Source: Thiohalobacter sp. IOR34
GTDB taxonomy: Bacteria; Pseudomonadota; Gammaproteobacteria; Thiohalobacterales; Thiohalobacteraceae
Direction of reading: 5' to 3'
NCBI RefSeq assembly: GCF_030406045.1
Contig: NZ_CP128988.1
Location: 1,089,438 to 1,153,437 of the forward strand
Length of the DNA stretch: 64,000 nucleotides
Shown: piece by piece, positions 1 through 64,000 of the stretch
Layout: every line of letters begins with the position of its first letter
Position numbering within the stretch: the first letter of the stretch is position 1
Position numbers and translations under genes: made by a program
The notes under the pieces: model-generated
Databases searched by the model: none
Told to the model about the DNA's origin: nothing
What the model saw: the letters and a program-made list of their open reading frames with translations, nothing else

Positions 1-801
<801 letters not shown>

Positions 802-820
802 CGGCAAGCCGGATAGCTGA

Positions 821-857
821 GAATTCAGAATTCAGGAGCCAGAATTCAGGAGCTGGG
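821..857. repeat. 7-bp-periodic repeat array
   Basis: The spacer after dapB contains consecutive heptamers: GAATTCA, GAATTCA, GGAGCCA, GAATTCA, GGAGCTG. Similar heptamer arrays occur at 2217-2296 and 6005-6067, all in this housekeeping cluster. No coding role is visible here. Confidence 0.7.
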
Positions 858-906
858 AGGATCCAGCGGCTATTGGTTCCTTGCCTTTCTCCGGGTCGGG
901 GGTTTT

Positions 907-932
907 TGCCGGTTTCGTGGGTTTCGTGGCCA
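907..932. repeat. remnant of the CCACGAAA-type nonamer repeat (inverted orientation)
   Basis: GGTTTCGTGGGTTTCGTGGCC is two 9-bp units of the dispersed repeat that recurs in the accessory region (for example 53693-53830 and 54822-54930). Only one arm is recognisable here, between dapB and the carA promoter. Confidence 0.55.
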
Positions 933-950
933 TTTCCCCGAGTCCCCGAG

Positions 951-980
951 TTGGACAGCGCTGGGGGGGTGTCGTACAAT
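951..980 (+). promoter_or_regulatory. probable sigma-70 promoter of carA
   Basis: TTGGAC at 951-956 and TACAAT at 975-980 with an 18-bp spacer. This predicts a transcript start near 987 and a leader of about 100 nt before carA. Confidence 0.6.
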
Positions 981-1031
981 TCCGTCTCAACGTGCGCCGG
1001 TCGTTTCGGACCGGTTTCTCTACTGAATTTC

Positions 1032-1067
1032 GAGCGGGATGATCCGGAGCCGGGGTCTTCCCGCTTT
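1032..1067 (+). promoter_or_regulatory. hairpin in the carA leader, possible attenuator
   Basis: AGCGGGA (1033-1039) pairs with TCCCGCT (1059-1065), an inner ATCC/GGGT pairing extends the stem, and TTT follows. It lies between the predicted promoter and the start codon. Pyrimidine-linked attenuation of carAB is known in other bacteria; applying it here is inference. Confidence 0.35.
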
Positions 1068-1089
1068 CTGTATGCGAGTCGGAGGCACC

Positions 1090-2259
1090 TTGAGGAAACC
1101 CGCCCTGTTGGTTCTGGAAGACGGCAGCCTGTTCCGTGGCGAGTCCATCGGTGCCGATGGCCAGACGACGGGCGAGGTGGTGTTCAACACGGCCCTGACC
1201 GGCTATCAGGAGATCCTCACCGATCCCTCCTACGCGCAGCAGATCGTCACCCTGACCTATCCCCACATCGGCAACGTCGGGATCAACGCGGATGACGAGG
1301 AATCCTCACACATCCACTGCGCCGGGCTGGTGATCCGTGACCTGCCGCGGCTGCACAGCAACTGGCGTGCCGAGGAGGCGCTGGATGCCTATCTGGAGCG
1401 TCAGGGGATCGTCGCCATCGCCGGCATCGATACCCGGCGCCTGACCCGCATCCTGCGTGAGAAGGGCGCCCAGGCCGGTTGCATCCTGGCCGGTGAGGCC
1501 GTCGATGAGGCGGCGGCGCTTGCCGCGGCGCAGGCCTTCCCCGGGCTCAAGGGGATGGACCTGGCGAAGGAGGTCACCACTGGCCAGCCCTACGAATGGG
1601 CGCAGGGCAGCTGGACGCTGGAGGACGGCCTGCCGGAGGCGCCGCACCCCGTCGAGGAGAAGCTGCCGCTGCATGTGGTGGCCTACGACTACGGCGTCAA
1701 GCGCAACATCCTGCGCATGCTGGTCGACCGCGGCTGCCGCATCACCGTGGTGCCGGCCCAGACCCCCGCCGAGAAGGTGCTGGAGCTGAAGCCGGACGGG
1801 GTGTTCCTGTCCAACGGTCCCGGCGATCCCGAACCCTGCGACTATGCCATCGAGGCGATCCGCACCCTGCTCGACCGGGAGCTGCCGCTGTTCGGTATCT
1901 GCCTCGGCCACCAGCTGCTGTCGCTGGCTTCAGGGGCGCGGACGGTGAAGATGAAGTTCGGCCACCACGGTGCCAACCATCCGGTGCAGGATCTCGATTC
2001 GGGGGCGGTGATGATCACCAGCCAGAACCATGGCTTCGCGGTGGACGAGGCCAGCCTGCCGGACAATCTGCGTGCCACCCACCGTTCGCTGTTCGACGGT
2101 TCGCTGCAGGGCGTGCACCGCACCGACAAGCCGGCCTTCAGTTTCCAGGGCCACCCCGAGGCGAGCCCGGGACCGCACGATGCGGCGCCGCTCTTCGATC
2201 ACTTTGTGGACTTGATGACTTCCAGGAGCCAGAAGACAGGAACCGGAAGTCAGGAGTGA
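1090..2259 (+). CDS. carA: carbamoyl-phosphate synthase small subunit
   Basis: Glutamine amidotransferase subunit that supplies ammonia to CarB for arginine and pyrimidine synthesis. The N-terminal domain begins [14 protein letters not shown] and the C-terminal class I amidotransferase carries the nucleophile Cys in [10 protein letters not shown] and the HPEASPGP motif. I chose the TTG at 1090, preceded by GGAGG at 1081-1085, because homology to E. coli CarA starts there; ATGs at 1039 and 1072 would add residues with no counterpart. The last residues (about [14 protein letters not shown]) are encoded by a heptamer repeat array and extend beyond the usual C-terminus. carB follows 47 bp downstream. 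Confidence 0.93.
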
Positions 2260-2296
2260 AAATCTTCTGACCTCTGGTTCCTGTCTCCTGACTTCC
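2217..2296. repeat. heptamer array forming an inverted repeat across the carA/carB junction
   Basis: Heptamers AGGAGCC, AGAAGAC, AGGAACC, GGAAGTC, AGGAGTG are followed by the reverse-complement set TCTGACC, TCTGGTT, CCTGTCT, CCTGACT. The left half is translated as the end of CarA; the right half is the spacer before carB. The two halves can pair, for example GGAAGTCAGGAG with CTCCTGACTTCC. Confidence 0.7.
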
Positions 2297-2306
2297 CCGA
2301 AAATTT

Positions 2307-5527
<3,221 letters not shown>

Positions 5528-5531
<4 letters not shown>

Positions 5532-6004
5532 ACAAGGTTCCATTGACCAAGCGTGGCGCGGAAAAGCTGCGCGAGGAGCTTCAGCACCTGAAGAGTGTGG
5601 AGCGGCCGCGGGTCATCCAGGCCATCGCTGAGGCGCGCGAGCATGGCGATCTGAAGGAGAACGCAGAATACCATGCCGCCCGCGAACAGCAGAGCTTCAT
5701 CGAGGGCCGTATCCAGGAGATCGAGGGCAAGCTCAGCAACGCCCAGATCATCGACGTCACCCAGATGGAGAACACCGGCAAGGTGATCTTCGGTGCCACC
5801 GTGGACCTGGCCGATGAGGACACCGGGGAGGAGGTGACCTACCAGATCGTCGGCGACGACGAGGCGGATATCAAGCAGGGCCGCATCTCGGTCAGCTCGC
5901 CCATCGCCCGGGCCCTGATCGGCAAGCAGGAGGGCGACGTGGCCACCGTGGCCGCACCGGGCGGCGAGAAGAACTACGAGATCGTCGAGGTGCGGTACGA
6001 ATAG
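5528..6004 (+). CDS. greA: transcription elongation factor GreA
   Basis: Cleavage factor that rescues backtracked RNA polymerase through the secondary channel. 158 aa, the usual length. The N-terminal coiled coil ([14 protein letters not shown] through [10 protein letters not shown]) carries the acidic tip in the [13 protein letters not shown] segment, followed by the C-terminal FKBP-like domain ending [10 protein letters not shown]. The start codon overlaps the carB stop, so greA is the last gene of a carA-carB-greA unit. A heptamer array begins immediately after the stop codon. Confidence 0.97.
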
Positions 6005-6067
6005 GTCAGAAGTCAGAATTCAGAATCCAGAAGTCAGAATTCAGAATCCAGAAGTCAGAAGTCAGAA
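6005..6067. repeat. tandem heptamer array after greA
   Basis: Nine consecutive 7-bp units, mostly GTCAGAA, TTCAGAA and TCCAGAA. It sits between the convergent greA and yhbY genes. Same family as the arrays at 821-857 and 2217-2296. Confidence 0.8.
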
Positions 6068-6117
6068 GCCGGGGGGTGTTCCGTGGCTGTAAAGCCCTTT
6101 TCATGGCTTCCCCCGAT

Positions 6118-6414
6118 TCAGAGTTTGAGCGGGATGCGCGGCTTGTTCGGGCTGCGCCGGAACAGCAGGGCGATGTTGCCGATGCGCTGGATCAGGGTCA
6201 GCTGCAGGCGTTCGCAGATTTCGCCGATCAGCTGATCGCGCAGTTCCCGGTCGCCGACGCTGAGTCGTACCTTCATCAGCTCGTGGTGTTCGATCGAGCG
6301 GTCGATCTCTTCCAGCACGTTGTCGCCCAGACCGCCGCTGCCGACGGTGACTACTGGCTTGAGGCGGTGGCCGAGGCCACGCAGATGGCGTTTCTGGCGT
6401 TCAGTGAGTACCAT
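6118..6414 (-). CDS. yhbY: CRS1/YhbY-family ribosome-associated RNA-binding protein
   Basis: Small RNA-binding protein (98 aa) linked to 50S assembly. The sequence starts [20 protein letters not shown] and carries the family GxxG loop ([10 protein letters not shown]), then [10 protein letters not shown] and [10 protein letters not shown]. It is transcribed divergently from rlmE, about 100 bp apart, and is convergent with greA. This arrangement is shared with E. coli and Pseudomonas. Confidence 0.95.
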
Positions 6415-6520
6415 TCGGGGGTCCTGCGGTGAAAAGTGGCGGACAACCGGGGCCCGCCATGCGATTGAAATCAGGGCCTATCATACCCATCTTCTCCCTC
6501 GATCAGCGAATTTTTTTCCC

Positions 6521-7141
6521 ATGGCCCGTAGCAAGAGCAGCCGACGCTGGCTGAAGGAACATTTCGACGACGAGTTCGTCCAGCGGGCGCAACGCGAGGG
6601 CTACCGCTCGCGCGCCGTCTACAAGCTGGAGGAGTTGGACCGGAAATATCGCATCCTGCGTCCCGGGATGACCGTGGTCGATCTGGGGGCGGCGCCTGGC
6701 GGCTGGTCGCAGTACGCGGCCCGGGTGCTGGGTGGCAAGGGGCGCGTCATCGCGCTGGACATCCTGCCCATGGACGACCTCCCCGGGGTACGTTTCCTGC
6801 AAGGCGACTTCCGTGACGACGAGGTGCTGGCGGCCTTCCAGGCGCTGGTCGGTGAGCAGCCGGTCGACCTGGTGATGTCGGACATGGCGCCGAACATGGC
6901 CGGCATGGAGGCCATCGACCTGCCGCGCGCCATGTACCTGGTGGAACTGGCCGCGGATTTCGCCGCCGGGCATCTGCGCGCCGGGGGAAGTTTCCTGTCC
7001 AAGGTGTTCCAGGGCGAGGGTTTCGATGAACTGGTGCGGTCGATGCGTGGTCAATATGAAAGGGTCGTGGTGCGCAAACCGCGTGCCTCGAGGCCGCGTT
7101 CGCGGGAGGTCTACCTGCTGGCGAGTGGCCGCAAACTGTAG
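6521..7141 (+). CDS. rlmE: 23S rRNA (uridine-2'-O-)-methyltransferase RlmE (FtsJ/RrmJ)
   Basis: SAM-dependent 2'-O-methylation of U2552 in 23S rRNA. 206 aa. Start ATG 6521 gives [17 protein letters not shown], matching the family start; in-frame codons upstream encode unrelated residues. SAM motif I is [15 protein letters not shown]. The K-D-K-E methyltransferase residues are visible: Lys in [11 protein letters not shown], Asp in MSDMAPN, Lys in FLSKVFQGE and Glu in SREVYLLA. ftsH follows, as in the E. coli rlmE-ftsH unit. Confidence 0.96.
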
Positions 7142-7237
7142 TAAGGTCGAACGAAGGCCCTGCTGAAATCGCTATAACCTGTATGTTTGCAGGGGGTTAC
7201 GCGCGAATCGCGTGACCATGAACTTGAGGTATAGACG

Positions 7238-9178
7238 TTGAACGACATGGCAAAGAATCTGGTTCTCTGGGTGGTCATCGCCATCGTGCTGATGACGGTG
7301 TTCAATAATTTCGGACCGCCCACCCAGCGTACCGACACCATCGGCTATTCGGATTTCATCGCCCAGGTGAAATCCGGCCAGGTGGCCCAGGTCACCATCC
7401 AGGAGCGCACCATCCACGGCCAGACCACGGCGGGGGAACGCTTCACCACCTATGCGCCGGACGATCCGAAGCTGATCGACGACCTGCTGGCCAACAATGT
7501 GCGGGTGATCGCCAAGCCGCGTGACGAGCAGAGCCTGCTGACGCAGATCTTCATCTCCTGGTTCCCGATGCTGTTGCTGATCGGCGTCTGGGTATTCTTC
7601 ATGCGCCAGATGCAGGGCGGCGGGGGTGGTCGCGGTGCCATGTCCTTCGGCAAGTCGCGGGCGCGGATGCTGGGCGAGGATCAGGTCAAGGTGACCTTTG
7701 CCGACGTGGCCGGCGTCGAGGAGGCCAAGGAGGAGGTCGCCGAGCTGGTCGAGTTCCTGCGCGACCCGAGCAAGTTCCAGAAGCTGGGCGGCAAGATTCC
7801 GAGCGGCGTGCTGATGGTCGGTTCTCCCGGCACCGGCAAGACCCTGCTCGCCAAGGCCATCGCCGGCGAGGCCAAGGTGCCGTTCTTCACCATCTCCGGT
7901 TCCGATTTCGTGGAGATGTTCGTCGGCGTCGGTGCCTCCCGCGTGCGTGACATGTTCGAGCAGGCCAAGAAGCACGCCCCCTGCATCATCTTCATCGACG
8001 AGATCGATGCCGTCGGTCGCCACCGTGGTGCCGGCCTGGGCGGCGGCCACGACGAACGCGAGCAGACCCTCAACCAGCTGCTGGTGGAGATGGACGGTTT
8101 CGAGGGCAACGAGGGCGTGATCGTCATTGCCGCCACCAACCGTCCCGACGTGCTGGACCCGGCGCTGCTGCGCCCCGGGCGCTTTGACCGCCAGGTGGTG
8201 GTGCCGCTGCCGGACATCCGCGGCCGCGAGCAGATCCTCAAGGTGCACATGCGCAAGGTGCCGCTGGGGGAGGGCATCGATCCGAGGATCCTGGCCCGCG
8301 GCACGCCCGGTTTCTCCGGTGCCGATCTGGCCAACCTGGTCAACGAGGCCTCGCTGTTCGCCGCCCGCGCCAACAAGCGGGTGGTGGAGATGGAGGACTT
8401 CGAGAAGGCCAAGGACAAGATCATGATGGGCGCCGAGCGGCGCTCGATGGTGATGAGTGACGAGGAGAAGAAGCTCACCGCCTATCACGAGGCCGGTCAC
8501 GCCATCGTCGGCCGGCTGGTGCCGGAGCATGATCCGGTGCACAAGGTGAGCATCATCCCCCGTGGCCGGGCCCTGGGCGTGACCCTGTTCCTGCCCGAGG
8601 AGGACCGGCACAGCTTCAGCAAGCGGCGTCTGGAGAGTCAGATCTCCAGCCTGTTCGGCGGCCGCATCGCCGAGGAGCTGATCTTCGGATCCGAGGCGGT
8701 GACCACCGGCGCCTCCAACGACATCCAGCGCGCCACCGAGCTGGCACGCAACATGGTCACCCGCTGGGGCTTGTCCGACCAGCTGGGGCCGCTGACCTAC
8801 GGCGAGGAGGAAGGCGAGGTGTTCCTCGGCCATTCCGTGACCCAGCACAAGAACATCTCCGACGACACGGCCCATGCCATCGACGAGGAGGTGCGGGCCA
8901 TCGTCGACCGCAATTACCAGCGCGCCGAACAGCTGCTCAAGGACAACGAGGACATTCTGCATGCCATGGCCGAGGCGCTGATCAAATACGAGACCATCGA
9001 TTCGCATCAGATCGATGACCTGATGGCCCGCCGCGAGGTGCGTCCGCCCCAGGACTGGAGCGACACCCCGTCCAGCGGTGGTGGCAGCGCAGCGGGTAGC
9101 GATGAGTCCGAGGCTGGCCGCGAGGCCGGCAAGGGCACGGCCGAGGGGCCGATCGGCGGCCCGGCCAGCCAGCACTGA
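7238..9178 (+). CDS. ftsH: ATP-dependent zinc metalloprotease FtsH
   Basis: Membrane-anchored AAA protease that degrades membrane proteins and regulators such as LpxC and sigma-32 in E. coli. Two N-terminal membrane segments (about residues 7-24 and 102-122) flank a periplasmic domain. The AAA module has Walker A GSPGTGKT, where most homologues read GPPGTGKT, Walker B IIFIDEID and the second region of homology RPGRFDRQ. Zinc motif is HEAGH. Start TTG 7238 ([11 protein letters not shown]) has GAGGT about 8 bases upstream; ATG 7247 is the alternative. The C-terminal tail is Gly/Ser-rich and variable, as is usual. Confidence 0.97.
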
Positions 9179-9198
9179 GGCCGCGCCAATCCCTGTCC

Positions 9199-9225
9199 GT
9201 CCGCCAGCCGCAAGGGCTGGCGGAC
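9199..9225 (+). terminator. strong hairpin between ftsH and folP
   Basis: GTCCGCCAGCC (9199-9209) and GGCTGGCGGAC (9215-9225) form a perfect 11-bp stem with a 5-base loop. No T-run follows, so it may be an mRNA-stabilising or factor-dependent stop rather than an intrinsic terminator. Confidence 0.5.
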
Positions 9226-9263
9226 GCCGCCTTCAGGATGGTTCCTCTCGGACACCCGGTATC

Positions 9264-10118
9264 ATGAACCAGGCACCCGCATCGCCGATGCCGCTGGACT
9301 GCAATGGCCGGCCGCTGTGGCTCGACCGGCCCCAGGTGATGGGGGTGCTCAACGTCACCCCCGACTCCTTTTCCGATGGTGGTCGTTTCAGCGGACGTGA
9401 CGCCGCTCTGGCCCATGCCCGGGCCATGGCCGAGGCCGGTGCCGCGGTGATCGACGTCGGCGGCGAGTCGACCCGGCCTGGCGCCGCGCCCGTTTCCGAA
9501 CAGGAGGAACTGGACCGGGTTCTGCCGGTGATCGAGGCGCTGGCTGCGGAGATCGAACTGCCGTTGTCCATCGATACCAGCAAGCCCGGCGTGATGCGCG
9601 CCGCGGTGGCTGCCGGTGCCGGCCTGATCAACGACGTGCGGGCCCTGCGGGAGCCCGGTGCCCTGCAGGCTGCGGCCGAGCTGGGCGTGCCGCTGTGCCT
9701 GATGCACATGCAGGGTGAGCCGCGCAGCATGCAGCAGGCGCCGAGCTACGGCGACGTGCTGGCCGAGGTGCAGGCTTTCCTGCTGGAGCGGGCCGCGGCC
9801 TGCCAGGCGGCCGGCGTGCCGCGCGAGCATATCCTGCTCGATCCGGGTTTTGGTTTCGGCAAGACGGTGGAACATAATCTCAGTCTGTTGAAGCATCTCG
9901 ACCGTCTGGCCGCGGCCGGCTATCCGTTGCTGGTCGGTCTGTCGCGCAAGTCGCTGATCGGCGCCGTGCTTGGCCTGCCGGTGGCGGACAGGCTGCATCC
10001 CAGCGTGGCGCTGGCGGTGATCGCCGCCTGGCAGGGTGCGCGTCTGATCCGGGTGCACGACGTGGCGGCCACGGTGCAGGCGCTGGGAATGTGCGCCGCG
10101 GTGCAGGCCGCGGATTGA
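9264..10118 (+). CDS. folP: dihydropteroate synthase
   Basis: Condenses 6-hydroxymethyl-dihydropterin pyrophosphate with p-aminobenzoate in folate synthesis; the target of sulfonamides. 284 aa. Hallmarks: [14 protein letters not shown], the GGESTRPGA pyrophosphate loop, SIDTSKPGV, and [14 protein letters not shown] with [11 protein letters not shown]. Start ATG 9264 ([12 protein letters not shown]) was chosen because the upstream in-frame extension overlaps ftsH and has no family similarity. glmM follows. Confidence 0.96.
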
Positions 10119-10204
10119 TCAAGCTTGCCCCCTGGTGGCCGATGGCAGGCAGGGGAGGGGCCGGTGATGTCGCCGGCGGGAACCGGGCAGGAGGAGTTTC
10201 GCCC

Positions 10205-11545
10205 ATGAGCAGGAAGTATTTTGGAACGGACGGTATCCGCGGGCGGGTCGGTGAGGCACCGGTGACGGCGGATTTCATGCTCAAGCTGGGCTGGGCCATC
10301 GGCCGGGTGCTGGGCAACGGTAGCTGCGACAAGGTGCTGATCGGCAAGGACACGCGGATCTCGGGCTACATGTTCGAGTCCTCGCTGGAAGCCGGACTGT
10401 CCGCGGCCGGGATGGACATCCGGCTGCTCGGGCCGATGCCGACGCCGGCCATCGCCTATCTGACCCGGACCCTGCACTGCTGCGCCGGTATCGTCATCAG
10501 CGCCTCGCACAACCCGTATTACGACAACGGCGTGAAGTTCTTCTCCGCCCAGGGGACCAAGTTGCCGGACGAGGTCGAGGCCGAGATCGAGGCGGTGCTG
10601 GACAGCCCCATGCACACCGTGGACTCGGCGCGGCTCGGCAAGGCGGAACGGGTGGTGGATGCCGGGGGGCGCTATATCGAATTCTGCAAGAGCACCGTGC
10701 CGCTGGGCCTCAGCCTGCGCGGCCTCAAGATCGTTGTCGACTGCGCCAACGGCGCCACCTACCAGGTGGCGCCGGCGGTGCTGGACGAGCTGGGTGCCGA
10801 GGTCATCCCGTTCGGCGTGGAACCGGACGGGTTGAACATCAACGAGGGTTGTGGCTCCACCCAGCCGGCTGCGCTGCAGGCCGCGGTGCTGGAGCTGGGC
10901 GCAGACCTCGGCATCGCCTTCGACGGCGACGGCGACCGGGTGGTGATGGTCGATCATCGCGGCGAGCTGGTCGATGGCGACGAACTGTTGTACATCATCG
11001 CTCGTTCCCGTCAGACCGCGGGCCAGCTTCGCGGTGGCGTGGTCGGCACCCTGATGACCAACCTGGGGCTGGAGCATGCCCTGCGCGAGCTCGGCATCAC
11101 TCTCTACCGGGCCCGGGTCGGTGACCGCCACGTGCTGGAGATGCTGCGTGCCGAAGGCTGCGTCATCGGCGGCGAGTCCTCCGGACACATCATCTGCCTG
11201 GACCGGACCAGCACCGGGGACGGCATCGTCTCGGCGCTGCAGGTTCTGCATGAGATCGTCGCCACCGGCCGCAGCCTGGCCGAGCTGCGGGCCGGGGTGA
11301 GCAAGTATCCGCAACACATGATCAACGTGCCAATCGCCCGGCGCGCCGCCCTCGACGATTCGGAACAGGTGGCCGCTGCGGTGCGCGAGGCCGAGACGCG
11401 GCTGGCCGGCCATGGCCGGGTGCTGCTGCGGCCCTCGGGTACCGAACCGGTGATCCGGGTCATGGTCGAGGCCGACGACGAAGCGCTGGTGATGCGGGAG
11501 GCGTCGGCGTTGGCCGAGGTGGTGGCCGAGGTCTTCGGCGCCTGA
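10205..11545 (+). CDS. glmM: phosphoglucosamine mutase
   Basis: Interconverts glucosamine-6-phosphate and glucosamine-1-phosphate on the way to UDP-GlcNAc. 446 aa. Begins [16 protein letters not shown]. The phosphoserine loop is [13 protein letters not shown], the metal loop [12 protein letters not shown], the sugar-binding motif GGESSGHI, and the phosphate-binding C-terminal motif [12 protein letters not shown]. Start ATG 10205 follows CAGGAGGAG with suitable spacing. folP-glmM adjacency is conserved in gammaproteobacteria. Confidence 0.97.
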
Positions 11546-11584
11546 TGGGGGTGGTCGCGGCTATCGAAACCGCGGCGACGTCTG

Positions 11585-11607
11585 TTTTTCGCGGGTTTCG
11601 CGGCCAT
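11585..11607. repeat. remnant of the nonamer repeat family
   Basis: TTTTCGCGGGTTTCGCGGCC is a diverged arm of the repeat seen at 907-932 and in the accessory region. It lies between glmM and its terminator. Confidence 0.4.
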
Positions 11608-11642
11608 ACCCCAGTTCCCCGGCAAAATTGATTTTTTTCGGT

Positions 11643-11669
11643 CGGGCGGCTAAGCTTGCCGCCCGTTTT
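11643..11669 (+). terminator. intrinsic terminator of glmM
   Basis: GGGCGGC (11644-11650), a seven-base loop TAAGCTT, then GCCGCCC (11658-11664) and GTTTTG. TTGATT at 11627-11632 and TAAGCT at 11651-11656 are also 18 bp apart, so the same DNA could hold a promoter for tpiA. The two readings cannot be separated by eye. Confidence 0.55.
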
Positions 11670-11696
11670 GATTGCGATTTCCCGGGAGACTGACGC

Positions 11697-12455
11697 ATGC
11701 GACAACCTCTGGTGGCCGGTAACTGGAAGATGAATGGTTCCCTCGACAGCATTCGCACGCTGGTCGACGGCATCAAGGCAGGCCTCGGCGAGGTGAAGAG
11801 CGCGGCGGTGTGCGTCTGTCCGCCCTATGTCTATATCCCGCAGGTGGTCGAGATGCTGGACGGTACTGTCGTCGCCGTCGGTGGTCAGGACGTCAGCGAC
11901 CAGGAGGCCGGCGCCTTCACCGGCGAGGTCTCCGGCACCATGCTCAAGGACGTCGGCTGCCGGTACGTCATCGTCGGCCACTCCGAGCGGCGCAGCATCT
12001 ACGGCGAGAGCGACGAATTCACGGCGCGCAAGTTCGCCGCCGCCCGCCGTTTCGGCCTGACGCCCATCCTCTGTGTCGGTGAGCTGCTGGAGGAACGCGA
12101 GAAGGGGATCACCGATGAGGTGGTCGCCCGTCAGCTGGACGCGGTGATCGAACTGGAGGGCATCGCTGCCCTGGCCGATGCGGTGATCGCCTACGAGCCG
12201 GTATGGGCCATCGGTACCGGCAAGACCGCCAGCCCGGAGCAGGCCCAGGAGGTCCATGCCTTCATCCGTCAGAAGCTGGCCGGGCTCGATGCCGGTGTCG
12301 CCGAGAAGGTGCAGATCCTCTATGGCGGCAGCGTCAAGGCGGCCAACGCGGCCGAGCTGTTCGGTATGGCGGACATCGACGGTGGCCTGATCGGCGGCGC
12401 CTCGCTGAGTGCCGACGAATTCCTGGCCATCTGCCGTGCCCCGGACGCCGTTTGA
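11697..12455 (+). CDS. tpiA: triosephosphate isomerase
   Basis: Glycolytic/Calvin-cycle enzyme that interconverts dihydroxyacetone phosphate and glyceraldehyde-3-phosphate. 252 aa. The catalytic Lys lies in GNWKMNGS, the His in IVGHSERR, and the Glu in the [14 protein letters not shown] loop; the phosphate-binding [11 protein letters not shown] motif is near the C-terminus. The start ATG is preceded by CCGGGAGAC. secG follows after 17 bp, the usual gammaproteobacterial pairing. Confidence 0.98.
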
Positions 12456-12472
12456 GGTTAAAATAACATCCC

Positions 12473-12868
12473 ATGTATTCGATTCTGCTGGTCTTTCAGG
12501 TTCTGCTCGCCATCGGCGTGATCGTCCTGGTGCTGCTGCAGCACGGCAAGGGGGCGGATGCCGGTGCGGCCTTCGGCAGCGGCGCCTCGGCGACGGTGTT
12601 CGGTGCCCAGGGCTCCGGCAACTTCCTGAGCCGCAGCACCGCCATCCTCGCCGCCCTGTTCTTCGCCAACAGTCTGCTGCTGTCCAGCGAATGGGTGCTG
12701 GGCGACCGCCGGGCGCCGGCCAGTGTGGCTGAACAGCTGGCGCCGGCCGTGAACCAGGTGCCGGCAGAGACCCCGGCCGCCAAGAAGCAAGAGGCGACCG
12801 ATCTGCCGCCGGCCGATCTGCCACCGGCGGACGGGGCGGCTGGCGCCGGCAGCGACCTGCCGAACTAG
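12473..12868 (+). CDS. secG: preprotein translocase subunit SecG
   Basis: Inner-membrane component of SecYEG. 131 aa. Two membrane helices (about residues 3-22 and 53-72) are separated by the conserved loop [19 protein letters not shown]. The C-terminal tail is long, Pro/Ala-rich and low-complexity. The stop codon TAG falls on the outer edge of a palindromic element that begins at 12869, so the insertion may have set the present C-terminus. Confidence 0.95.
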
Positions 12869-13010
12869 CAGGCCGTTGAAAAAGTCTCTGGCGAGTGCGA
12901 GACAAGGCAAAAAATGGCGAAAAAGCGCAGTTTACATGGCCGTAAATGAGCATTTTGAGCCATTTTTTTAACGCCGTATCGTGCCGTCAGAGGGTTTTTC
13001 AACAGCCTGC
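12869..13010. repeat. 142-bp palindromic MITE-like element
   Basis: Terminal inverted repeats CAGGCCGTTGAAAAA (from 12869) and TTTTTCAACAGCCTG (ending near 13009). Interior pairs include CTCTGGCG with the CGTCAGAG region, ATGGC with GCCAT, and a central TTTAC/GTAAA around ATGGCC, so the whole unit folds into one imperfect hairpin. It lies between secG and tRNA-Leu and could act as a bidirectional terminator. No coding content. Confidence 0.75.
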
Positions 13011-13043
13011 TGGCAGCATTTGGGCCTCATTCACACATATCTT

Positions 13044-13128
13044 GCCGAAGTGGTGGAATTGGTAGACACGCTATCTTGAGGGGGTAGTGGCGAAAGCCGT
13101 GCCGGTTCGAGTCCGGCCTTCGGCACCA
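13044..13128 (+). tRNA. tRNA-Leu (GAG)
   Basis: 85 nt. Acceptor stem GCCGAAG/CTTCGGC, A73 and encoded CCA. The anticodon arm is CTATC-TTGAGGG-GGTAG, giving anticodon GAG. A class II long variable arm is present (TGGCGAAAGCCG), and the T arm is CCGG-TTCGAGT-CCGG. The position after secG matches E. coli (secG-leuU) and Pseudomonas. Confidence 0.97.
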
Positions 13129-13196
13129 TCTATGCAACGGGGCTCAAGGGCCCCGTTTTTTGTTGTCCAGATGCGCTTTTCCGCGCTTTGTATTTA

Positions 13197-13459
13197 CTAA
13201 GACAAACGATAACAAAGCCTCATTCAGCGGGTCTCTGGTCGATCAGCCCGCAAGGCGTAATGGCGCCGGCAGGGTGATTCCCTGTCAAGCCATTGCAACG
13301 TTGCGGATGGCCGTCCAGAGGCCCGCCCGCAGGGAGCTTGCCAGGCGCCCCGGCTCTGCGTTGTGCCCCTTGGCAAGGGCGGGCCATTCCCTGCGGAGCA
13401 CGCCTTGATCCGGGGCGCCTGGCAAGCTCTGAATGAGGCTTTGTTATCGTTTGTCTTAG
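13197..13459. mobile_element. 263-bp MITE flanked by TA, copy 1
   Basis: A perfect 31-bp terminal inverted repeat begins CTAAGACAAACGATAACAAA and its complement closes the element at 13459. TA is present on both outer sides (13195-13196 and 13460-13461), as expected for IS630/Tc1-mariner-type insertion. The interior has no credible gene. A second copy lies at 51087-51348 with the same ends, the same TA flanks and a diverged but related interior. Confidence 0.85.
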
Positions 13460-13529
13460 TATGCCTGGACAAATTCTATTGTTGACCATATCTGTCTGAT
13501 TATGAAAATAAATATGTGGCGTCGACGGC

Positions 13530-13559
13530 TTGACAGCTTCGCTGTCTCTGGCCTAGACT
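13530..13559 (+). promoter_or_regulatory. probable sigma-70 promoter of the nuo operon
   Basis: TTGACA at 13530-13535 and TAGACT at 13554-13559 with an 18-bp spacer, giving a leader of about 65 nt before nuoA. The stretch between the MITE and this site (13460-13529) is A+T-rich; I see nothing else in it. Confidence 0.6.
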
Positions 13560-13629
13560 GCGCGCTCGACGCGGCGTATGCTGATGCGCGCGGACACCTT
13601 GCCATTCAAGGCCACCGGAAGCCGATCGC

Positions 13630-13986
13630 ATGCTGGAAAATTACCTGCCGATCCTGATCTTTATCGCCATCGGTATTGCTGTCGGTTTCGGGGCCATCGC
13701 CGTCGGTTTCCTGGCCGGCCCCCACCGCCCCGACAGCGAAAAACTCTCCCCCTATGAATGCGGCTTCGAGGCCTTCGAAGACGCGCGCATGAAATTCGAC
13801 GTGCGCTACTACCTGGTTGCCATCCTGTTCATCATCTTCGATCTGGAGATCGCCTTCCTGTTTCCCTGGGCGATCGTGCTCGAAGACATCGGCCTGTTCG
13901 GTTTCCTTGCCATGCTCGTCTTCCTCGGCATCCTCGTCATCGGCTTCATCTACGAATGGAAGAAGGGGGCTTTGGAGTGGGAGTAG
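13630..13986 (+). CDS. nuoA: NADH-quinone oxidoreductase subunit A
   Basis: Membrane subunit of complex I, 118 aa, with three predicted helices (about residues 4-30, 60-82 and 88-108). The family signature [20 protein letters not shown] is present. First gene of nuoA-N. Its stop codon (13984-13986) lies on the left edge of a 68-bp repeat that separates it from nuoB. Confidence 0.97.
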
Positions 13987-14052
13987 CGACGCGAGCAGTG
14001 AGCAGGGGCCCCGCGCAGCGGGGATGCGAGCGTCCGCGAGTCGGCGCAGGCT
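13985..14052. repeat. 68-bp direct repeat, copy 1 (nuoA-nuoB spacer)
   Basis: Near-identical to 14096-14163, offset 111 bp. It contains the palindrome CCCCGCGCAGCGGGG. It begins on the nuoA stop codon. Open frames through both copies encode the same peptide twice ([17 protein letters not shown]) and look non-coding. Confidence 0.85.
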
Positions 14053-14095
14053 GCGAGGATTATCCGCTGTCGTTCATGCAATCGGTGAAGGGAGC

Positions 14096-14163
14096 AGCGA
14101 CGCGAGCAGTGAGCAGGGGCCCCGCGCAGCGGGGATGCGAGCGTCCGCGAGTCGGCGCAGGCT
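14096..14163. repeat. 68-bp direct repeat, copy 2 (nuoA-nuoB spacer)
   Basis: Second copy of the 13985-14052 unit; 43 bp of unrelated sequence lies between them. It ends 16 bp before the nuoB start codon, in the region where the nuoB ribosome binding site should be. Confidence 0.85.
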
Positions 14164-14179
14164 TCGGAGTCACTGACGG

Positions 14180-14656
14180 ATGAGCATCGAAGGTATCCTC
14201 GAGGAAGGCTTCGTCACCACCACGGCGGACAAGCTCATCAACTGGGCCCGTACCGGTTCGCTGTGGCCGATGACCTTCGGCCTGGCCTGCTGCGCGGTGG
14301 AGATGATGCAGGCCGGTGCCTCGCGTTACGACCTGGACCGTTTTGGCGTGGTGTTCCGGCCCAGCCCGCGCCAGTCCGACGTGATGATCGTGGCCGGCAC
14401 CCTGTGCAACAAGATGGCGCCGGCACTGCGCAAGGTCTACGACCAGATGGCCGAACCGCGCTGGGTGATCTCCATGGGATCCTGTGCCAACGGCGGCGGC
14501 TATTACCACTATTCCTATTCGGTGGTGCGTGGCTGCGACCGGGTGGTGCCGGTGGACATCTACATCCCCGGTTGTCCGCCGACGGCCGAGGCCCTGCTCT
14601 ACGGCATAATCCAGCTACAGAACAAGATCCGGCGCACCAATACCATCGCCCGCTGA
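14180..14656 (+). CDS. nuoB: NADH-quinone oxidoreductase subunit B
   Basis: Peripheral-arm subunit holding cluster N2, next to the quinone site. 158 aa. The cysteine ligands are visible as [19 protein letters not shown] and [10 protein letters not shown]. Unusually, 193 bp with a duplicated repeat separates it from nuoA. No good Shine-Dalgarno is evident before the ATG (CTTCGGAGTCACTGACGGATG offers CGGAG). Confidence 0.97.
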
Positions 14657-14701
14657 GGCGGGCCGCGCCCACAACCAGAACGAAGAAACGACAGGACAGC
14701 C

Positions 14702-15445
14702 ATGCCCAGCAGCGCGATGCAACTCAGGGAGCAGGTCGGGGAGATTCTCGGCGATTCACTGCTGTCCGCGGTGGTGGATCGGGGAGAACTGACCCTGACG
14801 GTGGAGGCGGAGCGGCTGCGCGAGGTCTGTCTGGCGCTGCGCGACCGCCCCCCCTTCGAGTTCGAGCTCCTCATCGATCTCTGCGGCGTCGACTACCTCG
14901 GCTACGGCTGCAGTGAATGGGAGACCGCCGAGGCCAGCGGTCGGGGATTCAGTCGGGCCTCGGCGCCCAAGACCGCTGCCCGGATGCGGCCCGTGGACGA
15001 GGAGCTGTCGGTGGAGTCGGCCGGCGGGACCCAGCGCTTCGCGGTGGTCTACCACCTGCTGTCGGTAACCAACAACCAGCGCATCCGTCTGCGCTGTTTT
15101 GCCCCGGATGCCGAGCTGCCGGTGGTGCCCTCGGTGGTCGATGTCTGGAACAGCGCCAACTGGTACGAGCGCGAGGCCTTCGACCTGTTCGGCATCGTCT
15201 TCGAGGGGCATCCGGACCTGCGCCGCATCCTCACCGACTATGGTTTCATCGGCCATCCCTTCCGCAAGGACTTCCCCCTGTCCGGCAATGTCGAGGTGCG
15301 CTATGACCCGGAACGGCAGCGGGTGGTCTATCAGCCGGTGAGCATCGAGCCCCGGGTGCTGACGCCCCGGGTGATCCGGGAATCGGCCGGGGGGCAGGGC
15401 CCGGCGGCCGACCAGCCCGCAGCGGAGAATGGCAGCGATGCCTGA
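14702..15445 (+). CDS. nuoC: NADH-quinone oxidoreductase subunit C
   Basis: 30-kDa-type peripheral subunit of complex I, 247 aa, separate from NuoD (fused in E. coli). The hallmark [20 protein letters not shown] and the [18 protein letters not shown] motif are present. Residues about 68-98 form an Arg/Ala/Glu-rich insertion after GVDYLGYG, and the Ala/Pro-rich tail is variable. The stop overlaps the nuoD start. Confidence 0.97.
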
Positions 15446-16691
15446 GATCAGAAACTACACCCTCAATTTCGGACCCCAGCACCCGGCGGCCCATGGTGTG
15501 CTGCGCCTGGTGCTGGAGATGGATGGCGAGGTCATCCAGCGGGCCGATCCGCACATCGGCCTGCTGCACCGGGCCACGGAAAAGCTGGCCGAGAGCAAGC
15601 CCTACAACCAGTCGATCGGCTACATGGACCGGCTCGACTACGTGTCCATGATGTGCAACGAGCACGGCTATGTGCTGGCCATCGAGAAGCTGCTCGGCAT
15701 CGAGGCGCCGGAGCGTGCCCAGTACATCCGGGTGATGTTCGACGAGATCACGCGCATCCTCAACCACCTGTTGTGGATCGGCGCCCATGCGCTGGACGTC
15801 GGCGCCATGACCATGTTCCTCTACGCCTTCCGCGAGCGGGAGGACCTGATGGACGCCTACGAGGCGGTGTCCGGTGCCCGCCTGCATGCCACCTACTACC
15901 GGGTCGGCGGGGTGTACCGCGACCTGCCGGATTCCATGCCGCAGTACCAGCCATCCAAGTGGCACGATGCGGCCGACGTCAAGCGCCTCAACCGCAACCG
16001 CCAGGGGTCGCTGCTCGACTTTCTGGAGGATTTCACCGAGCGTTTCCCCGGCTGCGTCGACGAGTACGAGACGCTGCTGACCAACAACCGCATCTGGAAG
16101 CAGCGTACCGTCGGCATCGGCGTGGTATCGCCGGAACGCGCCAAGCAGATGGGCTTCACCGGCCCGATGCTGCGTGGTTCCGGCGTGGAATGGGATCTGC
16201 GCAAGAAACAGCCCTACGAGGTCTACGACCGCATGGATTTCGACATCCCGGTGGGCAGCAACGGGGATTCCTACGACCGCTATCTGGTGCGCATGGAGGA
16301 GATGCGTCAGTCGAACCGCATCATCAAGCAGTGCATCGACTGGCTGCGCCACAATCCGGGGCCGGTGATTATCCAGGATCACAAGATCGCGCCGCCGCGT
16401 CGCGAGGAGATGAAGGCCGACATGGAGGCCCTGATCCATCACTTCAAACTGTTCAGCGAAGGCTATTGCGTGCCGGAGGGTGAGGCCTATGCCGCGGTCG
16501 AGCATCCCAAGGGCGAGTTCGGTGTCTATCTGATCTCGGACGGGGCCAACAAGCCGTTCCGGGTGAAGATCCGCGCGCCGGGATTTGCCCATCTGTCCGG
16601 TTTCGACGAAATGGTGCGCGGCCACATGCTGGCCGACGCGGTGGCCGTGATCGGTACGCAGGATATCGTATTCGGGGAGATCGACCGGTGA
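15438..16691 (+). CDS. nuoD: NADH-quinone oxidoreductase subunit D
   Basis: 49-kDa-type subunit that helps build the quinone pocket. 417 aa. [15 protein letters not shown] near the start and [12 protein letters not shown] follow the family. I prefer ATG 15438 ([10 protein letters not shown]), with GGAG ten bases upstream and overlap with the nuoC stop; ATG 15429 would add three residues. nuoE starts at a GTG overlapping its stop. Confidence 0.97.
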
Positions 16692-17194
16692 CGGTGGAGA
16701 ATTCACAGCGCAAGTCGGATCTGCTCTCGGCAGAGGTCAGGGCCGAGATCGACCACTGGCTGGCCAAGTACCCGGCGGACCAGAAGCAGTCCGCGGTGCT
16801 GCCGGCCCTGCACGCCGTGCAGCACGAACAGGGCCATGTGTCCACCGACTACATGGATGCGGTGGCCGACTATCTGGACATGCCGCCAGTCTCGGTCTAC
16901 GAGGTCGCCAGTTTCTATTCCATGATCGAGACCCGGCCGGTCGGCCGCAACACGGTCGCCCTGTGCACCAACATCTCCTGCATGCTGTGCGGGGCGGCGG
17001 AGATCGTGCATCACGTGGAGAAGAAGCTCGGCATCAAGCTGGGTGAGACCACGCCGGACGGGCGTATCTACCTCAAGCTGGAAGAGGAGTGCCTGGCGGC
17101 CTGCGCCGGCGGCCCGATGATGGCGGTGAACGGCCATTACCACGAGAATCTGACCCCGGAGAAGGTGGACCGGATTCTGGACGCGCTGGAGTAG
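16688..17194 (+). CDS. nuoE: NADH-quinone oxidoreductase subunit E
   Basis: 24-kDa-type subunit carrying [2Fe-2S] cluster N1a, 168 aa. The four ligands are in [10 protein letters not shown] and [12 protein letters not shown] start at 16688 overlaps the nuoD stop (GTGA), indicating translational coupling. Part of the NADH-dehydrogenase module with NuoF and NuoG. Confidence 0.96.
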
Positions 17195-17197
17195 CCG

Positions 17198-18496
17198 ATG
17201 GTCAACCAAGTCTGTTTCACCACCCTGCAGTACGAGCAGCCCTGGACCCTGGAGACCTATCTCAAGGTGGGCGGCTACCAGGCGTGGAAGAAGATCCTCG
17301 AAGAGAAGACGCCGCCGGAGGACATCATCGAAGAGGTGAAGAAGTCCGCCCTGCGCGGCCGCGGTGGTGCCGGTTTCTCCACCGGCCTGAAGTGGAGCTT
17401 CATGCCGCGCAATGCCCCGGTACAGAAGTACATCGTCTGCAACTCCGACGAGTCCGAGCCTGGCACCTGCAAGGACCGCGACATCCTGCGCTTCAACCCC
17501 CACGCCCTGATCGAGGGCATGGCCATCGCCGGTTATGCCATCGGCGCCACCGTCGGTTACAACTACATGCGTGGCGAGTTCCACCACGAGCCCTTCGAGC
17601 GCTTCGAGGGTGCGCTCAGGGAGGCCTATGATGCCGGGCTGCTGGGCAAGAACATCCTCGGTTCCGGGGTCGATTTCGATCTCTACTCGCACCTCGGCGC
17701 CGGCGCCTACATCTGCGGCGAGGAAACCGCGCTGCTCAATTCGCTGGAAGGCAAGAAGGGCCAGCCGCGCTTCAAGCCGCCGTTCCCGGCCAACTTCGGC
17801 CTCTATGGCAAGCCGACCACCATCAACAACACCGAGAGCCTGGCCTCGGTGCCGGCCATCATGCGCAACGGCGGCGAGTGGTTCCTGAACCTCGGCAAGC
17901 CGAACAACGGCGGCGAGAAGATCTTCTCCGTGTCCGGCCACGTCAACAAACCCGGCAACTACGAGATCCCGCTCGGCACGCCCTTCCCGGAACTGCTGGA
18001 GATGGCCGGCGGGGTGCGCGACGGCCATGAACTCAAGGCGGTGATCCCCGGCGGATGCTCCATGCCGGTGATGCCGGCCGAGGTGATCATGCAGTGCACC
18101 ATGGATTACGATTCATTGTGCCAGGCAGGTTCCGCGCTCGGCTCCGGCGGGCTGATCGTGATGGACGACTCCACCTGCATGGTTCGGGCACTGCTGCGGC
18201 TGGCGCGTTTCTACTACGCTGAATCCTGCGGCCAGTGCACGCCCTGCCGCGAGGGCACCGGCTGGATGTACCGGGTGATCAAGCGCATCGCCGAGGGCGA
18301 GGGGCGTCCCGAAGACATGGAACTGCTGGAAGCCGCCGCCGGCCAGATCGAGGGCCGCACCATCTGTGCCTTCGGCGACGCCGCCGCCTGGCCGGTGCAG
18401 AGCTTCCTCAAGCACTTCGGCCACGAGTTCCGCTACTTCATCGAGCACAAGCGGTCCATGGTCGACGGCACTGTCGGTGCGGGGGTGGCGGCATGA
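17198..18496 (+). CDS. nuoF: NADH-quinone oxidoreductase subunit F
   Basis: 51-kDa-type subunit, the NADH-oxidising flavoprotein with FMN and cluster N3. 432 aa. The NADH/FMN glycine-rich motif is [10 protein letters not shown], a second FMN-side motif is YICGEETAL, and the [4Fe-4S] ligands are in [12 protein letters not shown] plus a downstream Cys in TICAFGD. Starts 3 bp after the nuoE stop; the stop overlaps nuoG. Confidence 0.98.
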
Positions 18497-20883
18497 GCGC
18501 CAAGCCAGAGATTCCGGCCGAGGACCAGATCACCGTCGAGATCAACGGCCAGGCGTATCCGGCCCGCAAGGGGCAGATGCTGATCGAGGTTGCCGACGAG
18601 AACGGCATCCCCATCCCGCGTTTCTGCTATCACAAGAAACTGCCCATCGCCGCCAACTGCCGCATGTGCCTGGTCGAGGTGGAGAAGGCGCCCAAGCCGC
18701 TGCCGGCCTGCGCCACGCCGCTGATGGACGGCATGAAGGTGTGGACCGAATCCGACTATGCCCGCGAGGCGCAGAAGTCGGTGATGGAGTTTCTGCTCAT
18801 CAACCATCCCCTGGACTGCCCGATCTGCGACCAGGGCGGCGAGTGCGAGCTGCAGGACCTGTCCGTGGGATACGGGCGTGACCTGTCGCGCTTCGCCGAG
18901 GCCAAGCGGGTGGTGGCGGATGAGGACATCGGGCCCTTGATCGCCACCGAGATGACGCGCTGCATCCACTGCACGCGCTGCGTGCGCTTCCTGGAGCATA
19001 TCGCAGGCCACAAGGAATTGGGCGGCATGGGCCGCGGCGAGAATACCCGCATCGGTACCTATGTCGGCCAGGCCATCGGTTCGGAGATGTCGGGCAATGT
19101 GATCGACGTCTGCCCGGTCGGTGCCCTGACCGCCAAGCCTTCCCGTTTCCGGGCCCGTCCCTGGGAGCTGACCCGGCATCCGGCCATCGCGCCGCACGAC
19201 TGCATCGGCTCCAACCTCTATCTGCACAGCCGCCGCGGCCAGGTGTTGCGCGCCGTGCCGCGCGACAACGAGAGCGTCAACGAGGTCTGGCTGGCGGACC
19301 GTGACCGCTTCAGCTACCAGGGGCTGTCCAGCCGCGAACGGCTGACCGTGCCGATGCTCAAGGAAGGCGGCGAGTGGCGCGAGGTCGACTGGGACCGGGC
19401 GCTGACGGCAGTGGCCGAAGGGATCAAGGCGATCGGCGGTGGGCAGCTCGGCCTGCTGGCCTCGCCTTCGGCGACCCTGGAGGAGATGCATCTGCTGAAC
19501 GGCCTGGCCGAGGGCATTGGCTGCGCCAATCTCGATCACCGTCTGCGGCAGACCGACTTCAGCGACCAGCAGGCCGCGGCCCCGTTCCCCTGGCTGGGGC
19601 AGACGATCGAGGATCTGGAGCGGCTCGATTGCGTGCTGCTCATCGGCAGCAACATCCGCAAGGACCAGCCGATCGCCGGTCACCGCTTGCGCAAGGCCTG
19701 GCTGGCCGGCGCCACCCTGATGGCCGTCAACCCGGTCGATTATGACTTCCATTTCCGCCTGGCCCACAAGGCCATCGTCCGTCCCTCGCAGATGGTGGCC
19801 GAACTGGCCGCCGTGGCCCGGGCCGTGGCCGATGCCAGGGACGGCGAGATCCCCGCCGCCCTCGCCGGTCTGCTCGGCGATGCCGAGGCGGGTGAGACCC
19901 ATCGGGCCATGGCCGAGGCGCTGCTCGGGGCCGAGCGGGGCAGCCTGCTGCTCGGCCTGGGTGCGGCCATGCACCCGGCAGCCGCCACCCTGCGCGCCCT
20001 GGCGCTGTTCATCGCCGAACGGGCCGGGCTGCGGATGGGTCAGCTCAGTGACGGCGCCAATGCCGCCGGGGGCTGGCTGGCGGGGGTGCTGCCGCATCGT
20101 ACTGCCGGTGGAGCAGGACGCAGCACGGAAGGTCTCGATGTCGGGCAGATGCTGGCCGATCCGCTGGCCGGCTACCTGCTGTTCGGCTGTGAGCCACAGG
20201 CCGACTTTGCCGATCCGTCTGCGGCCATGTCGGCCCTCGGGCAGGCCCCCTTCGTCGCCGCACTGACATCCTTCGTCAGCGACGAGTTGCGCCAGGTCGC
20301 CAGCGTGCTGCTGCCGGTGGCAACCTTCGCCGAGACCTCCGGTACCTATGTCAATGCCGAGGGCTGCTGGCAGAGCTTCGCCGGCGCGGTGCCGCCGCCC
20401 GGCGAGGTGCGTCCCGGCTGGAAGGTGCTGCGGGTGCTCGGCAACCTGCTGGACGTGTCCGGTTTCAGCTACATGTCCTCGCAGGAGGTGCGCGACGAGT
20501 TGCGCGGGCGTCTCGGCGATCTCGCCCCGGCACTGCCGGCGATGCCGGCCCGCCTGGCGGAGACGCAGGCGGGGGAGGGCGAGGGCCTGGAACGGATCGG
20601 CGAGCCGGCCATCTACGCCGTCGACGCCCTGGTGCGGCGGGCGCCGGCCCTGCAGGCAGCGGCCGACGGCGGGCCGGCACGGGTCCATCTTCATCCGGCC
20701 GATGCCGAACGGCTCGGCCTGGCCGATGGCGGACGGGTGCGGGTGAGCCAGGGCGCGGCCGGCGCCGATCTGGAACTGGTCATCGACCCGCGGGTGGCGC
20801 CGGGTGCGGTATGGATCCCGTCCGCGGCGGCGGGCAGCGAGGCCCTGGGCAGCGCCTACGGCCGGGCAGGGCTGGCGCGCTGA
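18493..20883 (+). CDS. nuoG: NADH-quinone oxidoreductase subunit G
   Basis: 75-kDa-type subunit, 796 aa. The N-terminal ferredoxin-like domain has [2Fe-2S] ligands in CYHKK and CRMCLVEVE, followed by [14 protein letters not shown], the HCTRCVRF region and CPVGALT. The remainder is a degenerate molybdopterin-oxidoreductase domain. ATG 18493 overlaps the nuoF stop and gives [19 protein letters not shown]; upstream in-frame codons lie within nuoF. Confidence 0.97.
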
Positions 20884-20914
20884 GGCGGCCACAGCTAGGG
20901 GAACGCAGAACCTT

Positions 20915-21925
20915 ATGTTGGACACAGTGATCGAAGTCGCCTGGATACTGGTCAAGATCATCGCCATCGTGGCGCCGCTGATGATCGGCGTCGCCTATCT
21001 GACCTTTGCCGAGCGCAAGATCATCGGCTACATGCAGGTGCGCATCGGGCCGAACCGGGTGGGACCGCGCGGCTGGCTGCAGCCGATCGCCGATGCGGTG
21101 AAGCTGATGATGAAGGAGATCATCGTCCCCACCAATGCCAACCGCTTCCTGTTCGTGATCGCGCCCATGCTGTCCATCGGCCCGGCCCTGGCGGCATGGG
21201 CGGTGATCCCCTTCGCTGATGGCCTGGTGCTGGCCGACATCGATGCCGGCCTGCTCTATGTGCTGGCCCTGACCTCGGTCGGGGTCTACGGGGTGATCAT
21301 CGCCGGCTGGGCCACCAACTCCAAGTATGCCTTCCTCGGCGCCATGCGTTCCGCGGCGCAGATCATCGCCTACGAGATCGCCATGGGCTTCGCCCTGGTC
21401 GGCGTGCTGATGGCCGGCGGCAGCCTGAACTTCAACGACATCGTCCAGGCCCAGCAGGGCAGTATCCTGCACTGGTTCTGGTTGCCGCTGTTCCCGCTGT
21501 TCCTGGTCTATTTCATCTCCGGGGTGGCTGAGACCAACCGTGCCCCCTTCGACGTGGCCGAGGGTGAGTCGGAGATCGTCGCCGGTTTCCATGTCGAGTA
21601 TTCGGGCATGACCTTCGCCGTGTTCTTCCTGGCCGAATACGCCAACATGATCCTGATCGCGGCGCTCACCTCGCTGATGTTCGCCGGCGGCTGGCTGTCG
21701 CCCTTCGCGCCGCTGCCGGTGATCGGCGAGCCGAGCCTGTTCTGGTTCGTGGCCAAGATCGCCTTCTTCCTGTTCTTCTTCCTGTGGTTCCGCGCCACCT
21801 TCCCGCGCTATCGCTACGATCAGATCATGCGTCTGGGCTGGAAGGTGTTCATCCCCATCACCATCGTCTGGCTGGTGGTGGAGGGCGTGGCGATCATGGC
21901 CGATGTCGGCCCGTGGTTCGACTGA
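20915..21925 (+). CDS. nuoH: NADH-quinone oxidoreductase subunit H
   Basis: Membrane subunit linking the quinone chamber to the proton-pumping arm, 336 aa with about eight helices. Conserved blocks: [38 protein letters not shown] and [15 protein letters not shown]. Start ATG 20915 ([10 protein letters not shown]) was chosen over the in-frame upstream ATG, which lies inside nuoG. Confidence 0.98.
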
Positions 21926-21945
21926 GGCGGCCGGGGAGCGATGCC

Positions 21946-22434
21946 ATGCAAGCGATAAAACAGTATTTCAAGAGCCTGCTCCTGTGGGAGCTGATCCAGG
22001 GGTTGCGGGTGACCGGCAGATACCTGTTCGCGCGCAAGATCACCGTCCAGTACCCGGAGGAGAAGACCCCGCAGTCGCCGCGCTTCCGCGGTCTGCATGC
22101 ACTGCGCCGCTACCCCAACGGCGAGGAGCGCTGCATCGCCTGCAAGCTGTGCGAGGTGACCTGTCCGGCGCTGGCCATTTCCATCGAGTCGGAGCCACGC
22201 GAGGACGGCACGCGGCGCACCACCCGCTATGAGATCGACCTGTTCAAGTGCATCTTCTGCGGCTTCTGCGAGGAGTCCTGCCCGGTGGATTCCATCGTCG
22301 AGACGCGGATCTATGAATACCATTTCGAGAACCGTGGCGAACAGATCATGACCAAGGAGAAGCTGCTGGCCATCGGCGAGCGCCAGGAGGCGCAGATCGC
22401 CGCGGACCGGGCGGCGGATGCCATCTATCGATGA
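21946..22434 (+). CDS. nuoI: NADH-quinone oxidoreductase subunit I
   Basis: Ferredoxin-type subunit with clusters N6a and N6b, 162 aa. Two [4Fe-4S] motifs are clear: [12 protein letters not shown] and [12 protein letters not shown]. Start ATG 21946 follows GGGGAGCG. Confidence 0.98.
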
Positions 22435-22483
22435 GCAGGACAGGCGCCGTCGCGGCGCACCGGATTGAGACACGAGCACCGTT

Positions 22484-23101
22484 ATGACATTCGAGAAACT
22501 GGTCTTTTACGTGTTTGCCGCCATCCTGCTGTTCGCGGCAGGGCGGGTGATCACCGTGCGCAACCCGGTGTATGCCGTGCTGCATCTGGTGCTCGCCTTC
22601 TTCAGCTGTGCCGCCCTCTGGCTGCTGCTGGAGGCGGAGTTCCTGGCCATCACCCTGGTGCTGGTCTATGTCGGCGCGGTGATGGTGCTGTTCCTGTTCG
22701 TGGTGATGATGCTGGACATCAACCTGGCGCCGCTGCGCGAGGGTTTCGTGCGCTACCTGCCGGTGGCGCTGCCGGTGGCCGCACTGATGCTGCTGGAGAT
22801 GATCCTGGTGGTGACCTCCCGGGTGTTCAGCGAGATGCCGGCACCCGCCGGCCATGGGCCCGACTACAGCAATACCCGTGAGCTGGGCAGCGTGCTCTAC
22901 ACCGACTATGTCTATGCCTTCGAGATCGCCTCGGTGATCCTGCTGGTGGCGATCATCGCCGCCATCGCCCTGACCCTGCGCCGGCGCCCGGGAACCAAAT
23001 ACCAGACGCCCTCGCAGCAGATCGCGGTCCGCCCCGAGGACCGCCTGCGGGTGGTGAAGATGGCGGCCGAGAAGGCGGATGCCGGGGAGGGCTCATCATG
23101 A
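22484..23101 (+). CDS. nuoJ: NADH-quinone oxidoreductase subunit J
   Basis: Membrane subunit of the proton-translocating arm, 205 aa, with five predicted helices in the first 165 residues. The conserved helix [19 protein letters not shown] is visible. Stop overlaps nuoK by 4 bp. Confidence 0.96.
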
Positions 23102-23403
23102 TCGGGCTGACCGACTATCTGGTACTGGGGGCCATCCTCTTCGGCCTCAGCATTGCCGGCATCTTCCTCAACCGCAAGAATGTCATCGTTCTGCTGATGG
23201 CCATCGAGCTGATGCTGCTGGCGGTGAATACCAATTTCATCGCCTTCTCGCATTTCCTCGGTGACACGGCCGGCCAGGTGTTCGTATTCTTCATCCTCAC
23301 CGTGGCGGCGGCCGAGGCGGCCATCGGCCTGGCCATCCTGGTGGTGCTGTTCCGCAACCGCCGGACGATCAATGTCGAAGACCTCGACAGCCTGAAGGGG
23401 TAA
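23098..23403 (+). CDS. nuoK: NADH-quinone oxidoreductase subunit K
   Basis: Small MrpC-like membrane subunit, 101 aa, three helices. The pattern [16 protein letters not shown] and [17 protein letters not shown] carries the two membrane glutamates needed for proton transfer in the family. Confidence 0.97.
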
Positions 23404-23408
23404 GCGAT

Positions 23409-25361
23409 ATGGAAAACATCTATCTCGCCATACCGCTGGCACCGCTGTTCGGCGCCATCCTCGCCGGCCTGTTCGGCAGGTGGCTGGGCCGCACCTGGTC
23501 GCACCGGGTGACCATCGCCGGTGTCGGTATCGCCTTCCTGCTGTCGCTGCTGGTCTTCAAGCATCACCTGCTGGACGGGGCGGCGATCTACAATGATTCG
23601 GTCTACACCTGGATGGTGGCCGACGGCATCCGCTTCGAGATCGGCTTCCTGATCGACAATCTCACCGTGCTGATGATGACGGTGGTCAGCTTCGTCTCGC
23701 TGATGGTGCATATCTACACCATCGGTTACATGCACGACGATCCGGGCTACCAACGCTTCTTCAGCTATATCGCGCTGTTCACCTTCTCCATGCTGATGCT
23801 GGTGATGTCCAACAACTTCCTGCAGCTGTTCTTCGGCTGGGAGGCGGTCGGGTTGGTGTCCTATCTGCTGATCGGCTTCTGGTACCAGCGGCCCAGCGCC
23901 ATCTTCGCCAACCTCAAGGCCTTCCTGGTCAACAGGGTCGGCGACTTCGGCTTCCTGCTCGGCATCGCCGCGGTGCTGATGTATTTCAACAGCCTCGACT
24001 ACTGGGACGTGTTCGCCGCCGCGCCGGCACTCAAGGATCTGCAGGTCGAGGTCATCCCCGGCCAGAGCTGGTCGCTGATGACGCTGATCGGCATCCTGTT
24101 GTTCATCGGCGCCATGGGCAAGTCGGCCCAGGTGCCGCTGCATGTCTGGCTGCCCGATTCCATGGAAGGCCCGACGCCGATCTCGGCGCTGATCCATGCC
24201 GCGACCATGGTTACCGCCGGCATCTTCATGGTGGCGCGCATGTCACCCCTGTACGAGCTGTCGGAGACCGCGCTCAGCTTCGTCATGGTGATCGGTGCCA
24301 TCACCGCCTTCTTCATGGGGCTGCTGGGCCTGGTGCAGAACGACATCAAGCGGGTCATCGCCTACTCGACGCTGTCCCAGCTTGGCTACATGACCGTGGC
24401 CCTCGGCGCCTCGGCCTATGCCGCCGGCATCTTCCACCTGATGACCCATGCCTTCTTCAAGGCCCTGCTGTTCCTCGGTGCCGGTTCGGTGATCATCGCC
24501 ATGCACCATGACCAGGACATCCGCAACATGGGCGGCCTGCGCAAGTACATGCCGATCACCTGGATCACCAGCCTGATCGGCTCCCTGGCGCTGATCGGCA
24601 CCCCCTTCTTCGCCGGCTTCTTCTCCAAGGACAGCATCATCGAGGCGGTGCACCATTCCCAGCTGCCTGGCTCTGGCCTGGCCTATGCGGCCGTGCTGGG
24701 CGGCGTGTTCGTCACTGCCCTGTACAGCTTCCGCATGTATTTCCTGGTGTTCCACGGCACGCCGCGGATGGATGCGCACACCCGCGAGCACCTGCGTGAA
24801 TCGCCCTGGGTGGTCACTCTGCCGCTGGTGCTGCTCGCCATCCCCTCGGTGCTGGCCGGCTACCTGATCGAACCGGTGCTGTTCGGCGACTATTTCAAGG
24901 ATGTCATCCTGGTGTTGCCGGAGCATGACGTGCTGGCCGCGATCGGCGAGGACTTCCACGGCGTGCTCGGCTTCGTGACCCATGCCTTCGGCGGGCCGGC
25001 CGTCTATCTGGCGGCAGCGGGCGTGCTCACCGCCTGGTATGTGTATCTGGTCCGCCCGTCGCTGGCCGATCTGGCAGCGCAGAAGGCCGGCCCCCTGTAC
25101 CGGCTGCTGGTCAACAAGTACTACGCCGATGAATTCAATCAGCGGGTGTTCGCCGGCGGTACCCGGGGTATCGGCCATGTGCTCTGGCATCTGGGCGACC
25201 GCCTGTTGATCGACGGTCTGATCGTCAACGGCAGTGCGCGGCTGGTCGGCCTGGTGGCGGTGGTGGCACGCCAGCTGCAGACCGGTTATCTGTATCATTA
25301 TGCCTTTGCCATGATCTTCGGCCTGCTCGCCTTGCTGAGCTGGACCCTGTTCCTGCGCTAG
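23409..25361 (+). CDS. nuoL: NADH-quinone oxidoreductase subunit L
   Basis: Largest antiporter-like proton-pumping subunit, 650 aa. The core contains GWEAVGLVSYLLIGFWY, the lysine motif GKSAQVPLHVWLPDSMEGPTPISALIHAATMVTAG and the SQLGYM region. The C-terminal lateral helix and anchoring helix are present (ending LLSWTLFLR). Confidence 0.98.
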   Translation: MENIYLAIPLAPLFGAILAGLFGRWLGRTWSHRVTIAGVGIAFLLSLLVFKHHLLDGAAIYNDSVYTWMVADGIRFEIGFLIDNLTVLMMTVVSFVSLMVHIYTIGYMHDDPGYQRFFSYIALFTFSMLMLVMSNNFLQLFFGWEAVGLVSYLLIGFWYQRPSAIFANLKAFLVNRVGDFGFLLGIAAVLMYFNSLDYWDVFAAAPALKDLQVEVIPGQSWSLMTLIGILLFIGAMGKSAQVPLHVWLPDSMEGPTPISALIHAATMVTAGIFMVARMSPLYELSETALSFVMVIGAITAFFMGLLGLVQNDIKRVIAYSTLSQLGYMTVALGASAYAAGIFHLMTHAFFKALLFLGAGSVIIAMHHDQDIRNMGGLRKYMPITWITSLIGSLALIGTPFFAGFFSKDSIIEAVHHSQLPGSGLAYAAVLGGVFVTALYSFRMYFLVFHGTPRMDAHTREHLRESPWVVTLPLVLLAIPSVLAGYLIEPVLFGDYFKDVILVLPEHDVLAAIGEDFHGVLGFVTHAFGGPAVYLAAAGVLTAWYVYLVRPSLADLAAQKAGPLYRLLVNKYYADEFNQRVFAGGTRGIGHVLWHLGDRLLIDGLIVNGSARLVGLVAVVARQLQTGYLYHYAFAMIFGLLALLSWTLFLR

Positions 25362-25395
25362 GGCGGGATAGTGAAGAGAACCCAAGGATTCGTTC

Positions 25396-26910
25396 ATGCC
25401 GCTTGAATTGCCCATCCTCAGTCTGCTGATCTGGCTGCCGATCTTCGGCGGAATCGCCGTGCTGGCCGCGGGCGATCGCGAGCCCTGGGGCGGGCGGAGC
25501 ATTGCACTGATCGTCTCGGTGCTCAGCTTCCTGCTCAGCATCCCGCTGTACACCGCCTTCGATAGCAGCACCGCCGCCATGCAGTTCCAGGAGCTGACAC
25601 CCTGGATCGAGGCCTTCGGCATCAATTACCACCTCGGCGTGGATGGCATCTCCATGCCGCTGATCCTGCTCACCACCTTCACCACCGTGCTGGTGGTGCT
25701 GGCCGGCTGGGAGGTGATCAAGACCCGCACCGCCCAGTACATGGCCGCCTTCCTGATCATGGAGGGGCTGATGATCGGCGTCTTCGCAGCGCTGGACGCC
25801 ATGCTGTTCTATGTCTTCTGGGAGGGCATGCTGATCCCGATGTTCCTGATCATCGGCATCTGGGGCGGGCCACGACGGGTCTATGCCACCATCAAGTTCT
25901 TCCTCTACACCTTCTTCGGTTCGGTATTCATGCTGGTGGCGCTGATCTACATGCACTACCAGTCGGACAGCTTCGGCATTCTCGACTTCCACACTCTGAA
26001 GCTGGGCATGACCGAGCAGATCCTGATCTTCCTCGCCTTCCTGCTCGCCTTTGCCGTCAAGGTGCCAATGTGGCCGGTTCACACCTGGTTGCCCGACGCA
26101 CATGTCGAGGCGCCCACCGGCGGCTCGGTGATCCTGGCGGCCATCATGCTGAAGATCGGCGGCTACGGCTTCCTGCGCTTCAGCCTGCCCATCACACCGG
26201 ATGCCAGTCATGAGCTCGACTGGCTGATCATCGGCATGTCGCTGATCGCGGTGGTCTACATCGGCTTCGTCGCCGTGGTCCAGCAGGACATGAAGAAGCT
26301 GATCGCCTATTCCTCCATCGCCCACATGGGCTTCGCCACCCTCGGCTTTTTCCTGCTGTTCTCGATCATCGAGAACACCGGCGACACCCAGGGTGCGGTG
26401 CTCGGCCTGGAGGGCGGCATGGTGCAGATGGTCTCCCACGGCTTCATCTCTGCCGCCCTGTTCCTCTGCGTCGGCGTGCTCTACGATCGCATGCACAGCC
26501 GCCAGATCGCCGACTATGGTGGGGTGGTGAACACCATGCCGGTGTTTGCCGCCTTCATGGTGCTGTTCGCCATGTCCAATTCGGGGCTGCCGGGCACCTC
26601 CGGCTTCATCGGCGAATTCATGGTCATCCTGGCCAGTTTCAAGGGCAATTTCTGGTATGCCTTCCTGGCCGGCACCACCCTGATCCTCGGTGCGGCCTAC
26701 AGCCTGTGGCTGGTCAAGCGGGTGGTGTTCGGTGCCGTGGCCAACGAACAGGTGGCCGCGTTGCAGGACATCAATCCACGTGAATTCTTCATCCTCGGAT
26801 CGCTGGCCGTGGCGGTGCTGCTGCTTGGCCTGTGGCCGGCCCCATTGATCGACGTGATGCAGGCTACGCTGCAGAATCTGCTGGCCCACGTCACGGTATC
26901 GAAACTCTAA
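25396..26910 (+). CDS. nuoM: NADH-quinone oxidoreductase subunit M
   Basis: Antiporter-like proton-pumping subunit, 504 aa. Key blocks: FYVFWEGMLIPMFLIIG, VKVPMWPVHTWLPDAHVEAP, and AYSSIAHMGF. Conserved membrane Glu (FWEGM) and Lys (AVKVP) are in place. Confidence 0.98.
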   Translation: MPLELPILSLLIWLPIFGGIAVLAAGDREPWGGRSIALIVSVLSFLLSIPLYTAFDSSTAAMQFQELTPWIEAFGINYHLGVDGISMPLILLTTFTTVLVVLAGWEVIKTRTAQYMAAFLIMEGLMIGVFAALDAMLFYVFWEGMLIPMFLIIGIWGGPRRVYATIKFFLYTFFGSVFMLVALIYMHYQSDSFGILDFHTLKLGMTEQILIFLAFLLAFAVKVPMWPVHTWLPDAHVEAPTGGSVILAAIMLKIGGYGFLRFSLPITPDASHELDWLIIGMSLIAVVYIGFVAVVQQDMKKLIAYSSIAHMGFATLGFFLLFSIIENTGDTQGAVLGLEGGMVQMVSHGFISAALFLCVGVLYDRMHSRQIADYGGVVNTMPVFAAFMVLFAMSNSGLPGTSGFIGEFMVILASFKGNFWYAFLAGTTLILGAAYSLWLVKRVVFGAVANEQVAALQDINPREFFILGSLAVAVLLLGLWPAPLIDVMQATLQNLLAHVTVSKL

Positions 26911-26921
26911 GAGTCTGACCG

Positions 26922-28364
26922 ATGAACCCTGTGATAGCCGATTTTGCACCCCTGGCCCCGGAGATCTTCGTCCTCGGCATGGCCTGTCTGGTGCTGGTCC
27001 TGGACCTGTTCATCAGCGACCGCAACCGCATCCTCACCTATGCCCTGGCACAGCTGACCCTGTTCGGGGCGCTGCTGCTGAACGTGCTGGGTGGCAGCGA
27101 CGAGCGCCTGGTCACACTGTCCGGCAGCTATGTCTCCGATCCGATGGCGACCCTGGCCAAGAGCTTCGTGCTGCTGGTGGTGTTCGCGGTGTTCGCCTAC
27201 AGCCGTGACTACCTGCGCGATCGGGCCCTGTTCAAGGGTGAGTACTATGTCCTCGGCCTGTTCGGCACCCTGGGCATGATGATCATGATCTCCGCTTACA
27301 GCCTGCTCACTCTCTACCTCGGGCTGGAGCTGCTGGCGCTGTCGCTCTATGCCCTGGTCGCCTTCAACCGCGACTCGCCGGCGGCATCCGAGGCGGCGAT
27401 GAAGTACTTCGTGCTCGGCGCCCTGGCCTCCGGTCTGCTGCTCTATGGCATGTCCATCGTCTACGGCGTCACCGGCAGTCTGGAGATCGGGGTGGTGGCG
27501 GAGCGGATCGCGGCCATGTCCGAGATCAGCTTGCCGCTGATCTTCGCCCTGTCCTTCATCATCCTCGGGCTGGCCTTCAAGCTGGGTGCGGTGCCTTTCC
27601 ACATGTGGATCCCCGACGTCTACCAGGGGGCACCGACCTGCGTCACCCTGTACATCGGCAGCGCGCCCAAGATCGCCGCCTTCGCCATGGCCATGCGCCT
27701 GCTGGCCGAGTCGCTGGGTGCCCTGCAGGCCGACTGGAGCGGCATGCTGGCGGTGCTGGCCGTGCTGTCGCTGGCGCTGGGCAACCTGGTGGCCATCGCC
27801 CAGAGCAACATCAAGCGCATGCTGGCCTACTCGACCATCTCCCACGTCGGCTTCCTGCTGCTCGGTATCCTCTCCGGCAACCAGGCCGGCTATGGTGCGG
27901 CACTGTTCTACGCCATCACCTACGCCATCATGGCGGCCGGCGGCTTCGGCATGGTGATCCTGTTGAGCCGTGCCGGCTTCGAGGCCGAGCGTCTGGAGGA
28001 CTTCAAGGGGCTGAATGCGCGCAATCCCTGGTTCGCCTTCATGATGCTGCTGCTGATGTTCTCCATGGCCGGGGTGCCGCCGACGGTCGGTTTCTATGCC
28101 AAGCTGCTGGTGCTGGAGGCGGTGATCGATGTCGACATGCTGTGGCTGGCGCTGGTCGCCGTGTTCTTCTCCATCATCGGCGCCTTCTACTATCTGCGGG
28201 TCGTCAAGCTGATGTATTTCGATGTCCCCGAGGACGACCGGCCGCTGGCTGCCAACGCCGAGATGCAGGTGGCGCTCAGCATCAATGCGCTGGCCGTGCT
28301 GCTGCTCGGCCTCTTCCCGGGCGGGTTGATGCTGGCCTGCCTGGAAGCCATGCGTCTCGGCTGA
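26922..28364 (+). CDS. nuoN: NADH-quinone oxidoreductase subunit N
   Basis: Third antiporter-like subunit and last gene of the operon, 480 aa. Blocks: [47 protein letters not shown] and [16 protein letters not shown]. The spacer that follows holds the tRNA-fMet promoter; I see no clear intrinsic terminator directly after nuoN. Confidence 0.98.
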
Positions 28365-28439
28365 CCGCTTCGCCCCCCCTGCCTGGCCGGACTGCCAAGC
28401 CCTAGAAAATCAAAGGGATAAAAAAACTTCCTCAGGGTC

Positions 28440-28472
28440 TTGCAAAGCCCCGGGGCATTCATTAGAATGCCC
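28440..28472 (+). promoter_or_regulatory. tRNA-fMet promoter with a palindrome over the -10
   Basis: TTGCAA at 28440-28445 and TAGAAT at 28463-28468, 17-bp spacer. The inverted repeat GGGCATTC-ATTA-GAATGCCC (28453-28472) covers the -10 element, and the discriminator is GC-rich (GCCC), a feature associated with stringent control of stable-RNA promoters. Confidence 0.6.
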
Positions 28473-28481
28473 AACTCCTGA

Positions 28482-28558
28482 TGCGGGGTGGAGCAGTCTG
28501 GCAGCTCGTCGGGCTCATAACCCGAAGGTCGCAGGTTCAAATCCTGCCCCCGCTACCA
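28482..28558 (+). tRNA. initiator tRNA-fMet (CAT)
   Basis: 77 nt with encoded CCA. The anticodon arm is TCGGG-CTCATAA-CCCGA, showing the three consecutive G:C pairs of initiator tRNAs, and the D stem GAGC/GCTC includes the A11:T24 pair. The 1:72 pair is a mismatch, T1 with T72, whereas E. coli initiators have C1:A72. In E. coli this tRNA precedes rimP-nusA; here 29 kb intervene. Confidence 0.96.
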
Positions 28559-28572
28559 AATTTCTTCAAAAC

Positions 28573-28606
28573 AACGGCTTGCAGGTTCTTCTGCGAGCCG
28601 TTTTTT
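28573..28606 (+). terminator. intrinsic terminator of tRNA-fMet
   Basis: ACGGCTTGCAG and CTGCGAGCCGT form an 11-bp stem (one wobble) around GTTCTT, followed by TTTTTT. It isolates the tRNA from the accessory region. Confidence 0.9.
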
Positions 28607-28647
28607 ATTGCACGGGCTGAATCCGGCAGCCTCCTATGCGGGAGATT

Positions 28648-28702
28648 GCCGCTCCTGCCAGGGTGCCGCCATGCCCCGTAGGAGCGGCCTCCAGGCCGCG
28701 AT
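28648..28702. repeat. REP-like hairpin element
   Basis: GCCGCTCC is followed by GTAGGAGCGGCCTCCAGGCC, which continues GCGAT. GGAGCGGC pairs with GCCGCTCC, and GGCCTCCAGGCC is itself a palindrome. Related copies are at 31080-31148, 42115-42192 and 56106-56182. It resembles Pseudomonas-type REP sequences. The following bases to 28753 match the stretch before 31199, ending in a decayed TIR and CTAG. Confidence 0.75.
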
Positions 28703-28785
28703 CCCCGGCGCGCCCAGCCACGCCATCATCCGGGGTCCCGATACAATATGCAGCTAGCAGCCTGCTACGTTCGACAGGCTGCCAG

Positions 28786-29030
28786 CCCGGATATTGCACC
28801 AAGGCGGCGCGCATGATCGGAGTGCAGGCTGGTATACAAGGCCAGGAGGCTCGCAAATAGGCCCTCGTAGCGGGGTACACTTTGTGCCTATTCGATCTCA
28901 GAACGCATCTGGCTGCGCATCCTGGCCGATCCCCCTTGAACCCTGGCTACGGCTATACTTCTGCGGGTGATCGACCAAGCTGCTTTGCCAGCTCCGCCCT
29001 GAGAATCGAATCCTTGGTGCAATATCCGGG
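28786..29030. mobile_element. 245-bp TIR element (YTAR-flanked MITE), copy 1
   Basis: Ends CCCGGATATTGCACCAAGG (28786) and CCTTGGTGCAATATCCGGG (to 29030). Flanks are CCAG on the left and CTAG on the right, so one flank appears mutated. The interior matches the reverse complement of the copy at 32000-32244, and the length is identical to that copy and to 49118-49362. It interrupts an IS3-type transposase remnant. A 24-bp palindrome (CAGCCTG...CAGGCTG) sits just to its left after another CTAG. Confidence 0.75.
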
Positions 29031-29195
29031 CTAGCTGCCCGGTCACTGTGATGGATCAGCCCCTCAGTCCCAGTCTGTGACCACAGCGCCTGCTCCAGCG
29101 CATCCAGCACTAATGAACCTCGCTACTCGCAAGCCGACAATGCGACGTGCGAAGACATCGATGACGAACGCCACGAAGACGACGCCGGCCCAGGT
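29031..29195 (-). pseudogene. IS3-family transposase (orfB) remnant
   Basis: On the minus strand one frame reads TWAGVVFVAFVIDVFARRIVG and a shifted frame reads LDALEQALWSQTGTEGLIHHSDR, both part of the integrase-core (DDE) region of IS3-group transposases. A frameshift/deletion separates the two pieces, and the 245-bp element cuts the gene right after HHSDR. From 29196 to 29321 I see nothing recognisable. Confidence 0.7.
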
Positions 29196-29321
29196 CAATG
29201 CGTCTGAAATTCGGGGAAGCTTACGGTGAGACCTGCCCTCTTTTGCTTGGCCAGCGGTTGCTGGACTTGGGCAAAAAGGGTGTTTATTCTTCCTATACGC
29301 TTATGTTAACGGGGCAGTGGT

Positions 29322-30455
29322 GTGCATTTGTATAAAAAGTTCCTGATCAATTCATTGCGGAACAATATGGCGAAGGGTATGGAAAGAATAAATGCCCTTT
29401 TTCATAAGTCTCGTGCTAGCTCCGATCAAGGAAGTCACCTGGCTCCACGCAGGATGAGCTCAGATCGGGGACACCGACAAATAAAAGTACGGAAGATCAT
29501 GGACACTACAAAGTTTCTTGACGAGAAACCAAAAATAATATTTGAAAAGCGATTTGAGCAATGCCCGCTTTGCTTGGAAAGGGAGTTCCATCCCGATGGA
29601 AATATAGAATTTAATGAGCACAAGCTGGAATATAGTTTGTGCAGGCGTTGCGGACTAAAATTTTTAAATCCACCAATCAAAAAAGATGGCTACGTCAATA
29701 TATACAAATATTTTTTCTGGAGCGAATTTGACATTAATAAAAATAAACTCAAAAAAATCAGCTTAAAAAAAGGTCGTGCTCATAACAAAGCAATTTACCA
29801 CTCCGGTATGGTATCGGAAAATATCAGCATAAATGAAAAAACAAAAATTCTTGATGTCGGTTCTGGGTATGGGTATTTACTCACAGAGCTGAAAAAGCAA
29901 TATGGATGCATAACACATGCGATAGAACCCGGGGAACAGGCAATTGCAGTCCTGAAAGAATCAGGCATTGAACATGTCGGAAGTGATGCTGATATTTTCT
30001 TTCAAGAAAACGCCGGAAATGTTTATGACATAATTTGTTTTGCATCATCTCTGATTAATTTCACCGATCCGGTTGAAATATTAAAGGGTGCAAATCGCAA
30101 CCTGTCTGATGGAGGATACGTTTATATTCAGATAAACAATCCGTTGGCAAGAGGTGGCGAATCATTATGGCATCCTTTTTTAATGACACAGGAATGCCTT
30201 GAATTTTTACTGAAAAAGTGCGGTTTCAAACCAATAATCTGGGATTTTGACCCATCCCCGGACAAAAAATCAAAGCCGTTTAAATGGTGGATATCTGTGA
30301 TTGCGAGGAAAGAACCCGTTAATGACTTCGAACTCCATCACTTTAATGTAGAAGAATATTTAGAGAGAAGAAAAAAAGGACAGGCCAATATCAGGAAAAC
30401 CTATCAAGACAAGATATATATAAGGGAAAAAAGGAAGAGCCACCCAATGGTTTAG
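29322..30455 (+). CDS. class I SAM-dependent methyltransferase with N-terminal zinc-ribbon motif
   Basis: 377 aa if the GTG at 29322 is used; ATGs at residues 16, 20 and 60 (29499, MDTTKFLDEK) are alternatives. A CPLC...CRRC zinc-ribbon pair (residues 81-84 and 107-110) precedes a Rossmann methyltransferase with motif I ILDVGSGYGYLLTELKK (about 177-193). This layout is typical of methyltransferases acting on sugars or small metabolites; the substrate is unknown. The gene is strikingly A+T-rich compared with its neighbours and is flanked by two transposase remnants, so it is probably acquired. No operon partner is visible. Confidence 0.8.
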   Translation: MHLYKKFLINSLRNNMAKGMERINALFHKSRASSDQGSHLAPRRMSSDRGHRQIKVRKIMDTTKFLDEKPKIIFEKRFEQCPLCLEREFHPDGNIEFNEHKLEYSLCRRCGLKFLNPPIKKDGYVNIYKYFFWSEFDINKNKLKKISLKKGRAHNKAIYHSGMVSENISINEKTKILDVGSGYGYLLTELKKQYGCITHAIEPGEQAIAVLKESGIEHVGSDADIFFQENAGNVYDIICFASSLINFTDPVEILKGANRNLSDGGYVYIQINNPLARGGESLWHPFLMTQECLEFLLKKCGFKPIIWDFDPSPDKKSKPFKWWISVIARKEPVNDFELHHFNVEEYLERRKKGQANIRKTYQDKIYIREKRKSHPMV

Positions 30456-30548
30456 TTGGCGTAATGCCGGGTTAATATGGTCTTCAAAGTTTTTCCAAAT
30501 TTTCAATAAAAAGGACTGAGCGGAAAAGTAGTGCTTATTGGTTTTGAT

Positions 30549-30890
30549 TTATTGGGTATTCGCCCGAGTCAGTATGCGCCCGATGGTGCTATGGGGAATC
30601 CCCACTAACTGACATATCTGGCGATAGGTTTTACGCTTGCGTCGCAAGGCGACAATGCGCTGGTGGACTTGGAGGCTGTATTGGCGAGGTCACCGATGGG
30701 GCCGAGAGTTGCGGTCTTGTAGACTCGCCCAGCCCTCTTTGCGATATCGCTTCAGCCATTTGTAAGTGGTGCGCACACTCACGCCGCAGGCTTGGGCTGT
30801 TTCTACCGGGCGCAGGCCTTCTTCGGGGTTCCTGCGCACCAGGAGCTCTCGACCACGCGGCGTCAAACGGGCATTCTTGTGTATGTTCAT
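30549..30890 (-). pseudogene. IS481-family transposase N-terminal remnant
   Basis: Starts MNIHKNARLTPRGRELLVRR and continues with the helix-turn-helix block ACGVSVRTTYKWLKRYR and LQDRNSRPHR, typical of IS481 transposases. An in-frame TGA follows PHR, but homology resumes in the same frame (QRIVALRRKRKTYRQICQLV, then GIPHSTIGRIL) before a TAA at 30549-30551. The DDE catalytic domain is absent. The 90 bp between this and the methyltransferase hold nothing clear. Confidence 0.8.
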
Positions 30891-30899
30891 CCGGGCTAG

Positions 30900-31052
30900 C
30901 CTGTCGGACTCAGGCGATCATAACGAGCAGGGTGGGAGAACGGCGCGAATCTCCACGATTTCGAGGCGCATCGTAGGCACTACGCAACGAGAAATCGGGG
31001 AGATTCGCGCCGTTCTCCCGCCGGCGCAGTAGATCAGTCCCTGGTCCGACAG
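30900..31052. repeat. palindromic element, about 150 bp
   Basis: Outer arms CCTGTCGGACTC and the complementary region around GTCCGACAG; inner arms of about 28 bp (30934-30962 and 30991-31019; GGGAGAACGGCGCGAATCTC on the left) around a roughly 28-base loop. CTAG precedes it at 30896-30899. Non-coding; it can form a very stable hairpin. Confidence 0.7.
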
Positions 31053-31079
31053 ACTCCTGGGCCTGTTGACGCCACGCCA

Positions 31080-31148
31080 ATCGCGGCCTGGAGGCCGCTC
31101 CTGCCAGGGTGCCGCCATGCCCCGTAGGAGCGGCCTCCAGGCCGCGAT
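31080..31148. repeat. paired REP-like hairpins (BIME-like)
   Basis: ATCGCGGCCTGGAGGCCGCT and, 32 bp later, its inverted partner GTAGGAGCGGCCTCCAGGCC form a head-to-head pair. The following 50 bp (to 31203) end in GATGCAATATCCGGG-CTAG, a TIR of the 245-bp element family. Confidence 0.75.
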
Positions 31149-31200
31149 TCCCGGCGGGCCCAGCCACGCCATCATCCGGGGTACCGATGCAATATCCGGG

Positions 31201-31941
31201 CTAGCGGCCGTACAAGCTGGCGTAGCCGTCGGGGTCGAGGATCTGGCGGATATCGACGAAGCTGCCGCTGGGGTACTTCTTCAGCTCGGGAAGGACCGAG
31301 ACGAGTCGTGTGGCGGCCTCGAGCGGCCCGGGCATGACCTCGGTGCCGCGTGCCTGGCGCAACCGCTGCAGTGCCGGGAAGGCCTCGGCGTCGGCGTCCT
31401 CGCACAGGTGGTCCATCATCGGCGTGTCGATGATGCCGGGCGCCAGCGCGCTGATGTGGGTGTCCGGAAACTCGTGGGCGTAGAGCTTCGCCAGCATGTT
31501 CAGCGCTGCCTTGGACAGGGCGTATCCACCCCAGCCCTTGTTGCCCAGCACGGCGGCGCCGGAGGAGATCATGACCACCTGGCCCAGCGGCCGGCCCCAG
31601 CCATGCAGCCAGTCCATGACGGCTTTATTGGCCCAGAGGTTCACCTCCATGATCTGCCGGAGGCTCTCGAGCGGCGTCTCGACCAGTCTGCGGATTTCAC
31701 CCAGGACGCCGGCGTTGAGGATCACGAGATCAAGCGCCTCCAGCCCACCGAGCAGGCCTTGCAGTGCCCCGGGCAGGGCAGCGAAGTCGGTGAGGTCGCA
31801 GCGCAGGTCATGTATGCCGGACAGGTCGCATCCGCGGCGGCTGCAGCCGTACACCGACCAGCCGTTTTCGAGCAGATGCTGCGCGAGCCCATGGCCGAAG
31901 CCGGAGCTCGTGCCGGTGATGAAAGCGGTTTTCCTGATCAT
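31201..31941 (-). CDS. SDR-family NAD(P)-dependent oxidoreductase
   Basis: Short-chain dehydrogenase, 246 aa from ATG 31941 (MIRKTAFITG); an ATG at 31980 would add 13 residues. Cofactor motif TGTSSGFG, the NAG motif (VILNAGVLG), the Ser in VVMISSGAAV and catalytic YALSK are present. The substrate cannot be told. The stop codon (TAG, minus strand) is part of the CTAG joining it to a TIR, and another CTAG and TIR lie just upstream (31996-31999), so the gene is bracketed by outward-facing repeat elements. Confidence 0.88.
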   Translation of the reverse strand: MIRKTAFITGTSSGFGHGLAQHLLENGWSVYGCSRRGCDLSGIHDLRCDLTDFAALPGALQGLLGGLEALDLVILNAGVLGEIRRLVETPLESLRQIMEVNLWANKAVMDWLHGWGRPLGQVVMISSGAAVLGNKGWGGYALSKAALNMLAKLYAHEFPDTHISALAPGIIDTPMMDHLCEDADAEAFPALQRLRQARGTEVMPGPLEAATRLVSVLPELKKYPSGSFVDIRQILDPDGYASLYGR

Positions 31942-31999
31942 GCGTCCAAATGGTACGAAAAAAATGGTATCCCGTGCCAACGATTCTTTTGATCGCTAG

Positions 32000-32244
32000 C
32001 CTGGATGTTGCACCAAGGATTCGATGCCCAGGGCGGAGCTGGCAAAGCAGGTTGGTCGATCACCCGCAGAAGCATAGCCGTAGCTAGGGTTCAAGAGGGA
32101 TCGGCCAGGATGCGCAGCCAGATGCTTTCTGAGATCGAATAGGCACAAACCGTAACAGGGCACAATCGCTCGCAGAGGGAATCACTGCCTTGATAAATAC
32201 CGGATAAATTACGCATTCAAGGCCGCCTTCGTGCAATATGCGGG
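32000..32244. mobile_element. 245-bp TIR element (YTAR-flanked MITE), copy 2
   Basis: Left end CCTGGATGTTGCACCAAGG, right end CCTTCGTGCAATATGCGGG. It is flanked on both sides by CTAG (31996-31999 and 32245-32248). The interior is closely similar to 49118-49362. No coding content. Confidence 0.85.
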
Positions 32245-32248
32245 CTAG

Positions 32249-32510
32249 CGGATATTGCAAGGCGGCCCGCATGATCGGCGTGCAGACTGGCAAATGGGTC
32301 GGGAACTCGTAACCCGGCTTTGTGCCTGTTCGATTGACCCCGGGCATTGCCCGCCGCGATCGAGGCGCAAGGGGTACCCGCCATCCTGCCACCCCGGCCC
32401 ACGGAGCCTGCCACAAACCGTACCCCGCCGTGAGGAGCCTTTTGCGAGCCTCCCGGCCTTGTATGTCAGTCTGCACTCCGATGCGGGCCGCCTTGGTGCA
32501 ATATCCGGGC
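32249..32510. mobile_element. 262-bp TIR element, adjacent to copy 2
   Basis: Shares the CTAG at 32245-32248 with its neighbour and ends at a second CTAG (32511-32514). The left TIR is decayed (CGGATATTGCAAGGC) while the right is canonical (GGTGCAATATCCGGG). The interior resembles the 411-bp element at 42046-42456, for example CAAATGGGTCGGGAACTCG. It stops about 85 bp before the cytochrome-porin gene. Confidence 0.75.
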
Positions 32511-32598
32511 TAGGTGCTATGTCAGTCAGACCGTTGCCTTTCTCTTCGCCAATGGTATAGGCTGACCGGGACGGCAGGGCGGCCGAAGGAGAGCTTCG

Positions 32599-33888
32599 AT
32601 GGTTCAATGGGATCTGCGTCGTATTGCGAGCCGGCTGTTGTTCATCGGCCTGGGGATACAGTTCTGGGCGTCCCCGGTCTCCGCCATGCCGGAATTCGCC
32701 CGCAAGTACAGCCTGAGCTGTGCCGCCTGCCATGCCGCCTTTCCGCGGCTGAACAAGTTTGGTGAGCATTTCCGTGACAGCAACATGCGGCTGCCGAACT
32801 GGAAGGACAACACCGTCAAGACCGGCGACGAGCGGCTGGCACTGCCGCCCTATCCGCCGCTGGCGGTGCGCGCCCAGGCCTATGTTCAGGCGCGTGACGG
32901 TCGATCCATCGATCCCCTGACCGGCGTCAGCGAGAATGCCAGCACGGATTTCCAGTCGCCCTATCTGATCAAGCTGTTGTCCAGTGCGCCGCTCAGCGAT
33001 CACATCAGCTACTATTTCTACGGCATCCTGGCGGAGAAGGGCGGCAACGGCCAGGTGATCGTGGAGGACGCCTGGTTCCGCCATGACGATATCTTCGGCA
33101 GTGGCGTCGGCATGATGCTGGGTCAGTTCCAGGTCTCCGACCTGATGTTCGCCCGCGAGACACGACTTTCGTTCCAGGACTTCATGGCCTATCGCATGGC
33201 CGGCATCACCTATGACCGGGGCGTGCTCTTCGACCGCGGCCTGGGGCCCATCGACCTGGCACTCGGCCTGGTCAACGGCAACGGCATCGAGGACAACCTG
33301 AACATCAACAGCCCGGGCTATCGCCGGCCGGACAAGATGTTCGACAACGACAATTCCAAGACCCTGTTCGGTCGCATCGGTGGCGAGCTGGGACCGGTGC
33401 GGCTGGGGCTGTTCGGCCTGTCCGGCAAGCAGCGCAACGCCACCGGGGCGGCGGGTCTCGACAGCGGCAGCCGCAATACCGACAAGCGGGCCTATGGGCT
33501 CGATCTGTCCGGGGTGATCGCCGGCAAGGCCTACTGGTTCGGCCAGTATCTGTGGAACGAGTGGGACGGGTTCCTCAGCCAGGGACGGAACTACCAGTGG
33601 CAGGGCGGCTTCCTCGGCCTCGACTACATCGCCAATGACCGCTGGGCCTTTTCCGCGCTCTACAACTATGCCGATGCGGGTGATCTGGCTAATACCGACA
33701 CCATCTATGAGGGTATCGACATCAACAGCCTGTCGCTGACCGCCAGCTACTATTTCATGCGCAACGTCAAGGGCGTGGCCGAGGCCAACATCGACTTCCT
33801 GGATGAACAGTCCCGGACCGGCAGCTACTACACCGGCCACCTGAGCAAGGAAAACTACATCCTCTTCGGTTTCGATGCGGCCTTCTGA
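32599..33888 (+). CDS. monoheme cytochrome c-outer membrane porin fusion (Cyc2-like architecture)
   Basis: 429 aa. Signal peptide (residues 1-29, RRIASRLLFIGLG...SPVSA) is followed almost at once by a heme c motif, CAACH at residues 41-45, in the context FARKYSLSCAACHAAFPRLN and then KFGEHFRD. The rest is rich in alternating aromatic/polar strands with Gly-Asn turns and ends in Phe (FGFDAAF), as outer-membrane beta-barrels do. A short N-terminal CxxCH followed by FPxLNxxG and a single barrel is the layout of Cyc2 iron oxidases and related fused cytochrome-porins. An electron conduit at the outer membrane is inference; the substrate is unknown. Good ribosome binding site (AAGGAGAG). Its 3' end overlaps the next gene, and ccm genes follow. 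Confidence 0.82.
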   Translation: MVQWDLRRIASRLLFIGLGIQFWASPVSAMPEFARKYSLSCAACHAAFPRLNKFGEHFRDSNMRLPNWKDNTVKTGDERLALPPYPPLAVRAQAYVQARDGRSIDPLTGVSENASTDFQSPYLIKLLSSAPLSDHISYYFYGILAEKGGNGQVIVEDAWFRHDDIFGSGVGMMLGQFQVSDLMFARETRLSFQDFMAYRMAGITYDRGVLFDRGLGPIDLALGLVNGNGIEDNLNINSPGYRRPDKMFDNDNSKTLFGRIGGELGPVRLGLFGLSGKQRNATGAAGLDSGSRNTDKRAYGLDLSGVIAGKAYWFGQYLWNEWDGFLSQGRNYQWQGGFLGLDYIANDRWAFSALYNYADAGDLANTDTIYEGIDINSLSLTASYYFMRNVKGVAEANIDFLDEQSRTGSYYTGHLSKENYILFGFDAAF

Positions 33889-34414
33889 GTTTTTTCGTCC
33901 GCTGTTCGCCGCCGGCCTGCTGCTTGCGGCGCCGCTTGCCGTCGCTGCTGACGGCTTGAAGCTGCATCGGCTGCTCGTCGAGTCCGAACCGCCGGGTGCC
34001 GAGGTCCACGCCATCGGTGGCCGTCTGGGTGTCACGCCCCTCAGCATCCCTGAACGGGCGATCTACCCCAACGACTATCCCGACGAGCGCCTCTCCTGGT
34101 ACGGGGTGATCGAACTGCGCCATCCGGACTGCCGCCCCTGGCGGCACCGCGTCACCCTGGAGGACATCGGTCAAGGGCTGCAGGCAAGGCTGGAATGCGA
34201 GCGTCAGGCGCCGGTTTCGCCGCCATCCGCGCGGAAGACGGCCAGTCCCCGGGCACCGGTGGCAGGTTCGGGGAAAGCAGGGGGTGGCGAGGCGCTGTCC
34301 GTCCGCCGCCTGCGCCAGCTCAGGGTCCTCCAGGAACTGCTCGACGACGGTCTGATCTCCGCGGCGGAAGAAGCCGCGATCCGCCGCCGCATCCTGCTCA
34401 GGGTCGAAGAATAA
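33875..34414 (+). CDS. exported PEGA-like protein with C-terminal SHOCT-like segment
   Basis: 179 aa, starting inside the last codons of the cytochrome-porin gene (14-bp overlap), so the two are probably translated together. A signal peptide (LFAAGLLLAAPLAVAA) is followed by a PEGA-like segment (VESEPPGAEVHAIGGRLGVT, then PLSIPE), a Pro/Ala linker, and a C-terminal helical hairpin (VLQELLDDGLISAAEEAAI) similar to SHOCT domains. PEGA domains are common in surface and periplasmic proteins. Function unknown; a barrel-accessory role is inferred only from the overlap. Confidence 0.7.
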   Translation: MRPSEFFRPLFAAGLLLAAPLAVAADGLKLHRLLVESEPPGAEVHAIGGRLGVTPLSIPERAIYPNDYPDERLSWYGVIELRHPDCRPWRHRVTLEDIGQGLQARLECERQAPVSPPSARKTASPRAPVAGSGKAGGGEALSVRRLRQLRVLQELLDDGLISAAEEAAIRRRILLRVEE

Positions 34415-34590
34415 GCGTCTGATCCTTGTGTGATTCTTGATCGGCGTCAAGGCAGGGCCGCCTTCCCGCTGGCAGCGGGCGGTTTGCGCGGAGACGGGCT
34501 GCCGGGGGCGACGCTTTCCGGTATGATGCCGGCCATGGATCTACCGACCAAACCCGCCTGAGGCCTGTCCGCCGAGGCCATTCGAGACCG

Positions 34591-35216
<626 letters not shown>

Positions 35217-35220
<4 letters not shown>

Positions 35221-35900
35221 ATGAGCTGTCACTGTCACGGGCCTTCGCCAGCCTGCTGCGCCGCGATCTGGTGCTGACCTACCGGCGGCGTGCGGAGGCG
35301 ATCAATCCGCTGTTCTTCTTCCTTCTGGTGGTGACCCTGTTCCCGCTGGGGGTGGGTGCCGATGCCCGCTTGCTGCAGTCGATGGGACCCGGCGTGATCT
35401 GGGTGGCGGCGCTGCTCGCGGCGATGCTCTCGCTGGACGGCATCTTCCGTTCCGACTTCGACGACGGCACGCTGGAACAGCTGGTCCTCAGCCCGCACCC
35501 TCTGTCGGTGCTGGTGCTGGCCAAGGTCATCGCCCACTGGCTGGTGACCGGTTTGCCGCTGCTGGTGATGGCGCCGCTGCTGGCGGTGCTGCTCGGCCTG
35601 TCCGCCGAGGCGACCTGGATCCTGATGATCACCCTGGCGCTCGGGACCCCGGTGCTGAGCCTGGTCGGGGCCATCGGTGTGGCGCTCACCGTCGGCCTGC
35701 GCCGCGGTGGGGTGCTGCTGTCGCTGCTGGTGCTGCCGCTGTACGTGCCGGTACTGATCTTTGCCAGCAATGCCGTGCAGGGTGCCACGGCCGGTTTGCC
35801 GGTCGACGGCCAGTTGTATATGTTGGGTGCGTTTTTGCTGCTGGCACTGGTGCTCACCCCCTTGCCGACCGCAGCGGCGCTGCGTATCAGTCTGTCCTAG
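35217..35900 (+). CDS. ccmB: heme exporter membrane protein CcmB
   Basis: Membrane partner of CcmA, 227 aa with six predicted helices. It starts MNELSLSRAFASLLRRDLVL at the ATG overlapping the ccmA stop (ATGA). The family pattern FFLLVVTLFPLGVG and SLDGIFRSDFDDGTLEQLVL is clear. Confidence 0.96.
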
Positions 35901-35932
35901 GGCTGTGAACAGGTCCTAGCGACGCGGAGCTC

Positions 35933-36679
35933 ATGACGACCATGATGGCTTTCTTCCACAAACTGGCTTCACCCCCGCACTTCTACCGCATTTCCGGCCG
36001 CTGGCTGCCCTGGCTGGGTGGTCTGTTCGCCATCCTGCTGATCGCCGGTCTCTATGACGGTCTGGTGCTGGCGCCCGCCGACTACCAGCAGGGTGACAGT
36101 TTCCGCATCATGTACGTGCACGTCCCCGCGGCCTGGATGTCGCTGTTCATCTACATGGTGATGGCCGGCGCCGGCGCCATTGCCCTGGTATGGCGCATCA
36201 AGCTGGCCGAGATCGTTGCCATCAGCAGCGCCCCGATCGGTGCCAGCTTCACCTTCCTGGCCCTGGTCACCGGTTCCATCTGGGGCAAGCCCATGTGGGG
36301 TGCCTGGTGGGTGTGGGATGCGCGGCTGACCTCGGAACTCATCCTGCTGTTCCTCTATCTGGGGGTGATGGGGCTGTACGGCGCCATCGAGGACCGGCGC
36401 ATCGCCTCCCGTGCGGTAGCCATCCTGGCGCTGGTCGGGGTGGTCAACATCCCCATCATCCATTACTCGGTGGAGTGGTGGAATACCCTGCACCAGGGAC
36501 CCACGGTGACCAAGTTCGACAAGCCGTCGATCGCCCTCAGCATGCTGGTTCCGTTGCTGCTGATGGGCGTGGCCTTCAAGATCTTCTACATCATCGCCCT
36601 GCTGATGCGCGTTCGCTGCGAACTGCTCGACCGCGAACGCAGCAGCAAATGGGTGGCTGACCTGCTGGAGCTCAAATGA
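35933..36679 (+). CDS. ccmC: heme-handling protein CcmC
   Basis: HemeC-family membrane protein that presents heme to CcmE. 248 aa, six helices. The tryptophan-rich WWD motif WGKPMWGAWWVWDARLTSEL and flanking histidines (YVHVPAAWMS; IIHYSVEWWNTLHQ) are present. Overlaps ccmD by 4 bp. Confidence 0.97.
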   Translation: MTTMMAFFHKLASPPHFYRISGRWLPWLGGLFAILLIAGLYDGLVLAPADYQQGDSFRIMYVHVPAAWMSLFIYMVMAGAGAIALVWRIKLAEIVAISSAPIGASFTFLALVTGSIWGKPMWGAWWVWDARLTSELILLFLYLGVMGLYGAIEDRRIASRAVAILALVGVVNIPIIHYSVEWWNTLHQGPTVTKFDKPSIALSMLVPLLLMGVAFKIFYIIALLMRVRCELLDRERSSKWVADLLELK

Positions 36680-36846
36680 ACCTGTCCGAATTCTTTCACA
36701 TGGGTGGCTATGCGGCCTACGTCTGGAGTTCCTATGCCCTGGCGGCAGTGGTGCTGGGGCTGAACCTGTGGTTGCCGGCGCGGCGCCTGCAGCAGCTGAA
36801 GAAGACGCTGCGCCGCCGGGCGCAGCTGGCGGAGCGACGCGCATGA
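36676..36846 (+). CDS. ccmD: heme exporter protein CcmD
   Basis: 56-aa single-helix membrane protein. It starts MNLSEFFHMGGYAAYVWSSY, followed by LALAAVVLGLNLWLPARRL and a basic tail. It overlaps ccmC at its start and ccmE at its end, so length and position identify it as CcmD. Confidence 0.93.
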   Translation: MNLSEFFHMGGYAAYVWSSYALAAVVLGLNLWLPARRLQQLKKTLRRRAQLAERRA

Positions 36847-37289
36847 CCCCGGCCCGCAAGAAACGCCTGCTGCTGATCGGTCTGATGGTCCTGGGCGTGG
36901 TGATCGCCACCGGTTTCGCCCTGACCGCCTTCAACCGCAACATGATGTTCTTCTTCTCGCCCAGCGAGGTGGTGGCCGGCAAGGCACCGACCGGTGCGCT
37001 GTTCCGCATCGGCGGGCTGGTGGTCAACGGCACCCTGGAGCGGCCGGGCGACGGCATGACCGTACGCTTCGACCTGACCGACAACAAGGCGGTGGTGAGG
37101 GTCGAGTATACCGGCATCCTGCCCGACCTGTTCCGCGAGGGGCAGGGCATCGTCGCCAAGGGGCGTCTGCGCCCGGACGGGGTGTTCGTCGCCGACGAGG
37201 TGCTGGCCAAGCATGACGAGAACTACATGCCGCCGGAGGTGGCGGAGATGATGAAGGAAAGCGGTGCCCATCCGGAGGCCGGCCAATGA
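36843..37289 (+). CDS. ccmE: heme chaperone CcmE
   Basis: Periplasmic, membrane-anchored heme carrier, 148 aa. N-terminal anchor (RLLLIGLMVLGVVIATGFAL) and an OB-fold domain. The heme-binding His lies in VLAKHDENYMPPEV, with the family tyrosine three residues on. ATG 36843 overlaps the ccmD stop. Confidence 0.97.
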   Translation: MTPARKKRLLLIGLMVLGVVIATGFALTAFNRNMMFFFSPSEVVAGKAPTGALFRIGGLVVNGTLERPGDGMTVRFDLTDNKAVVRVEYTGILPDLFREGQGIVAKGRLRPDGVFVADEVLAKHDENYMPPEVAEMMKESGAHPEAGQ

Positions 37290-39265
37290 TCCCCGAGATC
37301 GGCCACTTCGCCCTGATCCTGGCGCTGTGCATGGCGCTGGTGCAGTCCACCCTGCCGGTGATCGGCGCGGCACGCGGCATCCCTTCCTGGATTGCCGTCG
37401 CCCGTCCCGCGGTCTGGGCACAGCTGCTGTTCATGCTGGTGGCCTACGGCAGCCTGACCTATGCCTTCATCGTTCACGACTTCTCGGTGCGCTATGTGGC
37501 AGGGAACTCCAACGCCCAACTGCCGCTGATGTATCTGATCTCCGGGGTCTGGGGTGCGCACGAGGGCTCGCTGTTGCTCTGGGCCCTGGTGCTCTCGCTG
37601 TGGACGGCGGGTGTGGCCCTGTTCAGCCGCAGCGTGCCCGAGACCATGCTGGCCCGGGTGCTCGGCGTCATGGGCATGGTCAGCGTCGGTTTTCTGCTCT
37701 TCCTGCTGATCACCTCCAACCCCTTCGAGCGCCTGTTCCCGGCGCCGCTGGAAGGGCGTGACCTCAATCCGCTGCTGCAGGATCCGGGTCTGGCCTTCCA
37801 TCCGCCGATGCTCTACATGGGCTACGTCGGCTTCTCGGTGGCCTTTGCCTTCTCCATCGCCGGCATGCTCGGCGGGCGGCTGGATGCGGCCTGGGCCCGC
37901 TGGTCGAGGCCCTGGACCACCATCGCCTGGGTATTCCTGACCCTCGGCATCACCCTCGGCAGCTGGTGGGCCTACTACGAGCTGGGCTGGGGCGGCTGGT
38001 GGTTCTGGGATCCGGTCGAGAACGCCTCCTTCATGCCCTGGCTGGTGGGTACCGCGCTGATGCACTCCCTGGCCGTCACCGAGAAGCGTGGTGCCTTCAA
38101 GGCCTGGACCGTGCTGTTGGCGATCTTCAGCTTTTCGCTCAGCCTGCTCGGCACGTTCCTGGTCCGTTCCGGCGTGCTGACCTCGGTACATGCCTTTGCC
38201 AGTGATCCGGCGCGTGGTGTCTTCATCCTCATCTTCCTGGTCGCGGTGGTGGGTTCCTCGCTGGCGCTCTATGCCTGGCGCGCGCCGCAGATTCGCAGCG
38301 AGGTCGGTTTCCGCCTGGTCTCGCGCGAAACCGCACTGCTGGTCAACAACGTCCTGCTGGTGGTGCTGGCCGCCAGCATCCTGCTCGGCACCCTCTATCC
38401 GCTGATCGTCGATGCCCTGGGCATCGGCAAGATCTCCGTCGGACCGCCGTACTTCGACAGCATCTTCGTGCCGTTGACCATTCCGCTGGCGTTGCTGGTG
38501 GGTGTCGGTGCCCTGCTGCGCTGGAAGCAGGACAGCCTGGCCCGGATCTGGGCGCGGCTGCGCCTGTCTGCGGTGTTCAGCCTGGCCGGCGGTGTTGGCC
38601 TCGCCCTGCTGGCACCGGAGTTCCGCTTCTCCGCGGCACTGGGGCTGGTGCTGGCGCTGTGGATCACCCTCACCACCCTGCGCGGTCTGGCCGATCGCCT
38701 GCCCGCGCGCCGCGGGCTGTGGACCGGCGTGCGTGCCGTACCCCGTGCCTTCTATGGCATGAGCATCGCCCATGTCGGCATTGCCGTGTTCATCGTCGGT
38801 ATCACCCTGACCACGGTCTACTCCGAGGAGAAGGACATCCGTCTGGCGCCCGGCGAGTCCTTCGAGATGGGCGGTTATGCGTTCCGCTTCGAGGGCGTCC
38901 GCCACAGCGAAGGGCCCAACTACACGGCCGACGAGGGACGGGTGCTGGTCTTCCGCGACGGCCAGCAGGTGGCCGAGCTGAAGCCGGAGAAGCGTATCTA
39001 CCGGGTGCAGCGCATGCCGATGACCGAGGCGGCCATCGATGCCGGCCTGACCCGTGACCTGTTCGTGGCCCTGGGCGAGCCGCTGGGTGAGGCGGGTGCC
39101 TGGAGCCTGCGCCTCTATCACAAGCCCTTCATCCGCTGGATCTGGTTCGGCTGCCTGTTCATGGCCATCGGTGGCTTGCTGGCGGCCACCGACCGGCGCT
39201 ACCGGCTGGAGGCTCGGCGTGCGGCGGCCTCGACCGCGGCGCCCCTGGCGGAGGTGGCCTCATGA
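37286..39265 (+). CDS. ccmF: cytochrome c heme lyase subunit CcmF
   Basis: Large membrane component of the heme ligation complex, 659 aa with about 15 helices. The WWD-type motif GGWWFWDPVENASFMPWL and the upstream LYMGYVG and YVAGNSN segments match CcmF/NrfE. A periplasmic domain near the C-terminus precedes the final helix. Overlaps its neighbours by 4 bp on both sides. Confidence 0.97.
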   Translation: MIPEIGHFALILALCMALVQSTLPVIGAARGIPSWIAVARPAVWAQLLFMLVAYGSLTYAFIVHDFSVRYVAGNSNAQLPLMYLISGVWGAHEGSLLLWALVLSLWTAGVALFSRSVPETMLARVLGVMGMVSVGFLLFLLITSNPFERLFPAPLEGRDLNPLLQDPGLAFHPPMLYMGYVGFSVAFAFSIAGMLGGRLDAAWARWSRPWTTIAWVFLTLGITLGSWWAYYELGWGGWWFWDPVENASFMPWLVGTALMHSLAVTEKRGAFKAWTVLLAIFSFSLSLLGTFLVRSGVLTSVHAFASDPARGVFILIFLVAVVGSSLALYAWRAPQIRSEVGFRLVSRETALLVNNVLLVVLAASILLGTLYPLIVDALGIGKISVGPPYFDSIFVPLTIPLALLVGVGALLRWKQDSLARIWARLRLSAVFSLAGGVGLALLAPEFRFSAALGLVLALWITLTTLRGLADRLPARRGLWTGVRAVPRAFYGMSIAHVGIAVFIVGITLTTVYSEEKDIRLAPGESFEMGGYAFRFEGVRHSEGPNYTADEGRVLVFRDGQQVAELKPEKRIYRVQRMPMTEAAIDAGLTRDLFVALGEPLGEAGAWSLRLYHKPFIRWIWFGCLFMAIGGLLAATDRRYRLEARRAAASTAAPLAEVAS

Positions 39266-39795
39266 ATCGTTATCTGTTGCCGCTCGGTATCTTCGCTGTG
39301 CTGGTCGTGCTGCTGGCCGTCGGCCTTGGCCTCGACCCGCGCAAGGTGCCCTCGCCGCTGATCGACAAGCCCGCGCCGGCCTTCAGTCTGCCGCGCCTCC
39401 ACCAGCCGGAGCAGAGCATCGGCACGGCCGACATGAAGGGCAAGGTCTGGTTGCTCAACGTCTGGGCCTCCTGGTGCAGCGCCTGCCGTTCCGAGCACCC
39501 GCTGGTCATCGAACTGGGACGGCGTGCCGGTATCGAGATCGTCGGCCTCGATTACAAGGACCAGCGCGAGGATGCCCTGCGCTGGCTGAGAATGCTTGGC
39601 GATCCCTACACCTCCATCGCCTTCGATGCCGATGGGCGGGTCGGTATCGACTGGGGGGTGTATGGCGTGCCCGAGTCCTTTCTGATCGACAAGCAGGGCA
39701 TCATCCGCTACAAGCAGATCGGTCCCATCGACCGCGAGTCGCTGGAGGAGACCTTGCTGCCGATGATCCGCCAATTGCAGGAGGAACCCGCATGA
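39262..39795 (+). CDS. ccmG: thiol:disulfide interchange protein CcmG/DsbE
   Basis: Membrane-anchored periplasmic thioredoxin that keeps apocytochrome or CcmH cysteines reduced. 177 aa. N-terminal anchor (LPLGIFAVLVVLLAVGLGL); active site WASWCSACRSEHP; the cis-Pro loop GVPESFLID. Overlaps ccmF and ccmH by 4 bp. Confidence 0.97.
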   Translation: MNRYLLPLGIFAVLVVLLAVGLGLDPRKVPSPLIDKPAPAFSLPRLHQPEQSIGTADMKGKVWLLNVWASWCSACRSEHPLVIELGRRAGIEIVGLDYKDQREDALRWLRMLGDPYTSIAFDADGRVGIDWGVYGVPESFLIDKQGIIRYKQIGPIDRESLEETLLPMIRQLQEEPA

Positions 39796-40274
39796 GGGCG
39801 CTGCTGGGAAGCCTGTTCCTGATACTGATGCTGTCCGCCGGCCTGGCGCGGGCAGCGATCGAGATCCACAGTTTCAACGATCCGGCAGAGGAGGCGCGTT
39901 ATCGGCAGCTGATCAGCGAGCTGCGCTGCCTGGTCTGTCAGAACCAGAATCTGGCGGAATCCAACGCCGACCTGGCGCGCGACCTGCGCCAGCAGACTTA
40001 CGAGATGATCGAGCAGGGCAAGAGCGATGAGGAGATCATCGACTACATGGTGAACCGCTATGGCGACTTCGTCCTCTACCGCCCGCCCTTCAAGTCCACC
40101 ACCCTGCTGCTCTGGCTGGGCCCCTTCCTGCTCTTCGCCGTGGGTTTCCTGGTGATGCTGGGTGTGGTGCGCAAGCGGGCACGGGCCGCGGGTCCGTCGC
40201 TGGACGAGGCGGCCCGCCAGCGGGCCCGGGAGCTGCTCGGCGAGGGTGAGGAGAAGGAGTCGAAACCGTCATGA
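39792..40274 (+). CDS. ccmH: cytochrome c maturation protein CcmH
   Basis: Apocytochrome thiol reductase, 160 aa. A signal peptide is followed by the LRCLVCQNQNLAESNADLA motif with the redox CxxC pair, then a membrane helix (LLLWLGPFLLFAVGFLVML). The TPR part found in the fused E. coli CcmH is encoded separately here as CcmI. Confidence 0.96.
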   Translation: MRALLGSLFLILMLSAGLARAAIEIHSFNDPAEEARYRQLISELRCLVCQNQNLAESNADLARDLRQQTYEMIEQGKSDEEIIDYMVNRYGDFVLYRPPFKSTTLLLWLGPFLLFAVGFLVMLGVVRKRARAAGPSLDEAARQRARELLGEGEEKESKPS

Positions 40275-41536
40275 CCATCTTCTGGTTGAGTGCCTCGGCC
40301 ATGGTGTTGCTGGCCCTGGCCATCCTCGCTCCCGCACTGCTGCGTCGGGGGCAGGTCCGCGAGCTGGATCGTGACCAGCAGAACGTGGCCATCGCCCGCG
40401 AACGCCTGGCCGAGCTGCGCGTCGAATACGAAGCCGGGCAGCTCTCGGAGGAGGCCTTCCGCTCCACCCGCGAGGAACTGGAGCTGATGCTGCTGACCGA
40501 TCTCGAACCCGCTGCGCGCCAGGCCGTGGCCGTGGCCGAGGGTCGGGGGCGCTGGATGTTGCCCGTGCTGGCCCTCGCCGTGCCGCTGATGGCGGTCTCG
40601 CTGTATCTCGCGCTCGGCAACCCCGATCTGATCGAGCCGCCGGAGACGCCGGTGGCGGCCGGGGGGCATGACGGCACATCTGGCAAGATGCCGTCGGTGG
40701 ATGCCATGCTCGAGGCCCTGGTGCAGCGCCTGCAGCAGGAGCCGGACAATGCGCGCGGCTGGTACCTGCTGGCGCGCAGCTACATGTCGCTGGGTCGATA
40801 CGAAGAGGCCGTGAAGGCCTTCGAGCGCCTGCATGCCCTGGTCGGCGATCAGCCGGGCGTGCTCACCGGGCTGGCCGATGCCCTGGCCATGACCCAGGGG
40901 GCGCGCCTCTCCGGGCGTCCCTTCGAGCTGTTGCAGAAGGCGCTGGAGATTCAGCCGGACGATCCCACCGCGCTCTGGCTGACCGGTCAGGCCTACATGG
41001 AGCAGGGCAAGCCGCGTGAAGCCCTGGAACACTGGCAGCGGCTGGATGCCCTGCTTGCCGACCAGCCCGAGAGTCAGGCCGAGCTGCGGCAGCTGATGGC
41101 CCGCGCCGAACAACAGTTGCGTGACGCCGGCGAGGCCCTGCCCGAGCCCGTGGTGAAAACGACCACCTCCCGTCAGCCGGCTGCCGGGGCGGTGAGCCTC
41201 AAGGTACGGATCGAACTGGACCCGGCACTGGCCGGCAAGATCGATCCCGAGGCGCCGCTGTTCATCTATGCCAAGGCCCTCGAGGGGCCACCGATGCCGC
41301 TGGCCGCGGTGCGCAAGCAGGTCAAGGATCTGCCGCTGGAGGTGGTGCTGGATGACCGCATGGCGATGATGCCGGCGATGCGCCTGTCGGCTTTCAAGGA
41401 GGTCAGGGTAGGGGCGCGCGTCTCGCTGTCTGGTGATCCGGTCGCCCACAGCGGTGACCTCTTCGGCGAGCTGGCGCCGGTGGCCGTGGATTCGAAGACG
41501 CCCATCGCGATCCGCATCGATCAGCGGGTGCCCTGA
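40271..41536 (+). CDS. ccmI: cytochrome c maturation TPR protein CcmI
   Basis: Apocytochrome chaperone, 421 aa. Two N-terminal membrane helices (residues 2-21 and 96-116) flank a cytoplasmic coiled-coil loop. TPR repeats follow (ARGWYLLARSYMSLGRYEEA and similar), and a C-terminal beta-rich domain (ending AVDSKTPIAIRIDQRVP) is typical. Last gene of the ccm run. A single REP-like hairpin half follows at about 41570-41625. Confidence 0.93.
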   Translation: MTIFWLSASAMVLLALAILAPALLRRGQVRELDRDQQNVAIARERLAELRVEYEAGQLSEEAFRSTREELELMLLTDLEPAARQAVAVAEGRGRWMLPVLALAVPLMAVSLYLALGNPDLIEPPETPVAAGGHDGTSGKMPSVDAMLEALVQRLQQEPDNARGWYLLARSYMSLGRYEEAVKAFERLHALVGDQPGVLTGLADALAMTQGARLSGRPFELLQKALEIQPDDPTALWLTGQAYMEQGKPREALEHWQRLDALLADQPESQAELRQLMARAEQQLRDAGEALPEPVVKTTTSRQPAAGAVSLKVRIELDPALAGKIDPEAPLFIYAKALEGPPMPLAAVRKQVKDLPLEVVLDDRMAMMPAMRLSAFKEVRVGARVSLSGDPVAHSGDLFGELAPVAVDSKTPIAIRIDQRVP

Positions 41537-41636
41537 GACCGGGCCGCGAAAGAGAAGCCAAGGCACTGGCGGCCGCTCCCACAGGCAGGCGTTACCCTCC
41601 CGACTTCGTGGGGCGGCCGCCGGGCCGTGATGGCAA

Positions 41637-42008
41637 TCAGCCCTTTTCCAGCTCCCCGAGACGTGACTCGATCAGGGTCTTCAGCGCCGCAAGATCCGGA
41701 CAGGCCTCGATCTCCTCCTTTTCGACCCAGGGGATGAGCCTGGCGTCCTCATGCAGATAGATGCGGGGTGCCTGCTGGCTGTCCACGCCATGCTGTTTCT
41801 GCACTTCGTCGCGGTGCAGAAAGCTGCATTCCGCATCCAGCCTCTCCAGGAAGCCGACCCATTCCCGCCGCACCCGGAAGTGGCCATGAGTCAGTTCGCA
41901 GAGACGGCAGGCATAGGTCTCCGGGGAGAGGATCTTGTGAGCGATGTCGCTGACCGTGTTGAACAGGCCGCTATCGGCGTTGTAGACGAAGACGAGTCGA
42001 CGGGGCAT
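41637..42008 (-). CDS. uncharacterised small CxxC protein
   Basis: 123 aa, no signal peptide or membrane segment. It begins MPRRLVFVYNADSGLFNTVS, then HKILSPETYACRLCELTHGHF, with a CRLC pair and a nearby Thr-His-Gly. I have an impression of related small proteins (VFVYNANSG ... ALTHG) elsewhere but no function to offer. It is convergent with ccmI and its upstream side abuts the 411-bp repeat element at 42042. Confidence 0.75.
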   Translation of the reverse strand: MPRRLVFVYNADSGLFNTVSDIAHKILSPETYACRLCELTHGHFRVRREWVGFLERLDAECSFLHRDEVQKQHGVDSQQAPRIYLHEDARLIPWVEKEEIEACPDLAALKTLIESRLGELEKG

Positions 42009-42045
42009 GGCGCTGGCCTTGCTGATGGCTGGGGTAAAGGATTAG

Positions 42046-42456
42046 CCCGGATATTGCACCAAGGCAGGCTCCGTGGGCCGGGGTGGCAGGATGGCGCGGT
42101 ACCCCTTGCGCCTCGATCGCGGCCTGGAGACCGCTCCTACGCCAACACATTGTGCCGCCATGCCCCGTAGGAGCGGCCTCCAGGCCGCGATCGGGGGGTC
42201 CACGGCGGGCAATGCCCGGAGTCGATCGAACAGGCACAAAGCCGGGTTACGAGTTCCCGACCCATTTGCCAGCCTGCACGCCGATCATGCGGGCCGCCTT
42301 GGTTCGAGGGGGATCGCTCAAGATGCGCAGCCCGATTCGGTCTGACATCGAATAGGCACAAAGTGTAGCCCGTCCAGGCAGCCCTCTTGTGACCCCCCGC
42401 CCTTGGATAACAGCCTGAGCACCAATCATGCGGGCCGCCTTGGTGCAATAGTCGGG
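42046..42456. mobile_element. 411-bp TIR element flanked by TTAG, with REP insertion
   Basis: Ends CCCGGATATTGCACCAAGGC and GCCTTGGTGCAATAGTCGGG, flanked by TTAG at 42042-42045 and 42457-42460. It carries a REP-like pair (42115-42192) and a second internal block ending CATGCGGGCCGCCTTGGTTC, so it looks composite. No gene. It fills the whole gap between the CxxC protein and the ArsR gene. Confidence 0.75.
42115..42192. repeat. paired REP-like hairpins inside the 411-bp element
   Basis: GATCGCGGCCTGGAGACCGC and the inverted partner GTAGGAGCGGCCTCCAGGCC, as at 31080-31148 and 56106-56182. Confidence 0.75.
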
Positions 42457-42484
42457 TTAGATCCGACCCTGCGCCGGAGGTTCC

Positions 42485-43159
42485 TCAGTTTTCTTCCGCC
42501 GATGTCTCCACCGGCAGACCGGCCAGGCGCCATTCTGGCAGACCGTCCTCCAGCCGTCGTGCCTTGAGGCCTTTCTCGCGTAGCCTGGCCACGGCATCGA
42601 AGGCCAGTACGCAGTGCGGACCGCGGCAGTAGGCGACGATCTCCTGCGAGGGTTCCAGCCGTTCCAGGTGGGATTCCAGTTCGGCAAGCGGGATGTTGAT
42701 CGCTCCCGGTACGTGGCCGGCGGCGTATTCCTCCGGCGGCCGTACGTCGATCACCGTCACCAGCCCCTGGCGGGCACGCTCCAGCAATTCCTCACGGGCC
42801 ACGGGTTCCAGCTCGTCCTTGACGCTCAGGTAGCTCTCGACCAGCCGGTTGACCTCGGCAACGTGACGTTCCGCGACCCCTCGCAAGGCGTCGAGCAGGG
42901 CGATGACGTCCTCTCCACTCAGCCGGTAATAGACCTTGAGGCCCTGTTTGCGGGAACTGACCAGCCCGGCCTGGCGCAGCTGCTGCAGGTGTTGCGAGGT
43001 ATTGGCCACCGTCAGGCCCGAGACCCGCGCCAGCTCGTCCACGCTGCGCTCACCCTGGGCCAGGAATTCCAGCAGCTCCAGCCGGTTGGCATTGCTCAGC
43101 GCCTTGCCGACCCGGGCAAACTGGGCGAAGAGGTCGTGTTTGAAGTTTCCGCTTGACAT
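42485..43159 (-). CDS. ArsR-family regulator fused to a rhodanese domain
   Basis: 224 aa from ATG 43159 (MSSGNFKHDLF); a TTG ten codons upstream is less likely. Residues 10-95 are a winged helix (VSGLTVANTSQHLQQLRQAG for the recognition helix) without the CVC metal site of classical ArsR. Residues 120-215 are a rhodanese domain with VIDVRPPEEYAAGHVPGAIN and active Cys178 in AYCRGPHC. The fusion suggests a sensor of sulfane sulfur, persulfide or related oxidants; this is inference. It is divergent from a membrane hydroxylase gene with a palindrome between them. Confidence 0.9.
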   Translation of the reverse strand: MSSGNFKHDLFAQFARVGKALSNANRLELLEFLAQGERSVDELARVSGLTVANTSQHLQQLRQAGLVSSRKQGLKVYYRLSGEDVIALLDALRGVAERHVAEVNRLVESYLSVKDELEPVAREELLERARQGLVTVIDVRPPEEYAAGHVPGAINIPLAELESHLERLEPSQEIVAYCRGPHCVLAFDAVARLREKGLKARRLEDGLPEWRLAGLPVETSAEEN

Positions 43160-43183
43160 GGCGCCGATTTCCGTTAATCTACT

Positions 43184-43203
43184 ATTCAACAGATCAATTG
43201 AAT
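43184..43203. promoter_or_regulatory. candidate ArsR-family operator
   Basis: ATTCAACAGATCAATTGAAT: perfect arms ATTCAA and TTGAAT with an 8-bp centre, in the divergent spacer 25 bp before the regulator's start. Spacing and A+T-rich arms suit ArsR-family dimers, so it probably mediates autoregulation and control of the divergent gene. Confidence 0.6.
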
Positions 43204-43276
43204 ACTTTTCGATAAAAAACCATTATAGCAGTCGCCTCGGGGGAGGCACAGCACCGGAATTCGAGGATGAATCCAT

Positions 43277-44134
43277 ATGAATATCAATGAGTTCGTCATG
43301 AACAACGAGGTGGCCATCCGGCTTGGCTTCTTCTTTGGGGTGTTCGCAGTGATGGCGCTCTGGGAGCTGATCGCCCCACGCCGGGCGCTTAGCCTGTCCA
43401 AGGCAGTGCGCTGGGCCAACAACCTGGGCCTCGTGTTCCTCAACAGTTTCATTCTGCGCCTGCTGTTTCCGGCGGCTGCGGTGGGCATGGCCGCCTTCGC
43501 GCAAGAGCAGGGCTGGGGACTGCTCAACTACCATGAGGTGCCCCAGGGACTCGCCATCCTGGCCTCCATCGTGGCCATGGATTTCATCATCTACCTGCAG
43601 CACGTGCTGGTGCATGCGGTGCCGGTGCTGTGGCGGCTGCACCGGGTGCATCATGCCGATCTCGACTACGACGTGACGACCGGCGCGCGCTTCCATCCCA
43701 TCGAGATCATCCTCTCCATGCTGATCAAGTTCGCCACCATCGTGGTACTGGGTCCGCCGGTGGTGGCAGTGGTGATCTTCGAGGTGGTGCTGAATGCCAT
43801 GGCCATGTTCAACCACGGCAACGTGCGCCTGCCGGCTGCTGTGGACCGTCTGCTGCGGCTGCTGGTGGTGACCCCCGACATGCACCGCGTGCATCACTCC
43901 GTGGAGGACGACGAGGCGAACAGCAACTTCGGTTTCAACCTTTCCTGGTGGGACCGGCTGTTCGGCACCTACCGCGACCAGCCGCGTGCCGGCCACGAGG
44001 GTATGACCATCGGCATCCACAAGCACCGTGACCCGAAGCGGGTGACCTGGCTGCCCGGCATCCTGGCGCTGCCTTTCGTCGGCCGCATCACCGGCTACAC
44101 CATCAACCGCCGTTCCTGGAGTGATGAGAAATGA
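43277..44134 (+). CDS. sterol desaturase / fatty acid hydroxylase superfamily membrane protein
   Basis: Di-iron membrane hydroxylase family, 285 aa. About five helices and the histidine clusters HVLVH, HRVHH, a single H in MFNHGN and HRVHHSVEDDE. The substrate is unknown; bacterial members act on lipids and related hydrophobic compounds. It is divergent from the ArsR-rhodanese gene and probably controlled by it. A nonamer repeat and another repeat pair follow the stop. Confidence 0.9.
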   Translation: MNINEFVMNNEVAIRLGFFFGVFAVMALWELIAPRRALSLSKAVRWANNLGLVFLNSFILRLLFPAAAVGMAAFAQEQGWGLLNYHEVPQGLAILASIVAMDFIIYLQHVLVHAVPVLWRLHRVHHADLDYDVTTGARFHPIEIILSMLIKFATIVVLGPPVVAVVIFEVVLNAMAMFNHGNVRLPAAVDRLLRLLVVTPDMHRVHHSVEDDEANSNFGFNLSWWDRLFGTYRDQPRAGHEGMTIGIHKHRDPKRVTWLPGILALPFVGRITGYTINRRSWSDEK

Positions 44135-44139
44135 TTTAT

Positions 44140-44302
44140 AGCCACGGAAACCACGGAATACACGGAAGGTTTGATAGCTTCGTAGGTCGGATCAGCCCGA
44201 AGGGCGTGATCCGACGGAATACCACGGGACGTGCCGTTGGGTGTGGACGCCTTGGTGGTGATACGTCGGATTACGGCGCTTCGCGCCTAATCCGACCTAC
44301 GG
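44140..44302. repeat. nonamer array plus GTCGGATTA-type inverted repeat pair
   Basis: AGCCACGGAAACCACGGAAT opens the region as one nonamer arm. Then CGTAGGTCGGATCAGCCCGA (44181-44217, a hairpin continuing to CCGACGG) and GTCGGATTACGGCGCTTCGC (44264-44302, continuing to CCGACCTACG) face each other. The latter resembles the GTCGGATTAGGCG repeat widespread in gammaproteobacteria. Confidence 0.8.
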
Positions 44303-44330
44303 CTTGGCGGTTTGATAACCGGGTGAGGAA

Positions 44331-45290
44331 ATGAAACGACTGACGCGCATCTTTCTTTTCTTGTCGCTGGCGGCGGGGATCGCGGTGGCGGTGATGTACC
44401 GCGACCGTTTCGACGCGCAGGCGCTGGAGGCCTGGGTGCAGGGCGCAGGTGCGGCGGGGCCGCTGCTGTTCATGGCGGTCTACGCCATCGGCACCGTGCT
44501 GTTCCTGCCGGGTTCGGTACTGACGCTCGCCGGCGGCGCCCTGTTCGGGCCGGTGCTCGGCACTTTCTACAATCTGACCGGTGCGACCGTCGGCGCGGCG
44601 CTTGCCTTCCTGGTGGCCCGCTATCTCGGGGCAGACTGGGTGGCGCGCAAGACCGGCGGGCGACTGAAGCAGCTCATCCAGGGCGTGGAGAACGAGGGCT
44701 GGCGTTTCGTCGCCTTCGTTCGCCTGGTTCCGCTGTTTCCCTTCAATCTGCTCAACTACGCCCTGGGGCTCACCCGCATCCCCTTCTGGCATTACCTCCT
44801 GGCCACCTGGGTCTGCATGCTGCCCGGCGCCATCGCCTACACCTACCTCGGCTATGCGGGCCGCGAGGCGGTGGCGGGCGGCGAGGGCCTGATCCAGAAG
44901 ATCCTGCTGGCACTGGCCTTGCTCGCGGCGGTGGCCTTTCTGCCGCGGCTGATCGCCCGCCTGCGCCAGGGACCGATGCTCAGTATCCCGGAATTGAAGG
45001 AGAAGCTGGATGGCGGTGAGGATCTGCTGGTGCTGGACGTGCGCACCGCGGAGGATTTCATCGGCGAGCAGGGCCACATCGCGCAGGCCCGCAACATCCC
45101 CCTCGAAGAACTGCCCGGACGGATCGACGAGATCCTGGACTGGGAGGAGAAGCCGGTCGTGCTGGTCTGCCGCACCGACCGCCGTTCGGCCAAGGCGGCC
45201 CGGATCCTGGCCAGGAACGGTTTTGCCGATGTGCACGTCGCCCGCGGCGGCATGACCGACTGGAACGCCAACGGCTATCCCGCCGAGTAG
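44331..45290 (+). CDS. VTT/TVP38 (DedA-like) membrane protein fused to rhodanese
   Basis: 319 aa. Residues 1-210 are a TVP38/TMEM64-type membrane domain (LPGSVLTLAGGALFGPVLGT, FVRLVPLFPFNLLNYALGLT). Residues 215-319 are a cytoplasmic rhodanese domain with active Cys280 (VLVCRTDRRSAK). VTT proteins occur near several arsenosugar and sulfur-metabolism clusters, and both are present nearby. The substrate and direction of transport are unknown. The next gene, 24 bp downstream, is a TauE-type transporter. Confidence 0.92.
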   Translation: MKRLTRIFLFLSLAAGIAVAVMYRDRFDAQALEAWVQGAGAAGPLLFMAVYAIGTVLFLPGSVLTLAGGALFGPVLGTFYNLTGATVGAALAFLVARYLGADWVARKTGGRLKQLIQGVENEGWRFVAFVRLVPLFPFNLLNYALGLTRIPFWHYLLATWVCMLPGAIAYTYLGYAGREAVAGGEGLIQKILLALALLAAVAFLPRLIARLRQGPMLSIPELKEKLDGGEDLLVLDVRTAEDFIGEQGHIAQARNIPLEELPGRIDEILDWEEKPVVLVCRTDRRSAKAARILARNGFADVHVARGGMTDWNANGYPAE

Positions 45291-45314
45291 CACCGAACAG
45301 GAGAGGACCGCATC

Positions 45315-46091
45315 ATGTCGATCACAGTCATCATCGCAGGCCTCGTCACCGGCATGTTGCTGGGCGTGTTCGGGAGCGGGGGTTCCATCATTACCCTGCC
45401 CGCGCTGATCTATCTGCTCGATACCGAACCCAAGGCAGCCATCGCCATGAGTCTCGGTATCGTCGCCATTACCGCTACCCTGGCCGCTGTTCAACATTGG
45501 CGGCGCGGCAACGTCAATCTCCGGGTGACCGCTGTCTTCGGCTTGTTCGGCGTGGTCGGCACCTACGCCGGTGCCCGGCTGGGAGTGATTACCCCGGTGG
45601 TCGTGCAGCTCGTCGTCTTTGCCCTGGTGATGTATGCCGCGGCCTGGAGGATGCTCAGGCCGCAACCGCAGCCCAGGTCGGTTGGTGCCATGGCAGTAGC
45701 CGACTGCCCGGACGGTCACTGCGAGGAGTTGGAGTACGCGCATATCGCCCTGCACGGCATCGGCGTCGGCATCCTCACCGGTGTGGTCGGGGTGGGTGGC
45801 GGCTTCCTCATCGTTCCCGCCCTGGTGCTGCTTTCCGGGCTGTCCATGAAACGCGCAGTCGGTACCTCGCTGGCCATCGTCGCCGTCAAGTCCTTTGCCG
45901 GTTTCGCCGGCTACGCCGGCGCAGTCGCCATCGACTATGACACGATGGCCGCATTCACCCTGATCGCCATCGCCGGCAGTGTGGCCGGCGGCCATCTGGC
46001 GCATCGCCTGCCGGCCGACCGGCTCAAGCGCGGCTTCGGTGGCTTCCTGGTGCTGGTTGCCAGCTACATCCTGATCAAGCAGCTACTGTGA
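45315..46091 (+). CDS. TauE/SafE-family sulfite/organosulfur exporter-like protein
   Basis: 258 aa, eight predicted helices in two homologous halves: GMLLGVFGSGGSIITLPALI early and GILTGVVGVGGGFLIVPALV in the second half, both family signatures. Members export sulfite, sulfoacetate or related anions. It lies between a rhodanese fusion and a DsrE protein, so a role in sulfur oxyanion handling is likely. A ribosome binding site (GGAGAGG) precedes the ATG. Confidence 0.92.
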   Translation: MSITVIIAGLVTGMLLGVFGSGGSIITLPALIYLLDTEPKAAIAMSLGIVAITATLAAVQHWRRGNVNLRVTAVFGLFGVVGTYAGARLGVITPVVVQLVVFALVMYAAAWRMLRPQPQPRSVGAMAVADCPDGHCEELEYAHIALHGIGVGILTGVVGVGGGFLIVPALVLLSGLSMKRAVGTSLAIVAVKSFAGFAGYAGAVAIDYDTMAAFTLIAIAGSVAGGHLAHRLPADRLKRGFGGFLVLVASYILIKQLL

Positions 46092-46101
46092 GGTGGGAGA
46101 C

Positions 46102-46455
46102 ATGAGTACAGTCACTATCGTCATTCAAAATGCACCCTACCAATCGGACAACAAGGCCTGGCACGCGCTGCGCTTCGCCGGCGCTGCGCTGAGCGAAGAT
46201 CTGGCGGTGCGTGTGCACCTGTTGGACGATGGCGTGGAAGTCGGCCGCCGAGATCAACGGGTGCCGGAAGGCGCCGTCGACCTGGAACGGCTGCTCGGCG
46301 AACTGATCGAGTGCGGGCTCGAAGTGCGCGCCTGCGGCATGGCGCTGGACGGTTGTGGTATCGACGAGGCGACGATGATCCCTGGCATCGAACGTGGCTC
46401 GATGAAGGCCCTGGCGGCCTGGGTGAAAGACAGCGATCACGTGATGGTGTTCTGA
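46102..46455 (+). CDS. DsrE/F-like sulfur relay family protein
   Basis: 117 aa. ATG 46102 follows GGTGGGAG; a GTG at 46093 is less likely. The family pattern is visible in TIVIQNAPYQSDNKAWHALR, VRVHLLDDGVEV and a cysteine loop EVRACGMALDGCGID (Cys78 and Cys85; also Cys71). DsrE-type proteins carry sulfur on cysteines. It ends a small VTT-rhodanese/TauE/DsrE operon. Confidence 0.88.
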   Translation: MSTVTIVIQNAPYQSDNKAWHALRFAGAALSEDLAVRVHLLDDGVEVGRRDQRVPEGAVDLERLLGELIECGLEVRACGMALDGCGIDEATMIPGIERGSMKALAAWVKDSDHVMVF

Positions 46456-46478
46456 TGTTTAACAAACCCGGGATGAAT

Positions 46479-46693
46479 GGCCACGGAATCCACGGAAAAC
46501 ACGGAAAGTTTGATTGCGACGCACGCTCTCCGCGCGGCGTCGAAAAGCCTGCCACCCTCATCCCGCGGAGAGCCGGGATCCTGAAAACCAGGCCGCCCTG
46601 GCTTCGTTGTCAGGATTCCAGATCTTCGCTTGGGCCACGTCCGGAATGGCGGAAAGAAATTATTTCCGTGTTTTCCGTGGATTCCGTGGCTAT
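46479..46693. repeat. nonamer repeat element with inverted arms
   Basis: Left arm GGCCACGGAATCCACGGAAA; right arm TTCCGTGGATTCCGTGGCTA. In between are the GC palindrome-like core (GCACGCTCTCCGCGCGGCGT) and an unrelated inserted repeat (TCATCCCGCGGAGAGCCGGG region). Non-coding. Confidence 0.8.
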
Positions 46694-46713
46694 TTGATGT
46701 TTGAGAGGGGCTG

Positions 46714-49047
46714 ATGGCGAGGCAGACTGAGCAGGTGATCCAGCACTGGCCGCGGGCCTTCGAGGCGACGCGGCAGGATCTGATGCCGGCGCGTTATGGT
46801 CTGCCGGTGCAGCTGCTGAGCATGGCGGCCTTCACCCTGGCCTTCTTCGGCTGGCTCAACGAGTCCTGGTTGTTCTGGTTCGACAACCCCATCTGGCTGA
46901 ACCGCTACACCGAGTATGCCCTCATCTTCGCTTTCGGTCTGTGGCGCATCGCTGCCGAGCGCAATACGTATACCCGCAGGCGGCTGATTATCCTGGTGAC
47001 AATGGTCACGGCGTTCTGGTGGCTGATCCCCTGGCTGGCACCCGTCTATGAACCCTATGTCGGCTATCTCTGGGCGCAGCCGGTGTTCCCCTCGCTGCAT
47101 GTGCCGGGCACGGTGACCTTCTTCCTGGTTCTGGCGGCGGTCTTCCTGTTCGGCCGGCGCATCATCTGCGGCTTCAACTGCCCCTGTGTCGGCATCCGCG
47201 AGACGGTGGGCTTTGCCTTCCGCGACCGGACCCTGCGCTCGAAATGGACCTGGCGCCTGCGCCATTCCAAGTGGTTTTTCTTTCTCTACTACGTCGGCGT
47301 GATGGTGGTCACCCAGTTTCCGCCCAGCGCCTGGACGGTGAGTTTCGTCGGCGGTTTCTATCTGCTGGTCGGTCTGACCTACTTCGGCACCTTCTTCGTC
47401 GCGCCCCTGGTGGGTAACCGCTTCTACTGCCGCTATCTCTGCCCCTACGGCGCCACCTTCGGCCTGCTCAATCACGCCGGTTTCTATCGGCTGCACATGG
47501 ACCAGGACAGGTGCATCGACTGCCGGCGCTGTGAGCAGGTGTGCGACATGGGCATCCCGGTCTGGGAGCAGGGCCGTGAGGCTGGAAGGGTCACGGCCCT
47601 GGAGGACTGCATGGGTTGCGCCCGCTGCGTGGTCTCCTGCCCGACCGATGCGCTGGAGATTCGCGACGTGCGCAACCTGTTCCGGCCGGCACTGAAACAG
47701 AACGCCAGTCATCTGCTGAAACGTGAACCGCGGCCCCTGCCGGCACGCCGCGAGCCGCCCGTCCGTCCCGCGTCGCAGCGGCTGCAGGATTGGGGGGAGA
47801 CGGTGCAGGTACCGTCGCTGGCCGGGATCCAGGCCCAGGCAGCACGCTGTCTCGATTGCGGTGTGCCTGGTTGTGTCAATGCCTGTCCGCTGCACAACCG
47901 GATACCCGAATGGCTGGAGGCGGTGGCCCGGGGCGAGATCGAGCACGCGGCCGAGATCGCGCATGCGACCAGCAGCCTGCCCGAGGTTTGCGGCACCCTC
48001 TGTCCCCAGCACCGTCTGTGCGAGGGTGCCTGCACCCTCGCCGATACGGCGGCTGGGCCGGTAACCATCGGTGCCGTGGAACGCTTTCTGGTGGACGAGG
48101 CCGCCTCCCGGGGCTGGCGGCCGTCCGGGGCGCAGAGGCGGCTGGACAGGAAGGCGGCGATGATCGGCGCCGGTCCCGCGGGTCTGGCCTGCGCCGATGT
48201 CCTGAGTCGTGCCGGCTGGGCGGTCACCGTCTTCGACCGCGCGACGCAGATCGGCGGTCTGTTGGCCAGCGGCGTGCCGCCCTTCAAGCTGGACAAGGCG
48301 CTGCTGGAGCGCCGCCGCCGCTGGCTGGAAGGGCAGGGCGTGCGGTTCCGTCCGGGTACGGAGATCAGTGAGGCCGATGTCTGGCGGCTGCTGACGGAAC
48401 AGGATGCACTGTTCCTCGGCATCGGTGCCCAGACGGGGCGCCCCCTGGTGCTGCCTGGCCGCGAACTCGCCGGGGTCGAGGAGGCGCTCGACTACCTGCG
48501 GCGGGCCAATGCCGGCGCCCATGACGAGATGCGGGGCCGGCGGGTGCTGGTCATCGGTGGGGGCGATACCGCCATGGACTGCGCCCGTAGCGCCCTGCGC
48601 CAGGGCGCGGCGGCAGTGACGGTGGTCTACCGCCGTGACGAGGCGGCGATGCGCGCCTCCCCCAAGGAGCGCCGGGCGGCGGCCGAGGAAGGCGTGCGCT
48701 TCCTGTTCCAGCGTGTACCCGAGGCGGTGCTGGGAGAGGCTGCGGTCACCGGCATGCGCTTCTTGCGCGCCGAAGGCAGCGTCGAGAAGCTCGACTGCGA
48801 TCGCGTGATCCTCGCCGTGGGCCAGGTGAACGCGCCGCCCGACTGGCTGGAGGCGCTGGGTGTCGCCCTGGACGAGCGGGGACGCATCCGGGTGGATACC
48901 GAGGGCCGCACGGACCACCCCAAGATCTACGCTGGCGGTGACGACACCCTCGGCCCTGACCTGGTGGTCACCGCCGTCGCCGCCGGCCGCCGTGCCGCCC
49001 AGGCCATCCTCCACGACCACCGCCGGCTTCGCCTGAGGGCATCATGA
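46714..49047 (+). CDS. membrane Fe-S protein (NapH/NosR-type) fused to a GltD-like FAD/NAD(P) oxidoreductase
   Basis: 777 aa. Residues 30-255 hold about six helices with two Cys-rich membrane-edge motifs, CGFNCPC (152-158) and CRYLCP (239-244), as in the NapH/NosR/CcoG group. Residues 267-315 contain two [4Fe-4S] motifs (CIDCRRCEQVC, CMGCARCVVSCP). Residues 370-777 match the small subunit of glutamate synthase: N-terminal Fe-S domain (CLDCGVPGCVNACP), FAD motif IGAGPAGLACA (484-494), NAD(P)H motif VLVIGGGDTAMD (611-622) and a second FAD motif near YAGGDDT. The fusion predicts electron transfer between NAD(P)H and the membrane or periplasm. Direction and partners are unknown; multiheme cytochrome genes follow. 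Ribosome binding site GAGAGGGG. Confidence 0.9.
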   Translation: MARQTEQVIQHWPRAFEATRQDLMPARYGLPVQLLSMAAFTLAFFGWLNESWLFWFDNPIWLNRYTEYALIFAFGLWRIAAERNTYTRRRLIILVTMVTAFWWLIPWLAPVYEPYVGYLWAQPVFPSLHVPGTVTFFLVLAAVFLFGRRIICGFNCPCVGIRETVGFAFRDRTLRSKWTWRLRHSKWFFFLYYVGVMVVTQFPPSAWTVSFVGGFYLLVGLTYFGTFFVAPLVGNRFYCRYLCPYGATFGLLNHAGFYRLHMDQDRCIDCRRCEQVCDMGIPVWEQGREAGRVTALEDCMGCARCVVSCPTDALEIRDVRNLFRPALKQNASHLLKREPRPLPARREPPVRPASQRLQDWGETVQVPSLAGIQAQAARCLDCGVPGCVNACPLHNRIPEWLEAVARGEIEHAAEIAHATSSLPEVCGTLCPQHRLCEGACTLADTAAGPVTIGAVERFLVDEAASRGWRPSGAQRRLDRKAAMIGAGPAGLACADVLSRAGWAVTVFDRATQIGGLLASGVPPFKLDKALLERRRRWLEGQGVRFRPGTEISEADVWRLLTEQDALFLGIGAQTGRPLVLPGRELAGVEEALDYLRRANAGAHDEMRGRRVLVIGGGDTAMDCARSALRQGAAAVTVVYRRDEAAMRASPKERRAAAEEGVRFLFQRVPEAVLGEAAVTGMRFLRAEGSVEKLDCDRVILAVGQVNAPPDWLEALGVALDERGRIRVDTEGRTDHPKIYAGGDDTLGPDLVVTAVAAGRRAAQAILHDHRRLRLRAS

Positions 49048-49117
49048 GTAGCCACGAAACCCACGAAAACGACTTGAGACTTACGGCGCCTCTCGGAGCG
49101 CGTGCGTCGAATATTAA

Positions 49118-49362
49118 CCCGCATATTGCACGAAGGATTCGAGTTTCAGGGCGAATCTGGCCAAGCAGTTTGTTCGATCGCCCGTAGAAGCATAGCCGTA
49201 CCTATGGTTCAAGGGGGATCGGGCAAAATGCGACGCCAGATTTGGTCTGAACTCGAATAGGCACAAACTGTAACAGGGCGCAATTGCTCGTAGAGGGGAT
49301 TACTGCCTTGATAAATAACGTAAAAATTACGCTTTCAAGGCCGCCTTCGTGCAATATGCGGG
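49118..49362. mobile_element. 245-bp TIR element (YTAR-flanked MITE), copy 3
   Basis: Ends CCCGCATATTGCACGAAGG and CCTTCGTGCAATATGCGGG, flanked by TTAA at 49114-49117 and 49363-49366. The same length and a closely similar interior to 32000-32244. Confidence 0.87.
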
Positions 49363-49366
49363 TTAA

Positions 49367-49401
49367 CCCGGCGGCTGAACACGGCATATTCAGTTGCCGG
49401 G
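49367..49401. repeat. 35-bp palindrome bounded by TTAA
   Basis: CCCGGC and GCCGGG ends with inner CTGAA/TTCAG pairing, flanked by TTAA (49363-49366 and 49402-49405). It shares one TTAA with the 245-bp element. It may be a minimal derivative of the same family. Confidence 0.6.
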
Positions 49402-49442
49402 TTAATAAAAATCATTTCGTGGATTTGGTGGGTTTCGTGGCC

Positions 49443-49631
49443 ATGTATCTGCTGTCTCTAAGCACGGCCTGGGGACATCATACGCGGGAACACTTGATGC
49501 TGGAGGAAGATGCCGAAGGGGTGATCGCCGCCACGCGTGAGGGTGGCAACGGCTGGCTGCTGTGGGCCGGCCTGGGGCTGCTGCTGTTCCTTGCTGTGGT
49601 GCGCTGGTGGGCGCGGAGGCGGGGGCGGTGA
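49443..49631 (+). CDS. small membrane protein before the octaheme cytochrome
   Basis: 62 aa from ATG 49443: MYLLSLSTAWGHHTREHLML, an acidic linker, and a C-terminal helix GWLLWAGLGLLLFLAVVRWW with a basic RRRGR end. The stop overlaps the GTG of the octaheme gene (GTGA), so they are coupled. The start codon directly follows the nonamer repeat. Upstream in-frame repeat codons (from a GTG/TTG) read VDLVGFVAM and would lengthen the N-terminal hydrophobic stretch into a better signal sequence. No homologue recognised; a cytochrome anchor or assembly role is inferred from coupling. Confidence 0.65.
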   Translation: MYLLSLSTAWGHHTREHLMLEEDAEGVIAATREGGNGWLLWAGLGLLLFLAVVRWWARRRGR

Positions 49632-50968
49632 AAAGGGTGCCGCGCTATGTCTGGATCCCCGTGATCCTGGCGCTGATCGCCGTGCCTGCCGGTTTCTGGT
49701 ACGTCGACTGGAGTCGCGGCGGCGCGGGTGCCGGGCTCTATTCCAGGGCCTGGATGCCGGAGGCGGTGTTTGCCTACTGGGACCCTGCCGACTTCTATGC
49801 GGCGCCGGAGTCCCTGGGCGGCAGCTTCCAGGGTGAACAGTGCGTCCAGTGCCATCAGGCGGTCACCCCCGGCATCGTCAACGACTGGCGGGCCAGCCGT
49901 CACTCGCAGCCAAAGGGGCGCGCCCCCGTCTACTGCAGCGACTGCCACGGCAGTGACCACCAGTCCCTGCACCTGCCGACCCCCGAGGTTTGCGGCGGTT
50001 GCCATGCCACCCAGCATGTCCAGTTCGAGGACGAGAAGCGCCTCGGTTTTCCCAGCCACGCCCTGGCCCTGGAGCGGGCGCTGGATGCACCGCACTTTGT
50101 CGACAAGCCCAAGGCCGAGGTGAGTGCCTGCCTGCAGTGCCATTCGGTAGCGGCCAAGTGCGATTCCTGCCATACCCGGCACCGCTTCAACGCCGCCGAG
50201 GCGCGTCGGCCCGAGGCCTGCATCACCTGCCACAGCGGTCCGCCACATCCCGACGACGAGACCTTTTACGCCTCGGCCCATGGTCGTCTCTATCTTGCCG
50301 AGGGCGACGAGTGGGACTGGTCGAAGCCGCTCGTCCGGGGTAACTACAAGGCGCCGACCTGTGCCTACTGCCACATGCAGGCGGGTCGCCATCAGGTGGC
50401 CGACAAGCCGATCCACAAGTTCGGTATCCGCCAGGTCAATCCGCTGACCTCGGCCAATGCGGTCAAACGTCGACAGTGGGTCGAGCTGTGCAGCGACTGC
50501 CATGAGGCAGGGCAGGCGAGTGCCTGGCTCGCCGCGCTGGATGCCGAGCGCAAGCAGGCCTGGCAGATGCTGCGCGGGGCGGAGGCCGTGCTCAAGGACC
50601 TGCGCGCAGAGGGACTGCTCTATCCCAACGCCGGCGAGCGTCCGCCCTATCCCAACAGCACCCTGGACCGTCTGTTGCCCAAGGCACGCATCGGTTTCTA
50701 CGAGGGCCAGGCCTCGGCCTTCTACAATGTCTCGCCCATCGAGCGCGATTATTTCGAGATGTGGTACTTCGACAACCTAGCCGCCTACAAGGGCGCGGCA
50801 CACGGCGACGCGGCGATGGTGAAACGCGGTCACGCCGCCCTGGAAAAGGATCTCCAAGCCATCCGCGCCGAGGCGCAACGGCTGCGCGAACTCGGCCCGG
50901 TCCGCCCCGACCCCCGGCCCCTGTGGTTCTCCGGCGAATACACCGAACACAACCTGGAGAACAATTGA
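49628..50968 (+). CDS. octaheme cytochrome c, hydroxylamine oxidoreductase (HAO) family
   Basis: 446 aa with GTG start overlapping the preceding stop. N-terminal membrane anchor (residues 7-24), then eight CxxCH motifs beginning at residues 72, 103, 122, 168, 178, 198, 245 and 288. The distinctive CAYCHMQAGRH and the helical C-terminal region with ERDYFEMWYFDNLAAYKGAA match HAO-type multiheme proteins. Family members oxidise hydroxylamine or hydrazine, or reduce nitrite/hydroxylamine; which applies here cannot be read, and whether a Tyr cross-links the active heme needs alignment. No amo or hzs genes are in the window. Matured by the Ccm system encoded nearby. Confidence 0.88.
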   Translation: MKRVPRYVWIPVILALIAVPAGFWYVDWSRGGAGAGLYSRAWMPEAVFAYWDPADFYAAPESLGGSFQGEQCVQCHQAVTPGIVNDWRASRHSQPKGRAPVYCSDCHGSDHQSLHLPTPEVCGGCHATQHVQFEDEKRLGFPSHALALERALDAPHFVDKPKAEVSACLQCHSVAAKCDSCHTRHRFNAAEARRPEACITCHSGPPHPDDETFYASAHGRLYLAEGDEWDWSKPLVRGNYKAPTCAYCHMQAGRHQVADKPIHKFGIRQVNPLTSANAVKRRQWVELCSDCHEAGQASAWLAALDAERKQAWQMLRGAEAVLKDLRAEGLLYPNAGERPPYPNSTLDRLLPKARIGFYEGQASAFYNVSPIERDYFEMWYFDNLAAYKGAAHGDAAMVKRGHAALEKDLQAIRAEAQRLRELGPVRPDPRPLWFSGEYTEHNLENN

Positions 50969-50974
50969 GATGGA

Positions 50975-51080
50975 TAGCCACGGAATCTACGAAGCCCGAG
51001 AAATGGATGGCCACGAAACCCACGAAATCCACGAAAAGGGTTTTGGTGTTTTCGCTGCCGCGCAGAGTGCGTGCGCCGCA
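50975..51080. repeat. nonamer arrays and GC core, interrupted by the MITE
   Basis: AGCCACGGAATCTACGAAG (50975-50993) and GGCCACGAAACCCACGAAAT (51009-51036) are followed by a core CGCAGAGTGCGTGCGCCGC. The TA-type MITE is inserted just after, so the right arm of this element is missing or unrecognisable. Confidence 0.7.
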
Positions 51081-51086
51081 ATACTA

Positions 51087-51348
51087 CTAAGACAAACGAT
51101 AACAAAGCCTCATTCAGCGGGTATCCGGGCGGTCAGCCGCAAGGCGCGCCAGAGCCGGCATGGCCATTCCATGTCAAGCTGGCGCAACACCGCAGATGGC
51201 CGCCCGGCCGCCCGCCCGCAGGGAGCGACCCCGGCGTCCCGGTTCGGCGTTGCGTTGCTTGGCAAGGGCATGCCATTCCCCGCGCAACACGCCTTGATCC
51301 GGAACGCCGAGGTCGCTCTGAATGAGGCTTTGTTATCGTTTGTCTTAG
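51087..51348. mobile_element. 262-bp MITE flanked by TA, copy 2
   Basis: The same 31-bp terminal inverted repeats as 13197-13459 (beginning CTAAGACAAACGATAACAAA), with TA at 51085-51086 and 51349-51350. The interior is related to copy 1 but diverged. It ends 11 bp before the ATG of the pentaheme cytochrome gene. Confidence 0.88.
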
Positions 51349-51359
51349 TAATTAATTTC

Positions 51360-52136
51360 ATGGCTATTATCTTGTGGGCTTCGGCCGTGGCGGCAGAGGG
51401 GAGCGATTGTGTGGGTTGCCATGAGGAGCGTGACGCGGCGCTGGTGGCGGACTGGCAAGCGAGCGGGCATGGAGGGCTTGCGGCGGGGTGTGCCGCATGC
51501 CATGGCGAGGACCATGAAGCTGCGCTGGAACGCTCGCGCCGGGATAGCGCCTGTATCGACTGTCACGGCGGTGGCCGGGCACCGGTGGTGCACAGCTATA
51601 CGAGTTCCAAGCATGGTGTCATCATGCGCCTGGAGGCCGGAGGCATGGACTGGAATCGACCGCTGAAGGACGCCAACTACCGTGTCCCGGGATGTGCCTA
51701 CTGTCACATGCATGCCGGCAGGCATGGTGCCCCCGTCGCCTCGCAGGGTGCAGAGGCGGAGGATGGTCAGGCACGGACGCGCTATCCTGTGGTCTGCCAG
51801 GAATGCCATGCGCCGCGCTATGTGACGCGCCTGTTCGACAACGGCCGGCGCATGCTCGCCGTCGGGCGCATGAAGCTGCGTGAGGCCGAGGCCCTGGTGG
51901 CGTCGGTGGCCAGGATGCTTGGCGAGGAGGCGCTGGCGCCGGCCAGGGAGCGCCTGGTGAAGATGCGGCATCATCTGCACAATGTCCGGCTTGGTATAGG
52001 TCACCAGTCGCCGGACTATCAATGGTGGCACGGCCAGCCGGCGCTGGATGGCGACCTGCTGCGCATCAAGGGCCTCATCGGGCGGCTGCAGCGGCAGTCA
52101 TCCATCGACAACACAGAGCGTCCGGAGGACGAATGA
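51360..52136 (+). CDS. pentaheme cytochrome c related to the octaheme protein
   Basis: 258 aa from ATG 51360. Five CxxCH motifs start at residues 17, 44, 65, 112 and 146. The segment WNRPLKDANYRVPGCAYCHM parallels WSKPLVRGNYKAPTCAYCHM in the octaheme protein, so the two are homologous, with three motifs fewer here. The signal sequence from this ATG is short and lacks a basic N-region (MAIILWASAVAA). The frame stays open upstream through the MITE end, where LLSFVLVINF lengthens the hydrophobic stretch (TTG 51330). The hydrolase gene follows directly. Confidence 0.82.
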   Translation: MAIILWASAVAAEGSDCVGCHEERDAALVADWQASGHGGLAAGCAACHGEDHEAALERSRRDSACIDCHGGGRAPVVHSYTSSKHGVIMRLEAGGMDWNRPLKDANYRVPGCAYCHMHAGRHGAPVASQGAEAEDGQARTRYPVVCQECHAPRYVTRLFDNGRRMLAVGRMKLREAEALVASVARMLGEEALAPARERLVKMRHHLHNVRLGIGHQSPDYQWWHGQPALDGDLLRIKGLIGRLQRQSSIDNTERPEDE

Positions 52137-52138
52137 TC

Positions 52139-53041
52139 ATGAAGAGATTGACGACTTTGCTTGCAGGACTGTCGTTTTTCCTGCTCTCCCTGCCAGGGAT
52201 TGCCGCCGAGGAGGTGAAACAGGAATACCAGGGGCTGACGCTCAATGCCCGGCTGCAGTTGGCCGCTGGTCACAGCTTGCAGGATGGTGTTGTCCTCCTC
52301 GTCCACGGCACCCTGGCGCACAATGGCATGGAGATCATCACCACCCTGCAGGACCTGCTGGCCGAGAACGGCCGGAACAGCCTGGCCATCAATCTCAGCC
52401 TGGCCCTCGACGACCGGCACGGCTTCTACGACTGTACCGTGCCGCACCGCCACCGCCATACCGATGCGCTGGACGAGATCGCAGCCTGGCTTGCTTGGTT
52501 GAAGCGGCAGGGTGTAGGTGACGTCGTACTGATGGGGCATTCCCGTGGCGGCAACCAGACCGCCTGGTTCGTGGCGGAGCGCGACGACCCGCTGATCCGC
52601 AAGCTGATCCTCATCGCACCCCAGACCTGGAGTCGGGACTATGCGGCCGAGAGCTACCAGGCACGCTTTGGCGTGCCGCTGGCCCCCGTCCTCGAGACGG
52701 CCCGTGCCCGGGTTGCCGCCGGTCAGGGCGGGGAACTCATGGGGCCCATCGGTTTCATCTATTGCAAGGATGCCCGCGCCACGCCTGCGGCCGTGCTTTC
52801 CTATTACAGCGACGATCCGCGGATGGATACACCCTATCTGCTGCCGCGGATCGACAAGCCGGTGCTGGTCTTTGCGGGCAGCGAGGACCAGGTGGTGAAG
52901 GGACTGGACAAGCGCCTCGCGCCCCTGGCCGAGCAGGGTGTCATCCGGCTGGTGGTACTGGAAGGCGCCGACCACGGTTTCCGTGACCTCTATGCCGACG
53001 AACTGGTCGAGGCCGCGGTGGCCTTCATCGGGAAACCCTGA
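52139..53041 (+). CDS. exported alpha/beta hydrolase
   Basis: 300 aa. Signal peptide MKRLTTLLAGLSFFLLSLPG...IAA. Alpha/beta-hydrolase features: oxyanion region LLVHGTLAHNG, nucleophile elbow MGHSRGGNQ, a probable acid in FAGSEDQVV and the His in GADHGF. I chose ATG 52139, with GGAGG ten bases upstream; ATG 52133 overlaps the previous stop and is also possible. Substrate unknown. It sits between the pentaheme cytochrome and a methyltransferase with almost no spacing, so all three are probably one transcript. Confidence 0.88.
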   Translation: MKRLTTLLAGLSFFLLSLPGIAAEEVKQEYQGLTLNARLQLAAGHSLQDGVVLLVHGTLAHNGMEIITTLQDLLAENGRNSLAINLSLALDDRHGFYDCTVPHRHRHTDALDEIAAWLAWLKRQGVGDVVLMGHSRGGNQTAWFVAERDDPLIRKLILIAPQTWSRDYAAESYQARFGVPLAPVLETARARVAAGQGGELMGPIGFIYCKDARATPAAVLSYYSDDPRMDTPYLLPRIDKPVLVFAGSEDQVVKGLDKRLAPLAEQGVIRLVVLEGADHGFRDLYADELVEAAVAFIGKP

Positions 53042-53686
53042 GTGGGACAGGGCTTCGAGCCCGGCCGTTACGAGGCCTGGTACCGGACGCCACGTGGACG
53101 GTGGATTGCGGAACGGGAATTCGGGCTGATGATGCGGCTGCTGCAGCCGGAGCTGGACCGGTCTCTGCTCGACGTCGGCTGTGGCACGGGGCAGTTCAGC
53201 CGCCGCTTCGCGGCCGCCGGGCTGCGGGTGACCGGGCTCGATCCGGCCCCGGCGATGCTGCACCATGCCCGCTTGCTGGGTGGAGGGATGGACTATGTGG
53301 AGGGCTCGGCTCTCGCCTTGCCCTTCAACGATGCGTCCTTCGACTACTGTGCTGCGGTGACCAGCCTGTGTTTCGTTGCCGACCCTGGCCGGGCCCTGGC
53401 CGAGATGTGGCGGGTGGCGCGGCGGGGTGTGGTGCTCGGTCTGCTCAACCGACACAGTGTGCTCTACCGGCGCAAGCAGGGGCAGGGCGGCTATGCCGGG
53501 GCGCGCTGGGACAGCCTGGCGGAGGTGCGCCGCTGGTGCGCCGCCCTGTCGCCGGCACCGCGTCTGCGTGCCGGGACGGCGATCTTCCTGCCCGCCGGGG
53601 GCGCGCTGGCGCGGCTGGCGGAACGGCTGCTGCCCGCGCGACTGCCCTGGGGTGGTTTCCTGGCGGTGGTCCTGGAGAAGGTATGA
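53042..53686 (+). CDS. class I SAM-dependent methyltransferase
   Basis: 214 aa, GTG start immediately after the hydrolase stop. Motif I LLDVGCGTGQFSRRF (about residues 40-54), then LDPAPAML, a Methyltransf_11-type acidic/aromatic stretch FNDASFDYCAAV and RVARRGVVLGLLN. Substrate unknown. It may belong with the cytochrome/hydrolase operon or with the arsenosugar-type genes that follow; a nonamer repeat element separates it from arsS. Confidence 0.86.
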   Translation: MGQGFEPGRYEAWYRTPRGRWIAEREFGLMMRLLQPELDRSLLDVGCGTGQFSRRFAAAGLRVTGLDPAPAMLHHARLLGGGMDYVEGSALALPFNDASFDYCAAVTSLCFVADPGRALAEMWRVARRGVVLGLLNRHSVLYRRKQGQGGYAGARWDSLAEVRRWCAALSPAPRLRAGTAIFLPAGGALARLAERLLPARLPWGGFLAVVLEKV

Positions 53687-53692
53687 GGTTTA

Positions 53693-53830
53693 TAGCCACG
53701 AAACCCACGAAAAGGGGAGGTAGCCACGAAACCCACGAAATCCACGAAAGGGATTATTGCTGCGCACGCGCTTTGCGCGGCGCCGTGAACACAAGTCATT
53801 TTTCGTGGGTTTCGTGGATTTTGTGGCCAT
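53693..53830. repeat. nonamer repeat element with GC core
   Basis: Two left arms (TAGCCACGAAACCCACGAAA at 53693 and again from 53721), the core GCGCACGCGCTTTGCGCGGC (53762-53785), and an inverted right arm TTTCGTGGGTTTCGTGGATT ending GTGGCCAT. It fills the gap between the methyltransferase and arsS. Confidence 0.9.
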
Positions 53831-53852
53831 TTGGAAGAGGGTGAACTGAATC

Positions 53853-54821
53853 ATGCATGCGATGCGGCCTTTGTTGGAAGAGACCGATTTTCCCGCCATA
53901 CGGCGCGACGCCCTGGAGACCCTGCAGGTGAACCTGGGCTACCGCTGCAACCAGTCCTGTTTGCACTGCCATGTCAATGCCGGTCCGCGGCGGCAGGAGA
54001 TGATGTCGGCGGAGACCCTCGACGCCGTGCTGGGCTTTCTCGAACGTTCAGGGGTCCGCCGGCTGGACATCACCGGCGGTGCGCCGGAACTCAATCCCGG
54101 TTTCCGCCGCCTGGTGAGCGGGGCACGCGAGCAGGGCGTGCACGTCATCGACCGCTGCAATCTCACCATCCTGGAGGAGAGGGGGCAGGAGGACCTGGCC
54201 GACTTTCTGGCCGGACAGGGGGTCGAGGTGGTTGCCTCGCTGCCCTGCTATCTGCCGGAGAACGTCGATGGCCAGCGCGGCGAGGGGGTCCATGCGGCGA
54301 GCATCAGTGCCCTGCAGCGGCTCAATGCCCTGGGCTACGGTCGGCCGGGTACTGGCCTGGAAGTCAACCTGATGTACAACCCGGCTGGCGCCTATCTGCC
54401 ACCGGCGCAGGAGCAACTGGAAGCTGATTACCGGCGCGAATTGGAGCAACGCCACGGCGTGGTCTTCAATCGGCTCTACACCCTTACCAACATGCCCATC
54501 ATGCGCTTCGGCAGCACATTGGTCTCACGGGGGCAGTTCGACGACTATATGCAGTTGCTCCGGGAGGCCTTTCAGCCGCGCAACCTGGAAACGGTCATGT
54601 GCCGCAGCTTGATCAGCGTCGACTGGCAGGGCTTCGTCTACGACTGCGACTTCAACCAGTTGCTCGATATGCCCCTGCGGCTGGGTGGCCGTGGCCGGAT
54701 ACGGCTGGGCGATCTCGATGCAGACAGCCTGCGCGACAACCCCATCGTGGTGGCCGACCACTGCTACGGCTGTACGGCCGGCCAGGGCTCGAGCTGCGGC
54801 GGTGCCTTGGTGAATGAATAG
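53853..54821 (+). CDS. arsS: arsenosugar biosynthesis radical SAM protein ArsS-like
   Basis: Radical SAM enzyme, 322 aa. The cluster motif is CNQSCLHCH (Cys32, 36, 39), followed by LDITGGAPELNP; a Cys-rich C-terminal region ends CYGCTAGQGSSCGG. ArsS is thought to add the deoxyadenosyl group to methylated arsenic in arsenosugar synthesis. The neighbours support this: ArsM directly after, then two glycosyltransferases of the types found in these clusters. ATG 53853 has GAGG 12 bases upstream; ATG 53862 is an alternative. Confidence 0.9.
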   Translation: MHAMRPLLEETDFPAIRRDALETLQVNLGYRCNQSCLHCHVNAGPRRQEMMSAETLDAVLGFLERSGVRRLDITGGAPELNPGFRRLVSGAREQGVHVIDRCNLTILEERGQEDLADFLAGQGVEVVASLPCYLPENVDGQRGEGVHAASISALQRLNALGYGRPGTGLEVNLMYNPAGAYLPPAQEQLEADYRRELEQRHGVVFNRLYTLTNMPIMRFGSTLVSRGQFDDYMQLLREAFQPRNLETVMCRSLISVDWQGFVYDCDFNQLLDMPLRLGGRGRIRLGDLDADSLRDNPIVVADHCYGCTAGQGSSCGGALVNE

Positions 54822-54930
54822 TAGCCACGAAACCCACGAAATCCACGAAAGTTCTTATTTCGGCGCACGCGCTTCGCGCGGCGCCGTAAGCACCAAGACT
54901 TTTTTCGTGGATTTCGTGGGTTTCGTGGCC
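54822..54930. repeat. intact nonamer repeat element
   Basis: The cleanest copy: left arm TAGCCACGAAACCCACGAAA (continuing TCCACGAAA), core GCGCACGCGCTTCGCGCGGC (54863-54886), right arm TTTCGTGGATTTCGTGGGTT ending GTGGCC. About 109 bp, forming a long hairpin between arsS and arsM. Confidence 0.92.
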
Positions 54931-54953
54931 AATACATGATTGGAGGTAAAGGC

Positions 54954-56018
54954 ATGAGTGGAGATGCGGTGTTGGACCGGTACTCGGAGGCGGCGCGGGC
55001 GCGCGAGGAGACACTGTGCTGCCCCGTGGACTATGACGCGGGGCTGCTGAAACTGCTGCCGCAGGAGATCGTCGACAAGGACTACGGCTGCGGCGATCCC
55101 TCGCGCTATGTGCGCGAGGGCGATGTGGTGCTCGATCTCGGTTCCGGCGGCGGCAAGATCTGCTACATGGCGGCCCAGCTGGTCGGTGCGGCGGGACAGG
55201 TGATCGGCGTCGACATGAACGACGGCATGCTGGCCCTGGCCCGCAAGTACCAGGCGGAGATGGCGCAGAAGCTGGGCGGCGAGCGGGTTCGCTTTCTCAA
55301 GGGCTACATCCAGGACCTGGCGCTGGACCTGGAGGCGATGGAAGACTGGCTGGCCGCCCATCCGGTGAGCGGTGCCGGGGACTATGCGCGGCTGCTCGAC
55401 TGGCAGCAGCGGCAGCGCGCCGAGCGACCGTTGATCGCCGATGCCTCGGTCGACCTGGTGATCTCCAATTGCGTGCTGAACCTGGTGCAGGACGCGCAGA
55501 AGGCACAGTTGATCAGCGAGATCTTCCGGGTGCTGAAGCCGGGTGGCCGGGTGGCCATCTCGGACATCGTCAGCGACAGGGTCTCGCCCGCCGCGCTCAA
55601 GGCCGATCCCGAGTTGTGGAGCGGCTGCATCTCCGGCGCCTTCCAGGAACAGGCCTTCCTGCAGGCTTTCCTCGACGCCGGCTTCGTGGCCGTGGCCTAC
55701 GACAAGTGGGATGCCGCGCCCTGGCGGGTGGTGGAGGGCATCGAATTCCGCTCCGTGACCCTGACGGCGGTCAAGCCCGAGCCGGCGGTTGCTGCCGATC
55801 GGGGCCATCTGGTGATCTACCGGGGGCCACTGGCCGAGGTGCGTGACGAGGCCGGTCGCGTCTATCCGCGCGGCGAGCGTGTGGCGGTCAGCGAGACGCT
55901 GTTCCGGCTGCTGACCGGTGGTGCCTATGGTGATGCCTTCATCGCCGTCCCGCCGGCAGCCGAGCGACCCGTGGTGGAGGACTCGACGGGATGTTGTGGT
56001 GGTGGCAGTTGCTGCTGA
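54954..56018 (+). CDS. arsM: arsenite S-adenosylmethyltransferase ArsM-like
   Basis: 354 aa. Start ATG 54954 is fixed by GGAGG at 54942-54946. Residues 17-23 carry a Cys pair (EETLCCP), SAM motif I is VLDLGSGGGKICYMAAQL, and cysteines at YGCGDP, SNCVLNL and GCISGAF are where ArsM proteins bind As(III). The tail ends CCGGGSCC, a possible extra metal(loid) site. It methylates arsenite with SAM; with ArsS and the glycosyltransferases it would supply methylarsenic for arsenosugars. Confidence 0.92.
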   Translation: MSGDAVLDRYSEAARAREETLCCPVDYDAGLLKLLPQEIVDKDYGCGDPSRYVREGDVVLDLGSGGGKICYMAAQLVGAAGQVIGVDMNDGMLALARKYQAEMAQKLGGERVRFLKGYIQDLALDLEAMEDWLAAHPVSGAGDYARLLDWQQRQRAERPLIADASVDLVISNCVLNLVQDAQKAQLISEIFRVLKPGGRVAISDIVSDRVSPAALKADPELWSGCISGAFQEQAFLQAFLDAGFVAVAYDKWDAAPWRVVEGIEFRSVTLTAVKPEPAVAADRGHLVIYRGPLAEVRDEAGRVYPRGERVAVSETLFRLLTGGAYGDAFIAVPPAAERPVVEDSTGCCGGGSCC

Positions 56019-56027
56019 TGAGGCATA

Positions 56028-56219
56028 TCGCCACGGATGACACGGAAACTTCCTTGGCTGATGTGCGCTGTAGCCTGTAGGGCGGATTCTCGCTGTCTCG
56101 GCGGCAATCGCGGCCGGGAGGCCGCTCCTACAACGGGGCATGGCGGCGCGATTTGGTGCAGGAGCGGTCTCCAGGCCGCGATCATGCCTTTCCGTGTCTT
56201 CCGTGGATTCCGTGGCGAT
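56028..56219. repeat. nonamer arms around a REP-like pair
   Basis: Outer arms ATCGCCACGGATGACACGGA and TCCGTGGATTCCGTGGCGAT; inner REP-like pair at 56106-56182 (ATCGCGGCCGGGAGGCCGCT and AGGAGCGGTCTCCAGGCCGC). One family appears inserted within the other. Non-coding. Confidence 0.8.
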
Positions 56220-56233
56220 AAAAATAAAGATTG

Positions 56234-56923
56234 GTGAAAGAAAACAGCATTTCGGTGGTGGTGCCGGCGTTGAACGAAGCCGGGGGGATCGCGGCGATGC
56301 TGAAACGCCTGGACGGGCTGCGGGCGCGGGGCGGGGAGGTGATCCTGGTCGATGGCGGCAGCACGGATGGCACGCTGGAGCAGGCCTCGTGCCATGTCGA
56401 CCGGGTCGTGCAATCGGCGCCGGGACGGGCCCGGCAGATGAACGTCGGTGCGGCCGCAGCTCGTGGTGATATCCTCTGGTTCCTGCATGCCGATACCCTG
56501 GCCTCCCCGGACGCCGACCGTCTGATCCTCGCCGCGCTTGCCCGGAGGCGTCGCTGGGGGCGGTTCGACGTCCGCCTCTCCGGCCGGCATCCCCTGCTGC
56601 GCCTCGTCGAGCGCATGATGAATCTGCGCTCCCGCCTGAGCGGTATCGCCACCGGTGACCAGGGCATCTTCGTCAGTCGTGATCTCTTCGAGTCGCTGGG
56701 CGGTTTCCCCGAGCAGCCCTTGATGGAGGACATCGAGATCTGCCGCCGTCTGCGGCGGGCGTCGGGTTGGCCGGCCTGTCTGTCGCCGCCGCTGGTCACC
56801 TCCAGCCGCCGCTGGGAGACGGCTGGCGTGGTGCGCACCATCCTCCTCATGTGGGGGCTGCGACTGGCCTATTTCTGTGGCGTGCCGGCACATCGCCTGG
56901 CGGCCCGTTACCGCCGTGTCTGA
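56234..56923 (+). CDS. family 2 glycosyltransferase, arsenosugar-cluster type (TIGR04283-like)
   Basis: 229 aa from GTG 56234 (VKENSISVVVPALNE); a TTG one codon earlier is possible. GT-A fold motifs: VVVPALNEAGGI, VDGGSTDGT, FLHADT, and GDQGIFVSRDLF with the EDIEICRRL acid. In arsenosugar clusters this type accompanies ArsS/ArsM and the TIGR04282-like transferase, as it does here. The sugar donor is unknown. The 3' end overlaps the next gene by 8 bp. Confidence 0.88.
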   Translation: MKENSISVVVPALNEAGGIAAMLKRLDGLRARGGEVILVDGGSTDGTLEQASCHVDRVVQSAPGRARQMNVGAAAARGDILWFLHADTLASPDADRLILAALARRRRWGRFDVRLSGRHPLLRLVERMMNLRSRLSGIATGDQGIFVSRDLFESLGGFPEQPLMEDIEICRRLRRASGWPACLSPPLVTSSRRWETAGVVRTILLMWGLRLAYFCGVPAHRLAARYRRV

Positions 56924-57539
56924 GCGCGGTAGCCTGCTGCTCTTTGCCCGTGCGCCGCGGCCCGGGCAGTGCAAGACCCGCCTGATCCCGGCGCTCGGGG
57001 CGGAGGGGGCCGCGGCGCTGCAGGCCCGCCTGCTCGAGCAGACGCTGGAGGCGGCCCTGGCCAGTGGCGTGGCGCCGCTGACCCTCTGTGCCAGTCCGCC
57101 GCAGGATCCGCTGTTTGCCCGCCTGGCCCGGCGCCCTGGCGTCGCCCTGCGTGGCCAGGGCGACGGCGACCTGGGGGCGCGCATGGCGGCTGCCTTCGGA
57201 CAGGCCCTCGAGGCGGCCGACTGGGCCCTGCTCATCGGCAGCGACTGCCCCGTGCTGGATGCGGATTACCTGCGTTCCGCGGCCCGGGCGCTGCGCTCGG
57301 GTGCCGATGCGGTGCTCGGCCCGGCCGAGGACGGCGGCTATGTGCTGATCGGCTTGCGGCGCAGCGCGCCGCCGCTGTTCGCCGGCATCCCCTGGGGCGG
57401 CGAGTCGGTACTGGATATCACCCGCCGGCGGCTGGACGACCTGGGCTGGCGGCGGGTCGAGCTGGAAACCCTGTGGGACGTCGATCGCCCGGAGGATCTG
57501 CCGCGGCTGCGCCGCAGCCAGCCTCATCTGTTGCCCTGA
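56916..57539 (+). CDS. TIGR04282-like glycosyltransferase of arsenosugar cluster
   Basis: 207 aa from GTG 56916, overlapping the previous stop. It opens RGSLLLFARAPRPGQCKTRL, a nucleotidyl/glycosyltransferase-like start, then IGSDCPVLDADYL, LGPAEDGGYVLIGL and TLWDVDRPEDLPRLR, all family features. Probably transcribed with the preceding glycosyltransferase. This is the last accessory gene before the conserved rimP operon. Confidence 0.88.
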   Translation: MSERGSLLLFARAPRPGQCKTRLIPALGAEGAAALQARLLEQTLEAALASGVAPLTLCASPPQDPLFARLARRPGVALRGQGDGDLGARMAAAFGQALEAADWALLIGSDCPVLDADYLRSAARALRSGADAVLGPAEDGGYVLIGLRRSAPPLFAGIPWGGESVLDITRRRLDDLGWRRVELETLWDVDRPEDLPRLRRSQPHLLP

Positions 57540-57566
57540 GGCACGGCCTGCGGCCGCCCCTGCTGC

Positions 57567-57595
57567 TTGCAAGTGACTGGTTGAACGTCTATAAT
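57567..57595 (+). promoter_or_regulatory. strong sigma-70 promoter of the rimP-nusA-infB operon
   Basis: TTGCAA at 57567-57572 and TATAAT at 57590-57595 with a 17-bp spacer. Transcription would start near 57602, giving a leader of about 150 nt before rimP. Confidence 0.7.
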
Positions 57596-57656
57596 CCCTC
57601 TCCGTTAGCTACCAGTGGGATTCCATCGGTGCCTGACGGAGGTATGAGGTTTTTCT

Positions 57657-57738
57657 GGAACCCCGTTTTTCGGGGTTTTTTGTTATCCGCCGGAGGGTTC
57701 CGGCGGGACGGAAAAAGTGGGCCTTGGGCCCATTTTTT
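57657..57738 (+). terminator. tandem hairpins in the rimP leader, two with T-runs
   Basis: Hairpin 1: AACCCCG (57659-57665), TTTTT, CGGGGTT with a T-run. Hairpin 2: CCGCCGG (57687-57693) with CCGGCGG (57700-57706). Hairpin 3: TGGGCC (57718-57723), TTG, GGCCCA then TTTTTT (57733-57738). Hairpins 1 and 3 look like intrinsic terminators inside the leader. In E. coli, leader terminators contribute to autoregulation of this operon by NusA. Confidence 0.75.
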
Positions 57739-57755
57739 GTTTGCAGCGGTCAGTG

Positions 57756-58214
57756 ATGCGCAAAGAGCCCTACAACCTGCGGGAGCTGCTGGAGCCCGCC
57801 GTCAATGCCCTGGGCTGCGAGCTGGTCGGTATCGAATACCTGCCCAGCGGCAAGCACAGCGTGCTGCGCATCTACATTGATCGCGAGGACGGCGTCACCC
57901 TGGACGACTGCCAGCAGGTCAGCTACCAGGTGAGCGGCCTGCTCGATGTGGAGGACCCGGTGCCCGGCCAGTACACCCTGGAGGTGTCCTCTCCGGGGCT
58001 GGACCGGCCCCTGTTCCGCGAGGCGGACTTCGAGCGTTTTGCGGGTCAGCCGGTGAAGATCCGCATGGCGCTGCCCATCGAAGGGCAGCGCAAGTTTACG
58101 GGTCTGCTGCAGGGCGTGCGGCAGGGCCAGGTGATTCTGGAGACAGAGGACGGGAGCGAGATCGGCCTGCCGCTGGATCAGATCGAACAGGCACGACTGG
58201 TGCCGGTGGTCTGA
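57756..58214 (+). CDS. rimP: ribosome maturation factor RimP
   Basis: 30S maturation factor, 152 aa. Begins MRKEPYNLRELLEPAVNALG; the family motifs LRIYIDREDGVTLDDCQQVS and LEVSSPGLDRPL are clear. Start ATG 57756 chosen; the frame extends upstream only through the leader hairpins. First gene of the operon. Confidence 0.96.
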   Translation: MRKEPYNLRELLEPAVNALGCELVGIEYLPSGKHSVLRIYIDREDGVTLDDCQQVSYQVSGLLDVEDPVPGQYTLEVSSPGLDRPLFREADFERFAGQPVKIRMALPIEGQRKFTGLLQGVRQGQVILETEDGSEIGLPLDQIEQARLVPVV

Positions 58215-58280
58215 ACGCGTGCCGCATCGCACAACGGGACATTATTCGGCTGGAAATTCCAAGGTCGGAGACGAGTGGTC

Positions 58281-59783
58281 ATGACTAAAGAAATCTTGAT
58301 GGTGGTAGACGCCGTATCCAATGAAAAGGGCGTCGATAGGGAAGTGATCTTCGAGGCGATCGAAGCCGCGCTCGCGTCCGCGACCCGCAAGAAACACGGT
58401 GGCGACATCGACGTGCGGGTTGAGATCGACCGCGAGACCGGTGAATACAAGACCTTCCGCCGCTGGCAGGTGGTGGACGACGAGGACGAGAACTTCGAAT
58501 CGCCTGAGCGCCAGGTGCTCTACACCCGCGCCCAGCAGCTCCAGCCGGGTATCGAGATCGGCGACTACATCGAGGAGCCGATGGAGTCGGTCGAGTTCGG
58601 CCGCATCGCGGCCCAGACCGCCAAGCAGGTCATCGTGCAGAAGGTGCGCGAGGCCGAGCGGGAGCAGGTCGTCGAGGCCTACAAGGACCGCCAGGGCGAG
58701 CTGGTGACCGGCATCGTCAAGCGCGTCGAGCGTGGCAACGTCTATCTCGACCTGGGTGGCAACGCCGAGGGCTTTATCCCACGCGAGGACATGATCCCGC
58801 GTGAGTCGGTGCGCCCCGGCGACCGCCTGCGCGGCTGGCTGAAGGAAGTCCGTTCCGAACCGCGCGGCCCGCAGCTGTTCATCAGCCGCGTGGCGCCGGA
58901 GTTCCTCATCGAGCTGTTCAAGCTCGAAGTGCCGGAGGTCGGCCAGGATCTGATCGAGATCCTCGGCGCGGCGCGCGATCCGGGTCTGCGGGCCAAGATC
59001 GCGGTGCGCTCGCTGGATCCGCGTATCGATCCGGTCGGCGCCTGTGTCGGCATGCGCGGTTCGCGGGTGCAGACGGTCTCCAACGAGCTGGCCGGCGAGC
59101 GCATCGACATCATTCTCTACGACGACAACCCTGCGCAGTTCGTGATCAACGCCATGTCGCCGGCCGAGGTGGTGTCCATCGTGGTCGACGAGGATGCACA
59201 CAGCATGGACGTCGCGGTGGCCGAGGAGCAGCTGTCGCAGGCCATCGGGCGCGGCGGGCAGAACGTGCGCCTGGCCAGCCAGCTGACCGGCTGGGAACTG
59301 AACGTGATGACCGAAGCCGAGGCCGAGGCCAAGAGCGAACAGGAGGCCCAGCAGCTGCAGCAGCAGTTCATGGATCAGCTGGACGTCGACGAGGAGATCG
59401 CAGCGATCCTGGTGCAGGAGGGCTTCTCCAGCATCGAGGAGGTCGCCTATGTTCCCAAGGCTGAACTGCTGGAGGTCGAGGAATTCGACGAGGAGATCGT
59501 CGACGAACTGCGCGGCCGGGCACGCGACGTGCTGCTGACCAAGGCGATTCAGGGTGAGGAGCAGATCGGCGATGCCGAGCCGGCGCAGGATCTGCTCGAA
59601 CTCGAGGGCATGGACCGGGAGCTGGCCTATACACTGGCCGGCCGAGGTATCAAGACACAGGAAGACCTGGCGGAACTGGCCGTCGATGAACTGATGGACA
59701 TCGAGGGCATGGACGAGGAGCGTGCTGCGGCGCTGATCATGGCTGCCCGCGCGCCCTGGTTTGCCGAGGAGCAGCAGGGCTAG
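58281..59783 (+). CDS. nusA: transcription termination/antitermination protein NusA
   Basis: 500 aa, full gammaproteobacterial layout. N-terminal RNAP-binding domain ([19 protein letters not shown]), S1 domain ([20 protein letters not shown]), KH1 and KH2 ([40 protein letters not shown]) and two C-terminal acidic repeats. ATG 58281 has GGAG ten bases upstream; GTG 58275 is possible. Confidence 0.98.
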
Positions 59784-59805
59784 GGTCTTCGGGAGAAAGG
59801 GCAAG

Positions 59806-62328
59806 ATGTCGCAAGTAACGGTTAAACAATTTGCAGAGGTCGTCGGAATACCGGTCGAACGGTTGATCACCCAGCTGGACAGTGCCGGGATTCAGGTCAG
59901 CAGCGCCGACGACACCATCAGCGACTCCGAGAAGATGGAGCTGCTGAGCTATCTGCGCAAGAGTCACGGCAAGGGCGAAGCGGCAACGGTTGCCGAACCG
60001 GCCAAGGTCACGCTGAAGCGCAAGACCCGCAGCGAGCTGAAGGTCAAGGCGCCGGGCGGCAGGGCCGCGCCGACCAAGACGGTGGCCGTCGAGGTGCGCA
60101 AGAAGCGCACCTATGTCAAGCGCAGTGCGGTGCTGGAGGAAGACAGCCGCCGCAAGGAAGAGGAAGAGGCCGCGCGCCTGGCGCGCGAGCAGGCCGAGGC
60201 CGCGGCGCGTGCCGAGGCCGAGGCCCGGCGCAAGGCCAAGGAAGAAGAGGAACGCCGTGCCCAGGAGGATGCGGCCCGCCGCAAGGAGAGCGAGGAGGCG
60301 GCCCGCAAGGCGGAGCTGGAGAAGCGCCTGGCCGAGGAGGCCGCACGCCTCAAGGCCGAGGAAGAGGCCCGTCGCCAGCAGGAGCAGGCGGCCGCGGCAC
60401 GCGAACAGCAGCGCAAGGGTTCCAAGCGCGGCGCGCCCGACAAGGGTGGCCGCTACGGGCGCAAGGAACTGCATGTCGCCGCCGACAAGAGCGGCCGGCG
60501 CAAGAAGAAGGGCCGCACCCGCTCGGTTTCGATCAGCGCCTCCGACAAGCATGGCTTCGAACGTCCCACCGCGCCGGTGGTGCGTGAGGTGACGCTGCCC
60601 GAGACCATCACCGTCGCCGAGCTGGCACAGAAAATGTCGGTCAAGGCCGCCGAACTGATCAAGCAGTTGATGAAGATGGGCATCATGGCCACCATCAATG
60701 AGGTGCTGGATCAGGAGACCGCGCAGATCGTCGTCGAGGAACTGGGCCACAAGGTCAAGCTGCTCAAGGAAGACGAAATCGAACAGGAGATCGTGCCGAC
60801 CGAGGTCGAGGGTGAGCGTGTGCCGCGTGCCCCGGTGGTGACCATCATGGGCCATGTCGACCACGGCAAGACCTCGCTGCTGGATTACATCCGCCGTACC
60901 AAGGTGGCGGCGGGCGAGGCCGGCGGCATCACCCAGCACATCGGTGCCTACCATGTCGATACCGACAAGGGCAGCATCACCTTCCTCGATACCCCCGGCC
61001 ACGCGGCCTTCACCGCCATGCGTGCGCGCGGCGCCGAGGTCACGGACATCGTCATCCTGGTGGTGGCGGCGGACGACGGCGTGATGCCGCAGACCGAGGA
61101 AGCGATCCAGCATGCCCGGGCGGCCGGCGTGCCGCTGGTGGTGGCGGTCAACAAAATCGACAAGCCGGAGGCCGATCCGGACCGGGTCAAGAACGAGCTG
61201 GCCCAGCACGACGTGATTCCCGAGGACTGGGGTGGTGACGTCCCCTTCGTGCATGTCTCGGCCAAGACCGGCGAGGGCATCGACGAGTTGCTCGATGCGG
61301 TGCTGCTGCAGGCCGAGATGATGGAGCTGACGGCGGTCAAGGACTGTCCGGCCAATGGCGTGATCATCGAGGCCCGCCTGGATCGCGGTCGCGGTCCGGT
61401 GGCCACGGTGCTGGTGCGCAACGGTGTGTTGCACAAGGGTGACGTGATCCTCAGCGGCAGCGAATACGGCCGGGTGCGCGCCATGTTCGACGAGAACGGC
61501 AAGCCGGTCTCCGAGGCCGGCCCGGCGATGCCGGTGGAGGTGCTGGGTCTGTCCGGCACCCCCAATGCCGGTGATGACGTGGTGGTGGTGCCGGACGAGC
61601 GCAAGGCGCGCGAGGTGGCGCAGTTCCGCCAGGGCAAGAGCCGCGACAGCCGTCTGGCCCGTCAGCAGCAGGCCAAGCTCGACGAGGTCTTCTCGCGCAT
61701 GGGCGGCGGCGAGGTGCACGAGCTCAACCTGCTGATCAAGGCCGACGTGCAGGGCAGCCTGGAAGCGCTGCGCGACTCCCTGACCAAGCTCTCCAACGAC
61801 GAGGTGCGGGTGAAGATCGTCTCCGGGGGCGTCGGCGGCATCAACGAGTCCGATGTCAACCTGGCGGTCGCTTCCGGTGCCATCCTCATCGGCTTCAACG
61901 TGCGCGCCGATGCGGCGGCACGCCGCCTGATCGAGGAGCAGGGTGTCGACCTGCACTACTACAGCGTGATCTACGAGGCGATCGACGACGTCAAGAAGGC
62001 GATCAGCGGCATGCTCTCACCGGAGGTCAAGGAAGAGATCATCGGCCTGGCCGAGGTGAAGGACGTGTTCCGTTCCTCCAAGCTGGGTGCCATCGCCGGC
62101 TGCATGGTGGTCGATGGCGTGGTGCGTCGCAACGCGCCGATCCGCGTGCTGCGTGACAATGTGGTGATCTTCGAGGGCGAGCTGGAATCCCTGCGCCGCC
62201 ACAAGGATGATGTCAACGAGGTCCGCGCCGGCACCGAGTGCGGTATCGGCGTCAAGGACTACAATGACATCAAGCCGGGAGACCAGATCGAGGTCTTCGA
62301 ACGCACCGAGGTCGCCAGAACACTGTGA
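59806..62328 (+). CDS. infB: translation initiation factor IF-2
   Basis: 840 aa. IF2N domains at residues 1-50 and about 265-320, separated by a long charged Ala/Glu/Arg/Lys-rich linker. The GTPase has G1 [10 protein letters not shown]3 DTPGH and G4 NKID. C-terminal domains follow and end [14 protein letters not shown] 59806 ([14 protein letters not shown]) follows GGGAGAAAGG and agrees with the family. An internal start for a shorter isoform, as in E. coli, cannot be judged. Confidence 0.98.
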
Positions 62329-62335
62329 TCGACGA

Positions 62336-62357
62336 CCCGCCGCCTGCGGGCGGCGGG
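62336..62357 (+). promoter_or_regulatory. GC hairpin between infB and rbfA
   Basis: CCCGCCGCC (62336-62344), TGCG, GGCGGCGGG (62349-62357): a perfect 9-bp stem directly after infB with no T-run. A processing or stability structure is more likely than a terminator, since rbfA follows. Confidence 0.5.
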
Positions 62358-62380
62358 CGGCGGCCGCTACTGCAGCCAGC

Positions 62381-62758
62381 ATGCCCCGAGACTTCCCCAG
62401 AACCCGCCGTGTCGGCGACCAGATCCAGCGCGAACTCGCGGTGCTGATCCGTGACCAGCTCAAGGATCCGCGCCTGGGGCTGGTCACCGTGTCCGCTGTC
62501 GAGGTGTCGCGTGATCTGGCCTATGCCAAGGTGTTCGTCACCCTGCTCGGCGAGGAGGAACCCGAGCGGCGCGACGAGATGCTGACGGTGCTCAACCGGG
62601 CGGCAGGCTTCCTGCGTCACCAGCTGGGCCAGAGCATGAAGCTGCGCACCGTGCCGCAGCTGCGGTTCCTGTACGACGACAGCATCGACCGCGGCAGCCG
62701 TCTGGATTCGCTGATCGAGGAGGCAGTGGCCAAGGATCGGGAACGGCGTGGCGAATGA
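62381..62758 (+). CDS. rbfA: 30S ribosome-binding factor A
   Basis: 125 aa, late 30S assembly factor. Begins MPRDFPRTRRVGDQIQRELA; contains DPRLGLVTVSAVEVSRDLAY and the LRTVPQLRFLYDDSIDRGSR motif. ATG 62381 chosen by homology; no strong Shine-Dalgarno precedes it. Confidence 0.96.
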   Translation: MPRDFPRTRRVGDQIQRELAVLIRDQLKDPRLGLVTVSAVEVSRDLAYAKVFVTLLGEEEPERRDEMLTVLNRAAGFLRHQLGQSMKLRTVPQLRFLYDDSIDRGSRLDSLIEEAVAKDRERRGE

Positions 62759-62790
62759 TTTCAATGGTTTGTTTTTGAGGCATGACACAG

Positions 62791-63708
62791 ATGGCACGTC
62801 GACGCCCGAAAGGCAGAAACGTTAACGGTATCCTGTTGCTGGACAAGCCGACCGGGCTGACCTCCAACAAGGCGCTACAGATCGTCAAACAGCTGTTCAA
62901 GGCACGCAAGGCCGGGCACACCGGCAGTCTCGACCCGCTGGCCAGCGGCCTGCTGCCGATCTGTCTCGGCGAGGCGACCAAGGTCTCCGGTTTCCTGCTC
63001 GATGCGGACAAGCACTACCGGGTGCGCTGCAAGCTGGGCGAGAAGACGGCCACCGGCGATGCCGAGGGGGAGGTGATCGAGACCCGGCCGCTGGAAGGCG
63101 TCGACGCGGCGCGGCTGGAATCGGTGCTGGCCGCTTTCCGCGGTCCCATCGAGCAGATTCCGCCCATGTATTCGGCGGTCAAGCACCAGGGCCAGCGCCT
63201 CTACAAGCTGGCCCGGGAGGGGGTCGAGGTGGAGCGCGAGCCGCGAACGGTGGTGATCCACGAGCTGACCCTGCTGGCCTTCGAGCCGCCCTTCTTCGAT
63301 ATCGACGTGCGTTGCAGCAAGGGCACCTATGTCCGCACCCTGGCCGAGGACATCGGCGAGCAGCTGGGCTGCGGCGCCCACGTCACGGCCCTGCGCCGGC
63401 TCGGTGTCGGCCCCTACGACGATGCCGGCATGGTCACCCTGGATGCGCTGAAAACGCTTGAAGAACAGGGTCTTGCAGCGCTGGATGCGCAACTGCTGCC
63501 GATCGAGAGCGCGCTCACCCAATGGCCCGACGTGCAGCTCAACAGCGATGCCGCCTTCTATCTGCGCCAGGGACAGGCAGTGCAGGTGCCGCATGCGCCG
63601 ACCAGCGGCTGGGTGCGGCTGTACGAGGCCGACCACCGCTTCATCGGCATGGGCCAGATCCTCGATGACGGGCGGGTGGCGCCGAAGCGCCTGATGGCCT
63701 CGGCCTGA
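62791..63708 (+). CDS. truB: tRNA pseudouridine-55 synthase TruB
   Basis: 305 aa. Catalytic Asp lies in [15 protein letters not shown]; the start motif is [15 protein letters not shown], with YKLAREG and [14 protein letters not shown] further on and a C-terminal PUA domain. I prefer ATG 62791, ten bases after GAGG; ATG 62782 is only one base from it. Confidence 0.97.
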
Positions 63709-63731
63709 GCGCCGGCAGGGGCAAAATCATC

Positions 63732-63761
63732 TGGACGCCGCACTGGCGGCAAAGTTAGAAT
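63732..63761 (+). promoter_or_regulatory. possible rpsO promoter
   Basis: TGGACG at 63732-63737 and TAGAAT at 63756-63761 with an 18-bp spacer, about 57 bp before rpsO. The -35 is weak. A separate rpsO promoter is known in E. coli. Confidence 0.4.
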
Positions 63762-63817
63762 ATGCGGCTTGATTTGAAGGTTACCGAGCAATCGGTCTAT
63801 TGGGAGTTAAGTAAACC

Positions 63818-64000
63818 ATGTCATTGAATGCTGAACAGAAAGGCCAGGTCGTCAAGGACTATCAGCTGGCCGAGGGCGACACCGGGTCGCCGGAAGTCCA
63901 GGTTGCGCTGCTCACCGCGCGTATCCAGCATCTCACGGATCACTTTGCAGAGCACAAGCAGGATCACCATTCCCGCCGTGGCCTGCTGCGCATGGTCAAC
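63818..64000 (+). CDS. rpsO: 30S ribosomal protein S15 (3'-truncated by window end)
   Basis: First 61 codons: [20 protein letters not shown], then [17 protein letters not shown] and [12 protein letters not shown]. These include the S15 signature around LTARI...LTDHF and the HHSRRGL segment. Preceded by GGGAG. It follows truB as in Pseudomonas and E. coli; the gene continues beyond the window. Confidence 0.97.

Follow-up and report, generated by a model that had tools for sequence, protein, structure and literature searches.

Cyc2-like genes serve as markers of iron oxidation. Cyc2 of A. ferrooxidans, Cyc2 PV-1 of Mariprofundus and Cyt572 of Leptospirillum are described as fused cytochrome-porins in PMC8406198, which also assigns to Cyc2 PV-1 a barrel of 16 strands with likeness to OprO/OprP and carries the warning (Keffer 2021) that function is uncertain for proteins far from the tested Cyc2s. 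Here we analyzed a window (i.e., the whole stretch of DNA under study, 64,000 nucleotides from Thiohalobacter sp. IOR34) in which a gene for a protein of this type is overlapped by a gene for a PEGA/SHOCT-like protein. We favor, at a probability of roughly 0.6, the reading that the two proteins form a Cyc2-like outer-membrane electron entry with a dedicated periplasmic partner. In the open-access literature (supplements excluded), no paper was found on the clade to which this cytochrome-porin belongs or on its pairing with a PEGA/SHOCT gene.

Gene layout, sequence motifs and predicted barrel

The host genome is a single contig of 2.96 Mb, and a whole-genome search with the protein detected one copy of the cytochrome-porin. 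A promoter scan found none. The features of the locus, with the evidence for each, are:

32599..33888, + strand: Cyc2-like monoheme cytochrome fused to a predicted 16-strand beta-barrel, 429 aa (open reading frame, homologues, tree, AlphaFold2)
32599..32685, + strand: signal sequence, residues 1-29 (cut placed from the sequence between SA and MPE)
32683..32778, + strand: cytochrome region, residues 29-60 (AMPEFARKY, CAACH at 41-45, PRL, N..FG..F)
32863..33885, + strand: predicted 16-strand barrel, residues 89-429, with C-terminal Phe (AlphaFold2 model, structural matches)
33133..33210, + strand: loop between strands 5 and 6, residues 179-204, at the position of the porin constriction loop L3 (model, conservation)
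33875..34414, + strand: PEGA/SHOCT-like partner, 179 aa (open reading frame, sub-cut-off Pfam matches, homologues, fold model)
33875..33888, + strand: overlap of the cytochrome-porin and partner genes, 14 bp (sequence)
34591..41536, + strand: set of ccmA, B, C, E, F, G, an H-type gene and ccmI, judged a chance neighbor (not seen in other loci)

The 429-aa protein was found to carry a hydrophobic signal sequence followed by AMPEFARKYSLSCAACHAAFPRLNKFGEHF and to end in ...GFDAAF. Its single CxxCH is CAACH at residues 41-45 (i.e., 12-16 after the inferred cut), preceded by AMPEFARKY and followed by FPRLN. Thus, the signal peptide, the one CxxCH within the first 16 mature residues, the FPxLN motif and the C-terminal Phe listed in the initial annotation were all borne out by the sequence, as was the start of the second reading frame (33875-34414) inside the first (32599-33888). 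Compared to the published description of Cyc2-like proteins (PMC8406198), the protein is above the minimum of 365 aa, contains the heme-binding CxxCH, displays AxPxFAR[QK][TY] upstream (AMPEFARKY) and PxL downstream (PRL) of the heme site, and is predicted by AlphaFold2 to include a fused porin of about 16 strands. Exactly one CxxCH and an aromatic C-terminus were detected in 38 of the 38 aligned clade members. The strict form of AxPxFAR[QK][TY] is present in 22 of the 38, including the window protein, with the looser PxFARx[TY] in all 38; for comparison, 19 of 28 Gallionellaceae-family Cyc2 proteins have the strict form. Profile comparison with FARQT-type Cyc2-like proteins gave a probability of 98.4% (E 8.5e-15, 52 columns), with the similarity confined to the cytochrome region. 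No distal heme ligand could be named from the 38-member alignment and the model: at position 63, 17 of the 38 proteins have M and another 17 have Y (F in 3, I in 1), and H414, although invariant, is in a loop that would lie outside by barrel topology.

AlphaFold2 modeling with 38 sequences (pLDDT 79.1, pTM 0.76) predicted the C-terminal part to be a beta-barrel of 16 strands between residues 89 and 428, in agreement with the number expected in the initial annotation; its strands are joined in turn by short turns and by loops that are mostly longer. The model is weak in the heme region (pLDDT below 50 at residues 24-35 and 38-51). The top structural matches by VIA-align were OprO (4rjw, Z 24.5, 3.7 A over 312), OprP (Z 24.3) and Omp32 (Z 24.2), tied with other 16-strand general porins (Z 23-24.5). 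Foldseek ranked an Omp-Pst1 mutant first (E 4.2e-12) and OprP 30th, and Pfam Porin_O_P (PF07396) was absent among the matches listed for the cytochrome-porin up to E 1.

Phylogenetic placement and conservation of the barrel

By scan of named genomes, 77 loci were matched, including 44 (L016-L059) with 57-79% identity in the best segment and mostly full-length matches, and 33 (L060-L092) with matches mainly to the N-terminal cytochrome region. Among 369 genomes of the class, 14 matched at E 1e-156 or lower and 46 had a best match of about 1e-17 or weaker; a search of plasmid records returned three weak N-terminal matches. The alignment covers 38 of 45 loci (the 44 and the window), with pairwise identities of 54-91%. 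Loci L028, L038 and L056-L059 are outside the tree on account of motif pattern, length or interrupted frame, and L008, L014, L055 and the L063 row (4 of 101 rows) were dropped before tree building. The cytochrome-porin frame is interrupted in L057 and L028 (two pieces), by sequencing error or decay.

The hosts of the clade are Gamma- and Betaproteobacteria, with Thiohalobacter (including a MAG record, L016, and Thiohalobacter thiocyanaticus Hrh1, L027), Thiobacillus, Rhodanobacter, Microbulbifer, Steroidobacteraceae and one Gallionellaceae MAG (L053) among those named. The Thiohalobacter host is a relative of sulfur-oxidizing bacteria, Microbulbifer and Rhodanobacter are ordinary heterotrophs, and some clade hosts are not known as iron oxidizers.

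In a tree of 97 Cyc2-like rows, one branch (SH-aLRT 100) sets off the 38 clade rows and another (SH-aLRT 97) the 28 Gallionellaceae-family Cyc2 rows, the two groups being separated by a long stem of 1.31 changes per column; the tree method was a quick one, and the program flags long branches at the base of the clade, so that any sister group would be provisional. The Gallionellaceae rows were taken as a group to be Cluster 1 based on PMC10734462, in which all Gallionellaceae iron oxidizers with cyc2 have at least one Cluster 1 copy. The phylogeny suggested in the initial annotation thus returned a sharply separated Cyc2-like clade with the window protein outside of the Gallionellaceae family, and the earlier assignment to Cyc2 stands for the cytochrome-porin layout, with Fe(II) oxidation only a putative function.

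Mean pairwise identity in the clade was 0.72 for the cytochrome region and 0.64 for the barrel, compared to 0.78 (heme region) and 0.38 (barrel) for Gallionellaceae-family Cyc2 by the same measure. Ten Hyphomicrobiales-type proteins gave 0.95 and 0.56 for these two regions, and eight Rokubacteria-type proteins gave 0.94 and 0.73. Barrel conservation thus occurs outside the clade as well, but the clade has the highest barrel-to-heme ratio among these four sets. With loops assigned by the model and standard porin topology, extracellular loops were conserved to about the same extent as strands (0.63 vs. 0.65), and the loop at the L3 position was the most conserved (0.80), with D181, R186, E187, R189 and D194 invariant. 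The conserved barrel and L3 suggest, as judged from sequence, a specific pore ligand, Fe(II) or other.

These results bear on whether the protein simply does what Cyc2 does, namely oxidize Fe(II), in hosts that would be unrecognised iron oxidizers. Such a function would agree with the presence of the published Cyc2 sequence features, with a predicted barrel of 16 strands as given for Cyc2 PV-1 in PMC8406198, with the occurrence of the gene in one Gallionellaceae MAG, and with a Cyc2 homologue (type unspecified) reported in PMC5566968 for a Rhodanobacter of an enrichment that oxidizes Fe(II) with nitrate; it is doubtful, however, in light of the separate clade with its long stem and of a barrel whose conservation, measured against that of the heme region, far exceeds the value in Gallionellaceae Cyc2. 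A second clear FARQT-type gene, detected by profile search in only two of 16 genomes (15 with the clade gene and one Nitrospira), both Rhodanobacter, likewise argues against it. A link to nitrate respiration was examined and rejected, as narG was over cut-off in 2 of 14 clade genomes and 58 of 355 others (raw counts, kinship ignored).

The PEGA/SHOCT-like partner and its genomic neighborhood

The partner protein is composed of a signal sequence without lipobox, a PEGA-like beta-sandwich with two conserved cysteines (86 and 108), a Pro/Ala linker and a SHOCT-like helix pair. The initial annotation of an exported PEGA/SHOCT-like protein held for the signal sequence; the domain matches of the window protein were below the Pfam cut-offs for PEGA (PF08308, 14.4 bits vs. 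20.8) and SHOCT (PF09851, 15.5 bits vs. 27), and it was homologues that passed them (L033 for PEGA at 21.5; L151, L153 and L156 for both domains). The modeled fold is CnaB/transthyretin-like (best Z 7.8); Foldseek gave no match under E 0.001, and the fold was not used for function. No solved relative was found by sequence search with the single protein at E 10, and three solved-structure matches obtained with the partner profile (E 0.51-0.89) were judged to be chance.

Of the 41 loci whose flank reaches 700 nt or more, 17 were found by profile search to have the partner gene directly downstream of the cytochrome-porin gene; the search covered 78 loci and detected it at no other place. The partner gene is absent from 24 of the 41 and, thus, is not essential to the cytochrome-porin. 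The gap between the two genes is -14 nt in eight pairs (window counted), +1 in seven, +26 in one and +50 in one, where the seventh +1 gap (L023) is from the gene call of the neighborhood survey, the alternative start being too far upstream. Since the protein is 57-79% identical in 44 other loci and an overlap of the same length recurs, the cytochrome-porin and overlap are not considered due to chance. Within the tree, the partner was found in 15 of 16 rows of one subclade (SH-aLRT 97; L017 is without) and in none of the 22 other rows, with the paired loci L028 and L057 outside the tree. The pairing, noted as unfamiliar in the initial annotation, is real, conserved and informative; it recurs in unrelated neighborhoods within one subclade. 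Distances of the cytochrome-porin and partner were found to co-vary (Mantel r 0.83, p 0.0001, 14 pairs), a result equally expected from shared descent alone. The genes flanking the pair differ between genera, as would be expected if the two genes were transferred together, and the cytochrome-porin appears to move between bacteria with its partner gene.

The partner profile matched 28 of 369 genomes of the class. In six of 16 second-tier loci that were read, a heme-free barrel precedes the PEGA/SHOCT gene by 97-124 nt (among the other ten is L154, with a contig that ends upstream), and Porin_O_P was over cut-off in two of three such barrels scanned. Second-tier proteins mostly have a lipobox, as judged by eye. 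The two tiers share the two cysteines and the SHOCT-like end, and compared by profile at E 3.1e-52, a value that is not independent as the second-tier alignment contains the window protein and L033. Phylum-wide, 74 of 398 genomes matched, at E 2e-10 or weaker and mostly over partial stretches beyond the genome of the window itself. Based on the heme-free porins that precede them in 6 of 16 loci, the partner relatives look like a porin-partner family, mostly of lipoproteins. Two single cases were also observed: in a gammaproteobacterium (L206:3654-6361), a PEGA/SHOCT lipoprotein gene converges on a FARQT-type Cyc2-like gene and a gene for a diheme cytochrome c, and in Nitrospirales (L076:5911-9049), genes for a SHOCT-only lipoprotein and a Cyc2-like protein diverge, the latter with a two-CxxCH gene after it.

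Downstream of the pair from 34591, ccmA, ccmB, ccmC, ccmE, ccmF, ccmG (dsbE) and ccmI were identified along with a ccmH/nrfF-type protein below model cut-off, as expected from the initial annotation of a ccm set directly after the pair. This neighborhood was seen in no other surveyed locus and looks incidental, not part of the module. Identity as an iron oxidizer was likewise not derived from neighbors, as the ccm set was seen in the window only and contexts at the other loci are unrelated. Gene calls in the survey were by a home-made codon-position score that overlooked the partner genes of L016 and L020, both recovered by profile search. The recurrent neighbors, a beta-CASP hydrolase (six loci), a two-component pair (five) and a dienelactone hydrolase (four), were not taken as linked because their order differs or their identity is only moderate. 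Few c-type cytochromes were detected near the gene in the surveyed loci and, thus, no electron acceptor is indicated. In one genus only, Rhodanobacter (L032, L033 and L057), genes for a diheme cytochrome c and a COX1-type oxidase follow the partner. Upstream in the window, a 160-bp repeat is present in inverted orientation at 28876-29035 and 31995-32154, with at least 41 copies of at least 133 bp in its own genome at 84-97% identity (itself at 100%), based on 40 of 281 first-look candidates scored. Between the two copies lies an AT-rich gene (29322-30455, GC about 0.37 vs. 0.60-0.69 around it) with a weak MetW-type methyltransferase match, which looks acquired.

A selective uptake porin with its heme domain as a sensor or gate, and not respiratory electron entry, is improbable: it would suit the conserved extracellular loops and L3 and the PEGA/SHOCT relatives adjoining plain heme-free O/P-type porins, but the CxxCH is invariant, the cytochrome region is homologous to Cyc2-like proteins, no recurring transporter gene was recognised beside the cytochrome-porin in the surveyed loci, and the two-component pair of five loci is only moderately identical between lineages.

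Proposed function and comparison with known systems

We favor the Cyc2-like electron entry because gene layout and homology support it. By this model, the 16-strand porin, presumably in the outer membrane, would open its lumen to a small dissolved reductant. In or under the barrel, the N-terminal c-type domain with its single heme would take one electron and hand it to an electron carrier of the periplasm. Against this model count the weakly modeled heme region, the 24 loci that lack the partner, the scarcity of c-type cytochromes nearby and the heterotrophic hosts Microbulbifer and Rhodanobacter. The PEGA/SHOCT protein may serve as a dedicated periplasmic partner of the barrel in docking, anchoring or assembly, and in one subclade may be translationally coupled to the barrel gene. 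Oligomerisation of the barrel by SHOCT is not proposed, because a first experiment gave no support for self-association, according to PMC3581485. The separate clade together with the conserved constriction points to a specific ligand, Fe(II) or other, and the clade probably handles one such ligand since its pore constriction is strongly constrained. More tentatively, the proteins could be a separate class of outer-membrane cytochrome-porins that gene transfer has distributed among sulfur-oxidizing and heterotrophic Gamma- and Betaproteobacteria, that oxidizes a specific non-iron reductant at its conserved constriction, and that recruited its partner from a wider, so far undescribed family of porin-partner lipoproteins.

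A clade that passes the Cyc2 criteria with a differently constrained pore, and some of whose hosts are not known to oxidize iron, would render iron-oxidation calls unsafe or, alternatively, enlarge the group of bacteria counted as iron oxidizers. The partner family may provide a handle on the anchoring or assembly of such barrels, a subject not addressed in the open-access literature searched.

Among known systems, the partner resembles SHOCT-domain proteins (PMC3581485) and PEGA surface proteins in domain order and, through its above-cut-off homologues, in motifs, although it is itself below both Pfam cut-offs; in the main text of PMC3581485, the words PEGA and porin are absent. The OprO/OprP phosphate-selective porins (Porin_O_P) have a like barrel architecture and are top structural matches tied with other porins, but the window protein differs in its N-terminal heme domain and in having no listed Porin_O_P match up to E 1. 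Compared to the O/P-type porins found beside PEGA/SHOCT genes, it gave a probability of 3.9% and no convincing sequence similarity. The window protein shares with Cyc2 a signal sequence, a single CxxCH, AxPxFAR[QK][TY], PxL, a length of more than 365 aa and a predicted 16 strands. By contrast to Cyc2, its clade stands apart from that of Gallionellaceae Cyc2, has profile similarity in the cytochrome region only and a barrel with conservation close to that of the heme region, and in one subclade is joined by a PEGA/SHOCT partner.

Follow-up and report, generated by a model that had tools for sequence, protein, structure and literature searches.

The locus on the window examined here, a stretch of 64,000 nucleotides from Thiohalobacter sp. 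IOR34, raises the question of what is served by an iron–sulfur flavoprotein fusion that is encoded together with two multiheme cytochromes. Four genes, all of them present, encode in this order a 777-aa fusion protein, a 62-aa membrane protein, an HAO-family octaheme cytochrome and a pentaheme cytochrome. The gene set is conserved and apparently undescribed, is found in sulfur-metabolising bacteria, and seems to carry electrons across the membrane. Its octaheme is an unusual eight-heme protein outside this membrane, and the control genes point to sulfur chemistry. A full-text literature search returned no description of the gene cluster and no named system with such a composition, in line with what a first, sequence-only reading of the locus had stated. 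The features are compiled in the table.

Table. Features of the module and its surroundings (positions in the window)
Feature	Position	Strand	Basis or remark
ArsR-family HTH fused to rhodanese	42485..43189	-	Pfam HTH_5 + Rhodanese
Operator-like palindrome ATTCAA-N8-TTGAAT	43184..43203	.	between regulator and operon
FA_hydroxylase (PF04116) family membrane protein, first gene of the operon	43277..44134	+	Pfam
VTT-domain membrane protein with C-terminal rhodanese	44331..45290	+	Pfam
TauE/SafE-family transporter	45315..46091	+	Pfam, E 1e-51
DsrE-family sulfurtransferase-like protein	46093..46455	+	Pfam DsrE, E 5e-18
777-aa fusion: NapH-like membrane Fe-S domain (1-340) + GltD-like Fer4_20/FAD/NAD(P)H domain (345-770)	46714..49047	+	Pfam, alignment, hydropathy
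Inserted 253-bp element, 23-bp perfect terminal inverted repeats, ~43 genome copies	49114..49366	.	separates fusion gene from 62-aa gene
62-aa protein, HHTxEHxML motif, one C-terminal TM helix	49443..49631	+	hydropathy, comparison of loci
Octaheme cytochrome c, 8 CXXCH, N-terminal membrane anchor	49628..50968	+	structure-database sequence matches, alignments
Inserted 266-bp element, 33-bp perfect terminal inverted repeats, ~24 near-full-length genome copies	51085..51350	.	abuts 5' end of pentaheme gene
Pentaheme cytochrome c, 5 CXXCH, octaheme paralogue without hemes 3-5	51333..52136, start approximate	+	alignment with octaheme

The proposed joining of a membrane Fe-S scaffold, two ferredoxin clusters and a GltD-like domain in one protein was confirmed by Pfam matches (Fer4_5, Fer4_x, Fer4_20 and Pyr_redox_2) and by the Cys residues invariant in 14 homologues, namely those of CGFNCPC, CRYLCP and two CxxCxxC ferredoxin sets, and the eight Cys of the GltD-type Fer4_20. 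Like NapH, NosR and MauN, the fusion has membrane helices, a CxxxCP pair and two C-terminal Fer4 clusters. It matches the NapH/MauN model TIGR02163, albeit with 70 bits against a cut-off of 213, and differs in that its C-terminus is joined to GltD; the periplasmic FMN-binding domain of NosR is absent from its Pfam matches. The closest solved structure is 6s6s, a glutamate synthase small chain, which matches residues 345-774 (E 4e-120). Flavoproteins of the GltD/AegA/NfnL/DsrL type share with the fusion the two [4Fe-4S] clusters of Fer4_20 and the FAD and NAD(P)H domains, but the fusion is covalently attached to a membrane Fe-S scaffold, and its score of 433 bits lies below the cut-off of 483 for the glutamate synthase small subunit (TIGR01318). 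A wire from NAD(P)H to periplasmic hemes, as originally suggested, is the natural reading of these domains.

Among 369 genomes of the host's class, the octaheme subfamily (E<=1e-60) occurs in exactly 15, and all 15 encode the fusion; a 16th genome with the fusion carries a damaged octaheme. A further 68 loci extend far enough downstream for the octaheme to be sought, and 60 of them carry it. At the other eight, the NapH-like or fusion gene stands without it, so a different partner in the periplasm can serve the wire, which counts against the model favoured below. The four-gene set is not due to chance, since dozens of genomes contain these genes, at 40-70% identity, in an unchanged order; co-location by chance is ruled out by the complete co-occurrence within the class together with the conserved further loci. 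The module is thus real, and the fusion co-occurs with both cytochromes; the outcome that the sequence-only reading named as its refutation, a fusion mostly found without the cytochromes, was not observed. Across Gamma- and Betaproteobacteria, the order fusion, small or heme protein, octaheme, pentaheme is maintained, and in most relatives the stop of the fusion gene overlaps the start of the next gene. In Alphaproteobacteria, the same octaheme/pentaheme module is located behind an unfused NapH-like protein without GltD. The NAD(P)H (GltD) part is therefore dispensable, and the GltD fusion is an elaboration of Gamma- and Betaproteobacteria.

Treating the four genes (46714-52136) as a self-contained unit proved too narrow, as the conserved cluster begins upstream, at 42485, with the gene of a probable ArsR–rhodanese repressor and an operator palindrome, and includes VTT–rhodanese, DsrE and TauE genes. 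At 53 loci with at least 4.5 kb of upstream sequence, homologues of the regulator were counted 42 times, the FA_hydroxylase-family gene 40 times, VTT–rhodanese 37 times, DsrE 30 times and TauE only nine times, and the latter is thus considered accessory. The regulator also adjoins nearly all complete alphaproteobacterial loci, and most of the loci in this class contain VTT–rhodanese. No nitrogen-cycle gene was found in the conserved cluster when the Gamma/Beta and alphaproteobacterial loci were compared. Given the regulator and the VTT–rhodanese, DsrE and TauE genes, sulfur chemistry is the strongest context of the module.

The palindrome is conserved in the intergenic region between the regulator and FA-hydroxylase genes of Gamma, Beta and Alpha loci, and its core occurs nowhere else in the genome of 2.96 Mb, where a control pattern had no match. 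For a TTGACA at 43153, considered as a promoter element, conservation cannot be claimed, because it overlaps the start codon of the regulator, whose true start likely lies near 43159. That ArsR repressors of sulfur oxidation can respond to sulfane sulfur is established (PMC12423496). The regulator of the module resembles the repressors SqrR, SoxR and sHdrR in belonging to the ArsR family, in its divergent orientation from a sulfur-related operon and in its palindromic operator. It differs from them, and from SqrR/BigR-type sensors, in that the HTH part contains no reactive Cys pair and no Cys at all; its sole Cys pair is the CRGPHC loop of the fused rhodanese domain. A persulfide-responsive local repressor is its probable function.

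The lineages carrying the module include Thiobacillus, Sulfuritalea, Thiodiazotropha and tubeworm symbionts. Of 41 module hosts, 39 encode dsrA. Within the host's class, dsrA was found in 15/16 module genomes compared with 16/40 genomes without the module (Fisher p 2e-4), and in a phylum sample in 24/25 compared with 4/25 (p 7e-9), the controls being phylogenetically unmatched in both cases. A linkage to Sox was rejected, since soxB is not enriched in the module genomes of the phylum sample (1/25 vs 7/25). Against equally unmatched controls, cd1/heme-d1 genes are enriched in module genomes of the class (13/16 vs 8/40) and of the phylum sample (15/25 vs 1/25); among dsrA-positive genomes of the class, the difference (12/15 vs 8/16) is not significant. 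This enrichment counts against a sulfur compound as the substrate.

Sequence comparison assigns the octaheme, whose best start is the GTG at 49628 overlapping the stop of the 62-aa gene, to the HAO fold family. With HAO, HOX and HDH (1fgj, 4n4j, 6hif) it shares eight CXXCH motifs in register, seven conserved distal-type His outside these motifs, the equivalent of His268 and a C-terminal helical region. It differs in its N-terminal membrane anchor, in its operon and in the active site, where Asp267 corresponds to Pro206 and His268 to His207. Pro and His occupy these positions in 76/76 family members, and the P460 cross-link Tyr (NeHAO Tyr467, HDH Tyr462) was found in 0/76 aligned sequences. In the same alignment, two HAO-like controls (L198 and L184) contain Asp, His and Tyr. 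Residue 462 of HDH, which we take to be the cross-link Tyr, aligns to a non-Tyr column of the family, and His156 and His402 are family-specific. Asp267, His268 and Tyr467 are reported to be functional residues in HAO, with Tyr467 marking oxidative catalysis (PMC3814345). Of the reductive and the oxidative wire that had been envisaged, the latter is weakened by the absence of this Tyr throughout the family.

With 190 bits, the octaheme falls below the cut-off of 900 for the hydrazine dehydrogenase equivalog NF052343. With the Tyr-less reductive HAO-like enzymes it shares the HAO fold family and the missing cross-link Tyr. One of these enzymes, kustc0458 (6h5l, HAOr), aligns strongly with it through the heme 5-7 block, but keeps the Asp-His pair (PDH) and has a different partner (kustc0457). 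Like the octaheme tetrathionate/nitrite reductases (OTR/ONR), the octaheme of the module is periplasmic and occurs in sulfur oxidisers; no OTR/ONR chains are among its PDB matches, which at E<=1e-3 comprise only HAO-type chains and 4qo5. The OTR of lucinid symbionts was rejected as the same system because it represents a different family, as was the orange octaheme of Beggiatoa because its reported neighbourhood differs (Nap genes). An ammonia-oxidation HAO was likewise rejected, as active-site residues are missing and the cytochrome partners of the genuine HAO locus, L198, were not found here. With its changed active site, and with ties to sulfur regulation and not to nitrogen genes, the octaheme of the module marks out a branch of the HAO family in globally important sulfur-oxidising lineages. 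Whatever the substrate of this octaheme, surveys of the nitrogen cycle are misled when it is labelled a hydroxylamine or hydrazine dehydrogenase. AlphaFold2 models of the octaheme and the pentaheme (mean pLDDT 49 and 68) were too poor for use.

The pentaheme was rightly proposed to be homologous to the octaheme, as it aligns as an octaheme minus hemes 3-5, the catalytic heme being among those excised. It is a paralogue without the catalytic heme and not an independent enzyme, and this alignment also led to the rejection of NrfA and NrfB.

We tentatively favour, at somewhat less than an even chance, a persulfide-responsive periplasmic reductase of Dsr-type sulfur bacteria. The ArsR–rhodanese protein would repress the operon, with persulfidation of the Cys pair in its rhodanese domain causing its release. 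From NAD(P)H, electrons would enter FAD, then the GltD-type [4Fe-4S] clusters, and at the membrane reach the NapH-like domain with its two ferredoxin clusters and CxxxCP sites. The membrane-anchored small protein, whose counterpart in relatives is a mono- or diheme cytochrome, and the pentaheme as a relay would pass them on to the membrane-anchored octaheme, with heme 4 as the putative open catalytic site. In Alphaproteobacteria, the unfused NapH-like protein would have to draw electrons from quinol or ferredoxin. The octaheme is predicted to work reductively because it lacks the Tyr cross-link linked to oxidative catalysis, a rule derived from few enzymes. From the replacement of Asp267 by Pro and a context that is sulfur-related throughout, we infer that an oxidised sulfur species is a more likely substrate than a nitrogen oxide; sulfite, sulfane/polysulfide or tetrathionate would be reduced rather than hydroxylamine or nitrite. 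To our knowledge, all characterised HAO-family octahemes act on nitrogen compounds, which counts against this reading. If sulfur species are reduced, a fold known only for nitrogen chemistry would be extended by its first enzyme acting on sulfur, and the module may explain electron supply to periplasmic sulfur, as a possible electron source for its reductive mobilisation. Stated in full, the proposal is a respiratory branch of Dsr-type bacteria that is persulfide-regulated and previously undescribed. Its HAO-derived octaheme would reduce an inorganic sulfur compound in the periplasm, driven by NAD(P)H in Gamma/Beta and by another low-potential donor in Alpha. Such a branch is conceivable, if on the unlikely side.

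An unlikely alternative is an NAD(P)H-driven nitrogen-oxide reductase: in sulfur-oxidising denitrifiers, the octaheme would reduce periplasmic nitrite, NO or hydroxylamine. Its role would be detoxification or the formation of ammonium, and its control would respond to sulfur, this being the electron donor. The HAO-family fold and the cd1/heme-d1 genes of the hosts agree with this, and the Tyr-less, HAO-like kustc0458 was isolated as a nitrite reductase (cited in PMC12485887). Moreover, the HAO-like orange octaheme of Beggiatoaceae, from a sulfur oxidiser, reduces nitrite (PMC6449678), and sHdrR/SoxR repressors influence nitrate respiration (PMC12423496). However, the catalytic Asp267 is invariably replaced, the conserved cluster is devoid of nitrogen-cycle genes, and cd1-type genes are missing in 3/16 class hosts and 10/25 others, against just two of all 41 hosts that lack dsrA. 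Should nitrite or NO be reduced, such octahemes in genomes of sulfur oxidisers are not to be taken as hydroxylamine oxidation.

It is improbable that the module runs oxidatively, the octaheme drawing electrons from a periplasmic substrate and the NapH–GltD fusion reducing NAD(P)+ with them to support CO2 fixation. The hosts, largely sulfur-oxidising lineages by name, need NAD(P)H, and GltD-type flavoproteins can run in this direction; nevertheless, the Tyr of oxidative catalysis is absent, and the transfer from c-hemes to NAD(P)+ would be uphill, with no coupling device seen. The GltD relative DsrL, for which a role in producing NAD(P)H from sulfur oxidation has been proposed, furthermore appears separately encoded beside dsrAB in the same genome. 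About equally improbable is a capacitor or wire of octaheme and pentaheme that has no dedicated substrate and discharges cytoplasmic reductant to other periplasmic acceptors. In its favour, the pentaheme is a paralogue with excised hemes, the fusion is kept at some loci alongside a diheme cytochrome alone or without an octaheme, and His156 and His402 could cap heme 4; yet the seven conserved His common to HAO suffice for bis-His ligation of seven hemes, which together with the invariant His268 equivalent suggests that the active pocket has been kept.

Multicopy inverted-repeat (MITE-like) elements lie in the gaps at 49048-49442 and 50969-51350. The 266-bp element abuts the 5' end of the pentaheme gene, and the N-terminus of the 388-aa pentaheme ORF (50970-52136) is an artefact created by the inserted repeat, so that the real protein starts near 51333-51360. 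The 253-bp element separates the fusion gene from the 62-aa gene, whose slot is occupied in relatives by a mono- or diheme membrane-anchored cytochrome c. At two loci (L044 and L045), the 62-aa protein is fused to the N-terminus of the octaheme.

All four components proposed by the sequence-only reading, namely a NapH-like/GltD-like fusion protein, a 62-aa membrane protein, an octaheme and a pentaheme cytochrome, are present in the window (G000:C1:1089438-1153437 of the single-contig, 2.96-Mb query genome), and homologues are found in sulfur-oxidising Proteobacteria. Pfam, NCBIfam and PDB searches assign fusion residues 1-340 to a Fer4_5/Fer4, NapH-like domain, which nonetheless scores below the TIGR02163 cut-off, and residues 345-770 to a GltD-like Fer4_20 and Pyr_redox_2 part. 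Every Fe-S cysteine is invariant among the 14 homologues compared. The module is real, apparently undescribed and a variant assembled from known parts.

The predicted co-occurrence of fusion and cytochromes holds at both levels of sampling. Among 369 genomes drawn from the Gammaproteobacteria, 15 in addition to the query encode the full fusion. A separate octaheme profile search (E<=1e-60) matched 15 genomes of this class, all 15 with the fusion; the only fusion genome lacking a match, G265, has a broken octaheme. A scan limited to a single genome for each species yielded 80 best loci, 68 of which have at least 1.5 kb of downstream sequence and were used for counting. The octaheme is found at 60/68, nearly always followed by the pentaheme, and was not found at L066, L083, L086, L127-L130 and L132. 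L083 and L086 carry a related diheme cytochrome, as does L068 immediately after the fusion, on a contig too short for the count. At L042 (G034, a single-contig genome with intact fusion), the octaheme gene (11501-13105) is split across several frames, reflecting either a pseudogene or sequencing errors.

While the genes of the noted set are real, its extent was drawn too narrowly, as conserved genes also lie upstream of the fusion. These encode a divergent ArsR-rhodanese protein (42/53 testable loci), an FA_hydroxylase-family membrane protein (40/53), a VTT-rhodanese membrane protein (37/53), TauE (9/53) and DsrE (30/53). At most loci, the gap between the regulator and FA-hydroxylase genes contains the 22-bp palindrome TATTCAA-N8-TTGAATA. 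Its core occurs once in the whole query genome and lies at the module locus in 7 of the 12 genomes searched, in which a reversed control pattern has zero occurrences. This is good evidence that the ArsR-rhodanese protein would act as a dedicated local repressor. Since sulfane-sulfur responsive ArsR proteins are already known (PMC12423496), the rhodanese fusion suggests a sulfur signal.

In a phylum-wide sample, the octaheme occurs in some 27 more genomes outside the class. The related NapH-like loci carrying organism names (L130-L132) are alphaproteobacterial. At the loci of the further genomes lie ArsR-rhodanese, FA_hydroxylase, NapH-like, octaheme, VTT-rhodanese and pentaheme genes. Their NapH-like protein (~400 aa) is unfused and ends in an extra membrane segment in place of GltD. 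The core is therefore a NapH-like protein, an octaheme and a pentaheme controlled by ArsR-rhodanese, to which gamma- and betaproteobacterial lineages have added the NAD(P)H module. The predicted NAD(P)H wire to the multihemes fits the domain architecture there, where the fusion indicates which cytoplasmic donor serves the NapH-like clusters; the alphaproteobacterial modules lack its GltD part. Judging from the architecture, electrons would pass from NAD(P)H via FAD, Fe-S clusters and the membrane to a small heme or membrane protein, the pentaheme and finally the octaheme.

The closest PDB relatives of the octaheme are HOX, HDH, kustc0458 and HAO. In HAO, Asp267, His268 and Tyr467 are reported to be functional (PMC3814345). 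Octaheme Pro205-Pro206-His207 align to Val-Asp-His at NeHAO 266-268 (chain numbering), and Pro206 and His207 are conserved without exception across 76 gamma-, beta- and alphaproteobacterial family sequences. The P460 tyrosine sought by alignment with HAO/HDH structures is absent from all 76, the position being Val, Ile, Ser, Ala, Thr, Phe or Gln. Asp, His and Tyr all occur in the two HAO-like controls, L184 and L198; the L198 locus also encodes cytochromes that partner HAO. Apart from His207, the family and HAO have seven non-CXXCH histidines in common, which would suffice as ligands for seven hemes. Two further histidines, His156 and His402, are specific to the family. By its sequence, the octaheme is a descendant of HAO that falls outside HAO proper, lacking both the active-site Asp and the cross-link Tyr. 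The L198 genome (G323) has three HAO copies at identical scores, one beside c-type cytochromes.

Profile-profile alignment relates the pentaheme to the octaheme (99.9% probability), with one clean internal deletion between octaheme hemes 2 and 6. The loss of hemes 3, 4 and 5, including the catalytic heme, fits a putative relay subunit. Betaproteobacterial counterparts are cut down further to three hemes. The slot between fusion and octaheme, whose gene start overlaps the fusion stop in most relatives, is occupied in the query's and some other lineages by a tail-anchored protein of 60-70 aa without heme, and elsewhere by a monoheme or a diheme cytochrome (tail-anchored at L059, L065, L067 and other loci), an apparent stepwise heme loss. 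At L044/L045, the heme-less protein is fused to the octaheme.

Host genes were compared between phylogenetically unmatched module and non-module genomes, so the counts are associations only. dsrA, counted if over cut-off or split, occurs in 15/16 module genomes versus 16/40 others in the class and in 24/25 versus 4/25 in the phylum sample, where soxB is not enriched (1/25 versus 7/25). Together with the regulator, the neighbouring genes and the lost Asp, the dsrA link points to a sulfur compound as the likeliest octaheme substrate; a sulfur-reductase system is tentatively preferred, at somewhat below an even chance. The cd1/heme-d1 genes are found in 13/16 versus 8/40 genomes of the class and 15/25 versus 1/25 of the phylum sample, a difference that is not significant within dsrA-positive class genomes (Fisher test). 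Reduction of nitrogen oxides by the octaheme is a less likely alternative. The missing cross-link Tyr suggests that the octaheme would work reductively, and oxidative electron flow is improbable. That octaheme and pentaheme form a pure wire is quite improbable.

In the query's module locus, two MITE-like elements lie between genes and may affect their transcription linkage. The 253-bp element has ~43 copies (84-96% identity) across the query genome and no evident coding capacity; the 266-bp element has ~24 near-full-length copies and encodes a stretch of the pentaheme ORF's apparent N-terminus.

Features of the module locus and their positions in the window
Feature	Position	Length	Remark
Palindrome core ATTCAAN8TTGAAT	43184-43203		
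Fusion	46714-49047	777 aa	
MITE-like element	49114-49366	253 bp	23-bp perfect terminal inverted repeats; separates fusion and 62-aa gene
Membrane protein	49443-49631	62 aa	
Octaheme	49628-50968		
Second MITE-like element	51085-51350	266 bp	33-bp perfect terminal inverted repeats; adjoins pentaheme start
Pentaheme	~51333-52136		
ArsS-type radical SAM protein and methyltransferases	53853-54821		radical SAM protein: TIGR04167, 452 bits (cut-off 300); next to module

A short interspersed repeat, CCACGAAACCCACGAAA, has 16 sites with at most two mismatches (0 expected), including 49052, 51011, 53696, 53724, 53801, 54825 and 54912. It often borders gaps and inserted elements and gives rise to HETHEIHE-like peptides within spurious ORFs. 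The ArsS-type radical SAM/methyltransferase neighbourhood recurs at 11/60 octaheme loci. At a Thiodiazotropha locus, a 685-aa protein with nine CXXCH motifs (L115:441-2498), only 23% identical to the octaheme, is encoded ~7.5 kb upstream of the fusion.
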